Source: Rhodococcus sp. 14-1411-2a (GTDB taxonomy: Bacteria > Actinomycetota > Actinomycetes > Mycobacteriales > Mycobacteriaceae). Taken from it: 64,000 nt of DNA. Positions 1 to 64,000 of the stretch are shown piece by piece. Position 1 is the stretch's first letter, and every line of letters begins with the position of its first letter. The notes under the pieces are model-generated. The model ran no database searches, was not told the origin of the DNA, and saw only the letters and a list, made by a program, of their open reading frames with translations. The translations under genes were made by a program, and so were the position numbers. The stretch is taken from the NCBI RefSeq assembly GCF_002259485.1, contig NZ_NPGA01000008.1, forward strand, positions 186,001 through 250,000, written 5' to 3'.

Positions 1-578
1 ACCTCCGCCAGGACCTGAGCAGCCACGAACTCGGCCGCCGCGTCGGACACCGGATGAATCGGCGAGATCAATCGCCGCCCGCCGGCACGAGGACCGTAGC
101 CGTCCTCGATTCGTTGCCTGTTCCGACGGGATGCGGCGCGCCGCATCGACACGTCGGTCAGCCGGACCCCCTCGGGCACCACGAGGTACAGATTGCCTTC
201 ACGGAAACAGGCGATCGCCCCTTCGGACCGCAGAGTGTCGACGCCGTCGTCACTCACGGTGATCGATCGAGTCGCGGCATGCCCTGTGGACATACCCACG
301 CGTCCCAGCATCCCCACCAGCGCAGCAGCTACGGAGCCACAGCCGAGCACCGCAACCGTATCGGTGGACGAACTGGAGACGATGTGGCCTGCAGTGAGCA
401 ACGCGGACAGCGCCGTCTTCGGTTTCGCAGAGAGCTCCGCTTCGGTACCGGTCAAGGCCCCGGCCAGTTGGTCGAATTCCTCGTGGTCGAGCGCGAGTGC
501 GAAGTGTTCGTCGTCGGCGGTGCGGAGCACGAATCCCGAATCGGATTCGTACAGTTCGGTTCTGGGTGCAAGTTCCAT
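1..578 (-). CDS. Putative RiPP leader-binding / E1-like protein, 3' end outside window
   Basis: An open frame runs from ATG at 578 (or in-frame ATG at 605) to the window edge without a stop, giving at least 192 residues. The first ~70 residues read like a PqqD-like leader-recognition domain (ELAPRTELYESDSGFVLRT). A glycine-rich segment VAVLGCGSVAAALVGMLG at about residues 76-93 resembles the nucleotide-binding start of ThiF/E1-like proteins. This order is typical of the Ocin-ThiF-like partner of YcaO cyclodehydratases, which binds the leader of azole-forming or thioamide-forming RiPPs. It follows a 37-codon peptide gene on the same strand, which supports that role. The family call is from memory of the fold and the C-terminal half is missing, so another Rossmann protein is possible. 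Confidence 0.45.
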   Translation of the reverse strand, partial: MELAPRTELYESDSGFVLRTADDEHFALALDHEEFDQLAGALTGTEAELSAKPKTALSALLTAGHIVSSSSTDTVAVLGCGSVAAALVGMLGRVGMSTGHAATRSITVSDDGVDTLRSEGAIACFREGNLYLVVPEGVRLTDVSMRRAASRRNRQRIEDGYGPRAGGRRLISPIHPVSDAAAEFVAAQVLAE

Positions 579-592
579 GGCGATGGCCGGCC

Positions 593-622
593 GGGGTCTG
601 CACATCGTGGTGTGCAGACCCC
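593..622. terminator. Perfect 12-bp hairpin between peptide gene and next gene
   Basis: GGGGTCTGCACA (593-604) and TGTGCAGACCCC (611-622) form a perfect 12-bp inverted repeat with a 6-nt loop. On the minus strand it lies after the stop of the 37-aa peptide gene (630) and before or over the start of the next gene (605 or 578). There is no U-tract. It may attenuate transcription or protect the peptide mRNA end, so that more peptide is made than enzyme. This arrangement is common between RiPP precursor and enzyme genes. If the upstream ATG (605) is used, the loop overlaps the start codon. Confidence 0.6.
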
Positions 623-629
623 ACCGAGA

Positions 630-743
630 TCAGTCCTCGGCTTCCTCGAAGGGGTTCTCGACCAGGGCGTTGCTGTGGCCCGCGGAGTGTGTCGCCAGGG
701 ACACCGGTGACTGGATCGAACGGAACAGCTCGTTGTCGTTCAT
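630..743 (-). CDS. Small peptide, candidate RiPP precursor (37 aa)
   Basis: ATG at 743 is preceded by a strong ribosome-binding site (gaaggag) at 4-bp spacing, and the stop is at 632-630. The product begins MNDNELFRSIQSP, has a Ser/Thr/His-rich middle (SLATHSAGHSN), and ends in an acidic tail (NPFEEAED). There is no signal peptide or membrane segment. It is too short for usual ORF calls, but the good RBS, the hairpin after it and the putative leader-binding protein next to it make it a plausible RiPP precursor. A Zur-like palindrome lies about 80-105 bp upstream. The modified residues and the leader/core boundary are unknown. The alternative is a small regulatory or unrelated peptide. Confidence 0.6.
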   Translation of the reverse strand: MNDNELFRSIQSPVSLATHSAGHSNALVENPFEEAED

Positions 744-824
744 GGTTCTCCTTCTTCGATGGGCAAATCGGTTGCGGTGCAACCGATCCATGGACTCGAC
801 ATCGTCGAGGTGTCCGACCCTACG

Positions 825-848
825 TCAATCGATAATCATTTTCAATAA
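825..848. promoter_or_regulatory. Fur/Zur-like box upstream of the peptide gene
   Basis: An AT-rich site in an otherwise GC-rich region. On the minus strand it contains TTGAAAATGATTATCG, close to the mycobacterial Zur (FurB) operator TGAAAATGATTATCA as I recall it. It lies between the stop of the lipoprotein gene (852) and the start of the peptide gene (743), so it could give the peptide and downstream genes their own metal-controlled promoter. Actinobacteria normally use IdeR/DtxR for iron, so a Fur-type box here suggests zinc or another metal. Confidence 0.55.
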
Positions 849-851
849 GGT

Positions 852-1781
852 TCAGGAACTTTCGAGCTCGTTCGTCACCGTGGCGAGCACCAACCGCAAC
901 GAAATCGTTCCGCGCCCTGTTGCCCACACCCCGGCGTCCACCTCGATCACCCGATCGTTGCGGGCCGCCGCCACACCCGACCACAACGGATTGCTCGCCA
1001 GCCGGTCAGAGAGAGGCTCGCTGTCGGAACCTGATGAAAATGCCTGCGCGAAGACCACATCCGGATCCACCGACGCGATCTGCTCCACCGATACCGTCGC
1101 GAAGGCATCGGTTCCCGCCTGCCACGGATAGTCACTGACGTCCGTGAGAAGCGAGCCGACGGGGGTGTCGACGGAATCGACTCCGAGACTGCCCGGTTCG
1201 CCGTACATCGACAGCGTCGTGAGGCCTTTCCACTTGCCCGCGGCCGCATCGACCTCGGCGGTGAACGCCTCGGCAGCTGCGTCCGCCTGCTCCTGCCGAT
1301 CCGTCAAACGGCCTATCGTGCGGAGGAATTCGACCGAATCCCGCCAGGAAGTCGGATTCACCAGGTACATCGGTGCCACTTCCTCGACGGCACCCCGCAA
1401 CCCGTCCTGCACTCCCCCGAGTCCGATGACGAGGTCCGGTTCCGAGAGCGCGATGTCCTCGACGTTCTCTTCACCGAATCCGCCCGTGATCTTGCGCATG
1501 TCCACATCCGGACCGGCATAGCGGGGATCGGCCGCAAGTTCCTCTCGGTAAGCGACGGGGGTCATGCCCACCTCCTTCAACGCGTCGACACACATGAGCG
1601 TCAGGCACGCGATTCGCTCGACGGGTGCATCGAGCTCGATCACCGTTCCGCTGTCGTCGGTGACCGTGACCGCAGCTGCTGCGTCGGCGTTGCCCGCATC
1701 GGCGGTACCGCATGCCGCGAGCGCGAACACCGAGAGTGCGAGTGCGCCGAACAATCGAGAAAAGCCGGACAACTTGCGCAT
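852..1781 (-). CDS. FecB/BtuF-type metal-chelate-binding lipoprotein
   Basis: 309 residues from ATG at 1781, chosen because it has a strong RBS (aaaggag) and starts a clear lipoprotein signal: MRKLSGFSRLFG, hydrophobic core, lipobox LAAC about 20 residues in. The mature part has the layout of class III periplasmic binding proteins (APVERIACLTLMCVDALKEVG, then IALSEPDLVIGLGG and a C-terminal lobe). It should capture a siderophore, other metallophore or corrinoid outside the membrane and pass it to the permease pair encoded divergently at 1813-3776. Fur/Zur-like boxes lie at both ends of the gene. The ligand cannot be read from the sequence. Confidence 0.85.
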   Translation of the reverse strand: MRKLSGFSRLFGALALSVFALAACGTADAGNADAAAAVTVTDDSGTVIELDAPVERIACLTLMCVDALKEVGMTPVAYREELAADPRYAGPDVDMRKITGGFGEENVEDIALSEPDLVIGLGGVQDGLRGAVEEVAPMYLVNPTSWRDSVEFLRTIGRLTDRQEQADAAAEAFTAEVDAAAGKWKGLTTLSMYGEPGSLGVDSVDTPVGSLLTDVSDYPWQAGTDAFATVSVEQIASVDPDVVFAQAFSSGSDSEPLSDRLASNPLWSGVAAARNDRVIEVDAGVWATGRGTISLRLVLATVTNELESS

Positions 1782-1810
1782 GGGAACTCCTTTGCAGAAT
1801 GATGTATCCG

Positions 1811-1826
1811 CAATGATAATCATTAC
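1811..1826. promoter_or_regulatory. Fur/Zur-like palindrome in the divergent promoter region
   Basis: AATGAT-A-ATCATT (1812-1824) is a perfect 6-1-6 palindrome and matches the core of the classical Fur-family box. It sits 30 bp upstream of the lipoprotein start on the minus strand. On the plus strand it overlaps the best start codon of the permease gene (ATG 1813-1815). One regulator bound here could block both directions. The sequence does not match the IdeR consensus, so Zur or another Fur-family protein is the better guess. Confidence 0.6.
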
Positions 1827-2802
1827 CGATAGACGTTGGCGTGCTGCGGGTACCTGCGCCTGCGTCGCCGTGATCGTGCTGGCTCTGTGCCTGGGCGAGC
1901 CGACTCTCGATCCGGTGCGCGCGCTCGACGCCGTGCTCGACCCGTCGAATCCCCTCCACCCGCACGTCGCGCTCGTTCGACTGCCGCGTGTGCTGTTGGG
2001 CCTGGTGAGCGGTGCAGCCCTCGGACTGGCGGGAGCGTTGATGCAGGATGTACTGCGCAACAGGATTGCCGGTCCGGAGATTCTGGGCGTGTCCTCCGGT
2101 GCGGCTGTCGCGATGACGGCAGTTGCCGTGTTTGCACTTCCGTTGCCGCTGACAGCACTTCCCTATCTGGCACTGTGCGGCGCAGCTGTCGCCGGCATTG
2201 CGGTCATCACCACCGTTGGACCGACCAGCGACCCTCACCGAGTGGTACTGCTCGGTGCTGCGGTCAGCGCTCTCGCGTCGGGACTGGTCATTGCACTGGT
2301 CGGCCTGGGCACCGAAGGGAACCTGCCCCTGCTCTTTCGGTACCTGCTCGGCAGTCTCGGCGAGCGAGGTTGGAGCCATCTCGGTGTCGCAGCACCCTGG
2401 CTTGCCGTCTTCATCCCACTCGCTCTGCTCATGCGGCATCGGGTCGCTGCCCTTGCACTCGGAGACGATGTGGCTGCGGGACTGGGCATCTCCGTGATAC
2501 CGACCCGGCTGACCGCACTGGCGTGCGCCGCAGCGCTCACCGCCGCGGTGGCATCGGTGTGCGGTCCGGTTGCCTATGTCGCGTTGCTGTCCCCACATCT
2601 GGCTCGATGGGCTCTGCACACGACGAGTTCACGGCGGATATTCCTGCTCACGCCCATCATCGGCGCAGTCCTGCTCGCTACCGCCGATCTGGCGTCGCGA
2701 ATCTTGCTGTATCCGATCGAGATCCCCGTGGGCATCACGACGACACTGCTCGGCGTTCCCGTATTGCTGATGGCTCTGCACAGACAAGCCGCGACACGAT
2801 GA
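1813..2802 (+). CDS. FecCD-family metallophore ABC permease (first)
   Basis: From ATG 1813 the product is 329 residues, the usual FecCD length. An in-frame ATG at 1780 would add 11 residues. Neither start has a good RBS, and 1813 lies inside the Fur/Zur-like palindrome, which suggests a leaderless transcript. About nine or ten hydrophobic segments are visible. Family hallmarks are LPRVLLGLVSGAALGLAGALMQ, the NRIAGPEILGVSSGAA stretch and GPVAYVALLSPHLAR near the C-terminus. It overlaps the next permease by 4 bp (ATGA), so the two should form a heterodimeric channel with the ATPase at 3773. Confidence 0.88.
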   Translation: MIIITDRRWRAAGTCACVAVIVLALCLGEPTLDPVRALDAVLDPSNPLHPHVALVRLPRVLLGLVSGAALGLAGALMQDVLRNRIAGPEILGVSSGAAVAMTAVAVFALPLPLTALPYLALCGAAVAGIAVITTVGPTSDPHRVVLLGAAVSALASGLVIALVGLGTEGNLPLLFRYLLGSLGERGWSHLGVAAPWLAVFIPLALLMRHRVAALALGDDVAAGLGISVIPTRLTALACAAALTAAVASVCGPVAYVALLSPHLARWALHTTSSRRIFLLTPIIGAVLLATADLASRILLYPIEIPVGITTTLLGVPVLLMALHRQAATR

Positions 2803-3776
2803 AGGCTCGGCACCTCGTAATGATCGGGATGACGTGCATCGCCGGCCTGGTGATACTTCACCTCGTCTCGGGGCGCAGCGAACTCGAAACGGCCGAGGTG
2901 ATCAGAGTACTGACCGGCACGTCGGAGGTGCGGGCACACGAGATCATCGTCAGGAACTACCGTCTTCCACGAGTGCTCGTCGGATTGGTTGCCGGTGCAC
3001 TCCTCGCACTGGCAGGCGTGTTGCTGCAAGCAGTCATGCGAAACCCACTGGCCGAACCGTCGACGACAGGTGTGGGATCCGGTGCGGCGCTGGGCGTTGT
3101 GGTGTCGTTTCTGGTGTTGCCCGCCTCCGGTGCCGCACCCCTGGCGTCACTGCTCGGTGCCGCATGTGCCGGACTGGCTCTGTACCTGCTGGGCCGACGC
3201 TCCCTGGCGGTCGCGGGAATCCTCATCGGCGCTGTCCTGTCCGCGGTGACATCACTGCTGCTCGTCGTCGATGCACAACCGATGGGCGTGGTTCTTCGAT
3301 GGCTGATCGGCTCTCTCAATGCAAGGACAACGGACGACTGGAATCGATTGTGGCCCTGGGCAATGGTACTGATACCGGCCGGTCTGCTGTGTGCTTCGCG
3401 CGCAAATGCGCTCGTGCTGGGCGACGCGACATCCACCGGCCTCGGGATTCGCCCCCACAGGACTCGAATGTTGCTGCTCGCCATCGCGGTACTGGCCACG
3501 TCGACGGCGGTCACGGCCGCGGGTGCCGTCGCGTTCGTCGGATTGATCGCCCCCCACGCCGCACGGGCCGCCCTCGGCGGCGACCACAGGGGACTGATTC
3601 CGGTCAGCGTGATCGGTGGTGCCGTGCTGCTGTCCGCCGCAGACCTTCTCGCCTTCAGTGCCTCGATCGACATACCAGGCAACGGACCAGACGTATCGGG
3701 ACTCCCGGTCGGGGCTGTGACGGCACTCGTCGGCGCTCCCTATCTCATCTGGCTGATCCGAAAGGATGCTCGATGA
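2799..3776 (+). CDS. FecCD-family metallophore ABC permease (second)
   Basis: 325 residues. The start ATG overlaps the stop of the first permease (ATGA) and its own stop overlaps the ATPase start the same way, so the three genes are translationally coupled. It shows the same family signature (RLPRVLVGLVAGALLALAGV, RNPLAEPSTTGVGSGAALG, AVAFVGLIAPHAAR). The coupling of permease-permease-ATPase with a divergent binding protein is the standard layout for iron-siderophore, haem or B12 importers. Substrate unknown. Confidence 0.88.
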   Translation: MKARHLVMIGMTCIAGLVILHLVSGRSELETAEVIRVLTGTSEVRAHEIIVRNYRLPRVLVGLVAGALLALAGVLLQAVMRNPLAEPSTTGVGSGAALGVVVSFLVLPASGAAPLASLLGAACAGLALYLLGRRSLAVAGILIGAVLSAVTSLLLVVDAQPMGVVLRWLIGSLNARTTDDWNRLWPWAMVLIPAGLLCASRANALVLGDATSTGLGIRPHRTRMLLLAIAVLATSTAVTAAGAVAFVGLIAPHAARAALGGDHRGLIPVSVIGGAVLLSAADLLAFSASIDIPGNGPDVSGLPVGAVTALVGAPYLIWLIRKDAR

Positions 3777-4564
3777 CGGAATACGTCACCACACCGATTC
3801 TCGAGACCGTCGACCTCGGTCTCGGGTATCGCAATCGGACGGTATCCGAACACCTCGACATCGCCATCGAGAAGAGAACGGTCACCGCGCTGGTCGGCCC
3901 CAACGGATCCGGCAAGTCGACGTTGCTGATGGCTTTGGCCAGGGTGTTGGTCCCTCGCCACGGACAGGTGCGGCTGGACGGCATCCCTGTGCGTGACCGA
4001 TCGTCGATCGAGACAGCCAGAAGACTTGCGATCCTGCCTCAGACCGCTGTCGCACCGCCCGGGCTACGCGTCCGCGAGCTGGTCGAGCAGGGTCGATATC
4101 CGCGGCTCGGTGCGATGTCGATGCTCAGACGGCACGACGACGAGGCCATGCACACGGCGATGCGCTCGACCGGAATCCTCCACCTCGCCGACCGCACTGT
4201 CGAATCGCTCTCCGGCGGTGAGCGTCAACGTACCTGGATCGCAATGGCTTTGGCCCAGGAAACCGAAGTGCTGCTACTGGACGAACCCACCACGTATCTC
4301 GACGTGCGTCATCAGATCGACGTGATGGAACTGGTCGTCGATCTGGTCGAGAATCGAGGGAAGACCGTGGTGATGGTGCTGCACGATCTCAATCAGGCGG
4401 CGCGGTACTGCGACCGGATCGTGGCCATGCGTGATGGTGCGATCGTCGCCGACGGGCATCCCAGCGACATCGTGACACCGACGCTGCTGGACGAGGTATT
4501 CGAGATCCGCGCCCGAGTAGTGACAGATCCGGTTGTCGGTAGACCGATGTTCATCGCCGAGTGA
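3773..4564 (+). CDS. FecE-type metallophore ABC transporter ATPase
   Basis: 263 residues with all ABC motifs: Walker A GPNGSGKST at about 41-49, Q-loop LPQTA, signature LSGGERQR, Walker B EVLLLDEPT and switch His in VLHDLNQAA. The length and the GLGYRN start are typical of FecE/FepC ATPases. It is the last gene of the 1813-4564 operon and powers import through the two permeases. Ten bases separate it from the convergent TetR gene. Confidence 0.9.
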   Translation: MTEYVTTPILETVDLGLGYRNRTVSEHLDIAIEKRTVTALVGPNGSGKSTLLMALARVLVPRHGQVRLDGIPVRDRSSIETARRLAILPQTAVAPPGLRVRELVEQGRYPRLGAMSMLRRHDDEAMHTAMRSTGILHLADRTVESLSGGERQRTWIAMALAQETEVLLLDEPTTYLDVRHQIDVMELVVDLVENRGKTVVMVLHDLNQAARYCDRIVAMRDGAIVADGHPSDIVTPTLLDEVFEIRARVVTDPVVGRPMFIAE

Positions 4565-4573
4565 GCTGCGGGG

Positions 4574-5149
4574 TCAGTGTTTCCCCACGACGGCGATGAT
4601 CAGCTCGGCCAGTTCACCTGTGGCTTCCTCGGGTGCGATTGCGCCCGATACCGCCGCGTGCGACAGCGCTTCCGCTGCACCGAAGATCGCGGTGATCGAC
4701 GATGCCGAGATCCCGCCGGAGCCGCTGAACGGCTCGAGAATCGACCGGCATCGATCGGAATACGCCCGTTCGGCCGATCGCTTGACCTGTTCGAGTTCGG
4801 GCGAGCCCTCCAATGCCGCCAGTACACCCGTCAGCTCACGCCCCTGCGCCAACGCGCAGCCCACGTACGAGTTGGCGATTGCGTGTGCGCGGCCGTTCAA
4901 CGAGGTGGGCGCGGCGTGGAGGGATTCCTCGAGCATGACCGTTTGCCGGTCGTCGAATTCCGTGAACAGGGCGGCCAGGAGTTCCGCACGCGAGGCGAAG
5001 TGGCTGTACACCACGGGTTTTGCGACGCCGGCGTGTTCAGCGAGTCGGCCGAGCGTCAGAGCGTCGGCTCCTTCCGCCCGCACGAGAGCCCAGGAGACAT
5101 CCACCAACTGGTCGTATCGGTCGGAGCGAGACAGTCGCGTCCGGGCCAT
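4574..5149 (-). CDS. TetR-family transcriptional regulator
   Basis: 191 residues from ATG 5149, preceded by ggaggt. The N-terminal helix-turn-helix is clear: LVRAEGADALTLGRLAEHAG followed by KPVVYSHFASRAELL. The C-terminal ligand domain is variable, as usual. It is divergent from a flavodoxin-like NAD(P)H oxidoreductase at 5229 and most likely represses it and itself through the palindrome at 5175-5191. Likely inducers are electrophiles or quinones, by analogy with similar pairs; this is inference. Confidence 0.88.
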   Translation of the reverse strand: MARTRLSRSDRYDQLVDVSWALVRAEGADALTLGRLAEHAGVAKPVVYSHFASRAELLAALFTEFDDRQTVMLEESLHAAPTSLNGRAHAIANSYVGCALAQGRELTGVLAALEGSPELEQVKRSAERAYSDRCRSILEPFSGSGGISASSITAIFGAAEALSHAAVSGAIAPEEATGELAELIIAVVGKH

Positions 5150-5174
5150 CGGGCACCTCCTTGCGCTATATACG

Positions 5175-5191
5175 AATAGTAACCTACTCTT
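5175..5191. promoter_or_regulatory. Candidate TetR operator
   Basis: AATAGTA-ACC-TACTCTT is an inverted repeat with one mismatched pair in seven. It is centred in the 79-bp gap between the divergent TetR and oxidoreductase genes, in the only AT-rich part of that gap. Size and position fit a TetR dimer site. Confidence 0.45.
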
Positions 5192-5228
5192 GGTACATAG
5201 CCGCTTCTCCTCACCGAAGGAATCAGCC

Positions 5229-5846
5229 ATGACCACACTTGTCGTAGTCTCCCATTCCGACCCCGACTCCCTGACCCACCACGTCGCTCGATCCGTATCG
5301 GACGCGATCCGCACCGCGGGCGACACCGTCGAGACGGCCGATCTGGCGGCCGAGAACTTCGATCCTCGATTCGAGGACGCAGACCTGAAGCTGTTCCGCG
5401 GCAACGGAACCACACCGGAGGACGTACGTGTCGAACAAGAACGAATCGATCGCGCCGATCACCTGGTTCTGGTCTTCCCGATGTACTGGTGGTCGATGCC
5501 CGCGCTACTGAAAGGGTGGATCGATCGCGTCTTCGTCAGCGGATGGGCGTACGAATACAGCCCTGGAGTCGGGTTCGACAAGAAGCTGGACCGACTCACC
5601 GTCCACCTGGTTGCCCTTGCCGGCGACGATGCCGACAGCTTCGAGCGCCACGGCGTCGATGCCGCTTTCCGTACGCAGATCGAGCGAGGCATCATCGAAT
5701 ACTGCGGTGCAACAGTGGGATCGACGAACTTCCTGTACGAAACCGATACCAGGAGTCGCGAGGAACTCGATGCAGAGGTCGCCGATCTCGCTTCTGCCAT
5801 AGCCGGCCGGGTGGCCGACCGACAGAAGGCCCTCGCCTCCGGCTGA
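5229..5846 (+). CDS. NAD(P)H dehydrogenase (quinone)/ flavodoxin-fold oxidoreductase
   Basis: 205 residues from ATG 5229. MTTLVVVSHSDPDS matches the first strand and FMN phosphate loop of the NQO1/KefF-type flavodoxin-like fold. HLVLVFPMYWWSMPALLKGW is the strongly conserved flavin-site segment of that family, followed by DRVFVSGWAYEY. It probably reduces quinones or similar electrophiles with NAD(P)H. It is divergent from a TetR gene that likely controls it. Confidence 0.85.
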   Translation: MTTLVVVSHSDPDSLTHHVARSVSDAIRTAGDTVETADLAAENFDPRFEDADLKLFRGNGTTPEDVRVEQERIDRADHLVLVFPMYWWSMPALLKGWIDRVFVSGWAYEYSPGVGFDKKLDRLTVHLVALAGDDADSFERHGVDAAFRTQIERGIIEYCGATVGSTNFLYETDTRSREELDAEVADLASAIAGRVADRQKALASG

Positions 5847-5962
5847 TCAGATCTCGACGAGCTCGGAGCGCCGCGTCCCCTGGCGACGGATCCATTGCCA
5901 TTTCAGGTCCATTGTCGTTCAGGCGCAACGCTTGTCGAAGTCGGAAAACTCGCCCCGGGAGA

Positions 5963-6382
5963 TCAGGTGGGAGTGAGGCGGAAGATCGGGAATCGACGGC
6001 CCTCGGCGGTCTCGACGTATTTCGCGAATCCGGAGGAGGCGTCGAGGAACTTCTGCCAACTGTCGGCCCATTCGGCGTCGGGGACTTCCGAGGCCTCCAC
6101 TGCGACGGTCCGTACTCCCCCATCGTGGGGAACCTCGATGTCGACGCGAGGATGTGCGCGCAGATTGTGAACCCAGGCGGGGTCTTTGGGTGAACCTGCG
6201 GCCGAGCCGACGATCAACCAGCTGCCTTCCTGGGAAATCGCCATCAGCGGATTCAGCCGGATCTCGCCACTCTTGGCACCGATCGAGTGCACGACGACAA
6301 GGGAATCGCCGAACCCAGCCGTGGACACGTGTCCACCGTTACTGCGGAACTCCTCGATGATCATCTCGTTGAAGTCGGCCAT
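5963..6382 (-). CDS. Deazaflavin (F420)-type nitroreductase family protein
   Basis: 139 residues from ATG 6382, the usual size for the Ddn/FDOR-A family of split-barrel proteins. The conserved stretch GAKSGEIRLNPLMAISQEG and the later PAWVHNLRAHPRVDIEV are characteristic of these F420H2-dependent quinone or nitro reductases, which are abundant in Mycobacterium and Rhodococcus. The 116 bp between this stop and the preceding oxidoreductase hold no gene. It is divergent from the second metallophore system, with the IdeR-like site between them. Physiological substrate unknown. Confidence 0.83.
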   Translation of the reverse strand: MADFNEMIIEEFRSNGGHVSTAGFGDSLVVVHSIGAKSGEIRLNPLMAISQEGSWLIVGSAAGSPKDPAWVHNLRAHPRVDIEVPHDGGVRTVAVEASEVPDAEWADSWQKFLDASSGFAKYVETAEGRRFPIFRLTPT

Positions 6383-6460
6383 ACCACCGATTATGTCGCG
6401 GACAGCGTCGGCGCGGACCGGTTTCTCACCGACGGCTCAGCGGCGACGATTTCCATCACC

Positions 6461-6486
6461 GCCAACCAAAGGTTAGCCTGTGCTCA
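6461..6486 (+). promoter_or_regulatory. Partial IdeR/DtxR-like iron box
   Basis: GGTTAGCCT at 6471-6479 matches the left half and centre of the IdeR consensus TTAGGTTAGSCTAACCTAA exactly; the right half is poor. The inverted pair AACC-AAA-GGTT overlaps it. It lies about 80-90 bp upstream of the GTG of the second binding-protein gene, as expected for iron-repressed siderophore uptake. The AT-rich Fur/Zur-type palindromes of the first system are absent here. Confidence 0.5.
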
Positions 6487-6562
6487 TGCGCGCCTCGGGC
6501 GCGCTGCGCCGTCGGGTGATCCCCGGCGGCTCGTTGCTGTCGGAACCCGAAGGACATCCCAC

Positions 6563-7609
6563 GTGCTCAACGTTCGTCGCCGCGCAGGCACCCTCGCCGC
6601 CGCTGCTGCCCTGGTCGGATCGCTCGTCGCGTGCGGAGCCTCCGAGGAGGTTCCCGAAGCGGTCTCGGACACCACCGCAGGTGGGACCACCTACCCTCTG
6701 ACGATCGACAACTGCGGAGAGTCGGTGACCTTCGACTCGGCACCTCAGCGGGTGGTGTCGCTGGATCAGAACTCCACCGAAATTCTCCTCTCGCTCGGCG
6801 TGCAGGACCGAATGGTCGGCACCGCGTCCTGGACCGATCCGGTCCGCGAGAACCTCGCCGACGCGAACGCCTCGGTTCCCCGACTGGCCGACAACGCCCC
6901 CACCTACGAGGTCGTGGTCGATACCGAACCCGATCTCGTCACCGCATCGTTCGGACGCCACTTCGAGCAAGGCGGCGTCGCTCAGCGGTCCCGCTTCTCC
7001 GAAACCGGTGCGGCCACGTATCTTTCACCCACCGACTGCGACGCCGGTCGCAGTGTCAACGGGGGCAACACCCGAACGACTCCGCTCACGATGGAGTCGC
7101 TGTACCAGGAGATCACCGAACTCGCGGCGATCTTCGACGTCAACGAGCGCGGTGCCGAGTTCGTCGACGAACTGAAGACCCGCATGGCCGACGCCACCGC
7201 GACCACTGCCGAATCGGATGTCTCCGTGGCATTCTGGTTCGCGGACACCAAGAGTCCGTACATCGCAGGCGGACGGGGATCGGCCGATCTACTCGCCAGA
7301 ACGGTCGGTATGACGAACGTCTTCGCCGACACCGACGACGACTGGCCTGCCGTCGGCTGGGAGACCATGGTGGATCGGGATCCGACCGTCCTGGTACTGG
7401 GAGACCTGGCGCGCAACCGTTTTCCCGGTGACCTGCTCGCCGACAAGATCGCATTCCTCGAGTCCGACCCCGTCACGAGCACGATGGCCGCCGTCCGAGA
7501 CAAGCGCTACATCTCCTTGCACGGTGCGGAGATGAACCCGTCGATCCGGGCCGTCGACGGTGTCGAGAAGGTGTCGGCCGGACTGCGAGACCTGGGACTG
7601 TCGTCCTGA
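6563..7609 (+). CDS. Iron-siderophore-binding lipoprotein (FecB/FepB type)
   Basis: 348 residues from GTG 6563, chosen because it gives a proper lipoprotein signal: basic start NVRRRAGTL, hydrophobic stretch, lipobox SLVAC about 20-25 residues in. A weak RBS (gaagga) precedes it. Binding-protein features include APQRVVSLDQNSTEILLSLG, EPDLVTASFG and a C-terminal RDKRYISLHGAEMNPSI segment. It delivers a ferric siderophore to the permease-ATPase genes immediately downstream. The upstream IdeR-like half-site suggests iron control. Confidence 0.85.
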   Translation: MLNVRRRAGTLAAAAALVGSLVACGASEEVPEAVSDTTAGGTTYPLTIDNCGESVTFDSAPQRVVSLDQNSTEILLSLGVQDRMVGTASWTDPVRENLADANASVPRLADNAPTYEVVVDTEPDLVTASFGRHFEQGGVAQRSRFSETGAATYLSPTDCDAGRSVNGGNTRTTPLTMESLYQEITELAAIFDVNERGAEFVDELKTRMADATATTAESDVSVAFWFADTKSPYIAGGRGSADLLARTVGMTNVFADTDDDWPAVGWETMVDRDPTVLVLGDLARNRFPGDLLADKIAFLESDPVTSTMAAVRDKRYISLHGAEMNPSIRAVDGVEKVSAGLRDLGLSS

Positions 7610-7674
7610 CCGCGACCATCACCCGTCGGCGCTCCGCCCAGCGATCGCAGACCTCCCGCAGCCTGTGGCGTTGG

Positions 7675-8673
7675 GTGTTCGCCCTGCTGGGCGGGGTCGT
7701 GCTGTGCGTGGTGTCGGTTCTCGTCGCCATCACCCTCGGGCCGGCGAACATCTCGCTGGTCAACGTGCGCGACGTGGTGCTCAACCATCTCGGCATCACC
7801 GACATCCCGGTGAAGGTATCGAAGAACGCGATCATCTGGGAGGAGCGACTCCCCCGTGCGCTCGTCGCTGCAGCAAGTGGCGTCGGACTCGGCATCTGCG
7901 GCGTCATCATGCAGTCGCTTCTGCGTAATCCCCTGGCGGACCCGTTCGTGCTCGGTGTCTCCTCGGGTGCCTCGACGGGTGCCGTCGTGGTCGGTGTCCT
8001 CGGTGTCGGCGGGGCCGCGCTCGGGCTGTCCGGTGGTGCGTTCATCGGTGCACTCGTCGCGTTCGGCCTGGTGTTGTTTCTCGCCCGAATGTCCGGCAGC
8101 GGAAACGATCGCGTGATTCTCGCCGGTGTTGCAACCACTCAATTGTTCTCGGCCCTGACGTCTTTCGTGATCTTCGCGTTCGCCGACTCGGACGAGACGC
8201 GCGGCGTGATGTTCTGGCTGCTCGGTTCGTTCGAGGGTGTGCGATGGAACGACGTCGTGCTGTGTGTGACCGTGGCCGGCATCGGCGCGGTGGTGTGTTG
8301 TTACTACGCGTACGTCCTCGACGCGTTCGCGTTCGGCAACTCGGTGGCGTCCTCGCTCGGCTTCGACGTCAAGAAGGTCCGATTGGCTCTGCTCGTCGGC
8401 ACCGCCCTGATCACCGCGACATTGGTCAGCGTCGCCGGTGCGATCGGTTTCGTCGGCCTCATTCTTCCGCACGCCGCGCGACTGTTGGTAGGGCCCAACC
8501 ACAGCCGCCTCGTGCCCACCACTGCCGTCATCGGCGCGATCTTCATGGTGTGGGTCGACGCCGTCTCCCGGGTCGCGTTTGCGCCGACCCCACTTCCGGT
8601 CGGCGTCGGAACGGCGTTGGTCGGCGTTCCGGCCTTCATCGCGATCATGGCTCGAAGGAGGGGAATTCGATGA
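7675..8673 (+). CDS. FecCD-family siderophore ABC permease
   Basis: 332 residues from GTG 7675. That start falls inside the first membrane segment (WRWVFALLGG), so the true start may lie upstream, where only a CTG at 7606 (overlapping the previous stop) is available. About nine to ten membrane segments are visible. Family motifs are RLPRALVAAASGVGLGICGV, RNPLADPFVLGVSSGAS and AIGFVGLILPHAARLL. Only one permease gene is present, so the channel is presumably a homodimer. It overlaps the ATPase by 4 bp. Confidence 0.85.
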   Translation: MFALLGGVVLCVVSVLVAITLGPANISLVNVRDVVLNHLGITDIPVKVSKNAIIWEERLPRALVAAASGVGLGICGVIMQSLLRNPLADPFVLGVSSGASTGAVVVGVLGVGGAALGLSGGAFIGALVAFGLVLFLARMSGSGNDRVILAGVATTQLFSALTSFVIFAFADSDETRGVMFWLLGSFEGVRWNDVVLCVTVAGIGAVVCCYYAYVLDAFAFGNSVASSLGFDVKKVRLALLVGTALITATLVSVAGAIGFVGLILPHAARLLVGPNHSRLVPTTAVIGAIFMVWVDAVSRVAFAPTPLPVGVGTALVGVPAFIAIMARRRGIR

Positions 8674-9473
8674 CACTGCACGCATCGAACGTGTCCTGGA
8701 AGCGCGGTGGCGTCCTGGTGGTCGACGGCGTGACCCTGCATCCGGGGCCCGGTCGCATGGTGGGACTGTTGGGCCCCAACGGTTCCGGTAAGTCCTCACT
8801 GCTCCACCTGATGGCCGGGGCCGCATCACCCACCGCTGGTGTCGTCGAACTCGACGGTGCGGAGCTCGGTTCGCTCAAGCGCAGACACATCGCCCGCGCG
8901 GTCGCGGTCGTCGGACAGCACGCGCACACGGACGTCGACGTGACGGTCGGAGACGTCGTGCGTCTGGGACGCATCCCGCATCGCGGGGCTTTCGGTGGAA
9001 GCGACCTGGACGACGACGCCGTGGACGATGCACTCGCGCAGACCGGACTCACCGACAAAGCGGATCGATTGTGGCGCACGCTCTCCGGTGGTGAGCAGCA
9101 GCGGGCGCACATCGCTCGCGCACTCGCCCAACAGCCCCGCGAGATGTTGCTGGACGAACCCACCAACCATCTCGATATCCATCACCAGCTCGAGCTGTTG
9201 GCCCTCGTTGCGCGCCTGCCGATCACCAGCGTCGTCGCGCTCCACGACCTGAACCTGGCGGCGATGTTCTGCGACGAGGTCCTGGTTCTCAAGGACGGCA
9301 GGGTCGTCGCAGGCGGCACACCCGCGGAGGTGCTGACCGAGGAACTGATCGCCGAGGTCTACGAGGTGCGAGCGCGAGTGTCCGGAGACGGCGACGGGCG
9401 CGTACACATCCGCTTCGATGCGGGCACCGTGCACGAGTTGTTCGAGGACAACCGCCGGGTACTCGGCACCTGA
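8670..9473 (+). CDS. FecE/FepC-type siderophore ABC ATPase
   Basis: 267 residues with Walker A GPNGSGKSS, signature LSGGEQQR, Walker B EMLLDEPTNHLD and switch His in ALHDLNLAA. The start ATG overlaps the permease stop (ATGA) and has an upstream aaggagg. It energises the 6563-8673 binding protein and permease, completing a second FecBCD-type importer in the window. The last ~20 residues are acidic and not part of the ABC fold. Confidence 0.9.
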   Translation: MTLHASNVSWKRGGVLVVDGVTLHPGPGRMVGLLGPNGSGKSSLLHLMAGAASPTAGVVELDGAELGSLKRRHIARAVAVVGQHAHTDVDVTVGDVVRLGRIPHRGAFGGSDLDDDAVDDALAQTGLTDKADRLWRTLSGGEQQRAHIARALAQQPREMLLDEPTNHLDIHHQLELLALVARLPITSVVALHDLNLAAMFCDEVLVLKDGRVVAGGTPAEVLTEELIAEVYEVRARVSGDGDGRVHIRFDAGTVHELFEDNRRVLGT

Positions 9474-9533
9474 AAGGTTCGCGATGCTGTGCCCTCAGGG
9501 TTGGGTACGGAGATTCGTGGTAATCCTTCTGTC

Positions 9534-11042
9534 ATGACCGACTCCTCGCCGCAACCGACGGTACCGACCACGGGCCTGCCCGCATTCGGGTTCGAGACGA
9601 CCTTCGCCGACGAGGTTCCTGGACTGACAGTGCCGTGGCAGGGCACCCACGCGCCGGTTCCTCGGGTGCTGATTCTCGACGATGACCTCGCTCGGTCTCT
9701 CGCGCTCGACCCGACGTCGCTGCGCACGGCCGAGGCAGCCGGTGTGCTGTCCGGGTCGATTCCTCCGGCCGAATCCGCCACTGTGGCAATGGCGTACGCG
9801 GGTCATCAGTTCGGCAATTTCGTTCCCCTGCTGGGGGACGGCCGAGCACTGCTGCTCGGCGAGCTGCGCGATGATCGGGGCCATCGAGTCGATCTGCATC
9901 TCAAGGGGTCCGGCGCTACCCCGTTCTCGCGTGGGGGCGACGGGAGAGCGGTAGTGGGCGCCATGCTGCGCGAGTACCTCATCAGCGCAGCGATGCACGC
10001 GCTGCACATTCCCACCACACGTTCGCTCGCCGTCGTCACCACCGGTGAACAGGTGGTGCGAGAAGGAGGTCCGCAGCCCGGGGCAGTGCTTGCCAGGGTC
10101 GCGTCGAGCCATCTGCGGGTGGGCACCTTCGAGTTCGCGGCTCGGCGCGAGGGGCTCACGCAGCCCCTCGCCGACTACGCGATAGCCCGCCACTATCCGG
10201 AACTGCTCGAGCTGCCGGTCGAGGAGCGCTGTCTCGCCTTCTTCGAGGCTGTCGTCGAAGCCCAGGCATCGCTTGTCGCGCAGTGGATGTCGGTCGGATT
10301 CGTGCACGGTGTAATGAACACCGACAACACGACGATCTCCGGGGAGACCATCGACTACGGACCGTGCGCATTTCTCGACTCCTACGATCCGGCTACGGTG
10401 TTCAGCTCCATCGACCACGGCGGACGCTATGCCTACGGCAATCAACCCGCAGTGCTCGGGTGGAATCTGGCCAGGTTCGGCGAAACACTACTGCCCCTGG
10501 TCGATTCGACGCCCGATACCGCCATCACGGCTCTCACCGCGGTGCTGGACACGTTCGGGGAACGCTACCGCCGGCACTACTCTGCCGCGATGGCCCTCAA
10601 GCTCGGCCTGGCAGACGATGGCGCGGACGCGGCGCTCGTCGACGAACTGCATCGGTTGCTCACCGACCACCGCGCCGACTGGACCCTGACCTTCCGTGCC
10701 CTCGCCGAAAACCTGCGCGGAGACTCGTCGCCCTTCGACTCCCTCGTTCCACCGGACGCGTCCGCGGAGTGGCTCGAGCGTTGGCGGACAGCGGTTTCGG
10801 CGCGGGGACAGGACTATTCATCGATCGCCGACGGGATGGATCGCGTCAACCCCGCCTACATTCCCCGCAACCATCTGGTCGACGCCGCACTCAGGTCCGC
10901 GACCGAGGGCGATCTCGCGCCTGTCCAGCGTCTGCTCGACGTCGTCACGACACCGTTCGACCGCCGCGACGAACGGTCCGAGTACGCCCTGCCCGCGCCT
11001 GCGAACTTCAGCGCCGGATTTCGGACCTTCTGCGGGACCTGA
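9534..11042 (+). CDS. selO: Protein adenylyltransferase SelO (YdiU family)
   Basis: 502 residues from ATG 9534. It has the pseudokinase-like family signature: MAYAGHQFGNFVPLLGDGRA, then LKGSGATPFSRGGDGRAV, REYLISAAMHALHIPTTRS and FVHGVMNTDNTTISGETIDY. SelO transfers AMP from ATP to Ser/Thr/Tyr residues of target proteins and is linked to redox homeostasis in other bacteria and mitochondria. The protein ends with NFSAGFRTFCGT, a short form without the Sec/Cys tail of eukaryotic members, though a Cys is present three residues from the end. Convergent with the VOC gene. Confidence 0.93.
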   Translation: MTDSSPQPTVPTTGLPAFGFETTFADEVPGLTVPWQGTHAPVPRVLILDDDLARSLALDPTSLRTAEAAGVLSGSIPPAESATVAMAYAGHQFGNFVPLLGDGRALLLGELRDDRGHRVDLHLKGSGATPFSRGGDGRAVVGAMLREYLISAAMHALHIPTTRSLAVVTTGEQVVREGGPQPGAVLARVASSHLRVGTFEFAARREGLTQPLADYAIARHYPELLELPVEERCLAFFEAVVEAQASLVAQWMSVGFVHGVMNTDNTTISGETIDYGPCAFLDSYDPATVFSSIDHGGRYAYGNQPAVLGWNLARFGETLLPLVDSTPDTAITALTAVLDTFGERYRRHYSAAMALKLGLADDGADAALVDELHRLLTDHRADWTLTFRALAENLRGDSSPFDSLVPPDASAEWLERWRTAVSARGQDYSSIADGMDRVNPAYIPRNHLVDAALRSATEGDLAPVQRLLDVVTTPFDRRDERSEYALPAPANFSAGFRTFCGT

Positions 11043-11062
11043 AGATGTGACGGGCAGCGCGG

Positions 11063-11461
11063 TCAGGCAGGCGCAGCGAAGAATTCGAGGGCAATGTTGT
11101 CGGGATCACGGAACGAGATTCCGGAACCGTAGTGTGCGTGTTCGATACCGCTGTGCGCGATGCCGAGTCGGTCGAGCGTCGATACCCAAGACGCCAGGTC
11201 GTCCTGTGTGCAGCCGAACGCGATGTGGTCCACGCCCGTTCTCTTCTCGTCGAAGGCACCGGAGACCTGAGCGTCGCCGTGGGTGTGCAATCCGAACAGC
11301 ATTCCGCCGTCGAGCGCGAACACGGTGTGGTGATAGTTGCCGGATTCTTCGTCCTCGTCGAGTACGGGGGACGCATCGAACAGTCGTGAGTACCACTCGG
11401 TGCTGGCGGCAAGATCGGATACGGTCACGGCCACGTGGGAGAGGCCGGGGAAGTGCGACAT
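11063..11461 (-). CDS. VOC (glyoxalase/bleomycin resistance/dioxygenase) superfamily protein
   Basis: 132 residues from ATG 11461. It has two beta-alpha-beta-beta-beta repeats: LSHVAVTVSDLAASTEWYSRL at the start and GVDHIAFGCTQDDLASW in the middle, ending SFRDPDNIALEFFAAP. Metal-ligand candidates are His9, His in GVDHIAF and the C-terminal Glu in ALEFF. This is the single-domain layout of lyases, isomerases and antibiotic-sequestering proteins of the superfamily; the substrate cannot be read. Confidence 0.85.
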   Translation of the reverse strand: MSHFPGLSHVAVTVSDLAASTEWYSRLFDASPVLDEDEESGNYHHTVFALDGGMLFGLHTHGDAQVSGAFDEKRTGVDHIAFGCTQDDLASWVSTLDRLGIAHSGIEHAHYGSGISFRDPDNIALEFFAAPA

Positions 11462-11556
11462 GCGCTGGTCCTTTCGTCGTCCCCGTCCACGTTAGGCACC
11501 GACGTCTGTGTGCCACCCGAGATCAGCGCAATACTGCCCGTTCGGCGGGGTTGTGT

Positions 11557-12771
11557 TCACGACGTCCGCTTCTGTTCGGCTCTGATCAGGCCGCCGCCGA
11601 CGATCAGTCGTTGAATCTCGCTGGTCCCCTCGTACAACCGAAGCAGCCGGACATCACGGTAGATGCGCTCCACCGGCACCTCACGCATGTACCCGGCACC
11701 ACCGTGAATCTGAACAGCCAGATCGGCGACCTGGCCGACCATCTCGGTGCAGAACAGCTTCACCGCAGACGGCGCGATACGGCGATCGGTCTCCTGCACC
11801 CACGCCCGCGCCGCCTCACGCACCATCGCCCGGCCCGCCATGACACCGACCTGTTGATCGGCGATCATCGCCTGCACCAACTGGAAGTTGCCGATCGGCT
11901 CCCCGCCCTGAGTGGACGACGCGGCATGAGCCACCGACTCGTCCAAGGCACGCTGCGCCTGACCGACGGCCAACGCCGCGATATGCACCCGCCCCCGCGC
12001 CAACGACGTCATAGCCGCCTTGTACCCGATATCGATCTTGGGTCGTTCCGCAGGCTCCACTCCGGCGTCGCCGTTGCCGCCCACCAACGCATCGGCCTCG
12101 ACGCGCACGTCGGTGAAGTTCACGTCGGCAGTGCCCGAGCCCTGCTGCCCCATCTTCGCGTCCTTGACGCCCACCTCGATGCCGGCCGTGTCGGAAGGGA
12201 CCAGAAATACTGCAATACCGTTGCCACTCTGCGGTTTCGGGTCCAATTTGGCGAAGACGACGAACATGTTCGCGATCGGCGCATTGGTGATGTAGCGCTT
12301 GCTGCCGTTGATCACCCAACCCGAGCCCTCGACCGTCGCCGTCGTCTTCAACCCCGCTGGATTCGACCCGGCCCCGTCCTCGGTCAGCGCGAAGGACGCA
12401 ACGACGTCGCCGGTTGCCATGCCCGGCAACCACGTCGCCTTCTGCTCCTCGGTACCGAACCCCACGAGCACCTGCCCGGCGATCCCGTTGTTGGTGCCGA
12501 ACATCGATCGCAACGACAGCGAGGTGTAACCGAGCTCCATGGCCACCTCGACGTCCTGAATCAAATTCAGGCCCACACCGCCCCACTCCTGCGGAATCGC
12601 GTAGCCGAACAGACCCATCTCCGCGGCCTGCTGTCGCAGATCGTCCGGAATCGAATCGTTGTTCATGATCTCCAGTTCACGAGGAACCACACGTGAGCGC
12701 ACGAACTGCGAGATCTGCTTCAACACGTCCGCGAAGACGTCGTCCGGTACATCGGGATTCAGCGTGTCCAT
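11557..12771 (-). CDS. Acyl-CoA dehydrogenase
   Basis: 404 residues with the three-domain acyl-CoA dehydrogenase layout. FAD/substrate signatures are FALTEDGAGSNPAGLKTTA in the middle domain and VQIHGGAGYMREVPVERIYRD near the C-terminus. The usual Glu base of short/medium-chain members fits RLLRLYEGTSEIQRL. It would make an alpha,beta double bond in an acyl-CoA, passing electrons to ETF. It is on the same strand as the isochorismatase-HyuBA-CoA-transferase genes but is separated from them by a hairpin repeat, so it may be its own unit while acting on the same acyl-CoA. Confidence 0.92.
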   Translation of the reverse strand: MDTLNPDVPDDVFADVLKQISQFVRSRVVPRELEIMNNDSIPDDLRQQAAEMGLFGYAIPQEWGGVGLNLIQDVEVAMELGYTSLSLRSMFGTNNGIAGQVLVGFGTEEQKATWLPGMATGDVVASFALTEDGAGSNPAGLKTTATVEGSGWVINGSKRYITNAPIANMFVVFAKLDPKPQSGNGIAVFLVPSDTAGIEVGVKDAKMGQQGSGTADVNFTDVRVEADALVGGNGDAGVEPAERPKIDIGYKAAMTSLARGRVHIAALAVGQAQRALDESVAHAASSTQGGEPIGNFQLVQAMIADQQVGVMAGRAMVREAARAWVQETDRRIAPSAVKLFCTEMVGQVADLAVQIHGGAGYMREVPVERIYRDVRLLRLYEGTSEIQRLIVGGGLIRAEQKRTS

Positions 12772-12851
12772 GGAACCACTATCCCCCCATGGGTGGATCG
12801 ATTCGTCCGAACCGACGGGATTTTCCTGGCAGGACGGAACCGTCCCACCAC

Positions 12852-12918
12852 ATCGGCTCTCCCGTTTCGGATCTCAGCCTCCGATCGGCGTCGAGTATTC
12901 GAATCCGAGGAGCTGATC
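12852..12918. repeat. Structured intergenic repeat, copy 1
   Basis: First of three copies of a ~67-bp hairpin element. The shared centre CTCCGATCGGCGTCG (12879-12893) lies in the loop region. Outer arms are ATCGGCTC (12852-12859) and GAGCTGAT; inner arms are TCGGAT (12867-12872) and ATCCGA (12903-12908). It sits just after the stop of the isochorismatase gene (minus strand) and upstream of the acyl-CoA dehydrogenase. Copies are also at 20533 and 36840. Confidence 0.75.
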
Positions 12919-12941
12919 TTCATCTGTGGCTCGAACAGCCG

Positions 12942-13571
12942 TCACCCAGAAGACGACCCGAACTGGCCGATTGCCTGCGCGAGATCGATGACGTCCGCAT
13001 ATTTGGCCTGCAGGTCGAGCAGGTTCGACTCGTGCATGCCCGGCTCCCGATCACCACACGCATCTGCCACCACCAGAGGACGGAAACCGTGCTGCAGTGC
13101 GTCGGTCGCGCTTGCACGGATGCAGCCGCTGGTGGTCAACCCACAGATGTACAGCGTGTCCATGCCGCGGGCGGTGAGAGTGGCCGCCAGAGAGGTACCG
13201 AAGAACGCACTTGCATACTGCTTGGTCACCACGGTCTCCCCGGCGATCGGACGGGGGTCGACGGGAAATTCGCCCAGTTCCGAGCCCTCCTCGAAGACCG
13301 TCAGAGCCGGAATCTTCGTCGTGAAGAGCCCGCCGTCGGTTCCGCCGGGCTGATAGCTGACCCGGGTGAACACAACCGGAACACCGGCTGATCGTGCGAC
13401 CGAAACCAGCTGTGCCGCAGCCTCTACTGCCGCTTCCACCGGGGCACGCAGGGGCGAGCCGTCCACCAGGTAGGCCGCGACGATGTCGACCACCAGAACC
13501 GCCGGGTTACGGCCGGGGCCCAGCTCACCGGCAAATCCCGACTCCCGGTACGACCCGAGCGTGTCGCTCAC
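12942..13571 (-). CDS. Isochorismatase-like cysteine hydrolase
   Basis: 209 residues from GTG 13571, overlapping the HyuB stop by 4 bp (GTGA). The catalytic triad is visible: Asp in AVLVVDIVAAYL, Lys in ETVVTKQYASAF and Cys in YICGLTTSGCIRAS. The order and the CGLTTSGCIRAS motif fit N-carbamoylsarcosine amidohydrolase and related amidases better than true isochorismatase. Coupled to HyuA/HyuB, it may hydrolyse an amide or carbamoyl product of those enzymes. Substrate is inferred only. Confidence 0.85.
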   Translation of the reverse strand: MSDTLGSYRESGFAGELGPGRNPAVLVVDIVAAYLVDGSPLRAPVEAAVEAAAQLVSVARSAGVPVVFTRVSYQPGGTDGGLFTTKIPALTVFEEGSELGEFPVDPRPIAGETVVTKQYASAFFGTSLAATLTARGMDTLYICGLTTSGCIRASATDALQHGFRPLVVADACGDREPGMHESNLLDLQAKYADVIDLAQAIGQFGSSSG

Positions 13572-15457
13572 GCGCGCACTGCCTTACGGACGTTCACCGG
13601 CGGACGCGGGGCGGGCAATCCGGTTTCGGCCTCGCACCGCTCGAGGATCTTCTCGATCGACGGCCCCTTGTCGAACACTGCGATCTCCCCGCGCGCGGCA
13701 GACATCTCACTGCGCGCGGCCTCGGAGGCGGACGAATCGACGACACCGTCGGCATCGCAGACGATTCCGTAGCCGATGCGGGCACCCTCGGTACTGACCA
13801 GACCCCGCCGAACTTCGAGACCGACCAGTTCGGGATCCCGCTTCAGCGGGTCGCCCCAACCGCCGCCGCCCCACGTGACGAAGTGCAGCACGTCGCCTCG
13901 TCCCACCGGTACCTCGTGGATCTTGCTGGCCAACACCTCGACCTCACCCGATGCTCGGACGATCCACTTCTTCCCTCTCGCACCGGGTTTACCGCCGTTG
14001 ACACCCCACGGATACGTGAGCCACCGGTCGTCGTGAATGGCGATGGTGCCCGGCTCCTCGAAGTAGTACGCCACGTCGACGCCGTTGCCGCCGCGATGAA
14101 GCCCGGCCCCGCCGGTGTCGGTGACGGTCTCCCACCGCTCGACACGCAGCGGATAGTAGGACTCGAGGTACTCGCAGGGGATGTTGACGAACGACGGCCA
14201 CAGCGAGTGACCGTCCGGCCCGTCTCCCATCGGACGACCGGGGATACCTCCGAATCCGATCGAGTACAGCTGGAACCACTCCCCGTCCCGCGCGCCCCCG
14301 TCGTAGTGACCGGAGTACATGAAGTGCGGCGACGACGAGAAGCCTGCGGCGTTGAGAATCTCGGGGTTGTTCTTACCCAGCAGCCCACCGAAAAGGTCGA
14401 AGACACGGCCGATTCCGTGGTTGCGGCCGTTGAGTGCAGCCGGATAGCGCGGCTTCCAGAACGAGTCCTCTGGAATGGTCACGTCGATCAACGGATAGAA
14501 GCCGTCGTTCCACAGAATCTGCGGGTCGGCCACGGTGATGACGTAGATGCCGAAGAACATGCGTACGAGATTCTCGTTGATGAAGTAGTTGATCGGCCCG
14601 ACGGCCTGCGGTGCCGCCTTGCTGAAGTCGAGGTGGATCTTCTCCCCGTGCCGGGTCAGCTCGATGGTCAGTTCGTAAGGGCCGTAACCACATCCGTCAT
14701 CGCAGATGAAGTCGCTGAACTCGATGGTCTCGCCGTCGACGAACAGCATCGCGAGCAGCACCTTCATGGCCTGATAGTTCCTGTCGAGCAACGCGTCGAG
14801 CGCCGACAGATACACGTCGACGCCGAACCGGTCGCAGAGTTCGACGATGCGCCGCGACGCGGTGGTGCACGCTGCGACCAGTCCGTTCAGGTCTGCTCGG
14901 TTCCAGTCCGGCTTGCGCACCTGGTTGAGAATGATGTCCAGGGCGGTCTCGTTCAATTCGCCTGCGCTGTAGAGCTTGAAGGGCGGGATGACGACGCCCT
15001 CCTCGAAGATGGTGTGTGCATCGGTCGGCATGGACGACGGCGTCTTACCCCCGACGTCGGCCATGTGCCCGAACATCGACGACCAACCGACGACCCGTCC
15101 GCTGTGGAAGATGGGCAACACGATCAGCCAGTCGTTGGCGTGACTGATGGCAGCACCACACGCGTAAGGATCGGAGGTGAGCAGGATGTCGCCCTCGCCG
15201 ACGGTGCCGGAGAAGTTGTCGAGGAAGTCGGGAACGGACAGGCCGAACTGCCCGACCACCATTTTGCCGCTCGGATCGGCGATGAGGGGAAATTCGTCGT
15301 GCTGTTCGCGGATACCCGGCGACAGTGCCGTCCTGAAGAGGACCTCGTCCATCTCGGCACGGGCGTTTCGCAGGGCGTTCTCGATGATGTCGAGCGTGAT
15401 CGGGTCGACGGGAACCGTGGTGAACGGGGTCTTCGAGGTCTCGATGATGGTGGCCAT
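13568..15457 (-). CDS. hyuB: Hydantoinase B / oxoprolinase-type subunit
   Basis: 629 residues from ATG 15457. The start overlaps the stop of the HyuA gene (TGATG), so the long upstream extension of this frame is not coding. It begins with PFTTVPVDPITLDIIENAL and NARAEMDEVLFRTALSPGIREQHD, a hallmark of the HyuB family, and ends with a VTWGGGGWGDPLKRDPELV segment. Together with HyuA it should perform ATP-dependent opening of a cyclic imide or lactam, or a carboxylase-like reaction as in acetone carboxylase relatives. Substrate unknown. Confidence 0.9.
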   Translation of the reverse strand: MATIIETSKTPFTTVPVDPITLDIIENALRNARAEMDEVLFRTALSPGIREQHDEFPLIADPSGKMVVGQFGLSVPDFLDNFSGTVGEGDILLTSDPYACGAAISHANDWLIVLPIFHSGRVVGWSSMFGHMADVGGKTPSSMPTDAHTIFEEGVVIPPFKLYSAGELNETALDIILNQVRKPDWNRADLNGLVAACTTASRRIVELCDRFGVDVYLSALDALLDRNYQAMKVLLAMLFVDGETIEFSDFICDDGCGYGPYELTIELTRHGEKIHLDFSKAAPQAVGPINYFINENLVRMFFGIYVITVADPQILWNDGFYPLIDVTIPEDSFWKPRYPAALNGRNHGIGRVFDLFGGLLGKNNPEILNAAGFSSSPHFMYSGHYDGGARDGEWFQLYSIGFGGIPGRPMGDGPDGHSLWPSFVNIPCEYLESYYPLRVERWETVTDTGGAGLHRGGNGVDVAYYFEEPGTIAIHDDRWLTYPWGVNGGKPGARGKKWIVRASGEVEVLASKIHEVPVGRGDVLHFVTWGGGGWGDPLKRDPELVGLEVRRGLVSTEGARIGYGIVCDADGVVDSSASEAARSEMSAARGEIAVFDKGPSIEKILERCEAETGLPAPRPPVNVRKAVRA

Positions 15458-17553
15458 CAGCTCTCCTGCAGTCGAGTGGTGCGATGGGTGTCGTCGGTGC
15501 CGACGGGGTTGATGAGAAGGCATGCACTGCGGTGGACCGTGGCCGTGTGTCCGGACAGCACCAGCGTGGTGGAGTCCATCTCCGTGATCACTGCCGGACC
15601 CGTCACGACGTTGCCTGCCAACAGTTTCGAGCGGTCGTAGATGCCTGCCTTTGCGTACTGCCCGTCCATCCAGACGTCGTTCGTGGTGATCAGCGCCGCG
15701 GATGGATCGTCGCCACCGTCCTCCAACGGCTGGAACGCCACCTCGGGGCGTGGACCACTGACCGTGACTCGGAGGTTGATGACCTCGCGTTCGTTCTTGA
15801 GCAGGAACGAGAACAGTCGCTGGTGTTCGGCGTCGAAGGCAGAGCCGAGAGTCGACAACAGCTCCCCCGAATCGAGGGCGGACGCGTCGAGGTCGACGGG
15901 AATCTCGAAACCCTGACCCTGATAGCGCAGGTCCACCTGATAGGTAGCGGTCTGCTGGTCTGCTGGCACGCCCTCGGACGAGAGCCTTTCCGACGCCGCA
16001 TCGGCCAATTCGGCAAGAGCTGTGCGCAACTCGGCGTCGTCGATGTCGGAGAAGGCACGAACCATGGTGCGCGCAGCCTCGTCCCGAAGACACGTCGTGG
16101 CGTCGCCGTACGCGCAGAGGACCCCGGGCGACGGCGGGACGATCACCGGCCACGACCCGGTCAGTCGACCCAGCGCGTTGGCGTGCAGCGGCCCGGCACC
16201 GCCGAACGAGACGAGTGCGAAATCGCGAGGGTCGTAGCCCTGCTGCACACTGACCAATCGCAGTGCGCCGAACATGTTCTCGTTGACGATGTCGACAATT
16301 CCGGATGCGGCTTCCTCCGGACCGGCCAAGCCGATGGCCTCGGCGATCGTCGCCACCGCGGTGCGACTCGCGTCGGCGTCGAGATCTACCTCCCCGCCCG
16401 CCAAGGAGGCCGGGAGGTAACCGAGAACGACGTTCGCGTCGGTCACCGTCGGGTCGGTTCCGCCTTTTCCGTAGGCGGCAGGCCCGGGGTCGGCCCCGGC
16501 CGATTGCGGCCCGACCCTCAATGCTCGCGTCAACTCGGGCACGTGCGCGATGGAACCGCCACCGGCACCGACCGTTCGCACGTCCACGCTCGTCGCGCGG
16601 ACGGCGAGGTCGCCGACCTTGGTCTCACGGCCGATACGTGGTTGCCCACCGAGCACGAGGGCGACGTCTGTGGACGTCCCGCCCATGTCGAAGGTGAGAA
16701 AGTCGGAGAAACCGGCTTGCTCGGCGAACCACACGGCCCCGGTAACCCCACCCGCCGGACCCGACAACAGCAACGACACCGGCGCCTCCGATGCCTTCGC
16801 CGACTGCACCAGTCCGCCGTCACTTCGTAGGATCGACAGCGGAGCCTTGATCCCCCTGTCCTGCAACGAGTTGTCGAGATTGCGTACGTAACGCGACACC
16901 TCGGGCTGAACGTAGCTGTTGGCCACGGTGGTCAGGGTCCGCTCGTACTCCCGCATCTCGGGCAGGACCTGACTGGAGATGGAGATCGGAATGCCCGGGA
17001 GCTCGTCGGCAGCCCACTCGGCGATCTTCTTCTCGTGTGCGTCGTTCGCATAGGAGTTGATGAGCGAGATCGTCAGCGCTTCGATACCGGCACCGGCGAG
17101 GCGACGCAACTGACCCCGCGCCTGGTTCTCGTCGAGCGCCGTCACCTCGGAGCCGTCCGCCGCCAGACGACCCACGACCTCGACGGTGTTCTCCAGCGCT
17201 GCAAGCGGTTCGGGCTTCGGCCAGATGATCCATCCCGCCAACCCTCCCGGTACGTACGATCTGGCGATCTGCAGGACCTGCCTGAACCCGTCCGTGGTGA
17301 CGAGTCCGACGCGCGCTCCCCGGCCCTGCAGGATGGCGTTGGTCGCCACCGTGGTGCCGTGGAGCACCTGATCGATCTCCGACGGTTCGATGCCGGCCTT
17401 CGAGCACACTTTGTCGATGCCGTTCAACACCCCGACGGACTGATCGGCCGGCGTCGACGGAGTCTTGGCTCTGTAGGTGGTACCGGTCGTTTCTTCGAGA
17501 AGCAGAACGTCGGTGAAAGTTCCGCCGACGTCGACTCCGAGTCGATAGCGCAT
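15457..17553 (-). CDS. hyuA: Hydantoinase A / oxoprolinase-type ATP-binding subunit
   Basis: 698 residues. The actin-like ATP-binding signatures are complete: GVDVGGTFTDVLLLE at residues 6-20, HGTTVATNAILQGRGA, and DMGGTSTDVALVLGG in the second domain, followed by AGGGSIAH. It is the ATPase partner of HyuB, to which it is translationally coupled. The pair sits between a CaiB-type CoA-transferase and an isochorismatase-like amidase under a local GntR gene, which suggests a pathway for a nitrogen-containing ring that ends in CoA thioesters. Confidence 0.92.
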   Translation of the reverse strand: MRYRLGVDVGGTFTDVLLLEETTGTTYRAKTPSTPADQSVGVLNGIDKVCSKAGIEPSEIDQVLHGTTVATNAILQGRGARVGLVTTDGFRQVLQIARSYVPGGLAGWIIWPKPEPLAALENTVEVVGRLAADGSEVTALDENQARGQLRRLAGAGIEALTISLINSYANDAHEKKIAEWAADELPGIPISISSQVLPEMREYERTLTTVANSYVQPEVSRYVRNLDNSLQDRGIKAPLSILRSDGGLVQSAKASEAPVSLLLSGPAGGVTGAVWFAEQAGFSDFLTFDMGGTSTDVALVLGGQPRIGRETKVGDLAVRATSVDVRTVGAGGGSIAHVPELTRALRVGPQSAGADPGPAAYGKGGTDPTVTDANVVLGYLPASLAGGEVDLDADASRTAVATIAEAIGLAGPEEAASGIVDIVNENMFGALRLVSVQQGYDPRDFALVSFGGAGPLHANALGRLTGSWPVIVPPSPGVLCAYGDATTCLRDEAARTMVRAFSDIDDAELRTALAELADAASERLSSEGVPADQQTATYQVDLRYQGQGFEIPVDLDASALDSGELLSTLGSAFDAEHQRLFSFLLKNEREVINLRVTVSGPRPEVAFQPLEDGGDDPSAALITTNDVWMDGQYAKAGIYDRSKLLAGNVVTGPAVITEMDSTTLVLSGHTATVHRSACLLINPVGTDDTHRTTRLQES

Positions 17554-17604
17554 GATGATCTCCGGTGGTGTGCGGTGCGGTGAGTGAGGACGATGCGGTC
17601 GAGC

Positions 17605-18810
17605 TCAGATGATGCCGCGGTCGACGAGCGCAGCCCGTTCGGCCTCGGTGAGACCGAGGAGCGATCCATAGATGTCCGAGTTGTGTTCTCCCAGTTCAGG
17701 TCCTGCATGCCGGACGGCTCCGGGGCTGTCGCTGAGCTTTGGCACGACGCCCGCCATCGGGATTTCGCCGAAATCGGGATGGGCCAGGCGCACGATGGCG
17801 TCGCGGGCCGCGAAATGCGGATCGTCGAACATATCGCGAGCGGTGTAGATGCGGCCGGCGGGAACACCGGCCTCGTGGAGGATGTCGAGAACCTCGTCGG
17901 TTCCCAGATCTGCGGTCCATGCCGAGATGACGTCGTCCAGTTCGTCCATGTTCACCCCGCGTGACGCGTGGTCGACGTACCGGGGATCGGATACGAGATC
18001 GGCCCGCCCCATTGCGGTGACCAAACGGGCGTACACCGAATCCTGGTTCGCGGCAACCAGAATCATCTCGCCACCCCTCGTGGGGTAGACGTTGCTCGGC
18101 GCGATGTTCGGCAGCACCGATCCGGTGCGTTCGCGCTGGTAGCCGCCGATCTCGTATTCCGGGAGCAATGATTCCATCATCGCGAGCACGGCCTCGTAGA
18201 TCGCCGAATCCACCAGTTGCCCACGCCCCGTTCGCTCCCTGTGGTGCACGGCCGTGAGGACGCCGATCGTCGCGAACACCGCGGCCAGGGAGTCGCCGAG
18301 CGAGATTCCGGCCCGAGAGGGTGGCAGATCCGGATTACCCGTCACGTATCTGATTCCGCCCATCGCCTCACCGATCGAGCCGAACCCGGCGCGGGGAGAG
18401 TAGGGCCCGTCCTGGCCGTAGCCGGTGACTCTGGCCATGATCAGGCGTGGGTCCAGTGTGCGCAGATCCTCGTACCCTAGCCCCCATCGCTCGAGAGTGC
18501 CGGGGCGAAAGTTCTCGACGACGATGTCCGACTTACCGATGATGTTGCGCGCCAACGCTTGTCCTTCTTCGGTGCGGAGGTTGCATGTCACCGACTTCTT
18601 GTTCCGCGCCACCACCGGCCACCACAGCGACTTGCCGTGGGGTTTTTCCCGACCCCATTGCCGCATCGGGTCACCCTTGCCCGGCGGCTCCAGCTTGATC
18701 ACCTCGGCTCCGAAATCTGCGAGGAGTTGTCCGCAGAACGGTCCTGCCAACAACTGACCCATCTCGACTACTCGTAGGTCTGACAACGGCCCTGTTGCGG
18801 CCTCGCTCAT
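17605..18810 (-). CDS. CaiB/BaiF-family CoA-transferase
   Basis: 401 residues, typical for family III CoA-transferases. The N-terminal VVEMGQLLAGPFCGQLLADFGAEVIKLE-type opening is present, and the catalytic Asp is expected in AGISLGDSLAAV (about residue 170), aligning with the GDSNTG Asp of formyl-CoA transferase. FGSIGEAMGGIRYVTG is the variant seen in many dicarboxylate/benzylsuccinate-type members. It overlaps the GntR stop by 4 bp and precedes hyuA by 51 bp, so regulator, transferase, hyuA, hyuB and amidase are probably one operon. It would activate an acid with a CoA from a donor such as succinyl-CoA. Confidence 0.9.
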   Translation of the reverse strand: MSEAATGPLSDLRVVEMGQLLAGPFCGQLLADFGAEVIKLEPPGKGDPMRQWGREKPHGKSLWWPVVARNKKSVTCNLRTEEGQALARNIIGKSDIVVENFRPGTLERWGLGYEDLRTLDPRLIMARVTGYGQDGPYSPRAGFGSIGEAMGGIRYVTGNPDLPPSRAGISLGDSLAAVFATIGVLTAVHHRERTGRGQLVDSAIYEAVLAMMESLLPEYEIGGYQRERTGSVLPNIAPSNVYPTRGGEMILVAANQDSVYARLVTAMGRADLVSDPRYVDHASRGVNMDELDDVISAWTADLGTDEVLDILHEAGVPAGRIYTARDMFDDPHFAARDAIVRLAHPDFGEIPMAGVVPKLSDSPGAVRHAGPELGEHNSDIYGSLLGLTEAERAALVDRGII

Positions 18811-19508
18811 TCGGACTCCTTGGCTTCGTCGGGCGTGAGAGATTGCAGTAGAACGTGTTTCGCTGCGCGGACGTGCGCCCGCATGACCGAGTCGGCCCAG
18901 ATCTCGTCTCCGCTTCTCAACGCGGCCACCAGATCTCGATGGTGTGCGTGGCTGCGGGAGAGATCGGCAGGCGAGTAGCGGTGAAAGGTGCGCATCACGA
19001 GGGGGAGTTGGATGACCGCGCTCAACATCGTCAGCAGGCGCGTGCTGGCGGCGGCGGTACGCACGATGGCATGGAACTCGTCGTTCAACTGCGCCATCAG
19101 GTCGAGCCTCTGGCCGGCGTCTCCGGCCGCCGACGATTCCATGAGATCGCAGAGTTCGCTCAGCCGGTCGAGGTCTTTCTCCTCGATACGACGAGCAGCG
19201 CGAGCGGCAGCCATGGCCTCCAGCGTCATACGCAGGTCGTAGATCTCCTCGAGATCGTCTGCAGTCCAGGTGTACACACGGGCTCCGCGATGCGGAACCA
19301 CCTCGACGAGCCCTTCCATCTCCAGCTGCCGCAGGGCCTCACGAACGGGCGTCCGACTGGTCTCGGTCAGCTCGGCGATATCGACCTCACCCAGCCTGGC
19401 ACCGGGCGCGTACGTGCCCGCAATGATCCCCTCCCGGAGGTGGGAATACACACGATCCACGGCTCTGGCCACTGAAGGCCTCCGATCGAAGATGGGCTGG
19501 TTGTTCAC
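18807..19508 (-). CDS. GntR-family regulator (FadR/FCD type)
   Basis: 233 residues. The N-terminal winged helix is clear (VYSHLREGIIAGTYAPGARL and ETSRTPVREALRQLEMEGLV). The C-terminal FCD domain has metal-binding His candidates in LNDEFHAIVRTAA and SRSHAHHRDLVAAL. It is the first gene of the minus-strand operon and divergent from the HMG-CoA-lyase-type gene. The operator GTTGCATACAAC lies between them, so it likely represses both directions until a pathway acid is present. Confidence 0.9.
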   Translation of the reverse strand: MNNQPIFDRRPSVARAVDRVYSHLREGIIAGTYAPGARLGEVDIAELTETSRTPVREALRQLEMEGLVEVVPHRGARVYTWTADDLEEIYDLRMTLEAMAAARAARRIEEKDLDRLSELCDLMESSAAGDAGQRLDLMAQLNDEFHAIVRTAAASTRLLTMLSAVIQLPLVMRTFHRYSPADLSRSHAHHRDLVAALRSGDEIWADSVMRAHVRAAKHVLLQSLTPDEAKESE

Positions 19509-19574
19509 AACTTAGGACCATCCCCACCTCCTGTCCACGAGAATCGCAAATTTTCTCCGAAAGAAACACAGGTG

Positions 19575-19586
19575 TTGCATACAACG
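19575..19586. promoter_or_regulatory. Candidate GntR (FadR-type) operator
   Basis: GTTG-CATA-CAAC is a near-perfect inverted repeat of the TTGTNNACAA class bound by FCD-type GntR proteins. It is in the 101-bp gap between the divergent GntR gene and the lyase gene, 24 bp before the lyase ATG. Confidence 0.55.
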
Positions 19587-19609
19587 AGAGCGGGGAGAAG
19601 GATCGTGGG

Positions 19610-20506
19610 ATGACGTCTGTGCAACTTGTCGAGGTGGGCCCGCGTGATGGATTGCAGAACGAGAAGACTGCATTGTCGGTGGATCAGAAGATCGAGTTGA
19701 TCGCCCGAAGCGTTGCAGCGGGAGCGAGGCGAATCGAAGCGGTCAGCTTCGTGAACCCTCGCCGGGTGCCACAGATGGCCGGGGCCGAGGAGGTGATGGC
19801 CGGGATCGAACGACGCGACGACGTCTCCTACATCGGCCTCGTGTTGAATCGCCGCGGACTCGACAGAGCGATCGACGCACGCGTGGACGAGGTCAACGTG
19901 GTGGTCGTCGCATCCGAGGAGTTCAGCCGGCGAAATCAGAATTGCTCTGTCGCAGAAGCAGTGTCGACTGCGCGCGATGTCATTCGAGACGCCGGATCCG
20001 CGGGCTTGGCCACCACCGTCACCATCGCGGCGGCGTTCGGTTGTCCGTTCAGCGGAGAAGTCGATCCTCGTTACGTGGGCGAGATTCTCGCGCAGTTCTC
20101 CGACGACCGACCGTCGGAAATCGCCTTGGCGGACACCATCGGCGTCGGCGTGCCGGCACAGGTCCGCGTCTTGGCCGATATTGCGAGTGAACGAGCACCG
20201 GGAATCCCACAGCGCTGGCACTTCCACAACACGCGGAACACGGGCTACGCCAATGCGTTGACTGCTCTCGAGACGGGTGCGCGAGCGCTGGATGCCAGTA
20301 TCGGCGGCTTCGGGGGTTGCCCGTTCGCCCCCGCGGCAACGGGCAACATAGCGTCCGAGGACCTGATCTATGCACTCGATCGATCCGGAGTCGAAACCTG
20401 TGTGCACCAACAGGTTCTGGTCGATGCCGCGGCGTGGCTCGGGAGTGCACTGGGCAAAGAGGTGCCGGCCCTACTCGGACGGGCCGGAGGCTTCCCCGGC
20501 GAGTGA
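19610..20506 (+). CDS. Hydroxymethylglutaryl-CoA lyase-type aldolase (DRE-TIM family)
   Basis: 298 residues from ATG 19610. VEVGPRDGLQNEKTALS is the diagnostic start of HMG-CoA lyases: the catalytic Arg and Asp sit in PRDGLQNE. The barrel metal ligands fit HFHNTRNTG (HxH), and the catalytic Cys loop fits GGFGGCPFAPAATGN. It cleaves a 3-hydroxy-3-methylglutaryl-CoA-like thioester to acetyl-CoA and a keto acid. It shares a divergent promoter region with GntR, so it probably performs the last carbon-carbon cleavage of the CoA-transferase/acyl-CoA-dehydrogenase route. Confidence 0.92.
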   Translation: MTSVQLVEVGPRDGLQNEKTALSVDQKIELIARSVAAGARRIEAVSFVNPRRVPQMAGAEEVMAGIERRDDVSYIGLVLNRRGLDRAIDARVDEVNVVVVASEEFSRRNQNCSVAEAVSTARDVIRDAGSAGLATTVTIAAAFGCPFSGEVDPRYVGEILAQFSDDRPSEIALADTIGVGVPAQVRVLADIASERAPGIPQRWHFHNTRNTGYANALTALETGARALDASIGGFGGCPFAPAATGNIASEDLIYALDRSGVETCVHQQVLVDAAAWLGSALGKEVPALLGRAGGFPGE

Positions 20507-20532
20507 CGCTGCCTGTCGTCGACACCCCGAGC

Positions 20533-20600
20533 ATCGGCTCCCCAGTTCCGGATATGTGCCTCCGATCGGCGTCGGATATCCGGGTCCGGGGAGCTGATCC
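20533..20600. repeat. Structured intergenic repeat, copy 2
   Basis: The outer stem ATCGGCTCCCC (20533-20543) pairs with GGGGAGCTGAT (20588-20598) with one G-U pair. The inner stem CCGGATAT (20548-20555) pairs with ATATCCGG (20576-20583). The conserved loop core CTCCGATCGGCGTCG is at 20560-20574. The inner stem sequence differs from copies 1 and 3 but still pairs, which indicates selection on structure. It lies between convergent genes, so it could act as a bidirectional terminator. Confidence 0.8.
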
Positions 20601-20614
20601 GCGGCGACGATCTC

Positions 20615-21475
20615 TCAACGACGGGTCGCGGCGAACACGTCGACCGGGTGCGGCACCCGAGGCCTGCCATCGGCACCCGGCACCGAGACCGCGTCGAGGT
20701 AGGCCCGCACGGGCCCGCGCAGCTCCGGGGTCAGCCGGGCCTGCACCGCGAAGTCCAGCACCTCGTCGATCGCGGTGGAGAGGTCGACCATCGCGTCCAG
20801 CGTGACCGAGTCGTCGAGAGCAATCCCGTTGTCCACGAACGCTTTGTCGACGTCGGCACTGAACCACTGCCGGTGGCCCTCGAGCGGAGGGGCGAGCACA
20901 CCGACCAGAGCGTTGAGCGCGGCCGACGGTGCAACGGCCACCCACAGTTCGCCGCCGGGCCGCAGCAGGTCGAGCGCGCCGCGCAGGGTTGCCCCCACGT
21001 CGGCGACGTAGTACATCGAGTGCACGAACATCACGACGTCGAAAGTCTCGTCCACCGGGACGTCGTCGAACGACGCGACGTACGCGTCGGCGTCGAGCTC
21101 GTCGGCCGTCAGGGCGGCCATCTTGGCGGCGAACAACGTCGCGCTCCCGGGCCAGGGGTCGATGCCGACGTATCGCACCGGTCGGCCGGGCACCTGCTGC
21201 ATCAGCCCCGCGGCGAGGCGGACGTCCAGCGAACCGTCACCGCAGCCCACCGACAGCACCGAGATCGGTCCATCCCCCACCCTGGCCAGCCGCCCGGACA
21301 GGTGCTCGGCGATGAGGCCGCGCTGGTCGGAGAGGAACTCGAAGGCGGCATGCCCGCGAGCGTAGGAGCCGGGGTCGAGACCGGCGAGGGCCGCCGCGCC
21401 ACGCCGCGCCGCCCGCAACCCGTCGAGGAGCACGGCCGCGGTGTCGGTCGACGAAGTCGGAGCTATGTTGGACAT
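20615..21475 (-). CDS. Class I SAM-dependent methyltransferase
   Basis: 286 residues from ATG 21475. SAM motif I is ISVLSVGCGDGSLDVRLAAG, followed by an acidic residue in VRYVGIDPWP; motif IV-like FDVVMFVHSMYYVADV and LLRPGGELWVAVAP follow. The HSMYY stretch and overall length resemble histamine/amine N-methyltransferase-like folds more than nucleic-acid enzymes, so a small molecule substrate is likely. It is divergent, by 63 bp, from a second methyltransferase and a PhyH-type dioxygenase, which suggests one small-molecule pathway. Confidence 0.82.
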   Translation of the reverse strand: MSNIAPTSSTDTAAVLLDGLRAARRGAAALAGLDPGSYARGHAAFEFLSDQRGLIAEHLSGRLARVGDGPISVLSVGCGDGSLDVRLAAGLMQQVPGRPVRYVGIDPWPGSATLFAAKMAALTADELDADAYVASFDDVPVDETFDVVMFVHSMYYVADVGATLRGALDLLRPGGELWVAVAPSAALNALVGVLAPPLEGHRQWFSADVDKAFVDNGIALDDSVTLDAMVDLSTAIDEVLDFAVQARLTPELRGPVRAYLDAVSVPGADGRPRVPHPVDVFAATRR

Positions 21476-21538
21476 TGGACCGAGTCAACCACGACGCCCC
21501 ATCCGGTGCATCGAGGTCGGCTTCCTAGGAGGAATCGC

Positions 21539-22351
21539 GTGAGCAGCGGAGACACAGCCGATCGCAGTCTCGAGCACTGGAGCGAGGCCGGACGCAGGGG
21601 CATGGAAGCGTTCTACGCCCTGGCCACCGAGGACTATCACCAGCTCGCATTGGCAGCCAATTGGCCCGCCCTGCTCGCCGAGCACGCGCACGAGGGCTGG
21701 TCGCTCCTCGACGTGGCCTGCGGCAGCGGCAAGTTCCCCACCGCACTGCGCCGCTACACCGATCTGTCGGCGGTGCCCGAGCTGGCCTACGACCTGCTCG
21801 ACCCGTCTGCGTTCTCGGTGGCCGAGGCGCGTGGTGCGCTCGGTGCTCCGTTCGTGCCTCGGGAGGACTTGGTGATGACCCTGCAGGACCTACCCGCCGA
21901 TCGGACCGGGTACGACATTGTGTGGGCCACCCACGCGCTGTACGCCCTCCCGCCGGCCGAGTTGGACAGCGCGGCCGAACGGTTCGTGGCTGCGCTGGCC
22001 CCCGGCGGCCTCGGCCTGGTCGCGCAAGCCACGGCGTCCTCCCACTACCTTGCGTTCTACGACGCCTTCCGCGCCGGCGTGCGCGAAGCAACGCCGTACA
22101 CGACGGCCGAGCAGGTGCGCGAAGCACTGATTCGAGCCGGCGCGGACGTGCGCGACCAGCGCGTCACGTACACCACCGGAACATCGGATCGCGCTGTCGC
22201 CGAAGGCTTTCTGCAGCGCTGCGCCTTCGACGACTCCGTGTCGCTCGACGAGCTGGAGGCGGCACCGGTGCTGGGCGACTACCTCGCCTCCTGCCGCGAC
22301 AAGTCCGGTTCCTACACCTTCTCCCAAGAGGCGGCGCTGCTGTGGCTGTGA
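21539..22351 (+). CDS. Class I SAM-dependent methyltransferase
   Basis: 270 residues from GTG 21539, chosen because aggagga stands 6 bp upstream. Motif I is SLLDVACGSGKFPTALRRYT and the post-motif region YDIVWATHALYALPPAELD leads to LAPGGLGLVAQA. The C-terminal half is not a known DNA-binding or RNA-binding domain. Its stop overlaps the GTG of the next gene (GTGA), coupling it to the PhyH-type dioxygenase. Small-molecule methylation is the likely role; substrate unknown. Confidence 0.82.
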   Translation: MSSGDTADRSLEHWSEAGRRGMEAFYALATEDYHQLALAANWPALLAEHAHEGWSLLDVACGSGKFPTALRRYTDLSAVPELAYDLLDPSAFSVAEARGALGAPFVPREDLVMTLQDLPADRTGYDIVWATHALYALPPAELDSAAERFVAALAPGGLGLVAQATASSHYLAFYDAFRAGVREATPYTTAEQVREALIRAGADVRDQRVTYTTGTSDRAVAEGFLQRCAFDDSVSLDELEAAPVLGDYLASCRDKSGSYTFSQEAALLWL

Positions 22352-23325
22352 ACCCGTCGACCAACGAACGCCTCCCCGAGCAGAACCGCGACGGCGGCAT
22401 CGATCAGGACTGGGCCGGCAACGATCAGGACTGGTGGGACTGGTACGTCACGCTGGCCGCCAACGACACCGCACCCGCCGAATTGGTCGCCGGGCCGGGC
22501 CTACCCGACGTCGACGCGGCCACGGACGAGCAAGTCGAGCGTGAGCTTGCCGAGCCGTACGACCTCTTCCCTGCAGCGGTCGAAGCCTTCACTCGCGATG
22601 CCTTCGTACGGCTGCCCGCGGTGCTGTCGCCTGCCGTCGTTCGACGCCTCGCTGAACGCCTCGAGGAGCTACTGCGCGCCGAGCACGGCGAGAACGTTTC
22701 CGGCCGATTCACCGCGCTCGAGCAGATGTGGTTGCACGACGACCTGATGCGCGCGGTGGCGCTGTCGCCCCGGATCGGAGGGCTGGCGGCGGCGCTGTTG
22801 GGTGAACCGGCCGTGCGGCTCTACCACGACAACGCGCTGTCCAAGGAGCCCGGCTGCGGCCGCACACCGTGGCACCACGACGCGGAGCATTTCCCGCTGC
22901 AGACCACGCAGGCGGTCACCGCGTGGATGCCGATGTCGGCGATCCCCGGCCGCATGGGTCCGCTGTCGTTCGCTCGTGGCCGAGAGGTACTGAACGAGGT
23001 CGCGGACCTGGAGTTCGACAAGGTCGGCACGTCGTACGACGAGGCCGTCGCTCATCGCTTCGTCGACCGCGGCGTTGCGGTGGAGTCCGAGCCGTTCGCG
23101 GTCGGCGACGTGTCCTTCCATTCCGCGCTGTGCTTCCACACTGCGGGGCCGAACCGGACGACCCAGCCGCGCCGCGCTTTGGCCACCACCTACTTCGCCG
23201 ACGGGGCTCGGGTTGTGGACTCGCCCACGCTGATCAGCGGCACCTGGCGCGAATTCTTACCCGGCGTGGAACCCGGTGGCCTCGCGGCCTCGGAACTGAA
23301 CCCGGTGGTCGGTCGCCGAGACTGA
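22348..23325 (+). CDS. Phytanoyl-CoA dioxygenase (PhyH) family protein
   Basis: 325 residues from GTG 22348 (a GTG at 22342 is also possible). The iron-binding HxD is visible in PWHHDAEHFPLQ and the distal His in DVSFHSALCFHTAGPN; the 2-oxoglutarate Arg fits NRTTQPRRALATTYF. These are the Fe(II)/2-oxoglutarate ligands of the PhyH family. The N-terminus is unusual, rich in Asp and Trp (DQDWAGNDQDWWDWYV). It is translationally coupled to the methyltransferase before it and is probably a tailoring hydroxylase in a secondary pathway. Confidence 0.85.
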   Translation: MNPSTNERLPEQNRDGGIDQDWAGNDQDWWDWYVTLAANDTAPAELVAGPGLPDVDAATDEQVERELAEPYDLFPAAVEAFTRDAFVRLPAVLSPAVVRRLAERLEELLRAEHGENVSGRFTALEQMWLHDDLMRAVALSPRIGGLAAALLGEPAVRLYHDNALSKEPGCGRTPWHHDAEHFPLQTTQAVTAWMPMSAIPGRMGPLSFARGREVLNEVADLEFDKVGTSYDEAVAHRFVDRGVAVESEPFAVGDVSFHSALCFHTAGPNRTTQPRRALATTYFADGARVVDSPTLISGTWREFLPGVEPGGLAASELNPVVGRRD

Positions 23326-23338
23326 TCCGACAGGTTCA

Positions 23339-24631
23339 GTGGACATACGTACACTGGAAACGGTGGGGACGAAAACTCAGCGCACACAGGAGTTGGGCGA
23401 ACTCGGCGAGCTCGCCCTTCGAGAACTGGCGTCGGCCGCAAGTGGTGTTCGCGCAGTTCACTCCGCAATCGCGCGACGAACCTTCGCTGCCGTACGGCTC
23501 GGCGTCGGTCCCGCCGTTCTACCGACACAGCTGATGCACGACGCGATCGCCGCGGGCACCTACTCGAGCATCGTGGCCGCGTGCCGCGGCGCAGCCAAGG
23601 CTGTCGGTGCCTTGACCGACGGCGACGAAGCGACGGAGGACGACCATCGCCCGTCGCCGTCGCACACTGTCCTCGGGGCCCAGACCATCGCTGTGCTGCA
23701 CGGCCTGATCGGCGACGACATGGAGCAGACCGCCCGGGTCCTCGCCTATCCGATGTCGATACGCGTCGACGGACGCCCGGTGCTCCCGAAGTACCGCGCT
23801 CTGGCTGCGGCGTTCCCCGACGCTGGAGCGCACCTGGTGCTGTTCCTGCACGGGCTCGTCGAGACCGAGTCCGCGTGGCGGCTCGGTGGGCGGCCCACGT
23901 ACGGGGAGCGGCTGGATTCCGAAGCCGACACCACCTCGATCTTCTTGCGTTACAACACCGGACGTCGCATCGCCGCGAACGGTGCCGAACTGTCGGACCT
24001 ACTGGAAAAGCTCGTGACGGCATGGCCTGTCAGGGTGCACCGAATCACGTTGGTCGGCCATTCCATGGGAGGCCTGGTCTCGCGCAGCGCAGCTCATCAT
24101 GCTGCCGAGACCGGCCGCCGGTGGGTGGACCTGTTGACGGACGTATTCACCCTGGGGACACCGCATCTGGGTGCGCCACTCGCACACGGCGTACATCTCG
24201 CCGTCGCGGCTCTGGCCCTCGCGCCCGAGACCCGGCCGTTCGCGAACCTCCTGGCGCGTCGCAGCGCCGGAATCCGCGACCTGGTCCACGGATCGATCAC
24301 CGAGGCAGAGGGACATCCCAGCTACGCCGACGGATTCGACGTCGGAGCAGCCGCGGACATCTCGGTTCCGGAGGGGGTTCGGCATCATCACGCCTCCGCG
24401 GTCGTCACCGGAAACCCTCGACACCCGGTAGGGATCTTCGTCGGCGACGGCCTCGTCCGTACCGACAGCGCCGGCGGCCGGAACAAATTGCGCGACATAG
24501 GACTTCGTCCGGATGACGGTCTGGCGATCAACAGCGCGCATCACTTCACGTTGCTCAACGACGAGCGGGTGTACGGCTGGATGCGACGCGCATTGGCCGG
24601 CCCGTCTTCCGAATCGGCCACCTGGCTGTAG
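23339..24631 (+). CDS. Alpha/beta-hydrolase, lipase-like
   Basis: 430 residues from GTG 23339 (GTG 23363 is an alternative). The C-terminal two-thirds is an alpha/beta-hydrolase: oxyanion segment LVLFLHGLVETESAWR, nucleophile elbow LVGHSMGGLVSRSA (GHSMG), then TLGTPHLGAPLAHGV and a likely catalytic His in INSAHHFTLLND. The first ~140 residues are alanine-rich and helical without a recognised domain. No signal peptide is seen, so it is likely cytosolic. It starts 13 bp after the PhyH-type gene and may be co-transcribed. Confidence 0.82.
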   Translation: MDIRTLETVGTKTQRTQELGELGELALRELASAASGVRAVHSAIARRTFAAVRLGVGPAVLPTQLMHDAIAAGTYSSIVAACRGAAKAVGALTDGDEATEDDHRPSPSHTVLGAQTIAVLHGLIGDDMEQTARVLAYPMSIRVDGRPVLPKYRALAAAFPDAGAHLVLFLHGLVETESAWRLGGRPTYGERLDSEADTTSIFLRYNTGRRIAANGAELSDLLEKLVTAWPVRVHRITLVGHSMGGLVSRSAAHHAAETGRRWVDLLTDVFTLGTPHLGAPLAHGVHLAVAALALAPETRPFANLLARRSAGIRDLVHGSITEAEGHPSYADGFDVGAAADISVPEGVRHHHASAVVTGNPRHPVGIFVGDGLVRTDSAGGRNKLRDIGLRPDDGLAINSAHHFTLLNDERVYGWMRRALAGPSSESATWL

Positions 24632-24640
24632 ATTTTCGGC

Positions 24641-25090
24641 CTATTCGGTCCATCGATAGTCGAGGAACTTCCCGTCGAACGTCACCACGACGCGATCTCC
24701 GTCCTCGTGTGGGCGTCGCTCGATGTTCATCGTGAAGTTGATGGCACTCATGATGCCGTCGCCGAATTCCTCGGCGATCAGTTCCTTGAGCGCGGGTCCG
24801 TACACTTCCAACGCCTCGTGGAATCGGTAGACCGTGGGGTCCGAGGAGATGTCGAGTGATCCGCGATAAGGAGCGAGGGTCAGCTCGAACAACGAGCCCT
24901 CGGGCATCCCGAGCTTCTCGGCGAGCACATCGGCATGAGCAACGCTCAGAGGATGCTGTCCGTAGAGTGCCGACACCGTCCAGGCCACCGGCATGTCGAT
25001 GGCTTCTGCCAAAGCGGCCCAACTCAATCCGGCACGCACACGTGCCAGTCGAATCTCACCGATCAACGGTTTACCTGCAAAGTCGGTCAA
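24641..25090 (-). CDS. cynS: Cyanate hydratase (cyanase)
   Basis: 149 residues from TTG 25090, with ggagagag just upstream; longer forms of the frame run into unrelated sequence. The N-terminal helix bundle (IRLARVRAGLSWAALAEAI) is followed by the catalytic domain. Active-site Arg, Glu and Ser are present in VYRFHEALEVYGPALKEL and GDGIMSAINF. It converts cyanate plus bicarbonate to ammonia and CO2. Normal length and all key residues present; it is not linked to a CynT or transporter here. The AKR gene is divergent, 170 bp away. Confidence 0.95.
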   Translation of the reverse strand: MTDFAGKPLIGEIRLARVRAGLSWAALAEAIDMPVAWTVSALYGQHPLSVAHADVLAEKLGMPEGSLFELTLAPYRGSLDISSDPTVYRFHEALEVYGPALKELIAEEFGDGIMSAINFTMNIERRPHEDGDRVVVTFDGKFLDYRWTE

Positions 25091-25260
25091 CAGCTCTCTC
25101 CTTCGTAGTCGTTCTACAAGCGCACACCCGATTGGGCCTGGACTTCCAGTCTCAGCGGCATACAGCCGTCTCGCAACATCTGGCATCGACCACGTGGGCC
25201 CTGTCCGATCACGGATATGGTGGCTGTTTCCGGCACGGACACAACGAAAGTACTGACGAC

Positions 25261-26175
25261 ATGACGCAACTCGGCCTCGGCCTTGCCGCACTCGGACGTC
25301 CCGAGTACCTGACGATCGGGCACTCGAAAGCTGTGGACGGCCGATTCGATCCGGCAGCCCTGGAACAACTGTGCCACTCGGTACTCGACGCCGCGTGGGA
25401 GAGCGGAGTTCGACACTTCGACGCCGCTCGGTCCTACGGCTTGGCCGAGCGGTTCCTCGGCAGCTGGTTGTCTCGGTATCCGAATCGGCGCGAGCACCTT
25501 ACGATCGGCTCGAAATGGGGCTACGCCTACGTCGCCGATTTCCAGCGGGGTGCCGAGGTGCACGAAGTGAAAGAGCACTCGGTTGCCCGCTTGGCCGAGC
25601 AGTGGCCGCAGACTCTGCGCGACCTCGGCGGTGCACCGGACCACTACCTGATCCACAGCGTCACCCCGGACAGTCCAGCCCTGAGCGACACTGCCCTGCT
25701 CGACGACCTACGTGCCATAGCCGAGGGTGGTACCCGAATCGGCATCAGCACCAGCGGACCACATCAAGCCGACGTGGTGGCTGCTGCACTGGAGATCGAG
25801 GTGTTCAGCTCGGTGCAGTCGACGTGGAACCCCCTCGAGCCGTCGGTCGGCCCGGCCCTGGCACGCGCACACGAAGCCGGCTGGTTCGTCGTCGTCAAAG
25901 AGGCGATGGCCAACGGCCGACTGGTGGCAGAAGATTCCCCACTCGCCAGGGTCGCGGATTCCGCCGGGGTCGGCCGTGACGCAGTCGCACTGGCGATTGC
26001 ACTCGCGCAACCGTGGGCCGATGTCGTGCTCTCCGGCGCGGCAACTGTGACTCAACTCGAGCAGAACATCGCCGCGCTGTTGATCGACCGCGAACTGATC
26101 ACAGCGAGCGATCTGAAACTTGCGGAAGACTCGGAAGGTTACTGGGACAACCGATCACGAATGCCATGGACATGA
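25261..26175 (+). CDS. Aldo/keto reductase
   Basis: 304 residues from ATG 25261. Catalytic residues are placed as expected: Asp and Tyr in HFDAARSYG, Lys in GSKWGYAY, His in YLIHSVTPDS. The barrel continues with GISTSGPHQ and VQSTWNPLEPS. It is an NAD(P)H-dependent carbonyl reductase of the type that acts on sugars or small aldehydes (L-galactose dehydrogenase-like layout). It ends 10 bp before the first tRNA-like scar. Confidence 0.87.
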   Translation: MTQLGLGLAALGRPEYLTIGHSKAVDGRFDPAALEQLCHSVLDAAWESGVRHFDAARSYGLAERFLGSWLSRYPNRREHLTIGSKWGYAYVADFQRGAEVHEVKEHSVARLAEQWPQTLRDLGGAPDHYLIHSVTPDSPALSDTALLDDLRAIAEGGTRIGISTSGPHQADVVAAALEIEVFSSVQSTWNPLEPSVGPALARAHEAGWFVVVKEAMANGRLVAEDSPLARVADSAGVGRDAVALAIALAQPWADVVLSGAATVTQLEQNIAALLIDRELITASDLKLAEDSEGYWDNRSRMPWT

Positions 26176-26185
26176 CAGCTATGTA

Positions 26186-26222
26186 GAGCCTCCTCGCGGG
26201 ATCGAACAATTGACCGCTCACA
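26186..26222 (-). other. tRNA-3'-half-like scar, site A
   Basis: On the minus strand the segment reads GTGAGCGGTCAATTG, TTCGATCCCGC and GAGGAGGCTC. This corresponds to the variable loop, T-arm and acceptor strand of a tRNA with acceptor AGGAGGC. It is the most degenerate of three copies (also 36950 and 38188). It lies between a plain aldo/keto reductase and the shikimate-like cluster, so it may be a remnant attachment site marking an inserted segment. Confidence 0.5.
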
Positions 26223-26225
26223 ACC

Positions 26226-26915
26226 TCAGTAGGACGCGCGTCCACCGCTGATGTCATAGACCGCACCGGTGGAGAAGCTGAGTTCGTTAGACGCCAACCA
26301 CGCAACGAGTTCGGCTATCTCCGTCGGAAGGCCCATTCGAGCCATGGGCGTCAGACTTTGCGATCGCGCGAGAATCGCTGGGTCGGTACCCGCGTTCATC
26401 GGACTCGATACTGCGGCAGGCGCAACCACGTTGGCGAGTACGCCGGTGGTGGCTATCTCCTTACCCAAAGATTTCGTCAGTGCGATCACAGCAGCCTTCG
26501 ACGCGGAGTAAGCGCTTTGGAGCGGGTTCCCGTCTTTGGCTGCGATGCTGGCGAGGTTGATGATCCGTCCCCAACCGTTGTCCACCATGGCAGGAACGAA
26601 CGCCTTGCACATCAAGAAGGTGCCATCGACGTTGATGCGGAACGTTCGTTGCCACTGATCCAGTTCCACATCGACGAGAGGAGCCGACGGCCCGACCACA
26701 CCGGCGCTGTTGATCAGGATGTCCACCCGTCCGACCTTGCTTCGTAGCGCGTCCACGGCATATGCGTCGGATACATCGACCAGTTCGTCGCCACCGAGAA
26801 TATCGGCGGTGATCACCCGAACCCCCGAGTCCGTCAATCGTTTCGCGCAGGCTGCCCCGATTCCGCTGGCACCGCCCGTGATCAGCGCAGTCGCATCGGC
26901 AGGGTAGGTAGTCAT
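26226..26915 (-). CDS. Short-chain dehydrogenase/reductase
   Basis: 229 residues from ATG 26915, preceded by gaaggag. It has the classical SDR motifs: TGGASGIGAACAKRL for NAD(P), NSAG, and the catalytic Ser-Tyr-Lys in LASIAAKDGNPLQ and SAYSASKAAV. C-terminal DISGGRASY ends close to the tRNA-like scar. It is divergent from the LysR gene and probably oxidises or reduces a hydroxyl of the cluster's cyclic substrate. Confidence 0.88.
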   Translation of the reverse strand: MTTYPADATALITGGASGIGAACAKRLTDSGVRVITADILGGDELVDVSDAYAVDALRSKVGRVDILINSAGVVGPSAPLVDVELDQWQRTFRINVDGTFLMCKAFVPAMVDNGWGRIINLASIAAKDGNPLQSAYSASKAAVIALTKSLGKEIATTGVLANVVAPAAVSSPMNAGTDPAILARSQSLTPMARMGLPTEIAELVAWLASNELSFSTGAVYDISGGRASY

Positions 26916-26968
26916 GGCGTGAGCTCCTTCGATCGAGTGGCAACACCACATTCTCTATGTAAATTCGA

Positions 26969-26981
26969 CACATAAAATGTG
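26969..26981. promoter_or_regulatory. Candidate LysR operator
   Basis: CACAT-AAA-ATGTG is a perfect inverted repeat in the 143-bp gap between the divergent SDR and LysR genes, a position and size typical for LysR-type recognition sites (T-N11-A). Confidence 0.5.
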
Positions 26982-27058
26982 ATTCACTGTATTCTCAACG
27001 GACTATATGACCTGAAGCACAGTGGTCGACTTTCAGCCCTGACGACCGGAGAAGTTTC

Positions 27059-27958
27059 ATGGAAATTCGCTGGCTCGAATCATTCGTTGCCGTTGCCGAA
27101 GAACTTCACTTCGGCCGTGCCGCACAACGACTACGGATGGCTCAATCTCCATTGAGTCAGACAATCCGCAAACTCGAAAAGGATCTCGGAACGAGCCTGT
27201 TCGACCGAAGCACACGAAGCGTGGAGCTGACTGCTGCTGGACACGCGTTTCTCCCGCACGCACACCGAGTCCTCGAGGGTATCGAAACCGCTCGGCACGC
27301 GACGCGCGCATCCGAGGGAGGCGTGTACGGAAGAATCAGGATCGGGTTCACCGGCGTTCTCAACCATCGCGCACTGCCGCCGCTCACCCGAACGCTTCGC
27401 CAGCGCCATCCAGATATCGAACTGACGCTCGTCGGGCGGATCATGACCCGTGACGCGGTGAACCAGATCGAAAGTGGAGCTCTCGACCTGGCCTTCGTCG
27501 GCCTGCCCGTGACGTCACCGTCCGTCACCACTCGACTCATCCGACGTGAACCGTTCGGCGCGGTACTGCCATCCGATCACCGGCTGGCCGGTGAGTCGAA
27601 AATCGATCTACGCGACCTGTCCGACGACGGATTCGTCACCACACCGATCTCCGCTGGATCTTCACTGCAGGAAATTGCCATGCGTGCCTGCCTGGACGCC
27701 GGCTTCAGGCCACAGATCGTTCAGGAGATCACCGACCCGTACATGATCTTGATGCTCGTCGCCGCGGGAGTAGGCGTCGCTCTGATGTCGGACGGTATTG
27801 CGGAAATTCTTCCACCGGGCACCGTGTTCGTCCCGCTCACCGGTGAGCCGGTCTACATGCCACACGCAATTGCGTGGTCCAGCGCGCCACCGAGCCCCGC
27901 CATGGCGGTCGCCCTACGTATCGCGGAGGAAATCTTGCCTACCCCATTTCAAGACTGA
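27059..27958 (+). CDS. LysR-family transcriptional regulator
   Basis: 299 residues with the N-terminal winged helix (LESFVAVAEELHFGRAAQRL, AQSPLSQTIRKLEKDLG) and the two-lobed effector domain. It resembles regulators of aromatic and hydroaromatic acid catabolism. It is placed between the SDR (divergent) and the transporter-dehydrogenase operon (downstream, same strand), so it most likely activates both when a shikimate-like acid is present. Confidence 0.9.
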   Translation: MEIRWLESFVAVAEELHFGRAAQRLRMAQSPLSQTIRKLEKDLGTSLFDRSTRSVELTAAGHAFLPHAHRVLEGIETARHATRASEGGVYGRIRIGFTGVLNHRALPPLTRTLRQRHPDIELTLVGRIMTRDAVNQIESGALDLAFVGLPVTSPSVTTRLIRREPFGAVLPSDHRLAGESKIDLRDLSDDGFVTTPISAGSSLQEIAMRACLDAGFRPQIVQEITDPYMILMLVAAGVGVALMSDGIAEILPPGTVFVPLTGEPVYMPHAIAWSSAPPSPAMAVALRIAEEILPTPFQD

Positions 27959-28003
27959 TTCAGTCTTTATCTCAGATCTTTTTAGTGTTGGACGCGGCAT
28001 AGT

Positions 28004-28020
28004 CGAGCGTGACACGCTCG
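28004..28020. promoter_or_regulatory. Inverted repeat upstream of the transporter gene
   Basis: CGAGCGT-GAC-ACGCTCG is a perfect 7-bp inverted repeat 46 bp after the LysR stop and about 100 bp before the transporter start. With no U-tract it could be a weak terminator of LysR or an operator for the transport-catabolism operon. Confidence 0.4.
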
Positions 28021-28123
28021 TTTGCAGTAGCGAGTTGTGAACCACGTCATATCGACAGGCTTCCCAGCGAGCCCCGACCATCACCGTCGCCGCCACGTGC
28101 AGCGTGAGAGACAAGGAACTGTC

Positions 28124-29491
28124 ATGGCAAGCAAATCCACTTCTGCCACCGCCCATCCGAACAGGAATGCGCGGCGTGCGGCGGCCTCAGGTTTTCTCGG
28201 AAGCGCCCTTGAGTACTACGACTTCTTCATCTACGGCTCCGCTGCCGCGCTCGTCTTCCCCGCCATCTTCTTCACCGGCGGAGGACCGACCGCCACCCTG
28301 CTGTCGATCGGCACCCTCGGCGTCGCCTACATCGCACGACCCCTCGGAGCAGTTCTGTGGGGCCACCTCGGTGATCGCTACGGCCGAAAGAACGCGTTGC
28401 TGGGCTGTCTGCTCATGATGGGCATCGCTACGGTCCTCGTCGGCTGCCTCCCTACATACGACACCATCGGAATCGCAGCACCGATCATCCTCGTCATTCT
28501 GCGACTGCTGCAGGGCCTGTCCGCCGGCGGCGAGTCACCCGGATCCTCTGCATTGACGCTCGAACACGCACCATCCCACCGTCGCGCATTCTTCACCTCG
28601 TTCACGATGAGCGGCATCATGTTCGGCATCGTCATCTCGAGCCTGGTGTTCATCCCCGTCGCAGCGCTACCCGACGAAGACCTCTACTCCTGGGGATGGC
28701 GTATACCGTTCCTGCTCAGCATCATCGTCACAGCCGTCGCGATCTGGCTGCGTCGCAGCCTCGACGAGCCCGAGGTTTTCGAGGAACTCAAGGAGCAGGA
28801 CGAGACCGCAGGCGTCCCCGTCGTCGAGATGTTCCGATCCCACTGGCGCACGGTCATCCGCATCAGCCTCAGCGCCAGCTTCGCGATGATCAACACGATC
28901 GTCAATGTCTTCGCTCTCGCCTACGCGGTGAACGTCGTCGGTTTCGAGCGCACCACGATGCTGCTCGCCATCGCGTCCGCAAATTTTGTCGCCGTCCTCA
29001 CCCAGCCGCTCTACGGCATCCTTGCCGACCGCATCGGACGCAAACCGGTCTTCGTCGTCGGCGTCCTCGGCGTAGGTGCCATGGTGTTCGCGTTCTTCCA
29101 TGCCATCGGCACCGGCAGCGTACCAATGGTTTTCGCTGCGGGCATCGTTCTGATCGGCGTCTTCTACGCCATGCCCAACGGCATCTACCCGGCATACTTT
29201 CCCGAGCAGTTTCCCGCCAAGGTTCGCTACACCGGTATGGCGGTGAGTCTCATGCTCGGCCTTCTCGCCGCCGGCTTCACCCCCGCCATCGCTCAGTCGA
29301 TCACCTCCGGCGACACCAGCAACTGGGGACCGGTCGCCTGGATGTGCATGGGCTTCGCCGCTCTGGCTGCTGTCGCGGTTCTGACCGGACCCGAAACCTT
29401 CCGCACTCCCACCGAGGAGCTCGGCGAGAAAGCCACTAAGCAGGCGCAGGCAGGAAAGCCTGCCAAGCTGCTCGCGGACAACTCCGCCTGA
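28124..29491 (+). CDS. MHS-family (MFS) transporter, shikimate-transporter-like
   Basis: 455 residues from ATG 28124 (aaggaa upstream). Twelve membrane segments are expected. The metabolite:H+ symporter features are [20 protein letters not shown] at the start, [11 protein letters not shown] between helices 2 and 3, and [16 protein letters not shown]. This subgroup includes ShiA (shikimate) and KgtP. With a shikimate dehydrogenase-like gene 52 bp downstream, import of shikimate, quinate or a similar cyclic acid is likely. Confidence 0.87.
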
Positions 29492-29543
29492 CCCGGAATT
29501 CCTCTCGCGCAGTTTCGGATTCGACACAATCGAAGGGCTCACC

Positions 29544-30413
29544 GTGTCCACGAACACGCACCATCACATCGGACTGATCGGCAGCGCGATTTCGACATCG
29601 CTCTCGCCCGACCTGCACAACCGCGAGGCCTCCCGTCTCGGCCTCGATGACTACAGCTACGAACTGATCGAACTCGACATGCAGGCGGATCCGGGCCGCC
29701 CTCTGCACGAGGCGATCTCGGCCGGCTACACCGGATTCAACGTCACCCACCCGTTCAAGCAAACGATCATCGATTCGTTGGACGAGTTGTCCGACGATGC
29801 CCGGATGCTCGGTGCCGTCAACACCATCGCCGTGCGTGACGGCAAATCCATCGGATTCAACACGGACCACACAGGATTCATGTCCGCGCTGCGTACCGGA
29901 CTCCCGGGAGCCGAGCTGGGCCGCGTGGCACTGATCGGAGCAGGCGGGGCCGGCTCTGCCGTCGCATTCGCTCTTGCGGCCGCAGGAGTGACGGACCTCC
30001 GTATCTGCGATGTCGACCGCAACCGTTCGCAGGAGCTGTGCGACCGTCTCTCGCAGTCCGTAACGACGGCGACGGCAACGCCGTTCACACCCGACGCGAT
30101 CGAATCGGTTCTCGCCACATCGCACGGCGTTGTCAACGCCTCTCCGATCGGCATGACCGGCCATCCAGGCACCCCGTTCACGACGGCGGCTTTGCGCGCG
30201 TCCATCTGGGTGGCGGACATCGTCTACCGACCGATGCAGACCGAGCTCATCTCCGCAGCACGCGCTGCTCGATCCCCGGTCCTCGACGGCGGACGGATGC
30301 TCGTCGCCCAGGCCGCAGACACGTTCACCCTCCTGACCGGGGCGATCCCCGATCGAGACAGAATGCGTCGACATCTCACCGAACTCGTTGTTGCGCAATC
30401 GATCGCAGCATGA
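29544..30413 (+). CDS. Shikimate/quinate dehydrogenase
   Basis: 289 residues from GTG 29544. Substrate residues are the Ser pair in STSLSPDLHN, Lys in FNVTHPFKQTII and Asp in NTDHTGF; the nucleotide loop is LIGAGGAGSAVAFAL. Full-length members with this sequence and a catabolic neighbourhood correspond to QsuD-type quinate/shikimate dehydrogenases, which use NAD. Placement next to a ShiA-like transporter and a LysR gene supports a catabolic rather than biosynthetic role. Confidence 0.9.
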   Translation: MSTNTHHHIGLIGSAISTSLSPDLHNREASRLGLDDYSYELIELDMQADPGRPLHEAISAGYTGFNVTHPFKQTIIDSLDELSDDARMLGAVNTIAVRDGKSIGFNTDHTGFMSALRTGLPGAELGRVALIGAGGAGSAVAFALAAAGVTDLRICDVDRNRSQELCDRLSQSVTTATATPFTPDAIESVLATSHGVVNASPIGMTGHPGTPFTTAALRASIWVADIVYRPMQTELISAARAARSPVLDGGRMLVAQAADTFTLLTGAIPDRDRMRRHLTELVVAQSIAA

Positions 30414-30424
30414 GAGGAACAACC

Positions 30425-32383
30425 GTGGGTACACTCCCCTCGTTCGCCCAGCCGCTTCGAATCGGCACACTCACCCTCCGAAACAGATTCGTCTCCGCGC
30501 CGATGGAGCGCAATTATTGCGAGATCGACGGCACCATGACCGATCGATACATCGCCTACCTCGAACGCCGAGCCGCAGGCGGAGCGGCCCTGATCTTCAC
30601 CGAAGCCAGCTACGTCCGCGCCGACGGTAAAGGACGCATCCGACAGATGGGCGTCGACGTCGACGACCGGATCCCCGGGATCAGAAAGATGACCGATGCG
30701 CTCCATGCCCATGGAGCACTGGTCGGCGTCGAACTCAACCACGGCGGCCGCACTGCCCAAGGAAGTGTCAGCGGATTCACCCCCGTCGCCCCGTCACCCG
30801 TTCCCTGCGCGGTCGTCGGCGGCGAGATGCCCGAACAGCTCGACGAGGACGATATCGAGCACATCATCGAATGCTTCGGTGACGCTGCCCGTCGATGCCG
30901 GCAAGCAGGGGTCGACGTCATCTCCCTGCACGGCGGACACGGCTACTTGATTCACCAATTCCTCTCCCCTGCTTACAATCTCCGCGACGACAAATGGGCC
31001 GAGCCCACATTGTTCGTCAACCGCGTCATCGACGCCGTTCGCGCAGCAGCTCCGGACGTGGCTCTCGGAATTCGGTTCTCTGCCTTCGAGGGAATCGACA
31101 ACGGCCTCGACGCAGAGACCACGCGCGCCAGAATCGACGCCATCGACACCGACCGCCTGGACTTCCTCGACGTCTCGGCAGGAAACTACGAGGCCGGCCA
31201 ATGGATCATCCAGCCCGGCGAATGGAAGCGTGGACTTCTCGCTCCGTACGCGGAGCAGTACACCCGTGACTTCGACATCCCCGTCGGTGTTGCAGGACGA
31301 ATCAGTAGTCCCGAGGCCGCCGATGCGGTGATCTCCTCTGGCCAAGCGGATTTCGTGAGTATGGCACGCACCCTGCACGCCGATCCCGATTTCCCGAACC
31401 GCGTCCTTGCCGGCGAGCGGTATCGCCCGTGCATAGCGTGCAATTACTGCATCGATTCCCTTGCTGCGGGACCGATCCCATGTTCGGTCAACCCATGGGT
31501 CGGCCGGGAAATGGAACAACCGAGCCTGCGTGTATCCGACGCGTTCACTGCGGCGGTCGTCGGCGGTGGCCCCGCAGGCATGGCGGTGGCGCGTGAACTC
31601 GCTCTCGCCGGCCATCACGTCGATCTGTACGACGAAAGGACGACGCTCGGAGGCGACTTCGCACTCGCATCGGGCCTGCACGAGTACCCGGAGTACCGGC
31701 AGATCGTCCAGTGGTATTTCGACGAACTGGCCGATCTGGACGTCACCACCCACCTCGGCGAGACCGTCGAGGGGCTGATGCTGGCGGAGGGAAACTTCGA
31801 TACGATCGTCCTCGCCACCGGAGGGCGCGGACCCACGATAGACCTTCCGGGTTCACACACCCGCCGAGTGCGCGACGTCCGTGAGTTCCTACTCGCAGCG
31901 GAACCACCGCCGCCCTCGATCACGATCTTCGGTGCCGACCGCGAAGCTGCAGCCGTCGCCGATGAGCTGTTGCAACACGGAACGCGTGTCGTCATGGTGG
32001 GACCACAGCAGCAGATCGCCCATGACGTCGGGCGGCGCGGCAAGATCGTGCTCCTTCCGCGCCTCGCATCGGCTGCCGGTCTGACCACGTACCTGTCGTC
32101 GATCATCACCGCCGTCGACCATGACCGAGTCGAGATCCGCACCGACGGACACGCCCGCTGGGTCGACGCACCCGGCGAGTTGCTCATCTCCCACGGCATC
32201 GAGCCCCGTGCGGATCTGCTGGACATCGCGAGATCTCTCGAGCCGCGTTTCGGAGTTCACACAGTCGGTGATGCAAGCGGCGACGGTGGTTCTATCCACG
32301 CTGCACTCGTCACTGCCGCCGACGTGGCTGCCCGCATCACCGTCGACGCGGCTGCAGTCTCGAAGGAACAGGTCGGCGCATGA
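30425..32383 (+). CDS. Old-yellow-enzyme/2,4-dienoyl-CoA reductase-type FMN-FeS-FAD oxidoreductase
   Basis: 652 residues from GTG 30425, chosen for gagagga 8 bp upstream; an ATG at 30410 overlapping the previous stop is possible. Residues 1-350 form the FMN barrel (RNRFVSAPMERNY, ELNHGGRTAQ, HGGHGYLIHQFLSP). The Cys cluster CIACNYC...CSVNP at about 340 would hold a 4Fe-4S centre. The C-terminal part has a Rossmann domain (VVGGGPAGMAVARELALAGH). The layout is that of NADH:flavin oxidoreductases that reduce activated double bonds. It may act on a cyclohexenone intermediate of this cluster. Confidence 0.88.
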   Translation: MGTLPSFAQPLRIGTLTLRNRFVSAPMERNYCEIDGTMTDRYIAYLERRAAGGAALIFTEASYVRADGKGRIRQMGVDVDDRIPGIRKMTDALHAHGALVGVELNHGGRTAQGSVSGFTPVAPSPVPCAVVGGEMPEQLDEDDIEHIIECFGDAARRCRQAGVDVISLHGGHGYLIHQFLSPAYNLRDDKWAEPTLFVNRVIDAVRAAAPDVALGIRFSAFEGIDNGLDAETTRARIDAIDTDRLDFLDVSAGNYEAGQWIIQPGEWKRGLLAPYAEQYTRDFDIPVGVAGRISSPEAADAVISSGQADFVSMARTLHADPDFPNRVLAGERYRPCIACNYCIDSLAAGPIPCSVNPWVGREMEQPSLRVSDAFTAAVVGGGPAGMAVARELALAGHHVDLYDERTTLGGDFALASGLHEYPEYRQIVQWYFDELADLDVTTHLGETVEGLMLAEGNFDTIVLATGGRGPTIDLPGSHTRRVRDVREFLLAAEPPPPSITIFGADREAAAVADELLQHGTRVVMVGPQQQIAHDVGRRGKIVLLPRLASAAGLTTYLSSIITAVDHDRVEIRTDGHARWVDAPGELLISHGIEPRADLLDIARSLEPRFGVHTVGDASGDGGSIHAALVTAADVAARITVDAAAVSKEQVGA

Positions 32384-33213
32384 CGCTGCCCCGCTCCCGG
32401 CCCACCACCGATATCCGCGAGGCCATCCCCGCCATCGGGCTTGGCACGTGGCCACTGACCGGTGGACCCGCCACCGATGCCGTCCTGACCGCGATCGAAT
32501 CCGGATACCGGTCCATCGACACCGCAGCGGTGTACGAGAACGAGGAGGCAGTGGGAAAAGCATTGTCCGAGTCCATGGTTCACCGAGCCGAGCTGTTCGT
32601 CTGCACCAAACTCCGCGGTACCGACCACGTCTCCGGTGATGTCCGCGATGCGATCGAACGCAGTATCGACCGACTCGGCCTGGACTACCTGGATCTGTTC
32701 CTGATTCATTGGCCACTTCCCAAGCACGACAAGTACGTAGCGGCCTTCGAAGCACTGCTCGACTGCCGTGACGCCGGGCTCGTGCGATACGTGGGAGTAT
32801 CCAACTTCACCGAGCAACACCTTCGGCGGACAACTGCCGCGACCGGAGAAGCACCGGCCGTCAACCAAATTCAGATGGATCCGACACTGGCACGCCGCCC
32901 GATCCGTCGGGTACACGACGAACTCGGCGTCGTGACCCAGTCGTGGAGCCCCTTGGGTCGCGGAGAGGTCGTCGCCTCCGATGTCGTTGCCGCCATCGCA
33001 ACGCGCCTCGGGTGCACGCCTGCACAGGTCGCGCTGGCCTGGCACCTGCACAACGGGGTGGTTCCGATCGTGAGATCCGCGAACCCGGCCAGACAAGCAG
33101 AGAACCTGGCAGCACGCGGGATACAGCTCGCCGACGACGATATCGCCGCACTCGCTCATCTGGACCGGGGCGAATCGGCCGCACGAAATCCAGAGAAAGA
33201 GGAGCACTACTGA
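32380..33213 (+). CDS. Aldo/keto reductase (AKR5-like)
   Basis: 277 residues from ATG 32380, overlapping the preceding stop. The tetrad is complete: Asp and Tyr in SIDTAAVYENE, Lys in VCTKLRG, His in FLIHWPLPKHD. The 2,5-diketo-gluconate reductase subgroup has this length and YVGVSNFTEQHL. It probably reduces a ketone of the cyclic substrate or a by-product. It overlaps the Gfo/Idh start by one base. Confidence 0.88.
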   Translation: MTLPRSRPTTDIREAIPAIGLGTWPLTGGPATDAVLTAIESGYRSIDTAAVYENEEAVGKALSESMVHRAELFVCTKLRGTDHVSGDVRDAIERSIDRLGLDYLDLFLIHWPLPKHDKYVAAFEALLDCRDAGLVRYVGVSNFTEQHLRRTTAATGEAPAVNQIQMDPTLARRPIRRVHDELGVVTQSWSPLGRGEVVASDVVAAIATRLGCTPAQVALAWHLHNGVVPIVRSANPARQAENLAARGIQLADDDIAALAHLDRGESAARNPEKEEHY

Positions 33214-34298
33214 TGGCACTGCGTATCGGCATCGTCGGTTGCGGACGGATCGCGCGTAATCACGCCCGAGCCCTGCAGCTGGTCGACAGCGTCGAGGTGG
33301 TCGGATGCTGCGACACCGATCTCGATCGCGCTCGAAAGTTTGCCGTCGACAACGGCATTGCTTTCGGAGTGCGCAGTGTCGAGGAGTTGATCGCACACGG
33401 GCTCGATGCGGTGACCGTCTGCACCCCGCATCCTGTACACGAGCAGGTCGTCCTCACCGCAGCCGCTGCGGGTCTACATGTGTTGTGCGAGAAGCCGATA
33501 GCAGTGGACCTGGCCGCGGCCGACCGAATGATCGACGCGACCGACCGCGCGGGGGTCACCTTCGGCGTACTTTTCCAGCGACGATTCTGGCCAGCTTCCC
33601 AGCGAATCAGAGCTGCCATCGACGACGGACGACTCGGAGTTCCGATGCTCGGGGAAGCCTCGGTCGTTCTGCATCGGCCCTCGGCGTACTACTCGACGGA
33701 CGCATGGCGCGGGCGTTGGGACACCGACGGAGGAGGCGTACTCATGACCCAAGCGATCCACCAGATCGACATGCTGCAATGGTTCATGGGCGAGGCCGCT
33801 TCCGTCGCCGGTTTCACCCGCACCCACACTCACGGTGACCATATGGAGACCGAAGACTCCGCCTCCGCAGTCATCTCCTTCGCTTCCGGCGGGACGGCGA
33901 CTGTCACTGCCACCACCGGTGCCAACCTCAACCTCGGCAACCGGGTGACCGTCGTCGGCAGTACCGGCGCCATAGCCAGCGTTCTCGAATTTCCGGAGGG
34001 CAGCGAAGGCGTGAACGAGCTGTGGACCGTTCCCGGTGAGGTATCGCTCGGCACCGTGTTCTCCGCGGATACCGAGGCAAACCTCGATGTCGACGAGGTC
34101 AACGCTGGACTCGCCGACTTTCACACTCTTCAGGTTCAGGACTTTGCCGAGGCGATCCTCACCGGGCGTCGCCCAGCAGTGACCGGACGCGACGCCCGAG
34201 CCTCACTGGCGATAGTGGCCGGAATCTACGAGTCCTCGCGGACCGGCCGCGTCGTCGACCTCACTCCTACAACGACACTCGTCTCGGAAGGATCTTGA
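33213..34298 (+). CDS. Gfo/Idh/MocA-family oxidoreductase
   Basis: 361 residues. The N-terminal NAD(P) fold begins LRIGIVGCGRIARNHARAL and has the family CEKPIAVDL motif, where the Lys binds substrate. The C-terminal domain has GGGVLMTQAIHQIDMLQWFMG, with the catalytic His in IHQIDML. These enzymes oxidise hydroxyls of sugars and cyclitols such as inositol. It starts within the AKR stop and is followed after one base by the FAD enzyme, so it belongs to the same operon. Confidence 0.9.
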   Translation: MALRIGIVGCGRIARNHARALQLVDSVEVVGCCDTDLDRARKFAVDNGIAFGVRSVEELIAHGLDAVTVCTPHPVHEQVVLTAAAAGLHVLCEKPIAVDLAAADRMIDATDRAGVTFGVLFQRRFWPASQRIRAAIDDGRLGVPMLGEASVVLHRPSAYYSTDAWRGRWDTDGGGVLMTQAIHQIDMLQWFMGEAASVAGFTRTHTHGDHMETEDSASAVISFASGGTATVTATTGANLNLGNRVTVVGSTGAIASVLEFPEGSEGVNELWTVPGEVSLGTVFSADTEANLDVDEVNAGLADFHTLQVQDFAEAILTGRRPAVTGRDARASLAIVAGIYESSRTGRVVDLTPTTTLVSEGS

Positions 34299-34299
34299 C

Positions 34300-36018
34300 A
34301 TGACACCCACCGACAATATCTACGACGTCGTCGTCATCGGGTCCGGTGCGGGTGGACTGTCGACCGCAATCGCGGCCGCTCGAGGTGGTGCCTCGGTCCT
34401 CGTCGTCGAGAAGGCCGATGTCTGCGGAGGTGCCACCGCATGGTCCGGCGGATGGATGTGGACACCGCGCACCATGTTCGCCCACGCCGCCGGGCTCCAT
34501 GAAGACCGCGAAACCCCCCGCACCTACCTCGAACACAGGCTCGGCGAGAACTTCGACGCCGCCAAAGTCGACGCCCTACTCGACGGTGCACCGGAAATGG
34601 TCGAATTCTTCGAGAAGAACACCGCGCTGCAGTTCGTCCCCGGTACACACGTCGCCGACATCCACGGCGACACCCCCGGAGCCGGCACCGGCAATCGTTC
34701 CGTGGCTCCCAAACCGGTCGACCTCCGCACGCTCGGACTCGACGTCGCGGTCCTCCTGCGGAGGCAACTCTACGAAACCTCTTTCCTCGGAATGGGAATC
34801 ATGGCCGGTCCCGATCTACAGGGATTCCTGCACGGCACCAGATCGGTGTCGGCGTTTGCGCATTGCGCCCGACGCGTCACCCGACACATGTTCGATCTAG
34901 CGACGAAACGCCGAGGACAGCATCTCGTCAACGGAACTGCACTGGTCGGTCGCTTGCTCCGGTCCGCGCTCGACTCCGATGTCGATATCAGAGTTCGCAC
35001 TGCAGCGACAGCTCTGATCACCGACGAGAGCGGACGCGTCGTGGGTGTTCGTCTCACCGGACCTGACGGTGCATACAGCGTGCACGCACGCAGCGGTGTC
35101 GTCCTGGCGACCGGCGGATTCACTCATGACCTCGATCGTTGTCGAGAGTTGTTCCCGCGCAGCCCGTCCGCCACCGAGCATCGCACCTTGACTCCGGGAA
35201 CGACGACGGGAGACGGAATCTCGCTCGGCGAATCGGCCGGTGGACGACTGGATACGTCACTCGCCTCGCCCGTTGCCTACTGCCCGGTTTCGATCATCAA
35301 GTACCGCAACGGAAAAGAAGGCGTATTTCCACACATCCTCGACCGCGGTAAGCCGGGGGTGATCGGCGTCCTCGCAGACGGACGACGATTCGTCAACGAG
35401 GCGCTGGGTTACCACGATTACACGCTGGCGATGATGGACACGGTTCCCGACAGCGAGGAAATCTGTTCGTGGTTGATCGCAGACCGACAGTACATTCGCT
35501 ACCTACCCCTCGGAATGGCCAAACCTTTCCCGATCCCCACCTGGCCGTATCTGCGGTCCGGCTACTTGCAGCGCGGGAAGACCGTGCGAGAGCTCGCCGA
35601 GAAGATCGGAGTGGACCCCGACGGTCTCGACAAGACCGTTGCCGCGTTCAACGAAGGTGCTCGCGACGGCGTCGATCCCGAATTCGGAAGGGGAACAACT
35701 GCATTCAATCGAGCATCCGGAGATGCATCGAATCCATGGCCAAATCCGTCGCTGGCCCCTCTCGAGAAGGGACCGTTCTACGCAGTGAAGGTCATACCGG
35801 GCAGCTTCGGCACGTTCTCCGGCCTGGTCACCGATGCGTTGTCACGGGTCCTCGATGCCCGCGACGAGCCGATTCCCGGCCTCTCGGCAGTGGGCGTCGA
35901 TCAAGCCAGTGTGATGGGCGGGCACTACCCCTCCGGAGGAATCAACCTCGGACCCGCGATGACATTCGGCTACCTCACCGGCCGCCGCCTCGCCACACAG
36001 ACAGGAACACCGTCATGA
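34300..36018 (+). CDS. FAD-dependent oxidoreductase, KstD/fumarate-reductase flavoprotein-like
   Basis: 572 residues. VVVIGSGAGGLSTAIAAARG is the N-terminal FAD-binding motif, and SVMGGHYPSGGINLGPAM plus TFGYLTGRRLA at the C-terminus are typical of the 3-ketosteroid dehydrogenase/fumarate reductase group. Such enzymes insert or reduce double bonds next to a carbonyl in a ring. In this operon it could dehydrogenate a cyclohexanone made by the upstream dehydrogenases, moving the ring toward aromatisation. Steroid degradation genes are not near. Confidence 0.87.
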   Translation: MTPTDNIYDVVVIGSGAGGLSTAIAAARGGASVLVVEKADVCGGATAWSGGWMWTPRTMFAHAAGLHEDRETPRTYLEHRLGENFDAAKVDALLDGAPEMVEFFEKNTALQFVPGTHVADIHGDTPGAGTGNRSVAPKPVDLRTLGLDVAVLLRRQLYETSFLGMGIMAGPDLQGFLHGTRSVSAFAHCARRVTRHMFDLATKRRGQHLVNGTALVGRLLRSALDSDVDIRVRTAATALITDESGRVVGVRLTGPDGAYSVHARSGVVLATGGFTHDLDRCRELFPRSPSATEHRTLTPGTTTGDGISLGESAGGRLDTSLASPVAYCPVSIIKYRNGKEGVFPHILDRGKPGVIGVLADGRRFVNEALGYHDYTLAMMDTVPDSEEICSWLIADRQYIRYLPLGMAKPFPIPTWPYLRSGYLQRGKTVRELAEKIGVDPDGLDKTVAAFNEGARDGVDPEFGRGTTAFNRASGDASNPWPNPSLAPLEKGPFYAVKVIPGSFGTFSGLVTDALSRVLDARDEPIPGLSAVGVDQASVMGGHYPSGGINLGPAMTFGYLTGRRLATQTGTPS

Positions 36019-36824
36019 CGCCACCTCTGGGTCTCGCCGCGCTCACCGTGCTCGACACTGCACCGCTCGAACAAGTGACGCTGGCCGAAAAGCACGGCTT
36101 CGACACCATCGGTATCCGACTGCTACCTGCCTCCCCTGGAACCACGGCCTACCCGCTGCACGAGAACTCAGCGGATCTCGACGAACTGGTCAGGCGCCTG
36201 ACGGACTCCGCGGTCACGGTCTTCGACCTCGAAATCGTCCGGCTTGGAGAGGATTTCCGGGTTTCCGACTACGAGAAGTTCGTCGCTGCCGGTGCCCGCC
36301 TCGGAGCACACGCAGTGTTGGTCGGCGGTGATGACCACGACCGATCACGGCTCACCGACTCCTACGCACAGTTCGCGGCGCTGTGCGCCGACTACTCGAT
36401 GGTGGCCAGCCTCGAATTCATGCCCTGGACAGCGGTACCCGATGCCCGCGCCGCACTCGAGGTCGTCTCGCAGGCAGACGGTCCCGGCCGAAGCATCCTC
36501 GTCGACGCCCTTCACGTGGACCGTTCGGCGACGACGCTGGCCGATCTGGCCGAGATCCCCCGGGACTGGCTGCACTATGCCCAACTCTGCGATGGACGTG
36601 TCCCGGCGCCCACAGAAACGGCCGAACTCATTCGCCACGCCCGCGAGGAGAGACTCGTCCCGGGCACCGGCGGCATCGACCTCGATGGAATCTGGGCGAC
36701 GCTACCTGGCGACCTCCCCGTCAGCATCGAGCTACCCAACGAGCCACTGCGCCAGAAGCTCGGAACCGACGACTGGCTCGATTCCCTGGTGTCGGCTGCA
36801 CAGGAGTTGCTCGCTCGCAGATGA
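36015..36824 (+). CDS. Sugar-phosphate isomerase/AP-endonuclease-2-fold TIM barrel (dehydroshikimate dehydratase-like candidate)
   Basis: 269 residues overlapping the FAD gene by 4 bp (ATGA). The xylose-isomerase-like barrel has metal-ligand candidates Glu in VASLEFMPWTA, Asp in ILVDALHVDR, Asp or Gln in YAQLCDGRV and Glu in VSIELPNE. The same fold includes IolE, hydroxypyruvate isomerase and AsbF/QsuB-type 3-dehydroshikimate dehydratase. In a shikimate-like cluster the dehydratase activity, giving protocatechuate, is attractive but unproven. It is the last gene before the hairpin repeat. Confidence 0.8.
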   Translation: MTPPLGLAALTVLDTAPLEQVTLAEKHGFDTIGIRLLPASPGTTAYPLHENSADLDELVRRLTDSAVTVFDLEIVRLGEDFRVSDYEKFVAAGARLGAHAVLVGGDDHDRSRLTDSYAQFAALCADYSMVASLEFMPWTAVPDARAALEVVSQADGPGRSILVDALHVDRSATTLADLAEIPRDWLHYAQLCDGRVPAPTETAELIRHAREERLVPGTGGIDLDGIWATLPGDLPVSIELPNEPLRQKLGTDDWLDSLVSAAQELLARR

Positions 36825-36839
36825 GGCTCGTTGAAGGCG

Positions 36840-36907
36840 GATCAGCTCCCCCGTTTCGGAAACCCGACTCCGATCGGCGTCGGGTTTACAGAAGCGAGGA
36901 GCTGATC
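36840..36907. repeat. Structured intergenic repeat, copy 3
   Basis: The best-formed copy. The outer 10-bp stem is GATCAGCTCC (36840-36849) with GGAGCTGATC (36898-36907). The inner 9-bp stem is AAACCCGAC (36860-36868) with GTCGGGTTT (36879-36887). The loop TCCGATCGGC is part of the core shared with the other copies. It lies 16 bp after the stop of the catabolic operon and may end transcription there. Confidence 0.82.
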
Positions 36908-36949
36908 TGCTGCAGGGTGCCGCGAGCGCAACAACAGGATCGGAGAGGG

Positions 36950-36990
36950 GAGCCTCCTCACGGGATCGATCCGTTGACCGCTCGCTTGCA
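36950..36990 (-). other. tRNA-3'-half-like scar, site B
   Basis: Minus strand: GCAAGCGAGCGGTCAACGG, TCGATCCCGTG and AGGAGGCTC, matching site C at 37 of 41 positions. The homology with site C also runs past the acceptor end (GGATCGGAG on the plus strand). It stands just after the hairpin repeat at the far end of the 26.2-36.8 kb cluster; site A stands at the near end in the same orientation. The pair could be the two ends of an old insertion. Confidence 0.55.
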
Positions 36991-37056
36991 GTGGGTCGTA
37001 CCCGCGCTTGTCGAGCCGGTGTCGCGTGGCGTCGAAGCGTTTGGGACGATTCGGAC

Positions 37057-38037
37057 ATGACGACGAACCGGCAGACGCCCTCCGGCCATGGTGACAAGGA
37101 GCAGGATCGACCCGGACTCGATGAAGTTGTCAGGGGGCGGCCGCCGGCGACGGAATTGGCGGCCAACGTCGTGCGCGGCGGTCTGATCGGTCTGGCGGAA
37201 ACGGTTCCCGGGGTCTCGGGCGGCACGGTCGCCCTGGTCACCGGCATCTACACCAGGGCAATCGCGTCGGCGAAGCATCTGACGGACATCCCCAAGGCCG
37301 TGGTGACACGGTCCGACGTGCGCGCCGAGGTCCGTCAGGTCGATTGGTGGCTGCTCGTCACGGTCGGCGTCGGCATGCTGTTGATGGTGTTCTCGGTGGC
37401 GGGGATCATGGCGGCTTTCGTCACGGATCAGCCCGTCTACTCCAAGGCGCTGTTCATGGGCATGATCGCGATGTCGGTGGCGATCCCGTTCATGGAGGTC
37501 AATCGTGGCGCTTTCCCCACCACCCGGTCCCGACTGTCTGCCGTGGTTCTGTTCGTCGTTCTTGCTGTCGGGGTTGTCGTTCTCACGTCGTTACCCGGGG
37601 TCGAGTCGTCGAATCCGTCGTTGATTCTGGTGTTCTTCGCCGCGACCATCGCAATATGTGCGCTCGTGCTGCCAGGCGTTTCGGGGTCGTTCTTTCTGCT
37701 TGTCATCGGCCTGTATGCGCCGACGCTCACGGCCGTCGACGAGCGGAACCTGACATACCTGGCTGTGTTCGCCCTGGGCGCTCTGGTGGGGTTGGTCAGC
37801 TTCGTTCGGGTGCTCGAGTGGTTGCTGGCGAACTACCACGATCTGGCGATGGTCGCCGCTGCCGGCCTGCTGTTGGGGTCGTTGCGTGCACTGTGGCCGT
37901 GGCAGGGCGAGAACAGAGAGCTGCTGGCCGTCGGCAACGAATGGCCCGCTGCATTGGGATTGTTCGCCGTCGGAGTCGCGGTCGTCGCTGTGGTCGCCAT
38001 CGCTCAGCGGCGACTGGCAGCCACGCGTATGTCCTGA
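37057..38037 (+). CDS. DUF368 / PopT-type polyprenyl-phosphate transporter
   Basis: 326 residues from ATG 37057; the upstream part of the frame overlaps tRNA-like site B and is not coding. About eight membrane segments are visible. The two inverted copies of the family motif are ETVPGVSGGTVALVTGIY near residue 50 and LVLPGVSGSFFLLVIGLY near residue 215. DUF368 proteins (PopT) were shown in Gram-positive and other bacteria to recycle undecaprenyl phosphate across the membrane. Here it is probably a core envelope gene between accessory segments. Confidence 0.9.
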   Translation: MTTNRQTPSGHGDKEQDRPGLDEVVRGRPPATELAANVVRGGLIGLAETVPGVSGGTVALVTGIYTRAIASAKHLTDIPKAVVTRSDVRAEVRQVDWWLLVTVGVGMLLMVFSVAGIMAAFVTDQPVYSKALFMGMIAMSVAIPFMEVNRGAFPTTRSRLSAVVLFVVLAVGVVVLTSLPGVESSNPSLILVFFAATIAICALVLPGVSGSFFLLVIGLYAPTLTAVDERNLTYLAVFALGALVGLVSFVRVLEWLLANYHDLAMVAAAGLLLGSLRALWPWQGENRELLAVGNEWPAALGLFAVGVAVVAVVAIAQRRLAATRMS

Positions 38038-38187
38038 CCGTAACGGCAGGCGTAGCCGACCATCCACGCACCTCGTCGGAATCCGCACCGCCTGCAGGTG
38101 CCGTGAATTCCCACGAGGGGCGTATGTGTTCGCAAACCCTCCACACAGACTCAAAACTCCGACCCCAGCAGCGGGATCGGAGCAGTG

Positions 38188-38229
38188 GAGCCTCCTAACG
38201 GGATTGAACCGTTGACCGCTCGCTTACAA
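38188..38229 (-). other. tRNA-Thr(TGT)-like 3' half, site C (putative att site)
   Basis: Minus strand reads TTGTAAGCGAGCGGTC, AACGG-TTCAATC-CCGTT and AGGAGGC-T-CCA. This is a complete T-arm (5-bp stem, 7-nt loop), acceptor 3' strand, discriminator and encoded CCA. Homology starts at the anticodon (TGT in loop CTTGTAA); the 5' half is absent, and the bases before it pair poorly. Such 3' halves are left by tyrosine-recombinase integration into tRNA genes. It lies in the 430-bp gene-free gap between the PopT gene and the HEPN gene, at the start of an accessory region. Confidence 0.6.
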
Positions 38230-38467
38230 GTATGTTGCGAGACAACCAGATACGTCCGCATGGAACCATCACAGATACTCTGACCTGCGTCAATCGTCCA
38301 ACCAGCACCACCCGAATCCACCGTCGTAAGTCCCGACATGTGACACGCTCGTGACACCGAAGAGCAAGGCATCAGCGACCGCACCCCGCACGCAACTACC
38401 GATGGCGATTCGTCAGCACGGCATTGCGTCGAAGATTTTGTCGGGCCCCGCCTGCACACTGTCTGTC

Positions 38468-40354
38468 ATGGTCACAGATCCCCACCCGCCCGATCCTGGC
38501 GAGGATCGAAAAGTTAACCAGCTGAATGCTGAATCAGAGGAGTCATCCAAACCCGACGACGAGAAGCTTCATCAAGCGGCGGACGCCCTCGATAGCGTGG
38601 CGGAACACGATTCTGAGTACCGCCGATACGCCGCTGCTCGTGATGTCTTCGTCGACCACCGTATGGTCGACGATGAGAGCGATGACACCGACAGCGGCAA
38701 CCACCTCACCTTGGAGCACCGCGCTGCATGGTGGTCGCTGCGGTACCAACTTGATTTCGATAGGTCGTCGGGAAGCGAACGCGTTCGATTGCTCCCCGAG
38801 TTCCGCGGACCCGACAGCACCAACCCACCCGACACCAGGTCAGTGGACTCAACCATCGTTGCCACGTGGAGAGGTCTCGCAGGACTCGTCCAGCACGCCC
38901 CGACCCGAGCACGACTTCACCACTTGCTCTTCCAGGTCGGCAGCGGGGACAGACTCAACCACGCGCGTGCCGCAATCGCCGCCTACATCGACGCGTCCGC
39001 ACTAGAAGCGCGCAACTACGACGCCGTTGCGGATTGCCGGGCTGCTATCCGGCTCAGTCGGGCTATCAACGACGACACAACATTGAGTACGTCCATCGAC
39101 CAGCTCTGCGTCCTCGTCGAGCGGCTCCTCGGACAGGACGATCCACCGTTCGGGTCCGTGGTCGGCGCGCTGATCACGCTCACTGGAGAAGGCAGTCCGG
39201 GAACCACTACGCGCTTGTTGGCCACAGCCGAGAAGAAGTGGCCCGACCCGACTCAACGAGACCGCATCCTCAACCTCGCCCTCGAATCCGCCACGTCACC
39301 TTCGGAGCGCGCCGAAATCTGGCGACGCCGAGTCCACACCTTCCTCGACCGGGCGGACAGCGAAACCAACAACATCATGAAAGCCACCCGCCTCCACCAG
39401 GCGGTCGAACTGGCAGAGCGCTCAAATGACCCAGCGCTTCGCAACGAAGCCACCGTCCGCCTCCAACAGGTCCGAGAGCTCGACCTGGAAATGATGCACC
39501 TCACCGCATCGTCGCGTCAGTTCCAGGAAGAGTGGGACTCGTGCGTCGACGCAGTTCTCGGCACCGACACATCGACGAGACCGACCGCCGAAGCCGGAGA
39601 TGCGCCCGACGAACCCTCAGCAAACTGGTCGGAGGCGCTGTCGGCGTTCGCATCGTTCACCACAGTCACTGGACCCATCGCCACCACCGAGCGCCGCGTC
39701 CGAGAGCAATACGCCCTCGCTCCTCTGACCGCCCTATTCTCGACTCAACTGCAGACTCCAGAGGGTTTGCCACTCTGGGCCCCAACGACCGACGCGGAAC
39801 GTCTCGACATGGACATGGTGAAGTGGGAAACCCAGCTCCTCGGTCATTGGGCACCAATCTTCGCCGCCGCGCTCCATGAGATCGTCCACCGCTTCGGCAC
39901 GCCGCCGGCCGAGAACCTGCACCATGTGCTCAACATTGGTCCCGCGATGACCAGCGACACCTCGACTCGGTTGTGCCGCGCACTGTTTCGCTTCTGGTCG
40001 GGCGACCCGGAAGCGGCCGCGTACACCACAACCCCAGTGATCGAGTCAATGCTCCGCACTGCAGTACTTGCCGCCGACCAAGGCATATATCGACTGCAAC
40101 AGGGACAGTCGCCAGGCCAATACGTCGGCCTGGGAGTCATGTTGAACCTTTTCTGCACCGAGTACGACGTCCCCGAAGACGATCGTCGGATGTTCAACGC
40201 CATATGCAATCACCCAGCCGGCTGGAATACCCGAAACCTTCTCGCACACGGCTACGTGAAAAACGTCGACTCCGGTGTCGCCGCGGTACTCATCCACATC
40301 GCCCTGCGAATCGTGGTCCTGGCCGCGAATAAAACGCAACCGACACATGAATGA
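38468..40354 (+). CDS. HEPN-motif protein (DUF4209-like C-terminus), putative defence protein
   Basis: 628 residues from ATG 38468. The first ~100 residues are very acidic (EESEESSKPDD-type composition). The middle is alpha-helical with TPR-like repeats of no clear family. The C-terminus has WNTRNLLAHGYVKN: RNLLAH (about residues 589-594) fits the RX4-6H active site of HEPN ribonucleases and the RN...HG ending of DUF4209 proteins. No membrane segments. It is followed after 273 bp by a nuclease-helicase gene on the same strand, suggesting a two-gene defence cassette. Function is inferred from the motif and context only. Confidence 0.6.
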   Translation: MVTDPHPPDPGEDRKVNQLNAESEESSKPDDEKLHQAADALDSVAEHDSEYRRYAAARDVFVDHRMVDDESDDTDSGNHLTLEHRAAWWSLRYQLDFDRSSGSERVRLLPEFRGPDSTNPPDTRSVDSTIVATWRGLAGLVQHAPTRARLHHLLFQVGSGDRLNHARAAIAAYIDASALEARNYDAVADCRAAIRLSRAINDDTTLSTSIDQLCVLVERLLGQDDPPFGSVVGALITLTGEGSPGTTTRLLATAEKKWPDPTQRDRILNLALESATSPSERAEIWRRRVHTFLDRADSETNNIMKATRLHQAVELAERSNDPALRNEATVRLQQVRELDLEMMHLTASSRQFQEEWDSCVDAVLGTDTSTRPTAEAGDAPDEPSANWSEALSAFASFTTVTGPIATTERRVREQYALAPLTALFSTQLQTPEGLPLWAPTTDAERLDMDMVKWETQLLGHWAPIFAAALHEIVHRFGTPPAENLHHVLNIGPAMTSDTSTRLCRALFRFWSGDPEAAAYTTTPVIESMLRTAVLAADQGIYRLQQGQSPGQYVGLGVMLNLFCTEYDVPEDDRRMFNAICNHPAGWNTRNLLAHGYVKNVDSGVAAVLIHIALRIVVLAANKTQPTHE

Positions 40355-40627
40355 CGACTCCGGTCGCGATCGATCACGATCCGTGCGTGCATGCGTGCAT
40401 GCGTGCGGAGACGATGCCGCGGAGCGCGGCTTAGTCGTAAAATACTACTTCGGCATTGGCTTTCATGGCGCGGGCGCTCGTACTTGCGGCCGTCCACTGT
40501 TCGCTGCGATTCCTGCGACACACCTACAAAGCTGTCACGCCCACCGGACTTGCTCACGTGCGCCAAAGTGGGTTCGTATAGGCGCAGGTGCGCGCCTGAT
40601 CGCGAGCTCTAGCTTCGGGTCAAACCC
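40355..40627. other. Gene-free gap with GCATGC-rich low-complexity stretch
   Basis: 273 bp between the HEPN gene and the nuclease-helicase gene. At 40383-40407 it contains a short alternating repeat of GCGTGCAT units, which is self-complementary and might be a protein-binding or structured site. No convincing reading frame with an RBS was seen; the promoter of the helicase gene is presumably here. Confidence 0.4.
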
Positions 40628-43600
40628 GTGAAGGAAACGAGCCTGTCGGCAAGGACGGTTAACGTCTCCAGGATGGGCACATTCGCCACCCTGTACGGCA
40701 ACCTCTCCAAGGACAACCACATCCGGGGCAGGCAGTTCGAACGCATCTGCAAGTGGTACCTCGAGAACGACGCGTACTACCGACAAACCGTTCGCAATGT
40801 CTGGCTCTGGGACGACTGGGAGCACAGATGGGGCAGCGACTCCGGTATCGACCTCGTGGTCGAAGACAACGAAGGAAAACTCTGGGCGGTACAGGCGAAG
40901 GCATATGCCTCAGATCGCGCCGTCACAAAGAACGACGTCGACAAGTTCCTGTCCGAGTCGTCCAGGAGGCGGTTCCACTATCGCCTCCTCATCGCAACCA
41001 CTGACCGGATACACCACGTCGCGCGGAGAACTATCGAGCCCCAGGAGAAACCGGTTGGCTTGATCGGCCTTGCCGACCTCCAAACTGCCGACATCGACTG
41101 GGCGGAGTCCCCGGACCTCCTACATCCCATCCCATCACCGCAGCCGGCCCTACCGCGCGATCACCAGACCGAAGCGGTCGACAACGTCGTGGACGGCTTC
41201 CAGAACGCCGATCGTGGTCAGCTCGTCATGGCGTGCGGTACAGGAAAGACACTCACGTCTCTGTTCATCAAGCAAGAACTTCACGCGCAGCGAACATTGG
41301 TTCTGTTGCCGTCCTTGTCCCTGCTGAAGCAGACGATGGCGGTATGGAGGACGAACGCGACCGAACCGTTCGAGGCGCTACCAGTCTGCTCCGATGAAAC
41401 CGTCACCCAGGACGACGCAGCCTTGACGTCCACCAGCGAACTGTGCCTCCCAGTCCAGAACGACCCCGCCGAGATCGCCGAGTTCCTTCAACGCAGTGGA
41501 CCACGTGTGGTGTTTTCGACGTATCAGTCCTCGCCGCAGATCGCGAAAGCATTCACCCTCGGACAAGTCCCGCATTTCGACCTGGCCATCGCGGACGAGA
41601 GTCACCGTGTCGCGGGCGACGAATCGACCGTATTCGCAACGATTCTCGACTCGAACGCCATCGCAGCCCGCCGGCGGCTGTTCATGACGGCGACACCGCG
41701 CTACTACACCGGACGGGTGCTGACGGCGGCGCGTGGCTCGGAGATGGAAGTCGCGTCGATGGACGACGCCACGAAATTCGGGGAGGTGTTCCACCGTCTG
41801 AGTTACGGAGAAGCCATTCGACGCGGACTACTCACTGATTACCAAGTCACTGTCGTCGGGGTCGACAACTCGACATTTCGTGAGTGGGCGACCAACGGCG
41901 TTCTGGTCCGGCGAGAGGAACAGAGCACCGACGCGCGAACCCTGGCCAGCCAGATCGGACTTGCGAAAGCGATGCGAAAATACGACCTTCGCCGCGTGAT
42001 CAGCTTCCACTCCCGTGTGCTCCGCGCCAGGCGATTTGCCGCCGAAATGCCCGAGATCCTCGAATGGATGCCTGAAGAGCAGCGGCCGCCGGGAGCATTG
42101 TGGACCGGGTTCGCTTCCGGTGAAATGTCTTCCGGTGAGCGACACGTCCGCCTTCAACGTCTTCGTCACCTCGATGACGACGAGCGCGGCTTGCTGACGA
42201 ACGCGCGGTGTCTCGGCGAGGGTGTCGACGTCCCCACCCTCGACGGCATCGCCTTTATCGACCCGAGGGGCTCGGAGGTAGACATCGTTCAGGCCGTCGG
42301 GCGGGCAATTCGGCTGGCCGAGAACAAAACCGTCGGAACCATTGTCATTCCCGTATTCATCGACACCGCCGCAGATCCCGAAACCGCGCTCAAAGATTCA
42401 TCGTTCAAGTCTGTCTGGCGTGTCGTTATTGCTCTGCGCTCTCACGACGAACAGATGGCGCAGCAGATCGACGAAATGCGCCGTGAACTCGGCCGCACAG
42501 GTGGGCGCGCACGCATTCCGGACAAGATCCACCTGGACGTGGCGCACACCGTCGGGAAGGCATTCGTCGACGCGTTCGATGTTCGTTTGATCGAGAAGAC
42601 TAGTGCCCCCTGGCATTTCTGGTACGGGATGCTGGAGCAATACGCCGCAGACAAGGGCACCTCAAGAGTGGCCGTCGACTACGTCGTCGACGGATACGCA
42701 CTCGGGCAATGGGCAAGCGTCCAAAGGATCGCGCTGACCAACAAGACCCTCAGCGATGACAGGCGGTCCGCGCTGGATCGACTTCCCGGGTGGGCATGGG
42801 ACGTACTGGCAGATCAATGGAGTACGTGGATCCAACTCATGGAGCAGTTCGTAGCCGAACATGGTCACGCCGACGTTCCATTTCCCTACGCGGTCGGCGA
42901 CTCGAACCTCCGGAGCTGGGTCGCGACTCAGCGTGGTCTGCACAAGCGTGGTCGGTTGTCAGAGGAAAGGACACGGGAACTCGAAGCGCTCGCTGGTTGG
43001 GTGTGGGATACCCGCGAGGACACCTGGGCGCGGAACTACCAAGCACTGAAGGCGTTTGCCGCACGAATGGGCCGCGCTCAGCCGTCGCCGCGGCTGGTGG
43101 AGGACGGTGTCAGACTGGGGCAGTGGGTGGCCGCGCAGCGCACCAACCGCGACGACTTATCGTCGGAGCGGGTCCGACTCCTCGAGGCACTGCCGGGATG
43201 GTCGTGGGCACCACAGGCCGAGAAGTGGGACCGCGGCTACAAATTTCTTACGGCCTTCGTCGCGCGAGAAGGCCATGCTCGCGTTCCTAACACGCACGTG
43301 GAGAACGGCTTTCGGCTCGGTAAGTGGGTCACCGTCCAACGAGGCAATCAGAGAAATCTGTCTGCGAGCGATCTAGATCGCCTACAATCGCTGCCCGGTT
43401 GGGTGTGGGATTCGCGAGCCGCGATGTGGCAGCAGAAGCTCGAACTGCTCAGGCAGTATCAACGGCGGGAGGGCCATGCGCTAGTACCGCAGGGATTCAA
43501 GGAAGACGGCGTGCAACTCGGCGGTTGGGTTCTAGCACAAAGGAATAACCGCGCCAGCATTGTTCAGGAACGTCGGGAGCACCTGGAAGCGGTTCCAGGA

Positions 43601-44227
43601 TGGTCGTGGGACCCGTACACGGATGCTTGGGATCGTGCGTACGCCGCGCTGGTCTCTTACGCGGAACAGCACGGACACACGCGGGTCTCGCGCGGCCACA
43701 TTGCCGACGGGGTCAATCTGGGCGGTTGGGTCGGAGAGCAACGGGGCAATTGGGCCAAGATGACCGAGGACCGACGCCAGCGCTTGGAGGCCGTTCCTGG
43801 CTGGAGCTGGAACACCCTCGACGACTCATGGACGCAACACCTCGAGCTGCTGCGGTCTTACGCACGAAGGGAAGGCCATACGAGCGTTCCTGTCGACTTC
43901 GTCGAGGACGGTCTGAAGATCGGTCAATGGGCCAGGCTCCGTCGACGCGAACACACAAGACTCGACTCTGACAGACAAGCTCAGTTGGAAGCCATACCCG
44001 GTTGGTTCTGGGGCACAAAAAGCGATCACATCTGGAACCAAAAATTCGAGATGCTCGAGCAATACGTAGCGCGTGAAGGTCACATCAAGCCCCCGGATGA
44101 CCACGTGGAAAAGGGCGTCAAACTAGGCGCGTGGGTCCGGGAGCAGTGGCGTGGGCGGGAGAACATCAAAGCCGAGCGATCAGCCAAACTGGAGACGTTG
44201 CCGGGCTGGAGCTGGGAGACCGGTTAG
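40628..44227 (+). CDS. Mrr-like nuclease - SF2 helicase with eight helicase-associated (HA) repeats
   Basis: 1,199 residues from GTG 40628 (ATG 40673 also possible; neither has a strong RBS). Residues ~30-150 look like a PD-(D/E)XK domain: GRQFERICKWYL, then SGIDLVVEDN and WAVQAKAY. The helicase core has motif I MACGTGKTLT, DESH (motif II), TATPR (III) and QAVGRAIR (VI). From about residue 670 to the end, eight ~68-residue HA units each close with a PGWSW-type motif (LPGWAWD, LAGWVWD, LPGWSWA, LPGWVWD, VPGWSWD, VPGWSWN, IPGWFWG, LPGWSWE). Similar proteins sit on actinobacterial plasmids and near linear replicon ends. Probable role: restriction of foreign DNA or DNA translocation. Confidence 0.82.
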   Translation: MKETSLSARTVNVSRMGTFATLYGNLSKDNHIRGRQFERICKWYLENDAYYRQTVRNVWLWDDWEHRWGSDSGIDLVVEDNEGKLWAVQAKAYASDRAVTKNDVDKFLSESSRRRFHYRLLIATTDRIHHVARRTIEPQEKPVGLIGLADLQTADIDWAESPDLLHPIPSPQPALPRDHQTEAVDNVVDGFQNADRGQLVMACGTGKTLTSLFIKQELHAQRTLVLLPSLSLLKQTMAVWRTNATEPFEALPVCSDETVTQDDAALTSTSELCLPVQNDPAEIAEFLQRSGPRVVFSTYQSSPQIAKAFTLGQVPHFDLAIADESHRVAGDESTVFATILDSNAIAARRRLFMTATPRYYTGRVLTAARGSEMEVASMDDATKFGEVFHRLSYGEAIRRGLLTDYQVTVVGVDNSTFREWATNGVLVRREEQSTDARTLASQIGLAKAMRKYDLRRVISFHSRVLRARRFAAEMPEILEWMPEEQRPPGALWTGFASGEMSSGERHVRLQRLRHLDDDERGLLTNARCLGEGVDVPTLDGIAFIDPRGSEVDIVQAVGRAIRLAENKTVGTIVIPVFIDTAADPETALKDSSFKSVWRVVIALRSHDEQMAQQIDEMRRELGRTGGRARIPDKIHLDVAHTVGKAFVDAFDVRLIEKTSAPWHFWYGMLEQYAADKGTSRVAVDYVVDGYALGQWASVQRIALTNKTLSDDRRSALDRLPGWAWDVLADQWSTWIQLMEQFVAEHGHADVPFPYAVGDSNLRSWVATQRGLHKRGRLSEERTRELEALAGWVWDTREDTWARNYQALKAFAARMGRAQPSPRLVEDGVRLGQWVAAQRTNRDDLSSERVRLLEALPGWSWAPQAEKWDRGYKFLTAFVAREGHARVPNTHVENGFRLGKWVTVQRGNQRNLSASDLDRLQSLPGWVWDSRAAMWQQKLELLRQYQRREGHALVPQGFKEDGVQLGGWVLAQRNNRASIVQERREHLEAVPGWSWDPYTDAWDRAYAALVSYAEQHGHTRVSRGHIADGVNLGGWVGEQRGNWAKMTEDRRQRLEAVPGWSWNTLDDSWTQHLELLRSYARREGHTSVPVDFVEDGLKIGQWARLRRREHTRLDSDRQAQLEAIPGWFWGTKSDHIWNQKFEMLEQYVAREGHIKPPDDHVEKGVKLGAWVREQWRGRENIKAERSAKLETLPGWSWETG

Positions 44228-44405
44228 AACCGCCGGAGTTTGCGGACCGGGCTCCCCTATTCAGTCCCAATGGCGACAGCACGAACTTAGCGGGCGGCCT
44301 ACATCGAAACAGGTCAGTTCCAAGTCGCGCTGTCGATGCAGCCGGATGCCTGCGACAGACCCGCCACACCGGCAACCAGGGTTTCGCGACCTATACAGTG
44401 CTGGT

Positions 44406-45047
44406 GTGACCATCACTGCGATCGCGCCTTTCATCGTCGCTCCTGCAACGGCTTGCCTAACCTTGATCGCAGGATGGTTTGTGACGGCCCGAATCACAGA
44501 TAGGTGGGACAGAATCAAGAAGCTACGCGAGTTTGATTTACAAGCCGTTAACGAGTTTCACCGTTTGTACGGTGATTTCTTCTCGACGTGGAAGTCATGG
44601 GACTCGTTGCATTCAGGGTCGCTAAGAGGCCAGAAGAACAACGATCTTGTTTGGCAATGCCAAAACCGCGCCGCGCAGATTGATGGAAACATCGAGTAAT
44701 TACTGGTGAAGGTGTCCGCCGAGCGGTCTCTGACCGCCGATGAGGTCAGCGCCTTAGCTGCGACACGGCAGGCGTTTCAGCAGCTCAGGAAAGCCATAGA
44801 AAATGACCGACCATTAAATTGGTGGGCGGCAGATCTTGCCGAATACTCGGCATTTAAGAGCCTTGCAACAATCACATCTTGCATCTTGTCCGCAACTCCT
44901 CGGGGTGTCGAGTCTCCAAAATCCGTCGACGCAGCGCGAACACTGCGAACGCTGACAGACAACGACCTCGAAGAGACTTGGGTCGAAGTTGCTGTACGGG
45001 TCGCAGAGCTTGAAGAGTTCAGAACCGTTTACCGCGCGTTACACTGA
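44406..45047 (+). pseudogene. Membrane-anchored protein gene interrupted by an in-frame TAA
   Basis: GTG 44406 opens a frame with one N-terminal membrane segment (IAPFIVAPATACLTLIAG), then RITDRWDRIKKLREFDLQ and a helical domain. A TAA at 44697-44699 stops it, but the same frame continues without other stops to 45047 (VSAERSLTADEVSALAATR ... LEEFRTVYRAL). Full length would be about 213 residues. The continuity of sense on both sides indicates a recent nonsense mutation or, less likely, two coupled genes. GC is lower than the chromosome average. No family recognised. The 178 bp before it hold no gene. Confidence 0.6.
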
Positions 45048-45120
45048 AACCACAAGATCACCAAAGGGCCCTAGAGACTTTCCTCGCCGACTAGAAGTGA
45101 TATTCGAGTCCTGCACCCAT

Positions 45121-45306
45121 TCAACTCATCATCGTCATCATCATCGCTGACAGGATGATAGGGAAGCAGTTGCCGATGAATACAACCTGATCCGCGAAGT
45201 GCGCACCCAGATAGTCAAGCAGGTGAGAGATGAGATGACCCCGGTCGACCTGTGCACGCGTGACACCGAATTGCGTTGCCACCGAGGCTAGCTCGTCGAG
45301 ATTCAC
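45121..45306 (-). pseudogene. Truncated AbiEii-type toxin remnant
   Basis: GTG 45306 overlaps the stop of the AbiEi remnant, as in intact AbiE operons. The 61 residues include LDELASVATQFGVTRAQVDR and GHLISHLLDYLGAHFADQVV, which fit the N-terminus of AbiEii nucleotidyltransferase toxins. The next expected block (GGTALARTH and the catalytic GS...D motif) is replaced by a methionine-rich tail and a stop. The catalytic domain is therefore missing and the toxin is dead. Confidence 0.6.
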
Positions 45307-45800
45307 TACTTTTGCCCCAACCGAGCCTGCAGCCGCAATACAGTCGTTGTCATCTTCTGAGCCCCAGCGATCTCCGCCAAAACGCCTCGGTCGCACTTCC
45401 GATTCAACTGCTCCACAGCGGGCCGCGCCTCACCCTAGGCGTCACCGAGCCCCGGACACATCGCCAGATCAAACACCGTCTGCTTCGCAGTAGTCACCAG
45501 CACCGCACCCAACTCGGTATCGATGCGCTCCGCATCCAGACGTGCCATGTCGCGAACGACGAACCGAATCACCGCCTCACGATCCGCCAACCGAATCGGA
45601 TCGTGGCGCGTCGGGACAGCCACCACAGCAGTCGCTAACGCCCGCGGAATCGCCCCGTGCAACCGGGCCGCACTGACACCCATCACGACGGCATCATCGC
45701 GACCATAGGCAGAGACCGCGATACCAGCCGCCGCAGCTCCAAGCCAGGCATCCATCCGGGCCGGACATCGAGGCTGGCGTCGACAGACTTCGCCGAAGTT
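45306..45800 (-). pseudogene. AbiEi-type antitoxin pseudogene
   Basis: The frame reads as an AbiEi/type IV antitoxin C-terminal domain: AVVMGVSAARLHGAIPRAL, ATAVVAVP, DMARLDAERIDTELGAVLVT and KQTVFDLAMCPGLGDA. A TAG at 45437-45435 interrupts it; the same frame then continues (GEARPAVEQLNRKCDRG) to TAG 45308. The N-terminal winged-helix part is missing or scrambled next to the IclR gene. A second remnant of the same gene is at 62581. The 5' limit is approximate. Confidence 0.7.
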
Positions 45801-45829
45801 CGCTGAATCCGCAAGGAGGCCATGCAACC

Positions 45830-46660
45830 TCAGGGACGCGATTGTGGGTCGATCGACGTGCCGCGGGGCGCGGGTTCGATCGGGCGGTTCTGCCATGCGC
45901 TCCAGTCGGCTGATGTCTGGGCGGCAGCAGACAGAAGCTTCGGTAGGTAGGTCTCCTCGAGAGTGCCGACGCTGGTTTCTGCGGCGTGGACGGTGATGTT
46001 CATGGCTGCGCGTGCGACTCCACGGCCGTCGTGTACCGGTACCGCGATCGAGCGGACGCCCGGTGCCAGATCCTGATCGGCCAGCGCCCAACCGCGCTGC
46101 GCTGTTTCGTCGAGTATCTCGTCGATCTGCTCGGTCGTGAACACTTTCGCAGCGAGCCCTGAGCGGGTTGGCTCGGACAGGCGCTCGTGTACCGAACCCC
46201 GGTCCATCGCCGAGAGAAGGGCCCGCCCTTGGGAGGTCACCATCGCGGGAAATCGGGTTCCGATGTCGACTCGAAGCGAGATGAGCTTGGGCACCGCCAC
46301 GCGGGCGACATACACGATGTCGGAGCCGTCGAGCTGAGCCATCGAAGACGATTCGCCGGTGAAGGCCACCAATTCTTCGAGGTGGGGTCTGGCCATGTCC
46401 CAGAGGTTGAGGGCACCGATGTACGCCATTCCGAGTTCGAGCACCCGCGGGGTCAGGGTGTAGCCGGCGTGGCCGGATCTGACGTAGCCGAGCTCCTCGA
46501 GCGTGAGCAGTATCCGCCGGGCTGTCGGCCGTGCCAGCTCGGCACCAGCGGCGACCTCGGTCAACGACATCACCGGCTTATCGGCCGAGAAGATCCGGAG
46601 CACGTGCAGCCCTCGGGCCAGCGCTTCGATGAAGTCCGGTCCCTGTCCGCGTTCAGCCAC
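45830..46660 (-). CDS. IclR-family transcriptional regulator
   Basis: 276 residues from GTG 46660 (an ATG at 46696 would add 12 residues). The N-terminal winged helix reads GLHVLRIFSADKPVMSLTEV and LARPTARRILLTLEELGYV. The effector domain has the Pca/Pob-type sequence DGSDIVYVARVAV, SQGRALLSAM and DQDLAPGVRSIAVPV. Such regulators control aromatic-acid catabolism. It is divergent from the flavin hydroxylase operon (47029-54503), with IclR-type sites between them. Confidence 0.9.
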   Translation of the reverse strand: MAERGQGPDFIEALARGLHVLRIFSADKPVMSLTEVAAGAELARPTARRILLTLEELGYVRSGHAGYTLTPRVLELGMAYIGALNLWDMARPHLEELVAFTGESSSMAQLDGSDIVYVARVAVPKLISLRVDIGTRFPAMVTSQGRALLSAMDRGSVHERLSEPTRSGLAAKVFTTEQIDEILDETAQRGWALADQDLAPGVRSIAVPVHDGRGVARAAMNITVHAAETSVGTLEETYLPKLLSAAAQTSADWSAWQNRPIEPAPRGTSIDPQSRP

Positions 46661-47028
46661 TGAACTGCCTCTTCTCTCATGTCGTTGGTGCAGCACCTTC
46701 AGTTGTAGCCGGTCGCCGATGAAGTTCGTCGCGCGGATGCCGATACGGCTGTGCGCTGCACAACGCTCCTACACGCGTATGACGCTTGACACATCGAATC
46801 TTGGAAGGCATTCTTGAACCTACACGAACGGACCACTGTCCGCTAGACGGACGATAAAGGCTTGAGCTGCTGAAACAAAGCGCAAGGGTCCGATCGAGTA
46901 GCTCACCGGGTTGTCCGGCCGCGAACAGCCTGCGGCCGCGCCGACGGTCGAGGCCAGACCGGAACACCGCACAGATGCACCCCGCCCCACCGGCGGCAGA
47001 CAGAAGTACTCGAAAGGACCCACCAGCG
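46661..47028. promoter_or_regulatory. Divergent IclR/aromatic-operon control region
   Basis: 368 bp with no gene on either strand. It contains the half-site array at 46829-46852 (annotated separately) and ends with gaaagga 12 bp before the hydroxylase ATG. It must hold the promoters of the IclR gene and of the long catabolic operon. Confidence 0.6.
46829..46852. promoter_or_regulatory. Candidate IclR operator (three half-sites)
   Basis: CGGAC-CACT-GTCCG-CTAGA-CGGAC: three alternately oriented half-sites. The right pair, GTCCG-CTAGA-CGGAC (46838-46852), matches the GTCCGNTANNCGGAC-type palindromes of actinobacterial IclR proteins. It lies about 170 bp from both divergent starts. Confidence 0.6.
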
Positions 47029-48651
47029 ATGAAGAACTACGACGTTGTAGTCATCGGTTTCGGACCCGTCGGGCAGATGCTCAGTGCCCAGCTCGGGCAG
47101 GCAGGGCATTCCGTTGCCGCGTTCGAGGCCTACGAGACCCTGTACGGCCTCTCCCGCGCCGGCCACATGGACGACGAGATCGTCCGCACGCTGCAGAAGA
47201 TCGGCATCGACGAAGAATTCAAGTCCGACGCGGTGCCGTGGGACATGTACGACATGCGCACCAAGGCTTTCGACGGCGAGCTGCTGCTGCGCATGGACTG
47301 GTCGCAGGTCGGCCCCCACGGTCACCGTGGCCATTGGATCTTCTACCAGAACTACCTCGAGCTCGCGATGCACCGGGCAGTCACCGAAACCGGCAACGTC
47401 GACATCACCATGGGCACCAAGGCCGTGGGCTTCGAGCAGGACGACGACGGGGTGACCATCACCCTCGAGCACCGCAAGAGCGGCGAGCAGACTCAGGTGC
47501 GGGCGAAGTACCTCATCGCCGCGGACGGCGCTAACAGCTCCATCCGCGAGCGCCTAGGGATCAAGACCTGGGTCGGCAACTGCGACTACAACCAGCTCGT
47601 CGTCGACTGCCGCGAGAAGCACAAGCTCAACTTCGAGTTCGACAACGGTCAGTTCGCCGACCCTGAGCGGCCGGGATGTCTGTTCCAGCTCGGTGCTCAC
47701 CACCACCGGTGGGAGTGGACACTGTTGCCCGGCGAGAAGCCGGAGGACTTCACCGAAGAGCGGGTATGGGAGCTGTTGAAGCCCTGGGTGGGCCCCGACG
47801 ATGTCGAGATCCTGCGCCGTCCGGTCTACAACTTCCGGGAAGTGGTCGCCGAGCATTGGCAGGATGGTCGAGTGTTCCTCGCCGGAGACTCCGCCCATGT
47901 GTTGTGGCCTTTCGCCGGTGAGGGAATGTGCAACGGCATCCGCGATGCATCCTCGCTCGCGTGGAGGCTGAACCTGGTGCTGCGTGATCAGGCATCGCCG
48001 CAGATCCTCGACAGCTACACCGCCGACCGCAAGCCCATTTTCGTCGCGTGGATGAATCTCTCCCGCGAAATCGGACTGCCGTGCGTGATCACCGACCCCG
48101 AGATCGCGGCCATGCGAGATCAGGGCCTCAAAGCTGCGATGGCCGACCCGTCGCTGATTCCTCCGATGCCCGAGATCCCCGGCCCGACGTCGTTCGTGCG
48201 TCCGAACGATCCCACCGCCAGCACGGTCGGCGTGCAGGGCATGGTCGAGGTCGACGGCACGAAGGGCCTGTTCGACAATCTCGTCGGAACCGGCTGGGTT
48301 CTGCTGACCACCGACGCCGACGCTCTGACGTCACTGTCCGAGCAGCAACGTGACCTCATCGACCGCATCGGCATCATCACCGCCCATGTCGGGGCACCCG
48401 GATCTGGCGCGAAGATCGTCGACGTCGATGGCACCTACCTGCAGTGGCTGAGCGGCCTCGGTGCCACCACGGTGCTGATCCGACCGGACTTCTGGCTCTT
48501 CGGATCCGCCGAACAGGCCTCCCAGACAGGAGCACTGCTCGACTCGCTCGCCGACGGTCTCGCCGGCCGCTTCCCCACCCCCGCCCGGGTCCCCCAGCCC
48601 GACGAAGCGCAGCCCGATCGCGCCGTCGACGCGGCCACGGCAGGTGTCTGA
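47029..48651 (+). CDS. FAD-dependent aromatic monooxygenase (MhpA/PheA-like)
   Basis: 540 residues from ATG 47029. Class A flavoprotein hydroxylase motifs are VVVIGFGPVGQMLSAQLGQA (FAD ADP part), YLIAADGANSSIRERLG (the DG motif) and VFLAGDSAHVLWPFAGEGMC with NGIRDASSLAWRL (the GD motif). The C-terminal thioredoxin-like domain is present. It should hydroxylate a phenolic acid using NAD(P)H and O2, creating the catechol- or gallate-type diol for the LigAB-like dioxygenase of the same operon. The LWPFAGEG wording differs from the common PPxxGQG. Confidence 0.88.
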   Translation: MKNYDVVVIGFGPVGQMLSAQLGQAGHSVAAFEAYETLYGLSRAGHMDDEIVRTLQKIGIDEEFKSDAVPWDMYDMRTKAFDGELLLRMDWSQVGPHGHRGHWIFYQNYLELAMHRAVTETGNVDITMGTKAVGFEQDDDGVTITLEHRKSGEQTQVRAKYLIAADGANSSIRERLGIKTWVGNCDYNQLVVDCREKHKLNFEFDNGQFADPERPGCLFQLGAHHHRWEWTLLPGEKPEDFTEERVWELLKPWVGPDDVEILRRPVYNFREVVAEHWQDGRVFLAGDSAHVLWPFAGEGMCNGIRDASSLAWRLNLVLRDQASPQILDSYTADRKPIFVAWMNLSREIGLPCVITDPEIAAMRDQGLKAAMADPSLIPPMPEIPGPTSFVRPNDPTASTVGVQGMVEVDGTKGLFDNLVGTGWVLLTTDADALTSLSEQQRDLIDRIGIITAHVGAPGSGAKIVDVDGTYLQWLSGLGATTVLIRPDFWLFGSAEQASQTGALLDSLADGLAGRFPTPARVPQPDEAQPDRAVDAATAGV

Positions 48652-48652
48652 C

Positions 48653-49783
48653 GTGGCAGAGACCACCGACACCACACCGCCGTGGGCAGCGGAAGTCGCT
48701 GCCCGCAAGCGGGCGATGCCGTTGCAGCGACTGATCGGCAACGGCCTGGACTACGCCGACGTCACCGAGCTCTACGCACTCGCCGACTCCGGTATCCCGT
48801 GGGCCGATGCCGGCGCACAACTGGGCGAGCGCATCGCAGCCTCGGCGGCCGCATCGAAGTCCGAGGGACATCTGGTCACCGCTCGCAGTGACTACCTCCG
48901 AGCCAGTGCCTGCTACCGAGTCGGGCAGGTGCCCCTGCCCGACTCCGATCCGCACAAGAAACCGATGTATCGCAAACTCATCGAATACTACGGCGCAGCA
49001 GGCGAACTGGCCGATCCGCCGGTCGAACACGTCGAGGTCCCCTACCGCGGTGCACGGTTGTGCGGATGGCTGCTGCGGCCCGCCGGTATCGACACTCCCC
49101 CGGTGGTGATCGTCATGGGCGGGTTCGACGGATGGCGCGAGGAATACCACGTGGGCGCAACGTATCTGCTCGCCCGCGGGATCGCGGTGTTCCTCGTCGA
49201 CGGACCAGGCCAGGGCGAGAGTCGGATCCTGCAGGGCCTGTATCTCGATGCCGATGTCCCCGAAGCGTTTTCGGCCCTGATCGATCATCTGCAGACCGAT
49301 GACCGTCTCAGCGACAGAATCGGGATCTGGGGCAACAGCATGGGCGGCTACCTCGCAGCGCTCGTCGCGGCCAGCGACTCCCGCATCGCGGCCTGCGCGG
49401 TCAACGGCGGCACCGTCCGCCCGGCGGAAATCCTCGATCGCTACAAGCGTTTCGTGACCAAAGTGCAAGCGCTGCTGGGGATCGACGACCCCGACAAGGC
49501 CGTCGAGACGATGAACGCCTTCGTGCTCACCGACGAGACCCTCTCGGGCTTGACCTGCCCTCTGCACGTCATGCACGGCACACCCGATCAGATCTTCCTG
49601 ATCGAGAACGCCCGGGCTCTCCACGACGGCGCAGCATCGTCGGACAAGACGTTCAGCGAGTTCCCCGACGGGGATCACTGCATCTACAACCACTCCCACG
49701 ACAAGCACACCCGGCTCGGCGACTGGTTCGCCGACCGCCTCGGTGTCACCGACCGACTCAGTGCAGAAGGAGATCACCGATGA
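48653..49783 (+). CDS. Alpha/beta-hydrolase, 2,6-dihydroxypseudooxynicotine-hydrolase-like
   Basis: 376 residues from GTG 48653 (GTG 48644, overlapping the previous stop, is an alternative). The nucleophile motif is WGNSMGGYLAALV; DGPGQGES, an acid in HGTPDQIFL and the His in PDGDHCIYNHS complete the site. A helical N-terminal cap of ~150 residues and this length match the C-C bond hydrolase of pyridine/nicotine degradation and related esterases. It may remove an acyl side chain from the ring before or after hydroxylation. Confidence 0.8.
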   Translation: MAETTDTTPPWAAEVAARKRAMPLQRLIGNGLDYADVTELYALADSGIPWADAGAQLGERIAASAAASKSEGHLVTARSDYLRASACYRVGQVPLPDSDPHKKPMYRKLIEYYGAAGELADPPVEHVEVPYRGARLCGWLLRPAGIDTPPVVIVMGGFDGWREEYHVGATYLLARGIAVFLVDGPGQGESRILQGLYLDADVPEAFSALIDHLQTDDRLSDRIGIWGNSMGGYLAALVAASDSRIAACAVNGGTVRPAEILDRYKRFVTKVQALLGIDDPDKAVETMNAFVLTDETLSGLTCPLHVMHGTPDQIFLIENARALHDGAASSDKTFSEFPDGDHCIYNHSHDKHTRLGDWFADRLGVTDRLSAEGDHR

Positions 49784-51147
49784 CCACCCCCACCAGTTCA
49801 GCAATCCCCGAGGGCCGCATCCTCATTCGCGGCGCGCATCTGCTCACCCAGGACGATGCTCTCGGCGACTTCGTCGGTGACGTTCTCATCGACGGCGGCA
49901 AGATCGTCGAGGTCGGCACCGATCTCGACGCCGCCGGGGCCACCGTCATCGACGGCACCGATCGGGCCGTACTGCCCGGCTTCGTCGACACCCACCGTCA
50001 CACCTGGCAAGGGGCGATCCGCCAGGTCGGCACCGGATGGGACTTCCCGAAGTACCGCCAGCATATTCAGCTCACCTGGGGCCCGGAATTCACGCCCGAC
50101 GATGTCTACATCGGCAACCTCACCGGCGCACTCGGTGCGCTCGACGCCGGCATCACCACCCTGCGCGACGAGTCGCACATCCAGAACAGCACCCAGCACA
50201 CCGATGCCGCCATCGCCGCACTGCGCGATTCCGGTATCCGCGGCGTCTTCGCGTTCGGTTGGCCCTCGATCGATTCCAACAAGTGGATGCTGCGCGGTGA
50301 AGCCACCCACCCCGAGGACATCCGCCGCGTCCGCTCCGACGTTCTCGCCGACGACGACGCCCTGGTCACCCTGCAGGCCATGCTCCGCGGACCGGAACTG
50401 TCCACTCTCGATGTGACCAGCAAAGACCTCGCGATGGCACGTGAGCTCGGAATCCGATCCTCGATGCACGTCGGGAACGGCCCGTGGGGTCCGGAATTCC
50501 GGGGCATCGGCTCGCTCGGCGACGCCGGCCTGCTCGCCGAGGACCTGCTGTTCATCCACTGCTGCACCAGCGACGACGACGAACTGAAGATGCTCGCCGA
50601 CTCCGGCGCACACGCCTCGGTCTCCGCCGCGGTCGAGGCAGTCCTGCCCGGCCTCGGTGCCCCCGCCACCGGACGCCTGCTCGCTGCCGGTATCCGCCCC
50701 AGCCTGAGCATCGACACCGAAGCATCCGTCGCCGGAGACATGTTCAACGTCATGCGCGCGGCGTTGACGGCACAGAACGTCGGAATCAGCATCGACCCCG
50801 ACACCTACGGCACACTCCCGGCGTTCACCCCGGCCGACCTGCTCGCCATGGCCACCATCGAAGGCGCACGTGCGTCGGGACTCGATCACAAGAGCGGATC
50901 GATCACCCCCGGCAAGGACGCCGACCTGATCGTGATCCGCCTCGACGACGCGAACCTGTTGCCCGCCAACGATATCGCCGCCAGCATCGTCGGAGCCGGA
51001 CATCCCGGAAACATCGACACCGTCTTCGTCGCCGGCGAGGTCCGCAAATACGGCGGCAGGCTCGTCGGCTGCGACATCGCCGACATCCGTGCTCGCGCCG
51101 AAGCCTCCCGCGATCGGCTGTTCTCCTTCGACCTCGTCGAAGGCTGA
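49780..51147 (+). CDS. Amidohydrolase (TrzA/SsnA/MTA-SAH deaminase-like)
   Basis: 455 residues, ATGA overlap with the hydrolase. The metallo-amidohydrolase signature is intact: HxH in PGFVDTHRHTWQG, His in RSSMHVGNGPW, His in LLFIHCCTSDD and Asp in SLSIDTEASVAGD, with a C-terminal SITPGKDADLIVIRL. This subtype deaminates or dechlorinates N-heterocycles or removes amino groups from aromatic-like rings. Its presence in a ring-cleavage operon suggests that the growth substrate carries nitrogen. Confidence 0.87.
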   Translation: MTTPTSSAIPEGRILIRGAHLLTQDDALGDFVGDVLIDGGKIVEVGTDLDAAGATVIDGTDRAVLPGFVDTHRHTWQGAIRQVGTGWDFPKYRQHIQLTWGPEFTPDDVYIGNLTGALGALDAGITTLRDESHIQNSTQHTDAAIAALRDSGIRGVFAFGWPSIDSNKWMLRGEATHPEDIRRVRSDVLADDDALVTLQAMLRGPELSTLDVTSKDLAMARELGIRSSMHVGNGPWGPEFRGIGSLGDAGLLAEDLLFIHCCTSDDDELKMLADSGAHASVSAAVEAVLPGLGAPATGRLLAAGIRPSLSIDTEASVAGDMFNVMRAALTAQNVGISIDPDTYGTLPAFTPADLLAMATIEGARASGLDHKSGSITPGKDADLIVIRLDDANLLPANDIAASIVGAGHPGNIDTVFVAGEVRKYGGRLVGCDIADIRARAEASRDRLFSFDLVEG

Positions 51148-51196
51148 CCGGTGCACCCCGCACCCACTGACACTCTGCTGGAAAGGATCTGACCTC

Positions 51197-52399
51197 GTGG
51201 CTCCCACAGGCACCTCCCCCGCCCGACCCCTGAACGGCATCGTCGTCGCGGACCTCTCCCGCGTCCTCGCCGGGCCCTACGCGACGATGCTGCTCGCCGA
51301 CATGGGTGCCGAGGTGATCAAGGTCGAAAGCCCCGGCGGCGACGACACCCGCTCGTGGATTCCGCCCGTGCGCGAGGACGGCGTCTCGACGTACTACGCC
51401 GCGATCAACCGCAACAAGAAGTCGATCGTCCTCGACTTCAAGAACGACGACGACCTCACCGTCGCCCACGCATTGACCGGTCGCGCCGACGTCGTGGTGG
51501 AGAACTTCAAGCCCGGTGGCCTGCGCCGATTCGGCCTGGACTACGACACGGTGAAAGAGCGCAACGAGGCGATCGTCTACTGCTCGATCAGCGGCTTCGG
51601 GTCCGCGGAGGGTGCATCGCTGCCCGGCTACGACCTGATCGTGCAAGCGATGTCGGGCCTGATGAGCCTGACCGGCGACCCGGACGGCCCGGCCTACCGC
51701 GCCGGCATCAGCGTCTTCGACGTCATGGCCGGACTGCACTCGACCATCGGCATCCTCGCCGCGTTGGCGCACCGGTCCGCGACCGGGGAAGGCCAGCACA
51801 TCGAAACCTCGTTGCTGGCATCGGCGATGAGCGGGCTGGTCAACCAGACCTCCGCGTACGTCGCCGGCGGGGTCACTCCGCACCGGATGGGTAACGCGCA
51901 CCCCAGCCTGTTCCCGTACGAACCGCTCCCCACCGCCGACAACGACCTGATCATCACCGCCGGCAACGACGCCCAGTTCCGCAAACTGGTCGGCGTGCTC
52001 GGCGTTCCCGAGCTCGCCGACGATCCCCGTTTCGCCAAGAACGAGGACCGCACCGAACGCCGGGAAGAGTTGCGGCCATTGCTGGTCGAACGCCTGCGTA
52101 CCGAGTCGGCGACCCATTGGTTCGACAAGCTCAACGAGGTCGGTGTCCCGAACGGCCCGATCAACACCATCGCCCAAGGGGTGCAGTACGCCGAGAAACT
52201 CGGCCTCGAACCGGTCGTCCAGGTCGGGCCACCCGGAGCAACCGTCCCCGGGGTGCGCAACCCCATCACCTTCAGCGGCTTCGCCCCCCGCTACGACCTC
52301 GCACCGCCGACACTCGGTCAGGACAGCGACGAGGTCCGCGCCTGGCTCTCCGCGGCCACCACCACCGCGCCGCCGACCACTGGACAGGGACAACGATGA
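51197..52399 (+). CDS. CaiB/BaiF-family CoA-transferase
   Basis: 400 residues from GTG 51197 with gaaagga upstream. The N-terminus reads VVADLSRVLAGPYATMLLAD and MGAEVIKVESPGGDDTR; the catalytic Asp is expected in RAGISVFDVMAGLHSTIG. It overlaps the citryl-CoA-lyase-like gene by 4 bp, so the pair should act in sequence: CoA activation of a tricarboxylate-like ring-fission product, then retro-Claisen cleavage. Confidence 0.9.
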   Translation: MAPTGTSPARPLNGIVVADLSRVLAGPYATMLLADMGAEVIKVESPGGDDTRSWIPPVREDGVSTYYAAINRNKKSIVLDFKNDDDLTVAHALTGRADVVVENFKPGGLRRFGLDYDTVKERNEAIVYCSISGFGSAEGASLPGYDLIVQAMSGLMSLTGDPDGPAYRAGISVFDVMAGLHSTIGILAALAHRSATGEGQHIETSLLASAMSGLVNQTSAYVAGGVTPHRMGNAHPSLFPYEPLPTADNDLIITAGNDAQFRKLVGVLGVPELADDPRFAKNEDRTERREELRPLLVERLRTESATHWFDKLNEVGVPNGPINTIAQGVQYAEKLGLEPVVQVGPPGATVPGVRNPITFSGFAPRYDLAPPTLGQDSDEVRAWLSAATTTAPPTTGQGQR

Positions 52400-53232
52400 G
52401 CAACGCCGACTACACACCGCGCACGGACTTCCCGACCTCTCTGGGCACATCGTCGGCCACCGAGATCAAGCTCCTCGGCCAGGACCTGGCCGGCGACCTC
52501 ATGGGCAAGGTCGGCTTCGGAGAACTCGCCTTCTGGATGGTCGCCATGCGCCGACCCACCCCCGGCGAGGTCCGCGTCTTCGAGTCCGTCCTGGTTGCAC
52601 TGACCGATCACGGGTTCACCCCGACCGCCATCGCCGCCCGCGTGACCTATCTCAGCGCCCCCGACTCATTGCAGGGAGCGCTCGCGGCCGGGCTGCTCGG
52701 CGGAGGATCGCGATTCCTCGGCGTCACCGAAGACTGCGGACAGTTCCTGGCCGATGCACTGGCAGCGCACGCCGCCGGCGGTGGAACTCTGCCGGACAGC
52801 GACGAGGGTTGGGATCAGATGGCTCTCGATGCCATTGCCCGGCAACGTAAATCAGGAAAGCACGTCCCCGGCCTGGGGCACCCCAACCACAAGGGCGGCG
52901 ATCCACGCACGCCGGTGCTGATTTCCATCGCCACCGAAGAGGGCCTGCGCGGACCGCACCTGCAGTTGTTCGAGGCCATCGGCCGGATGTCCGAGCGCGG
53001 CGTCGGACGACACCTGCCGCTCAACGGAGCCGGTGTGTGCGGGGCCGCGCTGGCGGACCTGGGCCTGCCGACCGAGATGCTGCGCGGTTTCGCGCTGCTC
53101 GCCCGATGCGCCGGCCTGATCGGACAACTCACCGAGGAACGACGCAACCCCATCGCCAACGACATCTACATGAACGTCGACCGCGGTGCGTACTACGTCG
53201 ATCCCGCCGACACCGATTCCTCCGCAACGTAA
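52396..53232 (+). CDS. Citryl-CoA lyase / citrate-synthase-fold protein
   Basis: 278 residues, much shorter than citrate synthase (~400) and matching the single-chain citryl-CoA lyase group. Active-site His are seen in VPGLGHPNHKGGDPRTP, followed by HLPLNGAGVCGAALADLG. The fold can cleave citryl-CoA-like thioesters to acetyl-CoA and a keto acid. Coupled to the CoA-transferase, it could take the place of an aldolase in the lower pathway after ring cleavage. Confidence 0.82.
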   Translation: MSNADYTPRTDFPTSLGTSSATEIKLLGQDLAGDLMGKVGFGELAFWMVAMRRPTPGEVRVFESVLVALTDHGFTPTAIAARVTYLSAPDSLQGALAAGLLGGGSRFLGVTEDCGQFLADALAAHAAGGGTLPDSDEGWDQMALDAIARQRKSGKHVPGLGHPNHKGGDPRTPVLISIATEEGLRGPHLQLFEAIGRMSERGVGRHLPLNGAGVCGAALADLGLPTEMLRGFALLARCAGLIGQLTEERRNPIANDIYMNVDRGAYYVDPADTDSSAT

Positions 53233-53280
53233 AAGCTTCACTACAGCCCATCCGCTACCTTCACCGAGGAGACTCTTTTC

Positions 53281-54141
53281 ATGGCGACACTGGCGGCAGT
53301 GCTCGGCACTACCCATCACCCGTTCTATTACAAAGCCACCACCGGCCCGGTGGAGGAACAGCCCCCGTTCGCGGCGGAGTGGAAGCGAAAGGTCGAGGCC
53401 TACCGCGAGACACTGACCGCGGCGAAGCCGGACATCCTGGTGATGGTCGGAGCCGACCACTTCCACCAGTTCTTCCTCGACAACTACCCGACCTTCCTCA
53501 TCGGGAAAGCGCCGCGCTACGACGCCACCTTCTACAACGAAGAACGCGAATTCGGCATCCCCAAATATGTTCTGGAGGGCCACGAAGAGCTCTCCGGTTT
53601 CCTGCTCCAAGGGCTGATGGACCGCGGGTTCGACTTCTCGTTCAGCAACGAACTCAAGATCGATCACTCGATCATCTGCCCGATCATCACCACTCGCCCC
53701 GAGGCCGACCTACCGGTGGTGCCGATCTACACCAACATCTTCGCCCCGCCGCTCCCGTCGCCGAAACGGTTCTGGGATCTCGGCCGCGCGATCCGCGAGG
53801 TCATCGACGAGTACCCCTCCGATCAGCGGATCGCGGCCATCGGCAGTGGGCATCTGTCCCTCGAACTCGGCGGACCACGTCAATTCGGTGAACACGGACC
53901 CGATCCCGAATTCGACGCCAACGCCATCCGCTGGCTCTCCGAAGGCAACATCGAGGCCATCCTCGACAACGTCACCCTCGAGACCCTCGCAGGTCACGGA
54001 AACGCCACCCACGGTTTCATGGACCTGATCTTGATGATGGGCATCGCCGGACCCGAAAAGGCCGCGTACGTAGACAATTTCGATCTCTATCACACGATGG
54101 AGGCCTACTTCACCTGGTACCCGAACGGAGATCCGGCATGA
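53281..54141 (+). CDS. Extradiol ring-cleavage dioxygenase, LigB-type catalytic subunit
   Basis: 286 residues from ATG 53281, gaggag upstream. Type II extradiol iron ligands fit His in GTTHHPFYYK and His in VGADHFHQFF; a further His in GSGHLSLELGG is the likely acid/base. These are the features of protocatechuate 4,5- and gallate-type dioxygenases. It overlaps the LigA-like gene by 4 bp, so the enzyme is an alpha-beta heteromer. Substrate expected: a catechol-like diol with a carboxylate or amino side group. Confidence 0.88.
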   Translation: MATLAAVLGTTHHPFYYKATTGPVEEQPPFAAEWKRKVEAYRETLTAAKPDILVMVGADHFHQFFLDNYPTFLIGKAPRYDATFYNEEREFGIPKYVLEGHEELSGFLLQGLMDRGFDFSFSNELKIDHSIICPIITTRPEADLPVVPIYTNIFAPPLPSPKRFWDLGRAIREVIDEYPSDQRIAAIGSGHLSLELGGPRQFGEHGPDPEFDANAIRWLSEGNIEAILDNVTLETLAGHGNATHGFMDLILMMGIAGPEKAAYVDNFDLYHTMEAYFTWYPNGDPA

Positions 54142-54503
54142 GCAAGTACTACGTCGACAAGTTCCTGTTCACCGTCGACCGCGACCCCGACTACCTCGAC
54201 GCCTACGCCAAGGACCCGAAAGAGTTCGTCGGCCGCTGGGAGGAGGAAATCGGGCCCAAGCTCTCCGACAGTGAACGCACCACCGTCTATGCGCTCACCG
54301 ACGAAGAGCGCGAGGCTCTGATCAACCACGACTACGTGGCACTGTTCGAGATGGGCGCACACTTCTTCCTCAACCTCACGCTGTTCATCGCGATCTACGA
54401 CGAAACCTGGGCACTCGAGAAGGGCCCACTGTCCTTCCAACGCGAATTCGGCGCTCAGCTCCAGCACTGGCTCGGCAAGCCGTATCCCTCGGTCGCGACC
54501 TGA
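54138..54503 (+). CDS. LigA-type small subunit of extradiol dioxygenase
   Basis: 121 residues. Helical LigA-type sequence with YLDAYAKDPKEFVGRW, LTDEEREALINHDYVALFEMG and HFFLNLTLFIAIYDE. In LigAB this subunit caps the active site of LigB. It is the last gene before two strong hairpins, which probably end the 47029-54503 transcript. Confidence 0.85.
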   Translation: MSKYYVDKFLFTVDRDPDYLDAYAKDPKEFVGRWEEEIGPKLSDSERTTVYALTDEEREALINHDYVALFEMGAHFFLNLTLFIAIYDETWALEKGPLSFQREFGAQLQHWLGKPYPSVAT

Positions 54504-54512
54504 GTGCAGATC

Positions 54513-54583
54513 TTCTACTGGCCGACCGACCGGCCGAGTAGAACAGCCGGGCCCGGGGTGACCGTACGCGCGTGCCACCCCGG
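54513..54583. terminator. Two hairpins after the LigA-like gene
   Basis: Hairpin 1: TTCTACTGGCCG (54513-54524) with CGGCC-g-AGTAGAA (54531-54543). Hairpin 2: CCGGGGTG (54553-54560) with CACCCCGG (54576-54583). Both lie in the 124-bp gap before the LeuD-like gene. They suggest that the catabolic transcript ends or is attenuated here and that leuD-like/PucR form a second, weaker unit. Confidence 0.55.
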
Positions 54584-54627
54584 TCCCGGCAACCCAACTC
54601 CGCGCAGCACCGGAGGTGCACCAACCC

Positions 54628-55218
54628 ATGCAGGCCTTCACCACCGTCACCGGAATCGCTGCGCCCCTGCGGCGTAGCGGAGTCGACACCGACCAGATCT
54701 GCCCCTCGGAATACATGAGGCGCGTCACTCGCACCGGCTACGACGACGCACTGTTCGCCAGCTGGCGGGCCGACCCGGACTTCATTCTGAACCGTCCGCC
54801 GTTCGACACCGGACAGATTTTGGTGACCGGACCCGATTTCGGGATCGGATCCTCCCGCGAACACGCAGTATGGGCGTTGTGGGACTTCGGCTTTCGCGTC
54901 GCCGTATCATCGCGGTTCGCCGACATCTTCCGATCCAACGCCGGCGAAGCCGGCCTGCTCGCCGCCGAGGTCGCCCAACCCGACGTCGAACTGCTGTGGA
55001 AACACATCGACTCGCACCCCGGTGAGAACATGACCGTCGACCTGCACACCTGCACCATCACCGCCGGTACCCTGACCGTGCCGTTCGGCATCGATCCCAC
55101 CACCCGCAGAAAGCTTCTCGACGGGCTCGACGACATCGCCTCGACGCTCCAGTACGACGCCGACATCGCCGACTTCGAGCGTCGCCGACCTTCCAGAATG
55201 CCCCGAACCACCGCATGA
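54628..55218 (+). CDS. LeuD-like (aconitase swivel-domain) small subunit
   Basis: 196 residues from ATG 54628, with ggaggt 10 bp upstream. Matches the 3-isopropylmalate dehydratase small subunit: [33 protein letters not shown] and [18 protein letters not shown]. The catalytic Ser is in GSSREHA. No large subunit (LeuC-like) is present in the window, so it either pairs with one elsewhere or works on a different partner. In this operon it may hydrate an oxalomesaconate-like acid. Confidence 0.87.
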
Positions 55219-55234
55219 ACATCGAGCTGGGGCC

Positions 55235-56431
55235 GTGGTGACCGGCGCACCCGACGTGGCCGGGTCGGGGTGGCTGCGCAACCTGGTGCCCATCGACCCG
55301 CAGACCCCCGCGCCGGCCAGTACCGCGGCCACCATCGCCGATGCCGCAGAACGCATCGGCAGCGGTCCGGTCGCGTGGGCCTGCGAGGTGGGTTCGGCGA
55401 TGGCGACCACCATCGTCGAGGAGATCCCCGAGATCGGCGGCGGTACCGAACAACTCGACACACTGCGGATGGGGACCGAATCGTCAGCCATCCGCGCTCT
55501 GTTGCGGATCGCCGAGCTCGACGATGCCATGCCGGCCATCACCGACGAAGCGCTGCGCGGGGACCGTGAATTCGTCCGCCGCGGAGTCGCCCTCGACCGA
55601 GTGCTGCGCGGTGTCCGCCTCGGTCATGCAGCCCTCTCGCGCGCCTTCATGGCCGCCTGCACCCGCTACGTCGACGCTGAGCAGCGCGTGCCGCAGATGC
55701 AACGCATCTCCGAGCTGCTCTTCGACTACATCGACGAATTCTCTGGGGCCATGGCCACCGAGTACGTCGCCGAACGCGACCGATGGATGGCCAGCGCCGC
55801 GGCCACCCGCGCCGAAGCGGTGCGCGCGATCCTCGCCGGCGAACTCGACGACGCAGCCGCCGCCACCGCGGCACTGGATTACGACGTCAGCGTCGAGCAC
55901 ATCGCGCTGACCCTGTGGTTCGAGCCGGCGCGCCGCCGCGCCGACACGACCGACCTGCACGCTGCCGCCCACGACGCGCTCACTGCAGCCGGCGCCACGC
56001 AGCGGCTCGTGCTTCCCGTCGGTGCCGCCAACGTCTGGGCCTGGGGCGGGCGCCGCCGCTTTCCGATCACCCTCCCCCTCGTCGACCATCGACCCTCCAC
56101 CCGAGACATTCGCGTAGCAGTCGGTGCCCGTGGAACCGGGTTGGCAGGCTTCCAGCGCTCTCACCACGACGCGGCCATGGCCGAACGCTCGGCCCGCATG
56201 GCGCAGCGCCCGACGCCGCTCACCTTTTACACCGAAGTAGCCGTACCGGCCATGCTGACCCAAAACATAGACGCAGCAAGCGCTTTCGTTGTCCGGGAAA
56301 CATCAACGTCCCCGCACTGGGGCGGGGATTCAGCGAAATGGCGGAGGTCGGCGACTCTCCGCTGTCTGACACATAGTGCACCACCGCATCAATGGGCTCC
56401 TGCGACTCCATTGCAACGGCCAATGTTTTGA
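55235..56431 (+). pseudogene. PucR/CdaR-type regulator lacking its C-terminal HTH
   Basis: 398 residues from GTG 55235. The N-terminal and GGDEF-like middle parts fit PucR-family activators (ALRGDREFVRRGVALDRVL, GHAALSRAFMAACTRYV, VRAILAGELDD). After TQNIDAASAFVVRE (about 56,300) the expected helix-turn-helix is missing. Instead the frame runs into unrelated sequence to a stop at 56431. GC also drops from here on. The gene is therefore probably truncated by a recombination junction and inactive as a DNA-binding activator. Confidence 0.65.
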
Positions 56432-56820
56432 GTGACTAACGAACCCACACTAAGTTCGAGCCGCGAGGCACCCTCCGGGTAGCCCGCATCGCCACACGAT
56501 GGAGCCGCAGACTGGCGAGAGGGGCGTACCGAGGTCCGATCTGCCAGGGCCTCCCTCCCTGACACTCTTGGCAGAGCCAGACCGGCCCCCGGAGTGTCGT
56601 CGGCACCCTCGGCAAACACTCGTTTAACATCCCTGGTAGCCTGAATCATCTTTTCTACGGTGGCAAGGAGCTGGCGAGTGGAAGGTCTCAAAGGTCGAGC
56701 ACGTAGCATCGCTTGCAACGGACGCCCCAGCTCAGAGCGCCGACACAGCCAAACTGACGCCACGCGAAGAGAACGAGAGCGGTCCCGACCCATGCCCACA
56801 AGCGAATCGACAGCACACGC
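56432..56820. other. Gene-free junction region
   Basis: 389 bp without a supported gene. It follows the PucR truncation point and precedes low-GC accessory genes. Just upstream, 56311-56328 contains CCCCGC-ACTGGG-GCGGGG, a hairpin near the break. Possible insertion-sequence remnant, but no transposase reading frame could be recognised. Confidence 0.4.
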
Positions 56821-57018
56821 ATGAGCAAGCTTGCTCGAGCCAAGACCGGCAAATTGAAGTTCATTGCCGGCGGCAAGCACAGCGACGCCCAGAAGCGGCT
56901 CATTGAGCGTGTGGCTAAGGACGGGTCGAAGGGCTCCATTGTCATCAAGACCGGCGGAGGGGGCGTGGTCTCCGAGAAAATGTCTAGACACCTCAAGCCA
57001 GCCCACACCACTCAGTAG
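56821..57018 (+). CDS. Hypothetical small basic protein (65 aa)
   Basis: ATG 56821, no clear RBS. Lys/Arg-rich (LARAKTGKLKF, DAQKRLIERVAKDGSKG) with a C-terminal glycine run (KTGGGG). It ends 6 bp before the next gene, which makes co-transcription plausible. No family recognised; it could also be a chance frame. Confidence 0.35.
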   Translation: MSKLARAKTGKLKFIAGGKHSDAQKRLIERVAKDGSKGSIVIKTGGGGVVSEKMSRHLKPAHTTQ

Positions 57019-57024
57019 TCGTGT

Positions 57025-58452
57025 ATGCAGCTGCCTGAAGGCTCCCAAAACTGGGCAGATTTAGCCAGACTTGGCCGGTACTTTCTAGACCTGGTCGAGG
57101 ATCCGTCTTGGGTTCAGAGACGAGTAACGGTGATCGATTTCGTGGATCTGCAGCGAGCCCGCAGATCCGTCTCGATGACTATTTCAGGTCCGGAGCTTCT
57201 CCGCCGGGCACGCAAGCACCAAATCTCGATCGCAAACGGAATTTTCATCCCCCTGGAACTGATGCCAAAAGGACTCTTGGTCGACTTCAGTATCCGAGAT
57301 GGGAACGGAGCCGCGATTCCGCTCGTAACGAGCTCGCGCGACTCTGTTGCTGCACAGGCACTCATTCTTGCATGCGCGGAGAAGAGCGGTATTGATCCGA
57401 TGGAGTTCTCCAGTACTGCTATTGACAAAGTGTATAACATTGCACATTCGTTCCCCACCGACGACATCGTGCAAGCAGTCAGTAGTGGAATTAATAATGA
57501 TAGCCTGAAGAAGCTCTGGGGAATCCAGACAGGACAGTCGAGCAGTGCCCTCCAGGTCGAGACGTGGGACCGAGCGTTCGGTGATCCAAAATTCCGACAG
57601 TTTATGGCGACCTTTACCTTACAATTCATGCCTATCGTCTTTGTTACTTCCGGTTCACTAGATACGGATTTTATACTAAAAACAAGTATCACTGACAGCG
57701 AGCCCGTACTGGGGCAGAGATCGATCAAGGAAAGACTTGCCATTGATGGTGTATTGATTCAATACACCGCAACTAATAGCGGACTAGCCCAGCGAGAACA
57801 TATTCGACTGAATGCCCCTGAGGGCACATTTGCGACCGAACCAATTGTCACACAAGGGCTATCGGGTACAGAGGAAGCGTCGGGCACTCTTCGCCCGTCG
57901 AACTCCATACATCAGATGACCACTCGCTCTGCCGCGACACTGTACCTCAATTCTGAATCCTCTGACGTTTATAATCTTTACCTAGAGCTAAGGCCGACCA
58001 CGCGCTCATTTCTAATACCATCTTTCATCTCCGTCGCTTCAGCCATGCTCATCCTCACTCTCGGAGTAATCCTGCATGCATCGGACGGCCGACTCAACAA
58101 TATTGCTACCGCTACATCGGGTTCAACTGTGGCGTTGCTTCTAATTATACCTTCTTTGGTCTCAGCTTATTTCGCGCAGCCAGGGGAACATGAGGTGCGC
58201 GCCAGCTTGCTGGCCGTTCCTAGATTCGTCGTCGGCATGTCCGCCTTCTTCACCACGATGGCAACAGTGCCGATTTTCGTCAATATGAGCGGTCGTGTAA
58301 TCGCCCTTACATGGCTTACAGCCTCGATTGTATGCGTCTTGACTCTGATCTATTTGATTGTCGTCAGACACAATATCAATAAAGCTATTCGAGAGGTCGA
58401 CCTCATTTCTGGCCTTACCGTAGAGTCGCAGACTTTTGAGCTCGAAGACTGA
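57025..58452 (+). CDS. Hypothetical membrane protein, horizontally acquired
   Basis: 475 residues from ATG 57025. The first ~330 residues are soluble (SGPELLRRARKHQISIANG, IPLELMPKGLLVDFSI) and of no recognised family. The C-terminal 140 residues have four membrane segments (ISVASAMLILTLGVIL, ATSGSTVALLLIIPSLVSA, FVVGMSAFFTTMATVPIF, LTWLTASIVCVLTLIYLIV) and a short charged tail. Base composition is clearly AT-richer than the flanking chromosome. It converges on the ABC-3C operon and may belong to the same island; a sensor or effector role in defence is only a guess. Confidence 0.7.
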   Translation: MQLPEGSQNWADLARLGRYFLDLVEDPSWVQRRVTVIDFVDLQRARRSVSMTISGPELLRRARKHQISIANGIFIPLELMPKGLLVDFSIRDGNGAAIPLVTSSRDSVAAQALILACAEKSGIDPMEFSSTAIDKVYNIAHSFPTDDIVQAVSSGINNDSLKKLWGIQTGQSSSALQVETWDRAFGDPKFRQFMATFTLQFMPIVFVTSGSLDTDFILKTSITDSEPVLGQRSIKERLAIDGVLIQYTATNSGLAQREHIRLNAPEGTFATEPIVTQGLSGTEEASGTLRPSNSIHQMTTRSAATLYLNSESSDVYNLYLELRPTTRSFLIPSFISVASAMLILTLGVILHASDGRLNNIATATSGSTVALLLIIPSLVSAYFAQPGEHEVRASLLAVPRFVVGMSAFFTTMATVPIFVNMSGRVIALTWLTASIVCVLTLIYLIVVRHNINKAIREVDLISGLTVESQTFELED

Positions 58453-58906
58453 CCCCTGCAATCCAGACACCTTATCGCGTTACCTACCAAAAGTCGCACA
58501 TTAGGGGACTATGTTGAATGCGGGCGAAATAGGGTGGCACTCACCGATGCCCACCGGAACCCATCAAGCAGATTCGACTGGCGTCCCTCGCCGACCTCAT
58601 AGAGCAATGCGATCTAATGGCGTGGCCAAACAGAAGTGGTGGCGTCTGAGCACCGTTGACACACCGCGGCACTACTGAGCCATGATCGAAAGATCGCTTG
58701 CCGACGACTGTCGCGAACTCCCCCTCACTCCCTGTTTTTAATCAAGCGAGCAGCCATAAACTCAACACAACAATGGACGCGGGAACGAAGCGCGGAGACT
58801 CACATCGATCTCAAACAAAGCCTTTGAGTAGCTTCGAATCCGACAAAGAATCCGCACACGCCAGAAATAGTAAATGCTGAAATGTGGCCCAGACCTAAAA
58901 ACCTGT
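58453..58906. other. Gene-free gap between convergent genes
   Basis: 454 bp of mixed composition between the membrane protein and the end of the ABC-3C ATPase gene. A 60-codon frame at 58698-58880 has no RBS and no protein-like bias. No repeats or RNA genes were recognised. Confidence 0.5.
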
Positions 58907-60739
58907 CTAGGGCACTGGGAAGAATCCATACCGTCCAGTTTCGGAGGCAGTAAACACTATGTCCATTGTCTGATCGTCAAGCGCTTCAGGTGGATCCGTA
59001 TTCTCCATGACGATGACCTGTCCCGTGGAATTATGCTGCAGGTCTCGATAAAATGCGGCTACGACGTCACGCGGCGGCTCTCCTACATCTACCTGGGGCT
59101 GATCTGGAGGTCGGTAGGTTACGAGCGGACTGTCGAGTACAACAAATCCCGGATGCGCGATTACTCGATCGGAACAATACTGCGCAAGCGCAAGAGTGAA
59201 GGCACCATGCAAAATTGCGCGAACTCCCTTGCCGTGGGCTGATCGCATCTGATCACCAGCAATAATGTCCTGCACGGATGCGTCGTAACGAACCTCGGTG
59301 GGTTTTGGGTAGCCCCATGACTTGAGACGATCTACCAATTCGCGCGAAAATTCGCGCTGAGCCCGCAGGCTGACTGATGTTGACACAGCGGCTGTTTCCG
59401 CAGTCGATTCATCGAGGACAACGAGCTTCATCTTTTCGAGAGATTCAATTTGATCATACAATCCCAACGAGCGCTCGACGTCGCTTCGCTTACGGATGTA
59501 CTCGTTCAGCGCCGAATTATCAACGGCCAAGGTGCGCTCGTCATCTGCTAACCGAGACCTCAATCTCGATTGCTCCGCTGACGACAGGCGAGCAAGTTCC
59601 TTAAGTTCTTTTCGACGTACTACGAGGTCGTCGATGGTCGATTGCAGATCATCTGACAACGCGCGGGTACGACGTGACTGTTCATCGATCGCTGAACCAA
59701 AATTTGTTGCTTCCCCGTTACAATCAGTGTTGTAGTGTTGGTCCTCGGCCTCCGCGCCACAAAATACACAGGTTCCGACCGCGAAATAGCCCAGCAAGTT
59801 TCCCGCCTCCCGCACAGTATCTAGACGCGCGAGGTCCGACAAATACTTTCGGTGCAATAAGAAAAATCGATTCTGCAGCGCGAATGTGTCGCCCCACTCG
59901 ACTTCAAGCTTAGAAAACTGATCCTGTTGTGATCGGAGTTCACTATTAACCGTCGCGCGTCTCTCAAGTAGACCGCCGATGGATGCGCTCTGCTGCTCAA
60001 TTGTCGAGTTCAACCGGGCGAGCTGGTCCCGCAATATTGTGGCCTCCGGCGCGTCGGCTAGCGCCGCTTCTAGGTTCGCCAGCATGCGGTCTATCACCTC
60101 AATTTTTGCTGCACTCACCTTCGCTACGTCAGATTTCGACTCGACTTCCACCAGATCAGAATCGTCAGAATCCTGTAAGAACATCTTGAGAACCGATACC
60201 TCCTTGGTCCTCGTGACGTAGTTTCCCGTCAAAGCCGGCGGTGTGTCAGCCTGCATCTGTGTCTCATCGACCACACATAAGTTGACCACGTTCCGAAAGC
60301 TCAGACTGTCAGTCGCATTGCGTAGATTTTTTCGAACCCGGCGCCCATCAAGTCCTATGCACGCAAGGAAGAATCGCGAGATGTTGGTCTCGGACGCGAC
60401 ATTATGCTTTGGAGTCAAAGTCTCATCTGGCGGGGCGAGCGGGCCACTTCGGATGTCTGACCTGTAGAGGCCGAAGTTTCCACCGTCCACCGATCGAGTC
60501 AGAGTCACAAGACGCTCATCAGGCATTTGAACGCCAAGCAACACCGTAGAATAATTTTGCCGCTCTGGTATTTCCTTTAACGCGTTAGCACCCATCATAA
60601 AATCCAAGGCATCAACTATGAAGGACTTCCCTGTATCGGAAGGCCCACGGACCAACGTCACCGCAGGCCCGAACACCACCCGTGCGGGCTCCACCGTTGC
60701 GCCGATGAAGGTCAGATGGGTGAGTCTGATCTGCGACAT
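58907..60739 (-). CDS. ABC-3C system SMC/Rad50-like ATPase
   Basis: 610 residues from ATG 60739, one base after the stop of the middle-component gene. Walker A is GPSDTGKSFIVDALDFMMG near the N-terminus; two coiled-coil arms (about 200-300 and 380-460) flank a Cys pair motif CVFCGAEAEDQHYNTDC that resembles a zinc hook. The C-terminal Walker B-like stretch is GFVVLDSPLVTYRPPD. This is the ABC ATPase of predicted ABC-three-component conflict systems. It probably senses invading DNA or its ends and switches on the nuclease encoded upstream. Confidence 0.82.
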   Translation of the reverse strand: MSQIRLTHLTFIGATVEPARVVFGPAVTLVRGPSDTGKSFIVDALDFMMGANALKEIPERQNYSTVLLGVQMPDERLVTLTRSVDGGNFGLYRSDIRSGPLAPPDETLTPKHNVASETNISRFFLACIGLDGRRVRKNLRNATDSLSFRNVVNLCVVDETQMQADTPPALTGNYVTRTKEVSVLKMFLQDSDDSDLVEVESKSDVAKVSAAKIEVIDRMLANLEAALADAPEATILRDQLARLNSTIEQQSASIGGLLERRATVNSELRSQQDQFSKLEVEWGDTFALQNRFFLLHRKYLSDLARLDTVREAGNLLGYFAVGTCVFCGAEAEDQHYNTDCNGEATNFGSAIDEQSRRTRALSDDLQSTIDDLVVRRKELKELARLSSAEQSRLRSRLADDERTLAVDNSALNEYIRKRSDVERSLGLYDQIESLEKMKLVVLDESTAETAAVSTSVSLRAQREFSRELVDRLKSWGYPKPTEVRYDASVQDIIAGDQMRSAHGKGVRAILHGAFTLALAQYCSDRVIAHPGFVVLDSPLVTYRPPDQPQVDVGEPPRDVVAAFYRDLQHNSTGQVIVMENTDPPEALDDQTMDIVFTASETGRYGFFPVP

Positions 60740-60740
60740 C

Positions 60741-61214
60741 TCAGCGCAGCCTTTCCTGGTCGATAACTTGAGCAAATTCCTGTGACCAATGCTTTGTCAC
60801 TGAACTCATCGCCGCACGCAGGGTGGGCTCGTCTAAAGACCCGAAGTTACCCACAACCCATGATGCCCGCACTCTCAACTGCAACGCATACTCCGTCTGC
60901 AGCAATTTTGTGAATCCGTCTGCTGCCTCGCTGGCCCAGAATTCGATGCCTCGCTCGCTTACACCGCCGTGTATCAAGTGAGCACGAATCATCACCTCGA
61001 GGCCAGTTTCGATCAGGTGGCGTTTTACGCCCAGCTCGCCTGCGCGTACAGGTACCGGCGGGTGCAGACTTTCCGGTCCCCCAAAGTCTGCGCTATGGAG
61101 CAAACTGTGGTCCAGCAATAACAACTGATCCATATCCAGATGCTCGGGAAACGCCTCTGTCAAGACCATCAGGACGCGCAAACCGACCTCAACCGGACTG
61201 TTGAGTGGCTTCAC
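60741..61214 (-). CDS. ABC-3C system middle component
   Basis: 157 residues from GTG 61214, which overlaps the stop of the nuclease gene by 4 bp (GTGA); a GTG at 61235 is the alternative. It begins VKPLNSPVEVGLRVLMVLTEA and contains LDMDQLLLLDHSLLHSADF, SLHPPVPVRAGELGVKR and YALQLRVRASWVVGNFG, all conserved in the ABC-3C middle component 2 family. It likely links ATPase and effector. No enzymatic motif. Confidence 0.82.
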   Translation of the reverse strand: MKPLNSPVEVGLRVLMVLTEAFPEHLDMDQLLLLDHSLLHSADFGGPESLHPPVPVRAGELGVKRHLIETGLEVMIRAHLIHGGVSERGIEFWASEAADGFTKLLQTEYALQLRVRASWVVGNFGSLDEPTLRAAMSSVTKHWSQEFAQVIDQERLR

Positions 61215-62302
61215 GACCTTGCCCCCCGCGCCCACTCCAAGCGAGAGTCATTCGCAAGCTGGTGGCATATGCCCTTGCGATCCTCCGGTCGGGCCACAGA
61301 CACCAGGGCATGCGCGCTGAGGTCGAGCAACGTTGCTTGGTTTAGTGCCGCTGTCAGTCGGAACATTGCAGAACTATGCTCAGCGTCCACAATCTCAATA
61401 ACTCCGGCATGCACATCGCCCTGCAATGATTCAAACGTTCCATCCGGTACGGAATCGCGCACGTCCATGCGTAGCGCCTCCGCAGAATAGAAGCTAAGAC
61501 GTTGGCGCTTGAAATGGTCACCGAACTTCGGATGCTCAGCAAGTAGATTTCCGTCGCTGAGGTCGTCTGCGCACGCTTCAGCATAGACGTTACGTAACTC
61601 AACTACATAGTTGGTCTCGTGCAAGCCGAGCTTGCTCGGGGGCTGGGCAACCTCAGATCGAGTTAGCACCGGTCCACCAAACCGCCCATGATGGTATTTC
61701 GTTCTTGAATGTGTCTCCAAGGCATCAAGCAGCTCTATCGACCTAAACATGGAGAAGTCTGTCTCCGCCGAGAGGAGTCGGATGCGGAGCAGCACATCGG
61801 CGTCTATTTCCTTTGTCAAAGTTCCCGCTGCGTCCAATGCCGCAATGAATTGTGCGCGTAGCTTAGTTGGTTTGCTAAGTAGTCGGTTAAGTGTCCCGCC
61901 ACAACCTTTCGGCGCGAGGAACTGATAGCTATCCGGCATGACATAGTCCTGCGCGTCGACGTGGAGAAACACTTTGAGCATTTCCGGGTAAGCGTCAGCA
62001 GGCCTCAGCTCTCGAGCGTAATGCTTACCCTGGAAGCAATCCCATGCCCCCTCAAGACCAAACTCTGTCTTGAAAGCTGCCACGTCGATCCCTTGATCTC
62101 CGGTGCCACCAAGCCGTTTAATCTGAACATAGCTATCTTCCAGGCCACGCGCCCACTCGGCAATAAAGTCCTCCCAGTCACCGCTTGAGTAAAAATAGAT
62201 CCGTTGTGCAGGTGGAACCGGAGGACCTCCGTGTGTCGACGCCTTGCCGACAGCGGGCCTGGGAAGGTGAGAGAGATCGACGCCGGCCATACCAGTCGTC
62301 AT
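61211..62302 (-). CDS. ABC-3C system effector with Mrr-like nuclease domain
   Basis: 363 residues from ATG 62302, with aggagg upstream. The N-terminal domain looks like a PD-(D/E)XK nuclease: FYSSGDWEDFIAEWARGL, GGTGDQGIDVAAF (Asp) and WDCFQGKHYARELRP (Q-x-K). The C-terminal ~200 residues correspond to the ABC-3C C-terminal domain that docks to the other components. It is the first gene of the three-gene operon and the likely DNA-cutting effector. Confidence 0.8.
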   Translation of the reverse strand: MTTGMAGVDLSHLPRPAVGKASTHGGPPVPPAQRIYFYSSGDWEDFIAEWARGLEDSYVQIKRLGGTGDQGIDVAAFKTEFGLEGAWDCFQGKHYARELRPADAYPEMLKVFLHVDAQDYVMPDSYQFLAPKGCGGTLNRLLSKPTKLRAQFIAALDAAGTLTKEIDADVLLRIRLLSAETDFSMFRSIELLDALETHSRTKYHHGRFGGPVLTRSEVAQPPSKLGLHETNYVVELRNVYAEACADDLSDGNLLAEHPKFGDHFKRQRLSFYSAEALRMDVRDSVPDGTFESLQGDVHAGVIEIVDAEHSSAMFRLTAALNQATLLDLSAHALVSVARPEDRKGICHQLANDSRLEWARGARS

Positions 62303-62580
62303 ACATGCCTCCTCCTAAATCTGCCTAGCGTTGGTTCGACACTCTATTCATGGTCTGACCAAGCTACGAGCGCAACGCTGCAGAACATCGCCGAAATTCC
62401 ACCACGGCCTGACTATAGTGGTCGGACTTCACAACAGGCAGCCCGCACAAGTCGGACAATCACGTCGTGGCAGAGGCCTACAGGTCCGCGTCGCCGTCAA
62501 CTTCGACAAGTTGAAGTGCCGTCTCATCTGAATCCGCACTAGGGGAACTTGCAAACGACCGGTCCCAAAGTCGCCGAGAT
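62303..62580. other. Upstream region of the ABC-3C operon
   Basis: 278 bp with the promoter of the ABC-3C operon and degenerate sequence next to the AbiEi remnant. On the minus strand, part of it may be a decayed AbiEii start (LDLGDFGT), parallel to 45121-45306. No intact gene. Confidence 0.4.
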
Positions 62581-62806
62581 CTAGCCGCGCTCCGCCAACC
62601 GATCCTGCAACCGCACCAACGTCGTTCGCATCTTTAGAGCCCCGGCGATCTCGGCCAACACCTCTGGATCGCACCGCCGATACAACTGCTCCGCCGCCGG
62701 CTATACCTCACCCTCGGCATCACCGAGCCCCGGGCGCTTCACCAGATCTCACACCGTTTGCTCGGTCGTAGTCACCAACACCGCGCCCAACTCGGTATCG
62801 ATACGC
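62581..62806 (-). pseudogene. Second AbiEi-type antitoxin remnant
   Basis: Homologous to 45306-45540: TELGAVLVTTTEQTV, then TGA (62751-62749), DLVKRPGLGDAEGEV, TAG (62703-62701), PAAEQLYRRCDPEVLAEIAG and a final TAG (62583-62581). Only the 3' third is present and it has two internal stops. It lies 17 kb from the first remnant, on the same strand. Confidence 0.7.
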
Positions 62807-63051
62807 GTGCCGACAGATTAATCCGAATGAATGAACGAGGCCCGGTGTCCAGGACATGGCCGGTGCTTGGCAAGAGAGTGATGACTATGCGAAGCGAAGC
62901 AGTCGGCCTGAGGCGAAACACAAACCACGGGTGGTTAGATTGTCGGGGGGACGGAAAACATAGATCCAACTCAGTCCGCGTCGTTGCGATGGTTAACATC
63001 CGCCTAGACGTGGCCGGAGACGCGACTGCGTGACCGCGTGTTCTACAGACG

Positions 63052-63779
63052 TTGGGGTTGAAGCAAACCAGTCACCCGACTTGGCTCCTGAGGGTCGCCC
63101 CTGCCTGTGGGTCGCCCCTTCTACGGGCAGGCATATTTAAAGGTATCGAGCCTTCAGCAGTTGCAGCGTTGACCGGGCAATTTGCGCCTGTCGATTTCCC
63201 TCGCGGGCACGTGGTGTTCACCGAAGGCGATCCGGGCGACCGGCTCTACATCATCGTCTCCGGCAAGATCAAGCTCGGCCGCCGATCCCCGGACGGCCGC
63301 GAGAACCTGCTGGCCATCATGGGCCCTTCGGACATGTTCGGTGAGCTGACGATTTTCGATCCGGGCCCCCGTACCTCCACCGCCATCACGGTCACCGCGG
63401 TCTATGCCGCAAGCATGGACCGCGACGCTCTCGAGTCGTGGATGAATCGGCGGCCTGACATCGCTTACCAGCTGCTACGCGTACTGGCTCGACGCCTGCG
63501 CCGCACCAACAACAACCTCGCCGACCTCATCTCCACCGACGTCCTCGGCCGAGTCGTTAAGACGCTGCTTGAGCTCGCACAACGCTTCGGCATCCCGAGG
63601 CCGGCGCGGTACGCGTCACGCACGACCTGACACAAGAAAAGATCGCCCAACTAGTGGGTGCCTCACGCGAAACCGTGAACAAAGCGCTCGCCGACTTCAC
63701 GCACCGTGGCTGGCTGCGCGTCGAAGGCAAAAGCGTGCTCATCTCCGACCCGCACCGGCTCACTGGAAGGGCGCGCTGA
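63052..63779 (+). pseudogene. GlxR/CRP-family regulator, frameshifted
   Basis: From about 63,115 the sequence reads as an actinobacterial Glx[61 protein letters not shown] and [20 protein letters not shown]. Near 63,595 a single-base loss shifts the frame ([14 protein letters not shown], stop 63630). In the next frame the HTH continues: [35 protein letters not shown], ending RLTGRAR and TGA at 63777-63779. The start (TTG 63052) is uncertain. It is probably a decayed extra copy, since GlxR itself is normally a core gene elsewhere. The 240 bp before it hold nothing recognisable. Confidence 0.75.
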
Positions 63780-63916
63780 ACAACGGCCGGCCACAACCTG
63801 GACTCACTGGCCCAGAAGTGGAAACCCTGATCTACGCGGGGTCAATGTCTACTATCACGGGCCACACCGCCCAGATCGAGTCCGTCCAGCCACATCCACT
63901 GCCTGAGAATTCGTCC

Positions 63917-64000
63917 TCATTCAGGGATTTGGTTCAGGGCAAGGTCGACTTCCGGTGTCCAGACGAATTGATTGGCAGCCCATGCCGCGGACCACTGCTC
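63917..64000 (-). CDS. C-terminus of a protein entering from the right edge
   Basis: A 27-codon open end on the minus strand reads EQWSAAWAANQFVWTPEVD and LALNQIPE before TGA 63919-63917. It has protein-like composition but is too short to identify. The 137 bp between it and the GlxR remnant are non-coding. Confidence 0.3.
   Translation of the reverse strand, partial: EQWSAAWAANQFVWTPEVDLALNQIPE

Follow-up and report, generated by a model that had tools for sequence, protein, structure and literature searches.

Conserved Zur-like sites suggest a zinc-uptake role for the streptamidine-type peptide family

The ami gene cluster of Rhodococcus sp. 14-1411-2a is, as judged from sequence, a member of the known streptamidine RiPP family and is very probably under Zur (zinc) control, and the conserved Zur-like sites of this and related clusters suggest a zinc-uptake role for the streptamidine-type peptides. 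We favor, with a rough probability of 0.62, the reading that the cluster has two Zur-box promoters and that its peptide would carry zinc and be re-imported via FecBCDE; a zincophore function of the peptide is considered plausible, against the published assays. The cluster type itself has been known since 2021 (PMC8442711), and it is the candidate Zur control of the family that none of the papers searched describes. All coordinates refer to the window, a stretch of 64,000 nt (NZ_NPGA01000008.1:186,001-250,000).

The gene content of the locus was read directly (Table 1). An earlier note on this DNA had listed a binding-protein lipoprotein, two FecCD permeases and an ATPase, all of which were located and supported by profile searches, so that a FecBCDE-type importer (motif-A type) is present beside the precursor gene; the ATPase reached 310.8 bits against the FecE model, under the cut-off of 375. 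The 37-codon peptide gene described in the same note was likewise confirmed, and it is directly preceded by GAAGAAGGAGAACC. The reading frame of amiB runs 100 bases beyond the left edge of the window, ending at L002:14901. The note had advised looking left of position 1 for maturation and export genes, and there we found the rest of AmiB, an S15 hydrolase (AmiC), a YcaO protein (AmiD), an MFS gene as candidate exporter and, encoded on the opposite strand, a SagB-like dehydrogenase (AmiE). AmiD matched the YcaO profile with an E-value of 8.7e-42 and shares 49-69% identity with 10 other AmiD proteins, and the MFS gene that follows it encodes a protein resembling EntS at 107.5 bits, below the cut-off of 324. 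Candidate Zur boxes, an MFS gene and FecBCDE genes together represent, at the level of genes alone, a zincophore-type gene content. A PepSY_TM - PCuAC - Dyp-peroxidase gene group adjoins the cluster on its left.

Table 1. Features of the ami locus in the window and the evidence for each.
Feature	Position	Strand	Evidence
amiB (start), E1-like partner protein of the YcaO enzyme	1..578	-	profile matches and predicted fold
12-bp hairpin between amiA and amiB	593..622	-	folding energy (dG, z)
amiA, 37-aa precursor, core THSAGH followed by SNALVENPF	630..743	-	NF040714 match, core alignment
Zur-type box of the amiA promoter	830..844	-	1 mismatch to the published motif, promoter layout
amiF, FecB-type substrate-binding lipoprotein	852..1781	-	Peripla_BP_2, E 9.5e-22
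FecCD permease 1	1813..2802	+	PF01032, E 7.1e-73
Zur-type box in the lipoprotein/permease divergent gap, at the start codon of permease 1	1814..1828		2 mismatches to the published motif
FecCD permease 2	2799..3776	+	PF01032, E 2.6e-72
ABC ATPase, FecE type	3773..4564	+	ABC_tran, E 4.3e-32

A search with precursor models placed AmiA among the RiPP precursors of the streptamidine family (NCBIfam NF040714, 51.8 bits versus a cut-off of 40), which bore out the proposal that the 37-aa peptide is a RiPP precursor and led us to set aside an unknown RiPP class. The core was found to be THSAGH, not HLSATH. Among distinct precursors, 92/92 keep His6 and have a single His within the first two core positions, so that one of the two conserved histidines shifts its position while two are always kept; the conservation of SNALV is partly a product of the precursor search patterns, whereas His6 was not demanded by two of the three patterns. 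For dehydrated THSAGH an [M+H]+ of 591.2634 was calculated, and the identical sum for HLSATH gave 647.3260, in agreement with the published value. The partner protein AmiB had been described as PqqD-like and ThiF-like: its predicted model (pLDDT 91.3) matched the structures of McbBCD, LynD and MccB, which upholds a fold like that of E1-like RiPP enzymes, but its sequence likeness to the leader-binding family TIGR03882 was weak (24.2 bits, below the cut-off of 36.9). The region 575-632, which includes the hairpin between amiA and amiB, folds with dG -31.9 and z -3.67, and a hairpin signal 3′ of amiA (z < -1.5) recurred in 64 of the 77 named loci (best 80 of 281 relatives); this hairpin is probably an attenuator. 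RNA structure between the box and amiA is not general, with z < -1.5 in 18/77 (best 80 of 281 relatives).

The earlier note knew of no such gene order, but FecBCDE genes with a precursor and a YcaO gene had been published in 2021 as the streptamidine (ami) cluster of Streptomyces albidoflavus J1074 by authors who suspected metal import (Russell et al., 2021; PMC8442711). According to the main text of that report, streptamidine carries a six-membered amidine, and AmiB-AmiE and the importer protein AmiF are needed for it, while the AmiT1-T2 ABC pair of the major Streptomyces type is important, not essential; among the peptide families encoded next to standalone YcaO proteins of actinobacteria, this one ranked first in abundance, with 237 precursors, Firmicutes included (PMC8442711). 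Of seven metal ions assayed with purified streptamidine, zinc and copper among them, none was bound, the CAS test was negative, and metal starvation revealed no phenotype of the amiD (YcaO) mutant, as stated in the same text (PMC8442711). Both clusters share the precursor family, the E1-like AmiB, the hydrolase, YcaO, the dehydrogenase and the FecBCDE importer, and both cores keep Ser3, Ala4 and His6 followed by SNALVENPF. They differ in that the streptamidine core is HLSATH, with His1, whereas the core here has its His at position 2; in that an MFS gene stands here after amiD in the place of the ABC pair; and in that the permease genes here are divergent from fecB-amiA. The word 'zur' has 0 occurrences in the main text of PMC8442711, where Zur boxes go unmentioned, and no report of Zur-type regulation of ami clusters was found in the literature searched.

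The Fur/Zur-type palindromes claimed before the peptide gene and the transporter genes are real. The one upstream of amiA (TGAAAATGATTATCG) and the one in the gap that separates the divergent genes for the lipoprotein and the permeases (TGATAATCATTACCG) deviate at 1 and 2 positions, respectively, from the 7-1-7 Zur motif TGANNATSATNNTCA that derives from Zur ChIP-chip in S. coelicolor (PMC5472717). The amiA box overlaps the sequence TTGAAA (845-840), itself 17 nt ahead of TAGGGT (822-817). When TGAAAATGATTTTCA was searched within 3 mismatches in the 5.6-Mb genome, only two places appeared at 2 mismatches, one of which is the amiA promoter. The strict pattern TGANAATSATTNTCA at ≤1 mismatch also picked two places in this genome, one of them the amiA promoter, and the reversed pattern none; no znuA promoter was among these places, and no zinc gene was recognized alongside the second one (L010). 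The looser published motif yielded 107 places within 1 mismatch, and is thus too loose within one genome, for which reason we relied on conservation and on the stricter pattern. A single box site is not conclusive by itself; the evidence lies in its conservation in relatives, and this conservation upstream of amiA, together with the rarity in the genome, led us to reject a chance palindrome. The genome also encodes a Fur-family protein (PF01475, E 2.1e-35; L024) that has an ArsR protein as its neighbor and that, judging from this neighbor, we take to be Zur rather than another Fur.

The named loci were the best 80 of 281 AmiD relatives, 52 of the 80 being labeled Streptomyces by count of the list. 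The peptide gene proved to be conserved, amiA being found in 77 of these 80 loci; the other three (L149, L157 and L181), which end early, were left out. None of the outcomes that the earlier note had named as refuting its proposal came up. In 75 of these 77 loci (best 80 of 281), a match to the published Zur motif with ≤2 mismatches stands no more than 150 bp upstream of amiA, against 1.61 expected by chance, and the mismatches were 0 in 37 loci, 1 in 26, 2 in 12 and at least 3 in 2; dropping upstream regions more than 65% identical leaves only 12 groups. Overlap of the box with promoter elements was seen in two layouts, in 8 and 56 of the 77 loci (best 80 of 281). In a set of 59 loci, 5 without a usable amiA were left out, and among the remaining 54 a locus may occur more than once. 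The full gene set was surveyed in 101 loci, which contained AmiD in 101, AmiC and AmiE in 100 each, AmiB in 99, FecE in 97, FecC in 95 and FecB in 81. With FecB starts assigned by a simple lipobox criterion, and with 20 loci left out for lack of a FecB match, the FecB promoters had a box within 2 mismatches in 64/81 and at least 3 mismatches in 17/81. Then, the strict pattern was applied to 15 genomes picked for having amiA, and it gave 52 places, of which 17 are ami-cluster promoters (none in G285), and none when reversed. Eight of the 35 non-ami places were read, including L010; of the other seven, five precede znuA, in five of the 15 genomes, one (L222) falls within an open frame judged by eye to resemble an integrase, and one (L214) showed nothing clear. 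Fur-family palindromes resemble one another, and the boxes could be bound by a different Fur-family regulator responding to a metal or signal other than zinc. This is quite improbable, as the identical pattern picks out the ZnuA promoters and the motif itself comes from Zur ChIP-chip (PMC5472717).

The presence of Zur boxes strengthens a zincophore role of the peptide, and we infer Zur binding, zinc binding, export and re-import in the following mechanism. When zinc is scarce, Zur would leave the boxes, allowing expression of fecB, of amiA-amiB-amiC-amiD-MFS and of the divergently oriented permease and ATPase genes. AmiA would be handed by AmiB to the YcaO enzyme AmiD, the leader would be cut off by the hydrolase AmiC, and a six-membered amidine would form between core residues 1 and 2 of THSAGH, for which the dehydrogenase AmiE would be required, as for streptamidine. 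The peptide, presumably exported via the MFS protein, would hold zinc by the imidazoles of its two conserved histidines together with the amidine, and the complex might then be brought back by the FecBCDE importer. Substantial amounts of streptamidine were produced, in a medium that the main text does not name (PMC8442711), which is contrary to tight zinc repression unless that medium was zinc-poor.

An alternative reading accepts Zur control but takes the peptide for a zinc-starvation signal, a developmental factor or an agent of intracellular zinc handling, the importer serving for sensing or recycling. All of the Zur evidence fits it equally well, and signaling or development was favored by the streptamidine authors, whose product showed neither metal binding nor a starvation phenotype in the main text (PMC8442711). 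We regard it as possible but unlikely, given that two histidines are kept in every one of the 92 precursors although one changes place, and that a FecBCDE-type importer and a candidate export gene lie within the cluster. An iron siderophore system under iron control, as the Fec annotation would have it, is very improbable: the importer proteins match iron-siderophore families and the MFS protein resembles EntS, but the boxes fit the Zur motif and streptamidine was CAS-negative (PMC8442711). An IdeR-type box was absent upstream of amiA in 77/77 loci (best 80 of 281), with 8-10 of the 19 consensus positions mismatched; the system was set aside on this ground, and the boxes were, as the earlier note had held, of Zur type rather than iron type. 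His-rich peptides bind copper, and the PepSY_TM - PCuAC - Dyp-peroxidase genes lie immediately left of the cluster in its own genome, which could favor a carrier of copper or another metal. Such a carrier is nonetheless hardly to be expected, with boxes of Zur type and no copper bound by streptamidine (PMC8442711).

Within the zinc-carrier reading, we put forward as a doubtful extension that the motif-A streptamidine family comprises widespread ribosomal zincophores and that the isolated streptamidine might be the spent remnant of a larger, oxidized bis-histidine zinc carrier, imported by AmiF and cut intracellularly. This would account for the strict need for both dehydrogenase and importer though streptamidine shows no oxidation, and also for the lack of metal binding by streptamidine and the Zur boxes of amiA and fecB.

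The conserved Zur boxes make the role of an abundant YcaO peptide family directly testable. If the peptides do carry zinc, coelibactin, which is non-ribosomal, would have a ribosomal class of zinc carriers as its counterpart, and the conditions or the form of the product assayed would account for the failure to find metal binding in 2021. MNIO-made ribosomal metallophores are likewise modified ribosomal peptides that handle metals, as proposed for ami, but they are made by other enzymes, mostly handle copper and lack the YcaO amidine. Coelibactin of S. coelicolor, which is also under Zur-type control and was proposed as a secreted zinc carrier, differs in being non-ribosomal and made by unrelated enzymes (PMC5472717). 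Klebsazolicin and bottromycin share a YcaO-made amidine but are antibacterial or ribosome-targeting, and no importer or Zur link is given for them in the main text of PMC8442711.

The motif-B relatives (NF040715), found in 4/393 class genomes and devoid of the two-His core, were left out of the Zur and zinc claim. No clear Zur box was seen in the four loci read, each of which does carry a FecC permease and a FecE.

The 5.6-Mb genome of Rhodococcus sp. 14-1411-2a was read leftwards of the window as L002, in which window position w is 15000+w. The precursor MNDNELFRSIQSPVSLATHSAGHSNALVENPFEEAED, encoded by amiA, matched the NF040714 model, 'streptamidine family RiPP', at 51.8 bits (cut-off 40) in a profile search, and the neighbouring genes are listed in the table; reading of L002 showed that the adjacent genes from amiB to the MFS gene share the overlaps ATGA, ATGA and GTGA. 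The earlier note knew of no RiPP zincophore with this gene order, which is in fact already in print as the ami gene set: the main text of Russell et al. (2021; PMC8442711) describes 237 streptamidine-type precursors and a major gene set in which amiA-E are joined by FecBCDE (amiF1-4) and two genes for ABC transporters.

Features in and left of the window (coordinates are window positions unless marked L002)
Feature	Position	Strand	Profile match or property
SagB-type dehydrogenase	L002 about 10302-11045	opposite to amiA	SagB domain model 115.2 bits (cut-off 78.4)
MFS protein	L002:10995-12221	as amiA	MFS_3 E 6.4e-26; EntS model 107.5 bits (cut-off 324)
YcaO protein	L002:12218-13576	as amiA	YcaO E 8.7e-42; SagD-family model 193.5 bits (cut-off 219.25)
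Hydrolase	L002:13573-14904	as amiA	Peptidase_S15 E 2e-22
amiB	end at L002:14901	as amiA	
Hairpin after amiA	593-622	-	dG -31.9, z -3.67
amiA	630-743	-	
Zur-type box	844-830	-	
PepSY_TM, PCuAC copper-chaperone and Dyp-peroxidase genes	L002:5874-9164		
Second binding-protein lipoprotein and FecCD permease	6530-8673		PF01497, PF01032

A structure model of AmiB built from 48 sequences (mean pLDDT 91.3, pTM 0.71) matched a chain of the McbBCD microcin synthetase in a structure search (E 1.3e-6; presumably McbB, as the table of matches gives no chain name), along with LynD-type heterocyclase entries (from E 7.7e-6) and MccB. TM-scores of the 27 best matches were 0.33-0.51 of the query, indicating a common domain plan and no close copy. 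Profile matches to TruD (E 0.0097) and LynD (0.029) were weak, with an unrelated response regulator at an equal level (0.0098). These matches agree with the earlier reading of this protein as PqqD- and ThiF-like and with the Phyre2 result given for AmiB in the main text of PMC8442711.

Genomes with the NF040714 family numbered 5 of 61 among the relatives, 5 of 37 in the genus, 20 of 393 in the class and 48 of 393 in the genus of G095, these draws partly overlapping and counting the source genome where it belongs; none of 14 control genomes had it. An alignment of 11 AmiD proteins yielded 281 relatives in named genomes, and amiA was found at 77 of the best 80 loci, the remaining three ending early. 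Together with 20 further loci and L002 these made 101 loci, carrying AmiD (101), AmiC (100), AmiE (100), AmiB (99), FecE (97), FecC (95), FecB (81) and MFS (34), where the FecE and MFS counts may take in unrelated paralogues. Genome G003, from the genus of the source genome, has an ami cluster of the HLSASH type that includes a FecC permease and FecE, and so two ami types occur inside one genus; the profile search of this locus (L089) gave no FecB or MFS match.

The ami cluster is very probably under Zur control. Using the motif TGANNATSATNNTCA from Zur ChIP-chip in S. coelicolor (described in PMC5472717), the best match within 150 bp upstream of amiA had 0 mismatches in 37, 1 in 26, 2 in 12 and at least 3 in 2 of the 77 loci (from the best 80 of 281). 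The density over the remaining 1,542,491 positions in these loci would predict 0.12, 0.45 and 1.61 loci with no more than 0, 1 and 2 mismatches, respectively. Among shuffled upstreams, exactly 0, 1 and 2 mismatches were reached by 0, 0.1 and 1.4%. A further 67 places matched with at most one mismatch; 37 of them fell in a single 250-bp bin at 4.0-4.25 kb upstream of amiA, at the start of the Streptomyces fec genes, and a direct scan of FecB promoters at 81 loci found 0, 1, 2, 3, 4 and 5 mismatches in 15, 42, 7, 9, 4 and 4, respectively, while about 6% of random windows of the same loci reached two or fewer. An earlier set, with repeats counted, had 53 of 54 amiA upstreams within four mismatches of a Zur consensus; an IdeR-type box was absent from all 77 upstreams. 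The weak point of this conservation is that no more than 12 groups of upstreams were left at <65% identity, 8 with 0, 2 with 1 and 2 with 2 mismatches. Four loci of motif-B relatives (NF040715) gave no clear Zur box; at three of them (L204, L205 and L206, from class genomes), a palindrome of the form YGGAAAYSRTTTCCR lies just upstream of the precursor gene.

Across 15 ami genomes (about 92 Mb), TGANAATSATTNTCA occurred at 52 places with up to one mismatch, and its reversed pattern at none. By position relative to amiA, 17 of the 52, in 14 of the 15 genomes, were assigned to ami-cluster promoters, either of amiA or of the fec genes; in three genomes from the genus of the source genome (G022, G024, G026) the ami promoter is the sole exact site. 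Five of seven other places inspected precede ZnuA (PF01297, E 1.7e-68 to 1.2e-79). In the source genome, no zinc gene was recognised beside the only other place (L010), a Fur-family protein adjoins an ArsR protein, and the related site CGAAAACGATTGTCA lies between cobW and rpmB, followed by L33 and S14 genes identified by eye; this intergenic position is a typical Zur target. The loose motif occurs at 107 places there, and single-genome evidence is therefore weaker than the comparative evidence. In the source amiA promoter the box covers TTGAAA, with TAGGGT 17 nt further on; TTGA in this register with TANNNT at 16-18 nt recurred at 8 and TANNNT beginning at the box end at 56 of the 77 loci (from the best 80 of 281), raw counts that may share loci. 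Both layouts would fit a repressor blocking RNA polymerase. Among the papers listed by searches of the open literature, no title or abstract start linked Zur or zinc control to streptamidine, and 'Zur' is absent from the main text of PMC8442711 by term search; such regulation may be in print elsewhere, in subscription papers or supplements.

The combined reading, Zur control together with a role in zinc acquisition, we put at roughly 60%. The main obstacle is the negative published metal assays: according to the main text of PMC8442711, whose authors proposed metal import for the ami cluster, streptamidine bound none of seven metal ions, zinc included, gave no CAS reaction, and the amiD mutant had no starvation phenotype. 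These assays may have used the wrong form of the product. Streptamidine has the core HLSATH with a six-membered amidine joining the His1 amine to the Leu2 carbonyl, and was abolished by deletion of amiB, amiC, amiD, amiE or amiF1-4 (PMC8442711, main text). A need for both dehydrogenase and importer, with streptamidine itself unoxidised, would be in keeping with import of the product followed by its cleavage. Its authors give the loss of an oxidised part as one option there, and we infer that this loss would be tied to import; the importer deletion could also act through regulation.

An alignment of 92 distinct precursors anchored on SNALV gave the core consensus [HT]-x-S-A-[STG]-H, with Ser3, Ala4 and His6 in all 92 and exactly one His at positions 1-2: in 82 this is His1, with Leu, Asp, Asn, Ala or Gln next to it, and 10 have Thr1-His2. 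The core His shifts position and is never lost in this set, which suggests that it would serve as a ligand and not as a fixed recognition residue. The source core THSAGH recurs in the named set in Rhodococcus, Williamsia, one Nocardioides, Pimelobacter and a record labelled Kitasatospora arboriphila, and THSATH in another Nocardioides and Modestobacter. In that Kitasatospora record (NRRL B-24581, L111), the precursor and the 60 nt after amiA are identical to those of two Williamsia muralis records (L110, L112), pointing to a mislabelled or mixed assembly or to recent transfer.

A strong hairpin follows amiA in the window, and the 60 nt after amiA had z < -1.5 in 64 of 77 named loci (from the best 80 of 281); it is probably an attenuator yielding more precursor than enzymes. 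The second lipoprotein and permease pair lies close to the ami cluster and, going by relatives, is judged to be outside it. Just left of the cluster, the PepSY_TM, PCuAC and Dyp-peroxidase genes lie side by side and possibly form a copper-related group.
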